IMG/VR virus record: IMGVR_UViG_3300031920_000115
Span: 1-21,459 of that record
DNA length: 21,459 nucleotides
Strand: one strand, 5' to 3'
Origin: a virus
Position 1 is the first letter of the stretch, and every line of letters begins with the position of its first letter. Position numbers and translations under genes: made by a program. The notes under the pieces were generated by a model. It did no database searches and had not been told where the DNA came from. It saw only the letters and a list, made by a program, of their open reading frames with translations. Shown here piece after piece: positions 1-21,459 of the stretch.

Positions 1-201
1 ATCCGACGACTGAACTGCATCGACACTGACAGTGCCGGCATCAACAAGAGCCTTGAGGCCCCTCATCGAATCAAGCTCTGCTACCGACCGATCGATAGTT
101 ATAGCGTCGTTGGTAGCACCGGTAGCACCGAGAACCGCATAGGCCTCGGTGACTGGGGTTGCAACTGCGGCTAAGTTCGTAATTGTTACTGATACACTCA
201 T
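1..201 (-). CDS. Partial small structural-type protein, N-terminal 67 residues
   Basis: The reading frame opens with ATG at 199-201 and stays open to the window edge, giving 67 residues; the C-terminus is missing. It begins MSVSVTITNLAAVATPVTEA and has alternating beta-like and Ala/Val-rich stretches with no Cys and no obvious signal peptide. A GGGAGA SD lies about 9 bases upstream. It follows the tail sheath gene by 39 bases in the same direction, so it probably belongs to the same late structural operon. In many myoviruses the tail tube follows the sheath, but this N-terminus does not show a tube signature I recognise. I assign no function. Confidence 0.7.
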   Translation of the reverse strand, partial: MSVSVTITNLAAVATPVTEAYAVLGATGATNDAITIDRSVAELDSMRGLKALVDAGTVSVDAVQSSD

Positions 202-240
202 TTTTTTCTATCTCCCGTTTCTGATTTCAGTCCCTATGAA

Positions 241-3099
241 CTAGGCCGTAAGGGTCTTCTGGCTGAACCTGAACCTAATAAATTCTCCCGGTCGGTTTGG
301 TGCAATTCCGATGTCCACAACAACCTGTCCAAGGTTAGCAACCTCAGGAGGATTGTTTGTTCCATCACAGATTACAAAGAACGCTTGGCCAGGAGATGAT
401 CCCGCGAAGTGTCCAGTGTTGTATAGATTGAGAAGGAACCCATCAACAGTTGTCTTGATCTGAGAATACAGGTTCGAAGTAATCGACTCGAATACGAATC
501 CAAAGGTTGAATTGAAAATTGACTTCTCAACGAACTGAAACAAGCGAACAGCATTGATGTACCTGAGTACATCATTCGTCGGGGACATAGTCCTGACACC
601 CCAAACCGCAAGACCAGTCTGAGTGGTATTGATAAGCGGATTGATACGTACTGGGTAGACCGTATCCCTTTCGCCCTTATCAGGGTCACTCTCTAGCCCT
701 GTAAGGAACCGTAGAGCACCGTCGATGGTGCCACCTGGCGCCTTGCCGACATTTCTCGTGGAATCGGTCCTTGAGTAGATTCCGGCAACCCATGCCAGTG
801 GGGGAACGGTAAGTATTTTGGCGGCATTGGTCGGATCTGTAACTCTGATCCAGGGCCAGTACATGGCCGCGAACTTGGTCTTCCTTGGGAATGTGATGGT
901 CTTGAAGTCTTTAGCCTCTTGAGCATTCATGCCGATTGGAGTCGAAAAGATATTGAATATGTCGAGGCGATTCTCAGCATAGTCAATTTGGTCCCCCATA
1001 ACCGTCGTGTCGCCTGCGAATTTCGGTATGATGAGTTGCATCACTTCATCAATTCGATCGAGGGCAAACATGCCTCGTCGATTAGGCTGAAGAATTGGGC
1101 TGGAGAACTGTGTCCTGTCGAATGTAGCTCCGCTTAGCGTTCCATCGGCACCACCTAGGAATGTGTAATCGATGCTAGTGGATGCTGGATTGGAAATGTA
1201 GCTAGCAGTGATAGACGTTCCATCGGCAGGAGCATTTGCACCAGCCAGGAAGTTCAACTCCCATACGCCAGTCAGGTAATTCACGGAGTTGGTCTTAGTT
1301 ATATCAAGACCAGTTCCAGTAATAAGACCGTTGACGTCTGCCACTAGAGTTCTCAAAGGAAGACCAGAGGCAGCTTCATAGGTGACTATCAGTGAAGTCT
1401 TTACTACTGAAGGCCAAGCCAGAGTTCCTGTGAAGTTTATTGTAGGAGTTAGATCTCCAGCGCCAAGAATCTCAGCGGTTCTGTTGACACCTTTGAGCGC
1501 TGATGGGATGTCCAATGCGCCAGTATCTGTAACCGCAACGAAATCAGAGTTATCGTTCATGATGTCGGGGAAATATAGAGGGTCTGCGGAGTCGTTAAAG
1601 ACAACCTCCTCGTACGTTTCCTTGACCTCATCCTCGCCAGTAACCGTGCTTGCAAGAAGAATTGATATATCGAACTTAGAGTATTCACCCGCTCCAGTAA
1701 CCGACTGATCACCTGAAGTGAAAAAGTTCTCGTTACCGGAAATTCTCAGCTTGAGACGACTTGACCACTCGCCGACATTGTCGGCGTCCAATTCCCACTG
1801 GCAGTAGCTATAATCGACAACCACATCATTGCCATCGAATGGAACATCGGTACCGCCCGTAAAGGTAACGCTGATGGCACCAGTTGCATAGTCAACGACT
1901 CCGGCCACTCCGGTACCGCCAACGGTAGCCAAGGTGAAGACTCCTAGTCCGTCGTCTGTGACTGTCTGTAGAGCACCGCCGGCATCATAGTCAACGGTAA
2001 TACCAGCAGCAGGCTCTGGGCCGTTATCTGTGCCTGGAACGCTCACATTGAACGTAATACTCAGGGCGCCAGTATCTCGATTGATAGTGGCCGCAGAAAC
2101 ACGACCTACGTCAGCACCACCTAATGCGTCGGCACTATCGATAGTTAAGACCTTCGCAACGAGAGCAGCGCCTCCCACGTAAGCGCCAGGAGCACCTGTA
2201 GTCCAGGCGCTGAGAACGTCGGCAATGGTTTCAGAAACCACCGTGCCGTTGCCAGCAAGGCCACCGACGATCGTGTAGCCCCGCATAGTAGCAGCCGTCA
2301 GCTTTACTGCAGCAGATGTCGTGTGAGTTACGGTGAGCGCATCGTAGAGCGTCCCGGAGCCAGCGCCGCCTGTGATGGCAGCGATCAGGTTATCCATAGT
2401 ATTTTCTGCGGTACCACCAATTAGGATGTCATTTGCAACACCTGAAGGGATCGCAGCAACGAACTGATAAGTCTTGGCATCAATCGTGATCGTCTCGGCA
2501 GCGAGAGGATTGGAATTGAACGTGAAGACATCCGATGCCTGAATAGCCTCAGACCAGTTAATGGTCACATTGGCGTCAGTCAGGGGAAGGTTTAACAGGG
2601 AAGTTCCTGTGTATGGTCCAGCTACAGCTTCTGCTGGAGCTGGACTTAGCCCAGTCGGAACTTCTCCGGTAAATGCTCCAGCCGGATCATTACGCCATCC
2701 AATCGTAACTGAACTCTTGAATAGAGGAAGGTTGACCATTGTGGCGGCAAGGGTCTGAGGAGATGTGCCGTCGCCTAGGCCAAGGGCCTCTCCGACTACC
2801 GGTTCCGTTATGCAGGACTCTCCTGCTAGAGCATCGGTAGGGACAACGCGAACCATATAGGCCCTGGTTCCGCCATTGGAGAAGAATGCTTGAACTGAGA
2901 TCGGAATTCGGGAGTCATTTGTGTACTCGCCAAATGTACGACCAAAGTCGTCATTGCTGGTTATGAGCTTTGCCTCATCAACGGGGCCACGACGGGCCCA
3001 GCCAACGGTGGCCATTGTCGAGGTACCAACCGCATCGACCTGCTGGCCGCTTACGTTGACTTCCTCGATAAAAATCCCTGCAGATAGAAATTCAGCCAC
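241..3099 (-). CDS. Contractile tail sheath protein with large inserted beta domains
   Basis: This is the sheath subunit that polymerises around the tail tube and contracts on infection. The N-terminus (MAEFLSAGIFIEEVNVSG, then SVQAFFSNGGTRAYMVRVVP at 68-87) is the classic sheath opening, with the Gly-Gly-Thr-Arg-Ala-Tyr signature. The C-terminal part (about 700-952) is the conserved sheath core: GMNAQEAKDFKTITFPRKTK at 723-742, YWPWIRVTDP at 747-756, and a last domain ending VVVDIGIAPNRPGEFIRFRF at 926-945. At 952 residues it is long (T4 gp18 is 659). Residues of about 100-440 and 540-640 look like inserted Ala/Gly/Thr-rich beta domains. One of these, at 190-300, is a DTVTI-type module (ETITIDAKTYQFVAAIPSG). 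The start is GTG at 3097-3099, chosen because AGGAGG lies 6 bases upstream (AGGAGGCAATAGTG). Confidence 0.95.
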   Translation of the reverse strand: MAEFLSAGIFIEEVNVSGQQVDAVGTSTMATVGWARRGPVDEAKLITSNDDFGRTFGEYTNDSRIPISVQAFFSNGGTRAYMVRVVPTDALAGESCITEPVVGEALGLGDGTSPQTLAATMVNLPLFKSSVTIGWRNDPAGAFTGEVPTGLSPAPAEAVAGPYTGTSLLNLPLTDANVTINWSEAIQASDVFTFNSNPLAAETITIDAKTYQFVAAIPSGVANDILIGGTAENTMDNLIAAITGGAGSGTLYDALTVTHTTSAAVKLTAATMRGYTIVGGLAGNGTVVSETIADVLSAWTTGAPGAYVGGAALVAKVLTIDSADALGGADVGRVSAATINRDTGALSITFNVSVPGTDNGPEPAAGITVDYDAGGALQTVTDDGLGVFTLATVGGTGVAGVVDYATGAISVTFTGGTDVPFDGNDVVVDYSYCQWELDADNVGEWSSRLKLRISGNENFFTSGDQSVTGAGEYSKFDISILLASTVTGEDEVKETYEEVVFNDSADPLYFPDIMNDNSDFVAVTDTGALDIPSALKGVNRTAEILGAGDLTPTINFTGTLAWPSVVKTSLIVTYEAASGLPLRTLVADVNGLITGTGLDITKTNSVNYLTGVWELNFLAGANAPADGTSITASYISNPASTSIDYTFLGGADGTLSGATFDRTQFSSPILQPNRRGMFALDRIDEVMQLIIPKFAGDTTVMGDQIDYAENRLDIFNIFSTPIGMNAQEAKDFKTITFPRKTKFAAMYWPWIRVTDPTNAAKILTVPPLAWVAGIYSRTDSTRNVGKAPGGTIDGALRFLTGLESDPDKGERDTVYPVRINPLINTTQTGLAVWGVRTMSPTNDVLRYINAVRLFQFVEKSIFNSTFGFVFESITSNLYSQIKTTVDGFLLNLYNTGHFAGSSPGQAFFVICDGTNNPPEVANLGQVVVDIGIAPNRPGEFIRFRFSQKTLTA

Positions 3100-3143
3100 T
3101 ATTGCCTCCTAGATGATCAAATTCAGAGGCCAGTAGATCTACA

Positions 3144-3626
3144 TCAGCCCTTCCGCTTGAAGGACCTCTTGCTTCTCTTTGTTGGTATCTCTGCGGCATC
3201 AGCCTTGGTATCGGTAAAATTACTCTGGGTATCTTCTTTTTTATTAGTATCGGACTGTTTTTTCTCGGCTTTTATTTTCTTGCGAGACGGTCTCTTACTG
3301 GAAGATTCGTTGGCGACCTTAGCATGGGTTTTATGATGACTACTGGAGGTGTCGGCATCGTTAGATCTTGCGTACTCCACAGTCTTTGCCTTGGTATCAG
3401 GCTTAAGATCTACTTTTACTACTGTAGCTTTGGTCGCTACCGCTGAACTCATCTGTGGATCTCCACCCCTGTTGGCCAGCTTCCTCGCCTGTACAAGGTT
3501 CCAAACGTAAGCACTCATTTGCTCCGGCTTTACGTATGTCTTCCTCCTAGAGGGAAAATAGATCATTGATCCATCTGCCGAGATAGCCTCTTGCGTCTCA
3601 GGGGTTGCGTTGTAAATCCATGGCAT
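3144..3626 (-). CDS. Hypothetical protein with Lys/Ser-rich disordered tail
   Basis: This 160-residue protein has a short ordered N-terminal part (MPWIYNATPETQEAISADGS, then YFPSRRKTYVKPEQMSAYVW) and, from about residue 65, a highly charged low-complexity tail rich in Lys, Ser, Thr and Asp that ends in a basic cluster (KRSKRSFKRKG). AAAGGA lies 8 bases before the ATG. It sits between the likely tail-terminator gene and the sheath gene. The N-terminal part could be a small head-tail joining or tail assembly domain, but I do not recognise the family. The basic tail suggests contact with DNA or an acidic protein, which is inference only. Confidence 0.8.
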   Translation of the reverse strand: MPWIYNATPETQEAISADGSMIYFPSRRKTYVKPEQMSAYVWNLVQARKLANRGGDPQMSSAVATKATVVKVDLKPDTKAKTVEYARSNDADTSSSHHKTHAKVANESSSKRPSRKKIKAEKKQSDTNKKEDTQSNFTDTKADAAEIPTKRSKRSFKRKG

Positions 3627-3648
3627 TTCATTATTCCTTTTCGATCGT

Positions 3649-4371
3649 CTAAAGAAGTCCGGTATTTGTCGTTGGTAGACTCGACATAGCCGTCCTGACT
3701 AGCGGGTCATTTAAGTCAAGTTCAGCTTCGACTCGTAGGGTGATATTAAAATTAGTCTCCCGACCGGCAACATCTGGCTTTGTGTCTAAGGCGGATGGAC
3801 TCTCCATGAATGCCGTATAGCTACGCAGATCGTCGTTGCTGTCCCTTAAATACACAGTTGTGTATGGAGGATACTTTTTCAGCGTATGGCGAAGCATCTG
3901 CATCGCTTCTACCTTCAAATTGTTGCGATATCGTGCACGAATCTGGACTGTGTACATTAAATCGAATGGGACTGCCTGCGACTTGTCTTCGTACTGATCG
4001 AAGCCTTCCGCCATTACGTTCCCTGTTCTAGGATTCACAACAGTCACCGCCGCCGCAGACTTCGATGGCACGTAGTACTGCTGATTACCTGGGTGCAACC
4101 TACTCATCGCTGGAGTTATCTCATCGCGACGAACAACGAACGACGGAAGAATCTTTGGGTCAATTGTCTCATCTGGGAACGCAAAATAGATAGGAACACC
4201 CTCGAATATGGTTTCCCCTACTGGGGGTGGCGGGCTAACTCCAGAGACATCCACTACGTACATGTCTCCAACCGTATTGATCTCGCCTCCGAGTGTAGTT
4301 ATTACTCCACGATCAAAGTCTGAAAGCCAAACATCCCCACTGCGTTCGTTATTTTTAGAGAGAACAGTCAT
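3649..4371 (-). CDS. Putative tail terminator / tail-completion protein
   Basis: This 240-residue alpha/beta protein has no Cys. Its middle and end (DLMYTVQIRARYRNNLKVEA, then LRHTLKKYPPYTTVYLRDSN, and a closing NFNITLRVEAELDLNDPLVR) have the look of proteins that cap the tail or join it to the neck: a beta strand, a long helix with paired Leu/His, a strand pair, and a beta-rich end ending in a loop. It starts within the stop codon of the upstream gene (TAATG, sharing one base), so translation is probably coupled. Position just before the sheath gene and after the other neck-type genes supports the role. The assignment rests on pattern and place, not on a diagnostic motif. Confidence 0.5.
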   Translation of the reverse strand: MTVLSKNNERSGDVWLSDFDRGVITTLGGEINTVGDMYVVDVSGVSPPPPVGETIFEGVPIYFAFPDETIDPKILPSFVVRRDEITPAMSRLHPGNQQYYVPSKSAAAVTVVNPRTGNVMAEGFDQYEDKSQAVPFDLMYTVQIRARYRNNLKVEAMQMLRHTLKKYPPYTTVYLRDSNDDLRSYTAFMESPSALDTKPDVAGRETNFNITLRVEAELDLNDPLVRTAMSSLPTTNTGLL

Positions 4372-5213
4372 TAGTACCCAAGCCTCTTCTGGAATCCGAT
4401 AAAACCTGTCGCCTCTCCCTTGGATATCTTTTTCATCTTAGGAGGGTAGTTCTTGTATATCTTAGAGTTAGGATCATTCATGGCTTGCACTATTTTCTTG
4501 TACCTCTTAGGGAGCCTCTTGATACCTTGCTTGGCATGCCTGATTGACTTCCTGAACACCGGTTTTGACTTCCCACCGCCAGTGCCGAACTCTAGATCTA
4601 GCGCCAACATTGAAACATCTGGAATCGCCTTACCCTTGCGCCCCACCCTTCCTTGCTTCCCGCCTCCCTCGGACTCACGATTCTGCTTACGTATTTTACG
4701 TAGCTCTGCTCTGACTTTTTTCCTCTTTTTTTCTTGATCCTTGGCTAGCTCATCAACCTCTCTTTTGGAGACCTTTCGCTGAACAACGGTAGCAAGTTTC
4801 TTTGATGGCCAGAATGGCAAGGTGTCAGCAGTCCATGGGCCTTCTTCTTCTAGGAGGAGAACCGCAGGATCTGGCTTATTGAGACGCTTTTTTGCTCGAA
4901 CTTCGATAATAGTCTTTGCTGTGTCTAGCTTACGAATTTTTCTCGACTTGACTGGAACATGTACCGCATAGGCGGCCTTGGCTCCTAGGCCTACGCTAAC
5001 CTCTGATATCCTCAGGGACTCACGAAGGCTCTTGTATTCACTGCCGCTAGGTATCTGCTTCATCAGCATGTCGTAGAAATCCTTGGCCACGAGGTAGCTA
5101 ACGATTCTGTGCATCGCAATAGTTCTTTGCCTGCGCTCTTTTAGTGCCAGTCTCCAAGCGTTTATCGTCCTTGGAGACTTCTTGATATCAACAAAGCGAC
5201 CACCCTTGGCCAT
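4371..5213 (-). CDS. Basic neck/tail-completion candidate (weak HK97 gp10-like pattern)
   Basis: This 280-residue protein is strongly basic. It has a helical N-terminus (1-60), a beta-rich stretch (66-150), a very Lys/Arg/Glu-rich helix (about 148-190, DQEKKRKKVRAELRKIRKQN), and then ALDLEFGTGGGKSKPVFRKS at 204-223. The Glu-Phe-Gly-Thr followed by a Pro and basic helix resembles the end of HK97 gp10-like head-tail proteins (the x-E-x-G-T ... P ... R pattern), but the match is weak and the charged insertion is unusual. SD AAAGGG precedes ATG at 5211-5213. It is one base from the zinc-finger gene upstream and overlaps the next gene by one base. Confidence 0.4.
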   Translation of the reverse strand: MAKGGRFVDIKKSPRTINAWRLALKERRQRTIAMHRIVSYLVAKDFYDMLMKQIPSGSEYKSLRESLRISEVSVGLGAKAAYAVHVPVKSRKIRKLDTAKTIIEVRAKKRLNKPDPAVLLLEEEGPWTADTLPFWPSKKLATVVQRKVSKREVDELAKDQEKKRKKVRAELRKIRKQNRESEGGGKQGRVGRKGKAIPDVSMLALDLEFGTGGGKSKPVFRKSIRHAKQGIKRLPKRYKKIVQAMNDPNSKIYKNYPPKMKKISKGEATGFIGFQKRLGY

Positions 5214-5214
5214 C

Positions 5215-5628
5215 TTACCCTTTGAACTTGAGTACTAGCTTGGGAGGAGGATCATCCTCTCTGATTTCCGACTCCCCGTCCTTGGATAGGACGACAACGT
5301 TTGGGGCTTGCTTGCCCTCGGGCTTCAGGGTCTTCATCAGTTCAATGTGCTCAGCGCAAACACCGATGACACGAGGGTGCTCACTCATTCTGAGTGCGTG
5401 GGTAGCCTGGTTGCCACACCTGAAACAGAACTGATCGAACTGAGCCATCGGCCCCCGGTACTCATGGAACGCACCACCGGATATCGGTCCCCCACATCCA
5501 TCGGTGGCTAAGCATCTTCCATCTGGAACACCTCTGTCCTGGGCGTCCCAGTAGTTCTCACAAGTGGCGCAAACCACATTGAGCCCATTACCGATGGCGG
5601 CGGCTACCTTCAGCTGATCCAGGGGCAT
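5215..5628 (-). CDS. Two-site zinc-binding protein of unknown role
   Basis: This 137-residue protein has eight candidate zinc ligands in two groups. The first is C20-x2-C23 with C39-x5-C45 (CATCENYW, then RCLATDGCGGP). The second is C68-x2-C71 with C91-x2-H94 (FCFRCGNQATH, then VCAEHI). This suggests two treble-clef or zinc-ribbon-like folds in tandem. The last 35 residues are charged and Pro-rich (EDDPPPKLVLKFKG). The ATG shares one base with the stop codon of the 709-residue gene upstream (TGATG), so it is likely coupled to it. A zinc protein within a virion structural run could be an assembly factor or a minor virion part. The function is not known to me. Confidence 0.75.
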   Translation of the reverse strand: MPLDQLKVAAAIGNGLNVVCATCENYWDAQDRGVPDGRCLATDGCGGPISGGAFHEYRGPMAQFDQFCFRCGNQATHALRMSEHPRVIGVCAEHIELMKTLKPEGKQAPNVVVLSKDGESEIREDDPPPKLVLKFKG

Positions 5629-7757
5629 CAGCTATACCTAACCTTCTCCCTGTGCATATCCCTGTACGTATTCAGAAACATACCCTCTGGGTCTACCCCG
5701 GATGTAGCCGCAGCGGCACGCATCGCCCCAAGGACATTCTTCACATCTGATAGCTTGGATGCTTTTTCCCGGTCTGTGACATCGGGATCTGCGAACATCC
5801 TTGTTGCCATCACTTGCCTGTCCTTACTTGGAGCATCGGTGCTGGTAGCGTGAGGGGACATGAAGCTCTTGGCTAGCTGTGGACCCTCTCTTGGGTCTCC
5901 GGCTGGACCGTAGACCGTCTTACCTAGGTCTGGATACGCATCCTCGATGCACATGGCAACATCAGGACTTGCGACCTGGATGGCTCTGTATGAGTAGCCC
6001 ACCAGCGCCGGAACCACTCCCTCGTCGATCGACAGACCTGCGAGAAGGGCGAACGACTCCTGTGTTAGCGCAGACGGCATATCAACTCGCGATTTGGTAC
6101 CGCGCCATGCGTGAAAGAAGTCTCCGGAGCCATTCTGGTAGGCAGTTACGAGTGCCTGTGACTCTTCGACGGGGAGCATCGAGATGCTTGCAAGCTGACA
6201 AACCTCGTCCCAGTCAAGTTGGGATAGAGACTCTATGACAGCCTGCCCAACTAGGTCTCCAACCTCAAAAGTCTCGAACACGTCGAACGGATCTTCCGTT
6301 CCGTATACAGGTTCGACATCATCGAGAACGCCTCGCATCTCTGATAGAAGAGACCCGCTACGGGAAGCCGACTCTCTCACTGGAGGCTTCTTTGTGGCAC
6401 CAGCACTACTCGGACCACTACCACCCTGCGATGCCACTCCTGGTCTTTTACTCAGGAATCTATCCTTGAAACCTTTTATTGCCTGACCAACCCTATGGAA
6501 TATCCCCTTCTTCTCTCCAGTAGCAGGAGCTGAGGACTTGGCTGCCTGTGGCGCAGGATTTGATGCGGAGGCTGCCGATTTGGCTGCCTTACCATTCTTT
6601 TCTCCGCCCTGGAATCTGCCCTTAAGGTGGCCAACACCCTGAGCTGTAGCACCAGCTGCACCCCACGCCTTCTTAGCAACAGCACTTCCAACACTCTTCA
6701 TCATGCCCAGGGCTTTTGACCCTTTCGACTTCATAACGTTGTTGTCGGACTTCCTCTTAGCCAATGCCGCCGGCCCGCTCTGAGCCGCTTTGTCTCGACC
6801 CTTATCGATCCTAGCTCCGCGCTCAGCAGAACTCATAGACTTCATAGCGGAAACTCCGCTTCTCTTAGAGGCAGCTTGTCGCTGCGCAAGAGGATCAGCC
6901 TTCTCGCCGCCGCTTCGATCCTTGTATGCCCTAATCGTCTGCTTCCGATCAGAAACAGACGCATTCCGCTGCTTCTTCCTGCCAAGCTTCTCGCGATGCT
7001 TAAGCCTACCCTTCGCCACCGCATCATTGATGCCAGCATCAGTCATCTTCCTAGCAGCCTGCCCCTTACGAAGAGCAGCGTCCATGTCGATCTTCTCAAT
7101 ATGATACTGAACATCCTCCGCCAGTGAACCACCCGGACAACAAAGTCCTTCAAGCACTTCATCAGCAAGACCATCAGGTCCGTTCTCAACCAAGTCCCCT
7201 AGGTAAGCGAACCCTTCTGGGCCAACCCATTCGTAGAACTCGACGATATCTAGAAAATCTCCTGGACTAATGGCAGCAAGATGCTCAAGTACGACGTCGT
7301 ACTCCTCATCCAGCGACTCCATGTACTCACTGGCAATGTACTGGCTGATTACGTCAGCCTCAAATAGAACCTCTGGTTCGTCTACTCTGAATGGAGCTGG
7401 GTAGCTCTCGTTCACAACGCTTGCAAGCTCCTCGATGAGTGCCCCAGAGCGACTGTAGAGTGTGCTCTCGTCGAACGTAGGCGTCACGCCGTACATGTTT
7501 CTAAGTACCATAGCCACGTCAGTAGCCAGACCGGGGGATAGACCCATCGATTCCAGGTATCCAACGATGACGCGCTTAGGAATAGTGTCTGACTTTCGAA
7601 GACCTGATTCCTTGACGATCATTTTAGCCACCTCGTCTGGCACGTAGCCAGAGCCGGGAGACGTCTGTCCGCCGCCGCCTGCGCCGAATTGGCTAACGTT
7701 TGGGTTGCCCATAAAGAGAGCCTGTCCAGGGCCATTTATCATCCAAGTAGTAGACAT
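5628..7757 (-). CDS. Large virion-region protein with basic disordered centre
   Basis: This 709-residue protein has three parts. Residues 1-230 are Gly-rich at the start (GAGGGGQTSPGSG) and then acidic and helical, with a Cys-Cys at 206-207. Residues 230-460 are strongly basic, Ala/Ser/Gly/Lys-rich and almost certainly disordered. Residues 465-709 are again acidic and helical (DVFETFEVGDLVGQAVIESL). The acidic-basic-acidic order suggests a flexible linker that could bind DNA between two folded domains. I recognise no enzymatic motif and no tape-measure-like coiled coil. It starts ATG at 7755-7757 with AGGAA about 9 bases upstream. It lies between the likely head-closure gene and the zinc-finger gene. 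Confidence 0.85.
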   Translation of the reverse strand: MSTTWMINGPGQALFMGNPNVSQFGAGGGGQTSPGSGYVPDEVAKMIVKESGLRKSDTIPKRVIVGYLESMGLSPGLATDVAMVLRNMYGVTPTFDESTLYSRSGALIEELASVVNESYPAPFRVDEPEVLFEADVISQYIASEYMESLDEEYDVVLEHLAAISPGDFLDIVEFYEWVGPEGFAYLGDLVENGPDGLADEVLEGLCCPGGSLAEDVQYHIEKIDMDAALRKGQAARKMTDAGINDAVAKGRLKHREKLGRKKQRNASVSDRKQTIRAYKDRSGGEKADPLAQRQAASKRSGVSAMKSMSSAERGARIDKGRDKAAQSGPAALAKRKSDNNVMKSKGSKALGMMKSVGSAVAKKAWGAAGATAQGVGHLKGRFQGGEKNGKAAKSAASASNPAPQAAKSSAPATGEKKGIFHRVGQAIKGFKDRFLSKRPGVASQGGSGPSSAGATKKPPVRESASRSGSLLSEMRGVLDDVEPVYGTEDPFDVFETFEVGDLVGQAVIESLSQLDWDEVCQLASISMLPVEESQALVTAYQNGSGDFFHAWRGTKSRVDMPSALTQESFALLAGLSIDEGVVPALVGYSYRAIQVASPDVAMCIEDAYPDLGKTVYGPAGDPREGPQLAKSFMSPHATSTDAPSKDRQVMATRMFADPDVTDREKASKLSDVKNVLGAMRAAAATSGVDPEGMFLNTYRDMHREKVRYS

Positions 7758-7769
7758 AATCTGTATTTC

Positions 7770-8288
7770 CTATGGAGGCGAAAGCCTCCGTTCTGCTCCG
7801 AACTGAGACCGCCTCTTCACCTTAAGTTTGAATTGCGTGAATGTCGGCGAATCGTTGATGTGACCATCGTGTTGAGCCTTTACCACATCAAAAAACATCC
7901 CTTTACCCATCGACCATTGGTCATGGTAGGGCGTGCGCCACATCTCAATGATGTCCGCCTCGGAAGGGTATGCGAGATTCTTCTCATCTAGGCTGACGCG
8001 ACTGATGATGACTTCCGCATCCCACTCACGTCCAAATCCAACTTCTTCTGCTAGTGGCTCGTACTCTGGATACTTAACAAACGCACCAACCCTGTGAGGG
8101 CCATCGAATACACGCTCAGTGGGCTCACCGTATAGTGGATCTATCTTCTTCCTGTTGAGGATGCTGCCTCCGTCGTATCCGTATAGATTTATCTCAACGC
8201 CAGCAAGATCAATCAAATCCTGATTGATACAGTCGAATAAAAAAACTTCGCTATCGTCGAGAACCTTGCCCACTACCTGTCCAACCAT
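7770..8288 (-). CDS. Putative head-closure / neck protein
   Basis: This 172-residue mixed alpha/beta protein contains QDLIDLAGVEINLYGYDG near the start, DPLYGEPTERVFDGPHRVGA, then VGFGREWDAEVIISR and SEADIIEMW, and a beta-rich end (FTQFKLKVKRRSQFGAERRL). The set of an early strand pair, a Leu-Tyr-Gly-Glu turn, a Gly-rich strand with Ile-Ile-Ser-Arg, and a Pro-x-x-Gly-Asp/Glu-Ile-like helix is what I associate with phage connector and head-closure proteins. Its place between the connector gene (8637-9371) and the tail-completion genes fits. It overlaps the upstream gene by 16 bases and has no strong SD, so coupling is likely. There is no diagnostic motif, so the role is an inference. Confidence 0.5.
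   Translation of the reverse strand: MVGQVVGKVLDDSEVFLFDCINQDLIDLAGVEINLYGYDGGSILNRKKIDPLYGEPTERVFDGPHRVGAFVKYPEYEPLAEEVGFGREWDAEVIISRVSLDEKNLAYPSEADIIEMWRTPYHDQWSMGKGMFFDVVKAQHDGHINDSPTFTQFKLKVKRRSQFGAERRLSPP
7774..7789 (-). other. Small GGAGGC/GCCTCC hairpin at a gene boundary
   Basis: A 6-bp perfect stem with a 4-base loop (TTTC on the coding strand) covers the last codons of the upstream gene, one base before its TAG. It has no T-tract, so it is not an intrinsic terminator. It ends just before the AGGAA SD of the 709-residue gene and itself contains GGAGG and its complement, so it could influence initiation there. It may be coincidental. Confidence 0.3.
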
Positions 8289-8632
8289 CCCGGCCCATAG
8301 ATTTCCTCTTCAAGAGCCAGCAAATCAGGAGCGAACACAGATCCATCGACATAGATACTCTCGCTATGGAACTTCTTTTCCATCTCCCTAGCCTTAGGAG
8401 TCGTCATATGTAGTCGCCCGCCGCCAAACTTCTTCTGAGCCCTCATACGATCCACCGTACTCACGTCTCGACGGGCCTTCGCCTTTCGATCTGCCCGCAC
8501 CTTAAGCTTATCTTCAGGCTGGCGACTTAGCTTATATGACTGATCAAAACTTATAGCACCCTCTCTCCTAGCCGCCTTCAGGTTGCGCTTAAGCTTACTG
8601 TTTCGCTTCTTCTTTTCAACTAGGTATAACAT
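8273..8632 (-). CDS. Small basic hypothetical protein
   Basis: This 119-residue protein is read from ATG at 8630-8632. A longer in-frame start (TTG at 8645-8647) would add five residues inside the upstream gene. The first 70 residues are highly basic (KKKRNSKLKRNLKAARREG), and the end is an acidic, likely helical stretch closing EEEIYGPGWLDR. It starts 4 bases after the stop of the connector gene without a clear SD, which suggests reinitiation. The basic N-terminus could bind DNA or an acidic protein. I cannot name the family. Confidence 0.7.
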   Translation of the reverse strand: MLYLVEKKKRNSKLKRNLKAARREGAISFDQSYKLSRQPEDKLKVRADRKAKARRDVSTVDRMRAQKKFGGGRLHMTTPKAREMEKKFHSESIYVDGSVFAPDLLALEEEIYGPGWLDR

Positions 8633-8636
8633 TGTA

Positions 8637-9371
8637 TTACTGAGCAAAGAATGGCATCGGCATCGCGCTATTGTAGATTTCTTCTTCTAACTTTTCAAAC
8701 GAAGCCTCAGCTTGAGATATGAGTGCCGGACCATTAAGCTGGACCTGACCCTGCGCCGTTGGCCACGATGAGTACTTACTATAAATATTACCTAGATCCA
8801 TCTTCGCATACGCCAGAGACCACCTTTTAACTAAATCGTGATCACGCTCAGGAAGCTGCTCAATTGTATTACAAGTACTCTTATACTCAACGTATGCCTT
8901 CCCTCCGCCCTTGGGGTTAGGGAGGAGGAGTAGGATGTTTTTATGAGGGAAGTACATCCAATTCCTCTCGGAATTAATGATGCGCTTAGCCATATCGACA
9001 TACTGCAATGACTGTACAAGTGAACTGTACAGTCCCGCAGAACTAGGCGCAGCAAAGGCGTTGTATGGAACCTTCTCGTCCGCAATAATATGCGGAGCGA
9101 AAATCAAGGAGATATCCAATGGACTGACCTGGAAGGACACGTCGAGAACTGCATCACAGTCCTCAGGCATGACGTATTCAACCTTGCCAGAAAATAGATC
9201 TAACGTTATGTCCCGGTCTACGCCCTTTTTAGCAGCAAACCAACGCTTCGCATCGTCAACGGCGTCTTCGAGATGAAGCTCGTCGAGACAAACCTTAGCT
9301 ATCGGACTCCCCAGACGCCGAAGAATCCACTTCTTCAACTCCTGCTCCGTCATTAGCCGATCGCACGCCAT
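8637..9371 (-). CDS. Putative head-tail connector / neck protein
   Basis: This 244-residue protein opens with an N-terminal helical region (MTEQELKKWILRRLGSPIAK) and a strand pair (ITLDLFSGKVEYVMPEDCDA). Next come ERNWMYFPHKNILLLLPNPK and VEYKSTC, then a helix with LVKRWSLAYAKMDLGNIYSK, and a C-terminal helix (LISQAEASFEKLEEEI). The order of helix, beta sheet with a Tyr/Trp-rich strand ending in Asn-Pro, then Ala/Tyr-rich helices with a Gly-x-Ile-x-Ser-Lys/Arg turn matches T4-type neck proteins and SPP1-type adaptor folds in general shape. A GGGG SD precedes ATG at 9369-9371; a second in-frame ATG lies at 9351-9353. The 77-base overlap with the upstream gene is unusually long for this operon. 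Confidence 0.55.
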   Translation of the reverse strand: MACDRLMTEQELKKWILRRLGSPIAKVCLDELHLEDAVDDAKRWFAAKKGVDRDITLDLFSGKVEYVMPEDCDAVLDVSFQVSPLDISLIFAPHIIADEKVPYNAFAAPSSAGLYSSLVQSLQYVDMAKRIINSERNWMYFPHKNILLLLPNPKGGGKAYVEYKSTCNTIEQLPERDHDLVKRWSLAYAKMDLGNIYSKYSSWPTAQGQVQLNGPALISQAEASFEKLEEEIYNSAMPMPFFAQ

Positions 9372-9675
9372 CGCTTACCCCTTTTTTCTTCCTATAACGT
9401 CTGCTTTTTGGCTTATCCACCACCATGGTAACAGGCTCCATCTCTGAGACAGGCTCCATCGAAGGAGGCTCTACCGCAGCAACCATCTCAGCTGGAGATT
9501 CTTGCACATCCGGAGTGACGCCGCCGGAAGTCTCCACGATGAAACCTAGCGCCATCAAGGGTGCCCAGTCGTTGTTCTCATCATTCTCGACAACCTCACC
9601 ATCGCCAAGGTATCGACCGGACTGATCTGGGTATCCAACGGGTCCACAGTTGTCTGCTTTTTTATATCGCGCCAT
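9295..9675 (-). CDS. Small, mostly disordered hypothetical protein
   Basis: This 126-residue protein is read from ATG at 9673-9675, which has a strong GGAGGA SD; an upstream TTG is not needed. It begins MARYKKADNCGPVGYPDQSG with a short folded-looking part up to about residue 52, then a Pro/Glu/Val/Met-rich stretch (SMEPVSEMEPVTMVV), a basic patch (KPKSRRYRKKK), and a Ser/Gly/Glu tail. It starts just after the stop of the coiled-coil gene and its tail is encoded in the sequence that overlaps the next gene. The function is unknown; the low-complexity tail suggests a flexible accessory or assembly protein. Confidence 0.7.
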   Translation of the reverse strand: MARYKKADNCGPVGYPDQSGRYLGDGEVVENDENNDWAPLMALGFIVETSGGVTPDVQESPAEMVAAVEPPSMEPVSEMEPVTMVVDKPKSRRYRKKKGVSDGVRSANDGAGVEEVDSSASGESDS

Positions 9676-9676
9676 A

Positions 9677-9955
9677 TTATTCCTCCAGACCAAGGATTCG
9701 GAGATCTATCTCCACCTGACGAAGCCTATCGTCCGTTTCCCTGGAAGTGTTGCGTACCTCTTGTAGGAGATTGCTCATCTTGTCAGCCATTCTTGATATC
9801 TCAACAATGGTCTGACTATGTTTCGCTATCTCATCCTGAACATAAACATGCTCGTCCTCGCCAATTTCACTAGGTAATTCATCATTGTCATCGGCAGTAT
9901 CACTGCTAATACTAATGGCTATCATATCTACGATCACATCAGCGGGAGCGGCCAT
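9677..9955 (-). CDS. Short coiled-coil protein
   Basis: This 92-residue protein begins MAAPADVIVDMIAISISSDT, continues with an acidic linker, and ends in about 45 residues with heptad-like spacing of Ile, Met, Leu and Val (EISRMADKMSNLLQEVRNTS, then RLRQVEIDLRILGLEE), typical of a parallel coiled coil. The SD is very strong (GAGGAGG, 5 bases before ATG). It is the first gene after the capsid terminator, so its transcription needs either readthrough or a new promoter. Its size and place fit a minor head protein, fibre or assembly chaperone, but no family is evident. Confidence 0.75.
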   Translation of the reverse strand: MAAPADVIVDMIAISISSDTADDNDELPSEIGEDEHVYVQDEIAKHSQTIVEISRMADKMSNLLQEVRNTSRETDDRLRQVEIDLRILGLEE

Positions 9956-9982
9956 GTTACCTCCTCGGACAACTATTGAAAA

Positions 9983-9991
9983 ATTATCACA
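9983..9991 (-). promoter_or_regulatory. Possible extended -10 promoter element after the terminator
   Basis: On the minus strand the sequence TGTGATAAT fits an extended -10 box (TGn then GATAAT, five of six to TATAAT). It lies between the capsid terminator and the strong SD at the start of the next gene, in an AT-rich stretch. I see no good -35 box at the right spacing, and phage late promoters may differ, so this is weak. Confidence 0.2.
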
Positions 9992-10015
9992 GTTATCAAA
10001 TTACTGCCGGTACCT

Positions 10016-10053
10016 AATAAAAAGGGGCCCGAGGAATGATCCTCGGGCCCCTT
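10016..10053 (-). terminator. Strong intrinsic terminator after the major capsid gene
   Basis: A 14-bp perfect stem (left arm 10022-10035, right arm 10040-10053; GGGGCCCGAGG and its complement) with a 4-base loop at 10036-10039 is followed on the minus strand by TTTTTATT. It lies 27 bases after the capsid stop codon. There is no T-tract on the plus-strand side, so it acts only on minus-strand transcripts. It probably limits expression of the neck and tail genes relative to the capsid protein, or protects the 3' end of the capsid mRNA. Confidence 0.92.
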
Positions 10054-10079
10054 GAATATCAACCCGAAAGGGCTAAATC

Positions 10080-11558
10080 CTATAGACCAGTGAAGCTAAC
10101 TCTGCCATAATATTCGGATCTAAGTACCTTCTTACCGTAGCGAGTCCTGAGACCTTTACGGAACGAGAAGTCCGCTGGATCAAGGAAGGTCGGTGTGACC
10201 TGCAGTGGGATGTATGGAGCCCATACAAACCCGGCGTCGAGGAAGCTTGCTCCCTTGAGGCCAACGAGCATCTTGTCCGACTCGAAGAACGGATCTTCGT
10301 AGACGACCCACTTATTCATAAGGGTACCGACCTTGTAGATACCGAACTGACCGTGCTGCGTCAGAGGACGTGGCATATCAGCTGGGCCGTAGGGGCTTGC
10401 GCCGCCAGAAACCCATAGAGGTCGGAAGTCGCCGTGCGTGGTGAGCTGAGCAATCCTCGCCGAGATCTCAGGAGAGGTCACGATGAAGTTAGCTGGAGCA
10501 CGGAGCGTGTCCTTGTGGATAAGGTTCGAGACCTTACTGATCGTAGTGATCATCGATCGAAGGTGATCGATCTCGCTGATACCCGCTGGAGGAGTCAGAG
10601 AGAAGGTATCGGTACGACCCGATGCCGAGGTCACGAAAAGATCATTGATGATCTCGCGATCGATCTCCAGGGCAATCTCCTGAGCGATGCCTGAGACAAG
10701 CTCAGTCTCCGCGTCAAGACCGTGGAAGGCCCGGAGGTCTTCTGCAGCCTCGGACGACCAAAGAGCCTTGAGACGACGTGGAATCGCTTCAATTGGCTGC
10801 CTGGTGATGTCCAGGTTGACCTGAGGGATCTTAGTGTTCAGTTCTCCGTCGTAGAAGTACCGAGCAACGATACGGTTACCCGTAGCAGGAGCAGCGGTGA
10901 ACTTAAACGCGGTGACCGCACCAGAGCCGTAGTTGACTGCACCAGCAGCAGCATCACCAGTGAATCCACCAGCTCCGTTGTCAATAGCAGTCTGTACTGC
11001 AGTACCGGTCGCATCCAAATCCAGGAGCTGAAGCGAGAACCCAAGGTCTGCATTCAATGGACGAACTGGAGTCCATGCAAGGACCGAAGCCATTGCACCG
11101 CCCGCACCACCATAAAGCGCTCCGTCGCCAGTTGCCAGCGCCTCATCACGAACGAACTCCGAAGAGTAGTCACGATCAAAGTCGCGTGGGAAGATGGCTC
11201 CAGCCTGGGTTGCACCCTTGTTAGATCCATACTTGTAGTCGAAGAAGAACACAGCACCCACGGGAGCTGTCATCGGCTGAACCGATACAATCTCGTTTGC
11301 GATCAGGTTAGGGAAGACCCGCCTGAGCACTGGGAAGATGAACTTTGTGAAGGAACCGACGTTGATAGTCTTGGTCTCTTCCTCAAGGCCCTGCAGCCAC
11401 TGCGACTCATTCTCCATGAGCATGGCTGTGACGCCACGGGTGTAAGGGTTATCGATACCCTCAAGGAGTTCGCCCCACTTGCCGATAAGGGACTGGATGA
11501 AGCCCTTATCTGCAATGCTACGACGGGACTCGTTTAGCACTAATTGTCTCGCTTCCAT
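10080..11558 (-). CDS. Major capsid protein, T4 gp23-like
   Basis: This 492-residue protein is the main shell subunit. The gp23 signatures are clear: VLRRVFPNLIANEIVSVQPM at 77-96, TAPVGAVFFFDYKYG at 97-111, AFHGLDAETELVSGIAQEIA at 277-296, and KMLVGLKGASFLDAGFVWAP followed by YIPLQVTPT near the C-terminus. Between about 140 and 242 there is an Ala/Gly/Thr-rich insertion that includes NYGSGAVTAFKFTAAPATGN at 209-228. The first 60 residues hold several Leu-x-Glu sites (after E10, E33, E49 and E60), the cleavage pattern of T4-type prohead proteases, so the N-terminus is probably removed on maturation. GGAGG lies upstream of the ATG. A strong terminator follows. Confidence 0.96.
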   Translation of the reverse strand: MEARQLVLNESRRSIADKGFIQSLIGKWGELLEGIDNPYTRGVTAMLMENESQWLQGLEEETKTINVGSFTKFIFPVLRRVFPNLIANEIVSVQPMTAPVGAVFFFDYKYGSNKGATQAGAIFPRDFDRDYSSEFVRDEALATGDGALYGGAGGAMASVLAWTPVRPLNADLGFSLQLLDLDATGTAVQTAIDNGAGGFTGDAAAGAVNYGSGAVTAFKFTAAPATGNRIVARYFYDGELNTKIPQVNLDITRQPIEAIPRRLKALWSSEAAEDLRAFHGLDAETELVSGIAQEIALEIDREIINDLFVTSASGRTDTFSLTPPAGISEIDHLRSMITTISKVSNLIHKDTLRAPANFIVTSPEISARIAQLTTHGDFRPLWVSGGASPYGPADMPRPLTQHGQFGIYKVGTLMNKWVVYEDPFFESDKMLVGLKGASFLDAGFVWAPYIPLQVTPTFLDPADFSFRKGLRTRYGKKVLRSEYYGRVSFTGL

Positions 11559-11588
11559 TTTCCTAATCCTCCGTTACTGTCTGTATCC

Positions 11589-11609
11589 GTTGTTGTTGTT
11601 GTTGTTGTT
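11589..11609 (-). repeat. (AAC)7 trinucleotide repeat between scaffold and capsid genes
   Basis: Seven tandem AAC units on the minus strand begin within the TAA stop codon of the protease-scaffold gene and lie 30 bases before the capsid ATG. The stretch is unstructured CA-rich leader, similar in composition to translation-enhancing CAA leaders. It is also a tract that could vary in length. Confidence 0.9.
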
Positions 11610-12648
11610 AGTTTCGCGGGTCGTCTTCAGACAACCCAGCGAGGGCACGGATATCAGACAGATTGGCTCCGAGCCCGTTGTAGTTTTGAGCGATCGGATG
11701 ATCACTCTGACCGTTACTTACTTCTGCACTCTCTTGTAGATACTCGCGAGTGCCGCTATTCAAAATTCCTCGAACACGAGCCCTAGCAGACTCCACATCC
11801 TCCGTCATCGAGATCTTTGGATGTGAGTGAGTAAGGATACTATCCACGTCGAGCTTGCTCTGAGGCTGATGCGCCTCTACCAAGCTGCGTGCGTAGTCTG
11901 CATTAGGATGATTCACCAAGCGCTGCTCAAGATAGACCTGAGAAGCAAGATGCTTACTTGCTTCAAGAGCCTTCTCAGCAATGAGCTTATGCTCAGTAAC
12001 CTGAGCCCTAAGCCTAGTCACCTCTTCGCTATGCGCGTCCTCATCGATAGCCTGATTAGCCATCTCCTCAACTATGTCTGAGATTCGAGCGTCCATCTCA
12101 GGAACCGTTGCGTAGTTACCTACGTCACCAACCAGATCTCGGACAAGCCCTGCATTCTCGACTCCGTTGAGCTTCTGCTCAAGGTGGAACCTATAACCAG
12201 CCTCGCGTGCAATCGAGGCGAGCTTATCGTTCTCTTGCTGGAGATTGACCAGTTGGAGATCCCTGTCGGCAATCATATTCTCAAGAAAGGAGATCTTATC
12301 CTCCTTCTCTTGAACAACATGCTCGACATCCTCAGGGATAATGTATGGACGAAGAACATCCTTGAGTTCACCGAGCGCTGCCTTCGCGCCGGCCACCGAA
12401 GGGTCGTTCATTAGACGCTTAGTGATGGTCTCTTCCATCTCTGCTTTTGCGTCTTTAATAGCTGACTCAAGCTTGTCAGCGAACTCCGTACGAAGATCGG
12501 TAGATGCCTCTTGCTTTGCACCAGTGATCTTCTTTGCCCAGATCTCTGCGCCACGCTTCTCGTACTCACGCTCAGCGTCGTGCATCCAGCTCGCCGCCAG
12601 CTCTGGGTTGCTTTCCTTGAGCTGCTCGAAAGTCATATTCTTATCCAT
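11608..12648 (-). CDS. Nested scaffold protein from an internal in-frame start
   Basis: An in-frame ATG at 12646-12648 (residue 190 of the fusion) is preceded by GTGGAGG, with GGAGG 5 bases before the ATG. It lies exactly at the junction between the protease domain and the helical scaffold. Initiation here would give a 346-residue scaffold (MDKNMTFEQLKESNPELAAS at the start) without the protease. This layout is known from lambda, where the scaffold Nu3 is made from an internal start in the protease gene C. The signal is stronger than the SD of the full-length protein, which would make the scaffold more abundant than the protease, as assembly needs. This is predicted, not demonstrated. Confidence 0.65.
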   Translation of the reverse strand: MDKNMTFEQLKESNPELAASWMHDAEREYEKRGAEIWAKKITGAKQEASTDLRTEFADKLESAIKDAKAEMEETITKRLMNDPSVAGAKAALGELKDVLRPYIIPEDVEHVVQEKEDKISFLENMIADRDLQLVNLQQENDKLASIAREAGYRFHLEQKLNGVENAGLVRDLVGDVGNYATVPEMDARISDIVEEMANQAIDEDAHSEEVTRLRAQVTEHKLIAEKALEASKHLASQVYLEQRLVNHPNADYARSLVEAHQPQSKLDVDSILTHSHPKISMTEDVESARARVRGILNSGTREYLQESAEVSNGQSDHPIAQNYNGLGANLSDIRALAGLSEDDPRN

Positions 12649-13215
12649 ATTTGCCTCCACGAAACTAGTAGTGTCGGTAGTGTCAGGCTCGTTGCCCTCC
12701 ACATGAACTACTGGGTATGCCGATTGTTGAGCGGGGTCTGCGACAAAATCAAAGGTCATAAGTCTGTAGTCGTCCTGGACAACAGACTCGCCCTTCATGT
12801 TCGGCTTTGTAGTTCCGAACCCGCGAGATGAGACCCCAACGGCTCCGCCTGCGTCGAGGATAGCCTTGAGATTCCTACCCTGATCGGTGTCGAGGATATG
12901 GGCAGTTCCTATAACCACGTCACCTTCAAGGTGAAGGTCGCTGATGATGTGAGAAGTACGCTTAAGCTGAGTACGACCATCCATCGGGTGGTCCAACTCT
13001 CCATAGACTTTCATCTCGGAGAGTTGCTTGCCGAGTCGGCCAAGCTCCCGCTCCCACAACCTATGGTTGTACAGACGCTTGTTCTCCGTTGCACGATCTG
13101 CGCGAGCGAACTCGCCACGAGCTACGTACTTGCCAGGACCATCCTTTGACTCTTCTAAGGCAGTCGCCCTGAAGGTCATGGTGTCAATAAGTAGTTCTTT
13201 TTCTGTTCCCGACAT
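11608..13215 (-). CDS. Prohead protease fused to scaffold/core protein (T4 gp21 + gp22-like)
   Basis: This 535-residue protein has an N-terminal serine protease domain of the herpesvirus-assemblin/T4 gp21 type (about 1-170). The catalytic His is in YGELDHP (H76), the Ser in GAVGVSSRGFG (S129 or S130), and a closing FDFVADPAQQ lies at 155-164. The opening includes ENKRLYNHRLWERELGRL. The rest (about 190-535) is acidic, helical scaffold with a coiled coil at about 300-340, and a duplicated unit (YRFHLEQKL at 341 and VYLEQRLV at 427). In T4 the protease and core scaffold are separate genes; here they are one ORF. The protease probably digests the core and trims the capsid protein. The start at 13213-13215 is 2 bases after the TAA of the frameshift extension, so it may be translationally coupled. 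Confidence 0.9.
   Translation of the reverse strand: MSGTEKELLIDTMTFRATALEESKDGPGKYVARGEFARADRATENKRLYNHRLWERELGRLGKQLSEMKVYGELDHPMDGRTQLKRTSHIISDLHLEGDVVIGTAHILDTDQGRNLKAILDAGGAVGVSSRGFGTTKPNMKGESVVQDDYRLMTFDFVADPAQQSAYPVVHVEGNEPDTTDTTSFVEANMDKNMTFEQLKESNPELAASWMHDAEREYEKRGAEIWAKKITGAKQEASTDLRTEFADKLESAIKDAKAEMEETITKRLMNDPSVAGAKAALGELKDVLRPYIIPEDVEHVVQEKEDKISFLENMIADRDLQLVNLQQENDKLASIAREAGYRFHLEQKLNGVENAGLVRDLVGDVGNYATVPEMDARISDIVEEMANQAIDEDAHSEEVTRLRAQVTEHKLIAEKALEASKHLASQVYLEQRLVNHPNADYARSLVEAHQPQSKLDVDSILTHSHPKISMTEDVESARARVRGILNSGTREYLQESAEVSNGQSDHPIAQNYNGLGANLSDIRALAGLSEDDPRN
12654..12658 (-). promoter_or_regulatory. Internal Shine-Dalgarno for the nested scaffold
   Basis: GGAGG on the minus strand, 5 bases upstream of the in-frame ATG at residue 190 of the protease-scaffold fusion. 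It is within coding sequence (the codons for Val-Glu-Ala) and is a full match to the anti-SD core, unlike the weak AAGG before the full-length start. Confidence 0.7.
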
Positions 13216-13217
13216 AC

Positions 13218-13447
13218 TTAGCCCTTACGCCAAAATTTGAAAGAGTTGGGAGATCTAGCAATCTGCCTTTGCCCAAAAGTCTTATCCAGCTCTATGGCTG
13301 TATCTGACTTTTTCTTTCTGTTCTTTGGGTTCATGAACGACTTACCTGATGATGGTGCAGCTTCTGTATCGCCTGGCTCATTGTCTGTGACTTTTGCCAG
13401 GCGACCCGATGAATACGAATCTCTATTCTTCCGATACTCTTCGGAAG

Positions 13448-13457
<10 letters not shown>
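13218..13457 (-). CDS. -1 frame extension of the acidic core protein (79 codons)
   Basis: In the -1 frame relative to the 350-residue protein, an open stretch runs from the slip site to a TAA at 13218-13220. It has no ATG, GTG or TTG for its first 41 codons. It reads GPLASEEYRKNRDSYSSGRL and continues to a basic end (NSFKFWRKG). A frameshift at CCCTTTG would give a 427-residue product (348 + 79). The stop is 2 bases from the ATG of the next gene, as expected for a real coding frame. The alternative is a separate 38-residue gene from ATG at 13332-13334, with only a poor SD (AGG, 10 bases away). A one-base assembly error in the CCCTTTGGG tract would also produce this picture. Confidence 0.6.
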
Positions 13458-14500
<1,043 letters not shown>

Positions 14501-14530
14501 TGAGCTTCTCCTAGTTTTGACAGTTGGAAC

Positions 14531-15490
14531 CTAAGCGGCTCTGTCGAAAGCGCCAACCATGCGCTCGACGAAGATGGCAGCCATTTCGTAGCTGACCAAC
14601 GACTCGGCGATGGAATCATAAATGTGACCGAGACACATGACGCACTGTTCGTTTACAAGAGCATCGGAGACGATTCCCCGAACTTCCTGCAGGTCTTCAA
14701 TAAGATCCTCGGCAAAGAAACAGAAGTGAGAAAGGGTATCGGCCTCGGCCTCATCCAACTCAGTGTTTCCTACTGACTCGATAAAAGGAAGGTATGCTGC
14801 TTCCGCAATATGGTGCACTTGCTCCATACGTTCAGCGACTAGATTCAGATCGGATTCCGCATTGTCGCGGTAATTTTCGAACTGCTCCTCAGGGATCTCA
14901 TCGGTTTCATATAGAGGCTTATATTTAGCCTCTAATGAATGTTCATGGATTGATTCCAGAACATCTACTATTTGCCGCTTGATCTCATTAGCCTGCTCGG
15001 CAAATACCTGCCGCCAAGGACGTCCCTCAGATAGGGATGCCAAGGTCTCGCCAACATAATCCCTAGCCAGCTCCACCACCACCTGCTCCTGTAGGCTAGC
15101 AAGCTGTAGGATGCTATTTGAAGCGTCCCCAGACCCCTCGGCCATGATGGAGTCAACGATACTCAGTGAATAGTCTCGTACCGACTTCGCCGCATTCGAC
15201 GTCGAAATTACGGGAACATCAATTTGATTTGGCTCCCCAAATACGATCTCCCCATCCTTGCTCTCAAACTTTGCTTCAAAGTAAGAGCCCTCAGATGTTC
15301 CGACGATGACCCTGTCTCTAAACGTAGCCAGCCGAGAAATACCCTCGACGCCGTCAGTGAATAAGGATCGGCTCTCCTCTACTGCCTCATCGAGGCGATA
15401 GGTGAGCTGCTCGTACGAACCTTCGACTATCTTTCGAATAGCCTCGGCTGGAACAATTTTGTCTTCTATGGAAAAAGGATTATGCCGCAT
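14531..15490 (-). CDS. Helical prohead/head-assembly candidate protein
   Basis: This 319-residue acidic protein lies directly downstream of the portal. Residues 1-95 form a mixed alpha/beta domain (EAIRKIVEGSYEQLTYRLDE, then ATFRDRVIVGTSEGSYFEAK and GEPNQIDVPVIST). The remainder is strongly helical, with long amphipathic segments (LASLQEQVVVELARDYVGET and VAERMEQVHHIAEAAYLPFI) and a C-x2-C (QCVMCLG) close to the end. In phages with T4-type heads, genes at this place make core or vertex proteins, so a prohead role is plausible. I know of no clear family signature. The SD is weak (AAGGGC). An 82-base gap to the portal stop holds no gene. Confidence 0.75.
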   Translation of the reverse strand: MRHNPFSIEDKIVPAEAIRKIVEGSYEQLTYRLDEAVEESRSLFTDGVEGISRLATFRDRVIVGTSEGSYFEAKFESKDGEIVFGEPNQIDVPVISTSNAAKSVRDYSLSIVDSIMAEGSGDASNSILQLASLQEQVVVELARDYVGETLASLSEGRPWRQVFAEQANEIKRQIVDVLESIHEHSLEAKYKPLYETDEIPEEQFENYRDNAESDLNLVAERMEQVHHIAEAAYLPFIESVGNTELDEAEADTLSHFCFFAEDLIEDLQEVRGIVSDALVNEQCVMCLGHIYDSIAESLVSYEMAAIFVERMVGAFDRAA

Positions 15491-15572
15491 AGGATATTGC
15501 CCTTGCTGAAGTGGATACTAGAGGTAAGTTAAAAGCACTGTCAAGGATGGTTAGATCCATTTATTCAAACAA

Positions 15573-18500
15573 TCAACGACCAGGTATCGTCATCTTCACT
15601 TCGTTTAGAAGTTGGCCTAACTCACCAAGACGTCTCGCAGTTTCGGTATTAGATCCCATTATCGTCTCAAGATTATCTTCGACCAATTTCTCGTGTTCTC
15701 GATTCCCTTGGAATAATTCCTGCTCCGTTATTGGCTTATATCCGAGGTGCTGTCTCATTTGTGGCCACCTACGGGACAAAGCACCAGAAGCACGAAAAGC
15801 TGCCCGCAATTCTTCTGAAGCCTGAGTGCTTCCACCTGCGGCGGCGGTTGCCAATGTCTGCTGAGCTGCCTGCTGCTGAGTCTGGATCTCTGCCTGAGCT
15901 GCCTGCTGCTGAACGGCCCCCTGGCTCTGAACATCCATCTGAAGACCCATTGCCTTAGCCTGGATCTCTGCATCAGAGAGCTGCTCTTGGTGGCGCTCTT
16001 TGATGATGTATTCGATCTCTTCTTCGCTAAGTCCAAATACTTTCTGGAGAATCCAGTGCAGAGATACGAATTGTTGCATCCGCCCGGCAAAGTCTGCCTT
16101 GGCGTTTCTGACCTCTAGCTGCGCCAGCTCGAAGATCGAACTGGGCGTGGTCATGTGGATTTCGAAATCAACTGCCGACGGATTGATATTCAAAGAAGCC
16201 AGGTGGACCCTGGCCATCTTTTTCATCCCGTTCCTCAGTTCGCGCTGTAAACGAAGGACAGTACGGGCGAATCTCACATCCTCCTGCGACAACACACCTT
16301 TGGCTCGCGGAGCTTCTGACCCAAGATAGACTTTAGGCACCTTGATGGCTGCGTAGAGCTTCAGCTTGAAATACTCAATATCCTCCATGTGCTGCCACGA
16401 AGGGCTGCCCACAACGTCAATCTTGGTCTGCTGAACTCCCTTGCGAACAGGGACAAAGAAGTCCTCGTCCTGAGAGAGAGGATTGTATTTGAGGTCTAAC
16501 TTACCGGTATTATGAACAAAAACGCCTCCAGTGAGTGCGAAGTTATGATACTTCTCGACGTCCATGTTGTAGACATCCTCGTGCCCCTCGAAGGTCACGC
16601 TCACTACTTTATGGTTATGGTTCTCACTCTTCTTGGTGGCCTCTCCACCGTATGTACGATTGTTCCAGGATGCCTGGCCTGTCTTCTTGTTCTTAAAGTC
16701 CTTGAATCCATCAAACCCTTGGCGCTTAAGGAATGCAAAAAGACACCCCGACGTCATTGTTGAGTTCTTCGTGGTTGGCAGGGATTCGTATATCTCAGTG
16801 AACGCCTCGTTGGAGTTGAGCCTCTCGACTAGCTCCTCTGTGACTACGAGGGGATCTCTGACTACCTCTGTGGATATTATGGCCATCAGGGCTGCCTGCC
16901 CGTCTGCGGCGAGTTCCTTGCGCTTAGCCATTATTTCTTTCCCGTGCTCGGAAAAGAAATTCTGAGCATCGGGACTATTCTCTCTCCAGTTCTCAAGCCT
17001 ATCCGATATGGTATTCCTGAACTCAGGGTCATCCTTGATGCACTTTACATATGCTTTGCGACCAGCCTCGGCGCGTTCGGGATGCTTTATGGCGTGCTCG
17101 CTAGCAGTCAATAACTCCAAGTTGTCCGGAGTATTGTTCGCCTTGTTATGATCGATATGGTGAACATGCAGTCCACTATTATCGGCAAGCTGCGTCCCAA
17201 ATGACTCTCCAACCATCCTGTGAACAGGACGACGCTCGCCGGTGCTAGGCTCCTGATACATCCAGTAACCCTGAGTCCCCTTGGAACCACGGGACATGTA
17301 GAGCGGCATCAGAGAGTCTCCGGACTCAAGCGTATTGGCAGCCTTATACTTGCCGTCACGCATCAGGAATGGATGGTTTCCAGTGCATCTAACTGTGGCG
17401 CCATTGTCCAGGACTACCCGCCATATGGGTGCGTCCTTGTGAGTTAGCCTTGGGTTCTTTGCCTTTCCGGGAACAACCTTGCCAGACTCCAGATCATACG
17501 AGAAAACGTCGAACTCCTTGTCCGCATAGTCACGGACAAGCTCAGCCATACTCTTGTCGGTACCATCCAACATGGTCACGCAAGTCTCCGCAGTAAGACA
17601 CTGAGGATTGTAGAACTTGGTCTTCTTGTACTGCTGACGAATCTTATGGAGAAACGCCATCGCCTCTTTTGGAGGCATGTCGCCAACGTCGATATAAAAG
17701 GCATACCTCTGCGGCGCACGCTGCAGCCTATAAACCATAGCCGCATCCTCCAGAAGCATAAGCCGCTTCCAGATCCACCTTGCCGGCTCAAGCACTGAGT
17801 ACCCGTAGATTGAACGACGGTGCTTGGAGCGGAGGCGCATATGGCAGACCTCCCAGTCCTCAAGGGCTGCGTATTTATCCTTAGCCTGCGACCCTGCGCC
17901 AGCCATGCGCTGCGTGAGAAGCTGCTTGAACTCATCGGGGCTATTATGAACAACCACACCATCTGCGATGAAGTTATGCGCTTCATCGTCAACCTCAAGA
18001 TCGTAAACATCTCCTTCGCCATAATAGGAAATGCCTAGAACATTCTCCGCCACGAACTGCTGATCGAACTTCGTGCTACTAATATGCAGGTTGAAGCACT
18101 CCCTCTGGCTCTGAATCGTTACCGATTTTCCCGTCCTACGATTCTGAATTACGGTTCCTGGCTTCCTCTTCCTGGAGCCTATGTTACCTGCCTTGTAGCC
18201 AAGTCCGTCGGCCATATTTTTTAGATCTCGAACGAGATCATAGTTGGCAAGCTCAATGTGCCATCCAGGTGTGCCGGTACTGGTCCTAGTATCCCATCCA
18301 TCGGCATCGATAAGACCAACTACAAATGCTTCACGATGTGCTTCAGGTAGTCCGTAGACCCAACTAGGGATACGCTTATTCTCTGCACCGTTAATCCACC
18401 CAAGCGAATCAAGCAGCCTGGCGAGCTGGACGGAATTTACACATGACTGTTCGCCGTTGTTTTTTGTCTTTACTTCGAGACTAAAAGACGAGAGCAGTGA

Positions 18501-20798
18501 TTCGTATAGGTCATTGCGTGATTCATCTGTTCCACGGGCAAAATACACACGCCCGGACGTATGGTCATATTCTCCGCCTTGGCCCCATCCAGATTGCTTA
18601 TAGGCATCCTCATTTGACCCAGGATCTCTCTGGCTATTTTCTATCCACCCATCGCCAAGCAAGAAGCCGAATAGGCGACAAAAGTCCTCCGTTGGACGAT
18701 CTGGTATCGTGATCTGACTAGGGCTACCCTTGTCACCCCATTTTCTATCGAACGGATCATATTCCTGAATAGAAGACCATTCCGGGACTTCCCCAGACGG
18801 CATTCTTGTCGAAATCACGATCTTATCCGACCGCGAGTAATCGATACTCTGCTTTGCGCCGTTGTAGCGGATGATCTTTAGATCTTTTACCTTAACCCAC
18901 TCGCGAGTTCCATCTGGACGCTCAGCATAGACAGGATGCTCATCTGTGAGAAAAATCTCCCTATGTCGGGTGTTTAGCTTGAATATTTTCTTGGTTCCCT
19001 GAACATGTCGCTTTACGAGCGGCATCGGAGTTTGGACGCCATCCTTGTAACCAACGATGGCTTTGGTCTCGTCGAAGTCTTGGATTTCAGACATACCATT
19101 GGCACCCCAGACTCGCGACCCCTTGGCCAAGCAGTACCCGAAGCGACCCTTGTAGTCCTGCACGAAGCCAAACAGCTCGCCACGACGACCCTCGATTCTC
19201 CGCATAGTAGGAGGGGGAAGGAAGTTCAAGCCCACGAGACCATCCTGGCTAACCAGGAGTTCTTCGTAGTTATTACCGTACTTGACAAGAGTCCTGGCTA
19301 TCTCCCAGATCTCCTCATCTATCCTTAGACGTCGCCAGAATAGATCCTCAAGGATAGTCTGAACAGTCTTGTCTGGACTATCTACCCAGACAGCACGATT
19401 CATCAGAGACTCAGTCTGGGTGGCATCGTCCGCATATATGTCAATTGCACTGTTGTGAATGAAGATAAATCCTTCGCCGGACGGATCTCCGACAGCGAAG
19501 TTGTGATAACCAGGAACCTCGATGTCGTAAACATCCTCCTCGCCAACGTACTCAACAGAGACGACGCGATGGTTTCCGTAGCTAGATTCACCAGGCTGTG
19601 GACCACCAAGGTTAGATCCAAGAATATCCCGGTCAATACCAAAGGTTTCAACCCGGCGAGCCAGCGTATTCCAAGAAACGTTGAGCTTCTTGCTCGCGTC
19701 ATTCAAAGACGACGAAGCTCGCAATGCCGCCTCAACGACATCCTTGGCCAACGGAATCGTCCGCCCTTTAGCTATCGCAGCACGATGCTCGTCTGAGAGC
19801 TTGCCGGCGGCCTGAAAAGACTTGTGCTTACCAGCCCTTTCGTTGTCCAACCATTCCGGCTCGCGACTCTGGTGAGTCTTGGAGACGCGGAGCTTGAAGG
19901 CAGGATCTGACCATTTCTTCTTGGTGCCCTCGGATATTTTTTTGACGTGCTCTTCGTGGGTACCAGGATGCTCCCAGTGAGACTTCACATGCTCACGAAG
20001 CGTCGTAACCTCAAGGTTTGAAGGTCTATAGTCAGTCTTGTCTCGATTGATATGGTGAACAACTTCGGAACTCTCGAAGTCACACCCGGTCACCGCGCCA
20101 GCTACCAGCTGATGGACATACTTATAGACGGGATTACCACCGCTGGTCCGCCGTAACGGCTCGTAAACCTCAGAGTATCCAGTAGAGCCAACGCGCAAGC
20201 TACAAGGCATCAATCGGTTGCCAGCGCGAAGCTCGTCCACCCTGCGATATTCACCATCACGGAGCATAAACAGATGATCGCCGGTCGCTTTGATGGACCA
20301 GGACTCTCCATTACCCCTGTACCCCTCGTAGGTAACTCGGTAGACCTCCTTAGTGCCAGTCTTGACTGGCCCCTTAGCCTTGGCAACCACAACTTTCTTG
20401 CTGGCATGGTCCATGGCGAAGACATACAGGTCGTCCGTATTACCTGACTCCCTAGCCTTCACAAGCTGCTCGACAGTAGCTCCGAGTTTTCTGTTGCTAC
20501 CCGGCTCACCTCGGGGTAAGGTATTGCTACCCGGAGAAAGTATGAATGATTCCGAAGAGATACACGCTAATTCCGGATAATCGTCCATTTCCTCGTAATC
20601 CACAAACCTCGCCATGAGGTCGTGTTCGAGCTTGAGATGGTCCGATAGGACATCGTGTCCGTATGACTGAAGAAGATCGAAGCCAGTCTGGGGATACCCA
20701 GATGCGGTTCCACCTTTTGCGAGATTTAGAACAACCTGTTCTTTATCCCAGCGAAGAAGTCCTCGGACCTGATGCCCAACGTTGCCCCAGAATCCCAT
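15573..20798 (-). CDS. Portal vertex protein (T4 gp20-like) interrupted by three inteins
   Basis: The precursor is 1741 residues. Removing inteins at 79-449, 556-952 and 1067-1430 leaves exteins 1-78, 450-555, 953-1066 and 1431-1741, a 609-residue portal (T4 gp20 has 524). The joined exteins read correctly: YPELA then SAIDIYADDATQ, FGY then SPDEFKQLLTQ, and FYNPQ then TGKLDLKYNPLSQDEDFFVP. The last spans the conserved gp20 region with Phe-Phe-x-Pro-x-x-x-Gly and HMEDIEYFKLKLYAAIKVPK (1470-1489). The portal forms the ring at one vertex that starts prohead assembly and is the DNA channel. The C-terminal end is Gln/Ala-rich (about 1620-1660). ATG at 20796-20798 with AAGGA 10 bases upstream. Confidence 0.95.
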   Translation of the reverse strand: MGFWGNVGHQVRGLLRWDKEQVVLNLAKGGTASGYPQTGFDLLQSYGHDVLSDHLKLEHDLMARFVDYEEMDDYPELACISSESFILSPGSNTLPRGEPGSNRKLGATVEQLVKARESGNTDDLYVFAMDHASKKVVVAKAKGPVKTGTKEVYRVTYEGYRGNGESWSIKATGDHLFMLRDGEYRRVDELRAGNRLMPCSLRVGSTGYSEVYEPLRRTSGGNPVYKYVHQLVAGAVTGCDFESSEVVHHINRDKTDYRPSNLEVTTLREHVKSHWEHPGTHEEHVKKISEGTKKKWSDPAFKLRVSKTHQSREPEWLDNERAGKHKSFQAAGKLSDEHRAAIAKGRTIPLAKDVVEAALRASSSLNDASKKLNVSWNTLARRVETFGIDRDILGSNLGGPQPGESSYGNHRVVSVEYVGEEDVYDIEVPGYHNFAVGDPSGEGFIFIHNSAIDIYADDATQTESLMNRAVWVDSPDKTVQTILEDLFWRRLRIDEEIWEIARTLVKYGNNYEELLVSQDGLVGLNFLPPPTMRRIEGRRGELFGFVQDYKGRFGYCLAKGSRVWGANGMSEIQDFDETKAIVGYKDGVQTPMPLVKRHVQGTKKIFKLNTRHREIFLTDEHPVYAERPDGTREWVKVKDLKIIRYNGAKQSIDYSRSDKIVISTRMPSGEVPEWSSIQEYDPFDRKWGDKGSPSQITIPDRPTEDFCRLFGFLLGDGWIENSQRDPGSNEDAYKQSGWGQGGEYDHTSGRVYFARGTDESRNDLYESLLSSFSLEVKTKNNGEQSCVNSVQLARLLDSLGWINGAENKRIPSWVYGLPEAHREAFVVGLIDADGWDTRTSTGTPGWHIELANYDLVRDLKNMADGLGYKAGNIGSRKRKPGTVIQNRRTGKSVTIQSQRECFNLHISSTKFDQQFVAENVLGISYYGEGDVYDLEVDDEAHNFIADGVVVHNSPDEFKQLLTQRMAGAGSQAKDKYAALEDWEVCHMRLRSKHRRSIYGYSVLEPARWIWKRLMLLEDAAMVYRLQRAPQRYAFYIDVGDMPPKEAMAFLHKIRQQYKKTKFYNPQCLTAETCVTMLDGTDKSMAELVRDYADKEFDVFSYDLESGKVVPGKAKNPRLTHKDAPIWRVVLDNGATVRCTGNHPFLMRDGKYKAANTLESGDSLMPLYMSRGSKGTQGYWMYQEPSTGERRPVHRMVGESFGTQLADNSGLHVHHIDHNKANNTPDNLELLTASEHAIKHPERAEAGRKAYVKCIKDDPEFRNTISDRLENWRENSPDAQNFFSEHGKEIMAKRKELAADGQAALMAIISTEVVRDPLVVTEELVERLNSNEAFTEIYESLPTTKNSTMTSGCLFAFLKRQGFDGFKDFKNKKTGQASWNNRTYGGEATKKSENHNHKVVSVTFEGHEDVYNMDVEKYHNFALTGGVFVHNTGKLDLKYNPLSQDEDFFVPVRKGVQQTKIDVVGSPSWQHMEDIEYFKLKLYAAIKVPKVYLGSEAPRAKGVLSQEDVRFARTVLRLQRELRNGMKKMARVHLASLNINPSAVDFEIHMTTPSSIFELAQLEVRNAKADFAGRMQQFVSLHWILQKVFGLSEEEIEYIIKERHQEQLSDAEIQAKAMGLQMDVQSQGAVQQQAAQAEIQTQQQAAQQTLATAAAGGSTQASEELRAAFRASGALSRRWPQMRQHLGYKPITEQELFQGNREHEKLVEDNLETIMGSNTETARRLGELGQLLNEVKMTIPGR
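16509..17600 (-). mobile_element. Portal intein 3, HNH type (364 residues)
   Basis: Residues 1067-1430 of the portal precursor. It starts with Cys (CLTAETCVTMLDG) and ends VHN before Thr (+1). The block B Thr-x-x-His is CTGNHPFLMRDG (T1139, H1142), and the block F region is EDVYNMDVEKYHNFAL. The endonuclease core is HVHHIDHNKANNTPDNLELL at 1211-1230 with H1235 and H1239 following, an HNH motif. A C-terminal part (about 1320-1370) looks like a helix-turn-helix DNA-binding region. The nucleophile, the block B Thr/His, and the terminal His-Asn are all present, so splicing is probably active. It sits in one of the most conserved gp20 segments, just before the TG of the signature. Confidence 0.93.
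17943..19133 (-). mobile_element. Portal intein 2, LAGLIDADG type (397 residues)
   Basis: Residues 556-952 of the portal precursor. It starts CLAKGSRVWGANG and ends VVVHN before Ser (+1). Block B is FLTDEHPVYA (T618, H621) and block F is GDVYDLEVDDEAHNFIADG. The homing endonuclease has both DOD motifs, LFGFLLGDGWIE at 709-720 and VVGLIDADGW at 826-835, each with its Asp (D716 and D833). All residues expected for splicing and for cutting are intact. The exteins joined are FGY and SPDEF. Unlike inteins 1 and 3, its endonuclease is of a different family, so it arrived independently. Confidence 0.94.
19452..20564 (-). mobile_element. Portal intein 1, HNH type (371 residues)
   Basis: Residues 79-449 of the portal precursor. 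It starts with Cys (CISSESFILSPG, a less typical block A) and ends FIFIHN before Ser (+1). Block B is ATGDHLFMLRDG (T172, H175) and block F is EDVYDIEVPGYHNFAV. The HNH core is VVHHINRDKTDYRPSNLEVT at 246-265, with H270 and H274 after it. There follow NUMOD3-like segments (EEHVKKISEGTKKKWSD and LSDEHRAAIAKGR) and a helix-turn-helix (SLNDASKKLNVSWNTLARRV, 364-383). The splicing residues are present. It resembles intein 3 in its blocks and HNH core. The joined exteins give YPELA followed by SAIDIYAD, a standard portal motif. Confidence 0.92.
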
Positions 20799-20833
20799 TT
20801 AGATTAAGTCCTTGATATTGTTATACATTATCA

Positions 20834-21130
20834 TCACAGTTCATCTTCCCCGAGACGATGCAGGAAGACTCTTGTCATCCATACCCACGCGCTTGAAATA
20901 AATCCGCTGGCTGCAAGATCTAGCCAAAATGGCAATCCTGTCCCTGGTCCAAGCCCTAGCCAACACCAAGCAGCTCCGACTGGAACGCTCAGACACATAG
21001 GGCATTGAATCCAATAGCCTAGGACTGGGATGGGACACAGTAAACGCCTGGTCCAACTAAAAATTTTTCCACTCGTGACGATGTTCGTAACGCCGTAACA
21101 AGCCAGGAGAAAGCAGATCAAGGTAATCAT
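20834..21130 (-). CDS. Small membrane protein with CPMC motif (DUF1360-like)
   Basis: This 98-residue protein has a hydrophobic N-terminal segment (MITLICFLLACYGVTNIVTS), a basic turn (SWTRR), a Cys-x2-Cys at 43-46 (CPMC), and two more hydrophobic stretches (about 47-60 and 66-88) before a charged end. It probably spans the membrane two or three times. The C-P-x-C-L-x-x-x-x-G motif after a first helix with an Arg pair resembles DUF1360-type membrane proteins, which are of unknown function. No good SD precedes ATG at 21128-21130. A gap of 35 bases separates it from the portal. Its role in the phage is unknown. Confidence 0.7.
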   Translation of the reverse strand: MITLICFLLACYGVTNIVTSGKIFSWTRRLLCPIPVLGYWIQCPMCLSVPVGAAWCWLGLGPGTGLPFWLDLAASGFISSAWVWMTRVFLHRLGEDEL

Positions 21131-21171
21131 ATTGGGACCATTAACGCCGAACGATCATAGTGACCGTCCGG

Positions 21172-21246
21172 CTAGAGTAAGCAGCCGTTCTTACATCGTC
21201 TAACGGGCGGGAGCATCCACCTATCAAACCCAATTTGCAATGCCAT
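21172..21246 (-). CDS. Possible 24-residue peptide with strong SD
   Basis: A short frame, MALQIGFDRWMLPPVRRCKN and four more residues, starts at ATG 21244-21246 with AGGAGA 8 bases upstream. It begins 12 bases after the stop of the preceding gene and ends at TAG. The strong SD makes initiation likely, but the product is very short and I cannot tell whether it is functional. It could instead be a leader or the remnant of a longer gene. Confidence 0.35.
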   Translation of the reverse strand: MALQIGFDRWMLPPVRRCKNGCLL

Positions 21247-21258
21247 AGATCTATTCTC

Positions 21259-21459
21259 CTATTCTTCTGAAAGCAGCTGCTCTGTGGTAGCTGGATCTGA
21301 GACTACTAACGAGGCGCAAACGGAATCGATTGGTATCGGCTTATGGTCACCAAAATCTGCGGGACTAGGGCCTGATTGACCTCTGGCGTCACACCATTTT
21401 GCATCCGAATTACCCCCGAGCCCGAGAGCCTCTCGTACGATCTGCTCCTCGCGTTGATT
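21259..21459 (-). CDS. Partial hypothetical protein, C-terminal 66 residues
   Basis: An open frame enters from the right edge of the window and ends at TAG 21259-21261. The visible part starts NQREEQIVREALGLGGNSDA and ends VSDPATTEQLLSEE; it is acidic, with a Lys-Trp-Cys-Asp segment, and looks like the end of a soluble protein. Its N-terminus lies outside the window. It is not recognisable from this part. It is followed 12 bases later by the short ORF with a strong SD. Confidence 0.65.
   Translation of the reverse strand, partial: NQREEQIVREALGLGGNSDAKWCDARGQSGPSPADFGDHKPIPIDSVCASLVVSDPATTEQLLSEE

Follow-up and report, generated by a model that had tools for sequence, protein, structure and literature searches.

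Three putative homing inteins, probably acquired stepwise, in the T4 gp20-type portal gene of an uncultured phage

The major finding of this analysis is a portal gene of an uncultured T4-like phage that contains three inteins, and the gene was very probably invaded stepwise by these as independent, selfish homing elements that would self-splice by the class 1 route. The gene was found on a 21.5-kb metagenome contig, an IMG/VR record of 21,459 bases, the whole of which is referred to here as the window. It forms a single unbroken frame of 5.2 kb and 1741 codons on the minus strand, is read with the standard code, and was divided into the following parts.

15573..20798, minus strand: portal gene with three inteins (1741-aa open reading frame; assigned by Pfam, phrog_213 and extein alignment)
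20565..20798, minus strand: extein 1, residues 1-78, with AAGGA about 10 nt upstream of the ATG
19452..20564, minus strand: intein A, 371 aa (frame residues 79-449), predicted class 1 with HNH endonuclease, after extein residue 78 (DYPELA/SAIDIY)
19134..19451, minus strand: extein 2, residues 79-184
17943..19133, minus strand: intein B, 397 aa (frame residues 556-952), predicted class 1 with LAGLIDADG endonuclease, after extein residue 184 (KGRFGY/SPDEFK)
17601..17942, minus strand: extein 3, residues 185-298
16509..17600, minus strand: intein C, 364 aa (frame residues 1067-1430), predicted class 1 with HNH endonuclease, after extein residue 298 (KFYNPQ/TGKLDL)
15573..16508, minus strand: extein 4, residues 299-609, and the stop codon

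The initial annotation had proposed a T4 gp20-type portal with three inteins, and this was borne out by Pfam, NCBIfam and PHROG matches. The frame matched Portal_T4 (PF07230; 4e-59, with the match split into pieces) and phrog_213 (portal; 6.7e-51). The intein profiles each returned splicing domains three times, namely Pfam Intein_splicing over three stretches (143 bits), TIGR01445 for the intein N terminus, and TIGR01443 for the intein C terminus. The figures given in that annotation, with inteins of 371, 397 and 364 residues that start with Cys, end with His-Asn before Ser, Ser and Thr, respectively, and sum to 65% of the gene (1132 of 1741 residues), were all found to be correct. Once joined, the exteins make a T4 gp20-type portal of 609 aa, and the synteny fits this assignment, as a head protease (phrog_207) and a major head protein (phrog_138) lie downstream of the portal. 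The closest solved relative is T4 gp20 (PDB 3JA7; phmmer E value of 8.6e-22 over extein residues 174-470), which belongs to the same portal family but has no intein and a low overall identity; the +1 residues of T4, read from this alignment, are Thr for site C and Ser for site 309. An AlphaFold2 model of the intein-free portal of L003 had a pLDDT of 61, which was too low for mapping of the sites. With regard to the host, a scan of the portal alignment against 84,980 bacterial and archaeal genomes gave no relatives.

It had also been claimed that removal of the inteins leaves a continuous portal, and this held when the joined 609-aa exteins were used as the query and 80 portal loci were retrieved in viral contigs. 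Rather than failing to align across the junctions, nine intein-free relatives (L003 at 93% and L004 to L011 at 75 to 85%) aligned with the exteins end to end, with no gap at any of the three. A, B and C are each, as such, an in-frame insertion with a known empty allele. Alternative pairs of start and end points around each gap were then joined and ranked by their score against a portal HMM derived from the relatives, and boundaries placed before the Cys and after the His-Asn gave the top score at all three gaps. The peptides predicted to span the junctions after splicing are DDYPELASAIDIY, GRFGYSPDEFK, and FYNPQTGKLDLK. Introns were considered in place of inteins and were ruled out by the continuous frame and the presence of the splicing blocks.

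Judged by their sequences, A, B and C are class 1 inteins in which the splicing residues and endonuclease motifs are intact. Each has the class 1 nucleophile Cys1, block B reads TGDH in A, TDEH in B, and TGNH in C, and the C-terminal ends are HN/S, HN/S, and HN/T, respectively. Block F has Asp in A and B and Asn in C, at a position where most inteins have Asp; A also has a longer N terminus. When 30 HNH portal inteins were aligned, A and C from the window among them, the Cys1, the block B His, the terminal Asn, and the four His of the HNH motif were invariant. The HINT fold was assigned to C by predicted structure (AlphaFold2 mean pLDDT of 83.9, with the splicing blocks at about 95 or above, and PDB inteins as the top Foldseek matches) and to A and B by sequence profiles only. 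The endonucleases of A and C matched HNH_3 (PF13392; E value of 6e-21, two stretches). For B, both acidic LAGLIDADG motifs were read directly (LFGFLLGDG and FVVGLIDADG); the Pfam matches to Hom_end (0.0013) and LAGLIDADG_3 (0.0028) were both under the curated cut-offs, and a single-sequence search of the PDB gave weak matches only. Over most of their length A and C share 29% identity, from which common ancestry was deduced, and B matched A and C convincingly in the last 25 to 35 residues only.

The filling of the sites was compared among alleles of the window's clade, the exteins of which are 76 to 93% identical. No intein was present in L003 to L011, A was present in L012, A and D (site 371) in L063, A, C and D in L131, the intein at site 309 alone in L065, and A, B and C in the window, while slightly farther relatives had C (L207) or B and C (L231). 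This ladder of alleles is compatible with a stepwise build-up and does not amount to proof of it. The window intein A shared 44% identity with the one at site A in L124, whose exteins are 52% identical, and only 30% with those of L012 and L131, whose exteins are 92% and 86% identical. Since A is closer to the L124 copy than to the copies of near kin, vertical descent alongside the exteins fails as an explanation, and these identities point to invasion or replacement by a different lineage. Window B was 50% identical to the B inteins of L083 and L179. Window C and the C intein of L131 were 71% identical in amino acids (dN of 0.23) with saturated silent sites, and dN/dS for the window's inteins was uninformative owing to this saturation.

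Pairs of filled and empty alleles in the relatives were of particular interest with respect to homing. L129 and L125 share inteins at sites 78 and 309, and L129 has an extra one at site 138. A single base differs in their 1026 nt of extein, and it is the first base of the +1 codon of the 138 intein (AGC, Ser, in the filled L129; TGC, Cys, in the empty L125). For site A, the filled and empty pairs L059/L049 and L060/L045 were 98.4% and 98.9% identical in DNA, with five differences each in the 15 nt before the site (p values of 9e-5 and 9e-6, respectively). Such flank changes are what homing with short co-conversion should leave behind; loss by gene conversion would produce an identical picture, and the direction of the change is not shown by them. 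No such footprint was seen around the window's own three sites, where the closest relatives are about 18% divergent in DNA. The site-A inteins of L059 and L060 differ with a dN of 0.031 and a dS of 0.366, with the endonuclease region behaving alike, which indicates purifying selection. A further pair of near-identical portal alleles, L112 and L113, differs by one whole intein.

Splicing and homing of these copies of A, B and C are inferred, and the following course is proposed. Three independent mobile inteins would have entered the portal gene, probably one after another, and the 1741-aa precursor would be translated whole. Each HINT domain would then excise itself through an acyl shift at Cys1, transfer to the +1 Ser, Ser or Thr, and cyclization of the terminal Asn with help from the penultimate His. 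Ligation of the four exteins would give the 609-aa portal, which would assemble into a ring. The T4 portal is a ring of 12 subunits, and with three inteins in each this would come to 36 splicing events per ring. In a cell co-infected by a relative with a matching empty site, the HNH (A and C) or LAGLIDADG (B) endonuclease would cut that site, and repair of the break from the filled allele would spread the intein. The portal would be a suitable target because it is essential and conserved, such that imprecise loss of an intein would be lethal and target sites would recur.

Several observations count against this account, among them the block F Asn in C, the absence of a co-conversion footprint at the window's own sites, and the close spacing of the three intact endonucleases, whose empty targets span about 660 bp. 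Two adjacent inteins with active endonucleases were found to interfere with each other in homing into empty alleles (PMC10643990), and given such interference the three found here would be poorly suited to spreading together. The same Asn would be an argument for one or more of the inteins being dead for splicing and the gene a dead or dying copy. This was considered highly improbable, as the remaining catalytic residues are present, the 5.2-kb frame is open, and C has kept 71% identity to the L131 copy despite saturated silent sites; the portal is, moreover, an essential single-copy gene of T4-like phages. As the record is a metagenome contig, fusion of intein pieces of different phages during assembly was considered. 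It is scarcely credible given that the Cys and His-Asn boundaries are in frame at all three junctions and that other, independent contigs have inteins at these sites, with A, C and another in L131 and B and C in L231.

The endonucleases could be mainly weapons, with which a phage excludes intein-free competitors in the same cell by cleavage of their portal genes, and the inteins would then be kept for the benefit they bring to their phage. The intact endonuclease motifs in A, B and C, the essential nature of the target gene, and the existence of empty relatives would all suit this, and sequence alone cannot tell exclusion from homing; it was nevertheless regarded as unlikely, since many related phages have kept their sites empty (48 of the 58 complete portals among the matches listed). 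The inteins could also have been co-opted as a switch, with slow or conditional splicing delaying portal maturation such that heads are assembled only late or under suitable conditions. The portal initiates head assembly, so a delay could matter. Conditional splicing is documented in other inteins, for example that of mycobacterial DnaB (PMC6195587). A conserved switch should be fixed, however, whereas close relatives have between zero and three inteins, at sites that vary from one to the next, intein content differs even between near-identical alleles, close intein-free alleles persist, and intein A was horizontally acquired or replaced. No conserved timing role is visible, and the switch was deemed very unlikely. 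The initial annotation had suggested that three splicing steps could hold back portal formation until late in infection, and this suggestion found no support. Stepwise invasion by homing inteins is the reading adopted for the gene.

The occurrence of inteins in related portals was assessed by two pattern scans for intein-portal junctions and a follow-up pipeline, covering IMG/VR and GenBank portals. This gave 153 inteins in gp20-like portals, or 107 without near-duplicates. In the extein coordinates of the window they occupy at least 19 insertion sites (69, 73, 78 [A], 87, 133, 138, 140, 184 [B], 232, 245, 257, 293, 298 [C], 309, 333, 337, 346, 368, and 371 [D]), with boundaries in distant relatives set by profile and less secure than within the clade of the window. 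At least one intein was present in 61 of 111 distinct portals, three in 13, and four in two, counts that include inteins cut by contig ends and that come from an enriched sample, as it was found by junction search. The initial annotation had considered three inteins in one portal to be unusual, and this did not stand, as at least 15 distinct gp20-like portals, some of them truncated by contig ends, appear to have three or more. The complete portal of L107 has four in 1907 aa. In an intein-blind sample obtained with a C-terminal portal motif, inteins were present in 10 of 58 complete portals among the matches listed (17%), and a single portal, that of L218, had three, at B, site 309, and site 337. 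Each of the window's sites was also filled in other phages, with numerous examples for A, while B was seen in L083, L179, and L231 and C in L131, L207, and L231.

The type of endonuclease, as judged by motif, followed the position in the gene, with HNH at sites 69 to 87 and 293 to 371 and LAGLIDADG at sites 133 to 257, the exceptions being at site 133. For 86 of 97 inteins the best match was an intein at the same site (mean of 16 and maximum of 31 after shuffling), as homing specificity predicts; the inteins cluster by site rather than by the phage that has them. Taken together, the 19 sites fall in stretches with higher conservation than random positions (p = 0.005), and the window's three sites alone gave no such excess (p = 0.66). 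Models of the intein C terminus matched eight times in the 197-kb genome of L131 and six times in the 178-kb genome of L107, and gave no matches in the genomes of L003, L008, and L010. By eye, the genes hosting inteins in L131 resemble those for the terminase large subunit, portal, helicase, and RecA/UvsX, and in L107 several inteins were seen in ribonucleotide reductase-like and helicase-like genes. In L187 (G002:C1:135000-148500) and L190, a gene next to the portal resembles, again by eye, that of the terminase large subunit and has two inteins, giving a total of five for the packaging pair.

A group of related inteins was found to have Pro in place of Cys1. These were present in seven relatives, at site 309 in L065 (1965-3074, plus strand), L119, and L185 and at site 133 in L138, L135, L142, and L168, and an eighth was found in L218. 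In the seven, the block F Cys is invariant, the terminal Asn follows Arg, Lys, Ser, or Ala with no penultimate His, and the portal is joined exactly. The Pro1 inteins were inspected for the WCT motif of class 3, as described in PMC7664689, and neither its Trp nor its Thr was seen. In a tree, the Pro1 inteins cluster (support of 0.90) among the Cys1 HNH portal inteins, with the deeper branches weakly supported. What they present looks like a class 3-like shift of the nucleophile within class 1, and the site-309 intein of L112, which has Cys1 and the block F Cys together, is a possible intermediate. These Pro1 inteins bear on how class 3 splicing evolved.

A wider proposal covering all of these portals is put forward tentatively, and we consider it somewhat more apt to fail than to hold. 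It treats the gp20 portal as a nursery of intein diversification, in which a few ancestors, with HNH in the outer parts of the invaded region and LAGLIDADG in its central part, would have hopped between sites, A and C would derive from a common portal intein, and the number of inteins would have risen stepwise despite interference between neighbours. One HNH branch, at sites 309 and 133 in the relatives, would have changed Cys1 to Pro and moved its nucleophile to the block F Cys without the class 3 Trp and Thr, such that class 3-like chemistry was born within class 1.

Genes with several inteins are already known, and what is new is which gene is invaded, at how many sites, and how many inteins one gene can have. 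Portal inteins have been reported in mycobacteriophage cluster C1, together with terminases having seven insertion sites, which lie in the TerL ATPase domain (PMC5050341). The packaging-gene inteins described there are alike in being class 1 with an endonuclease, in including the portal, and in having many sites per packaging gene family. They differ in that the portal inteins amount to six examples, and no passage on several in one portal was found in that paper, whereas the relatives of the window have gp20-type portals with about 19 sites and up to four inteins per gene. The haloarchaeal MCM gene, with four neighbouring sites, is likewise a conserved gene with several mobile inteins, each with its own endonuclease and site, but it encodes an archaeal replicative helicase in which mostly two sites are filled, as opposed to three or four in a phage structural protein (PMC10643990). 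In crAss-like phages, a packaging gene also has more than one intein, with two in TerL and up to three per genome, but these phages are of another order, the gene is another, and group I introns and recoded stops are present, while the three inteins described here share a single portal gene (PMC7886860). A further parallel is the unannotated GenBank entry of the huge phage LR756508, which has a gp20-like portal with three inteins, although these are at sites 232, 245, and 368, two are mini-inteins without an endonuclease, and the portal is about 38% identical. In this locus (L102; LR756508.1, 144515-150904) the two mini-inteins are of 141 to 150 aa, and an upstream frame has another intein C terminus. 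The open-access literature gave no description of a gp20-type portal with several inteins, subscription journals being mostly uncovered.

Multi-intein genes have mostly been described for enzymes of replication, ATP-driven packaging, and nucleotide metabolism, and the portal is a purely structural phage protein. The natural alleles with no intein, A, C, B and C, A and D, A, C and D, and A, B and C would allow a test in phages of whether accumulation is stepwise only; for haloarchaea, accumulation of inteins through singly invaded alleles has been proposed (PMC10643990). The same set of alleles would also allow a test of whether 36 splicing events per ring carry a cost. Surveys of T4-like phages that are based on the portal will miss or split such genes, as the junctions sit in conserved motifs.

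Some further features of the window were noted. In the frame at 11608-13215 (minus strand), the match to the head maturation protease spans residues 6-284 of 535 only, and the remainder is a long, charged, helical-looking region, so the product is possibly a protease-scaffold fusion. The frame at 13448-14500 (minus strand) encodes 350 aa with no PHROG match and has a run of about 15 aspartates near the C terminus. The tail sheath gene at 241-3099 (minus strand) encodes 952 aa, compared to a profile of 496 positions, and thus has a large internal insertion.
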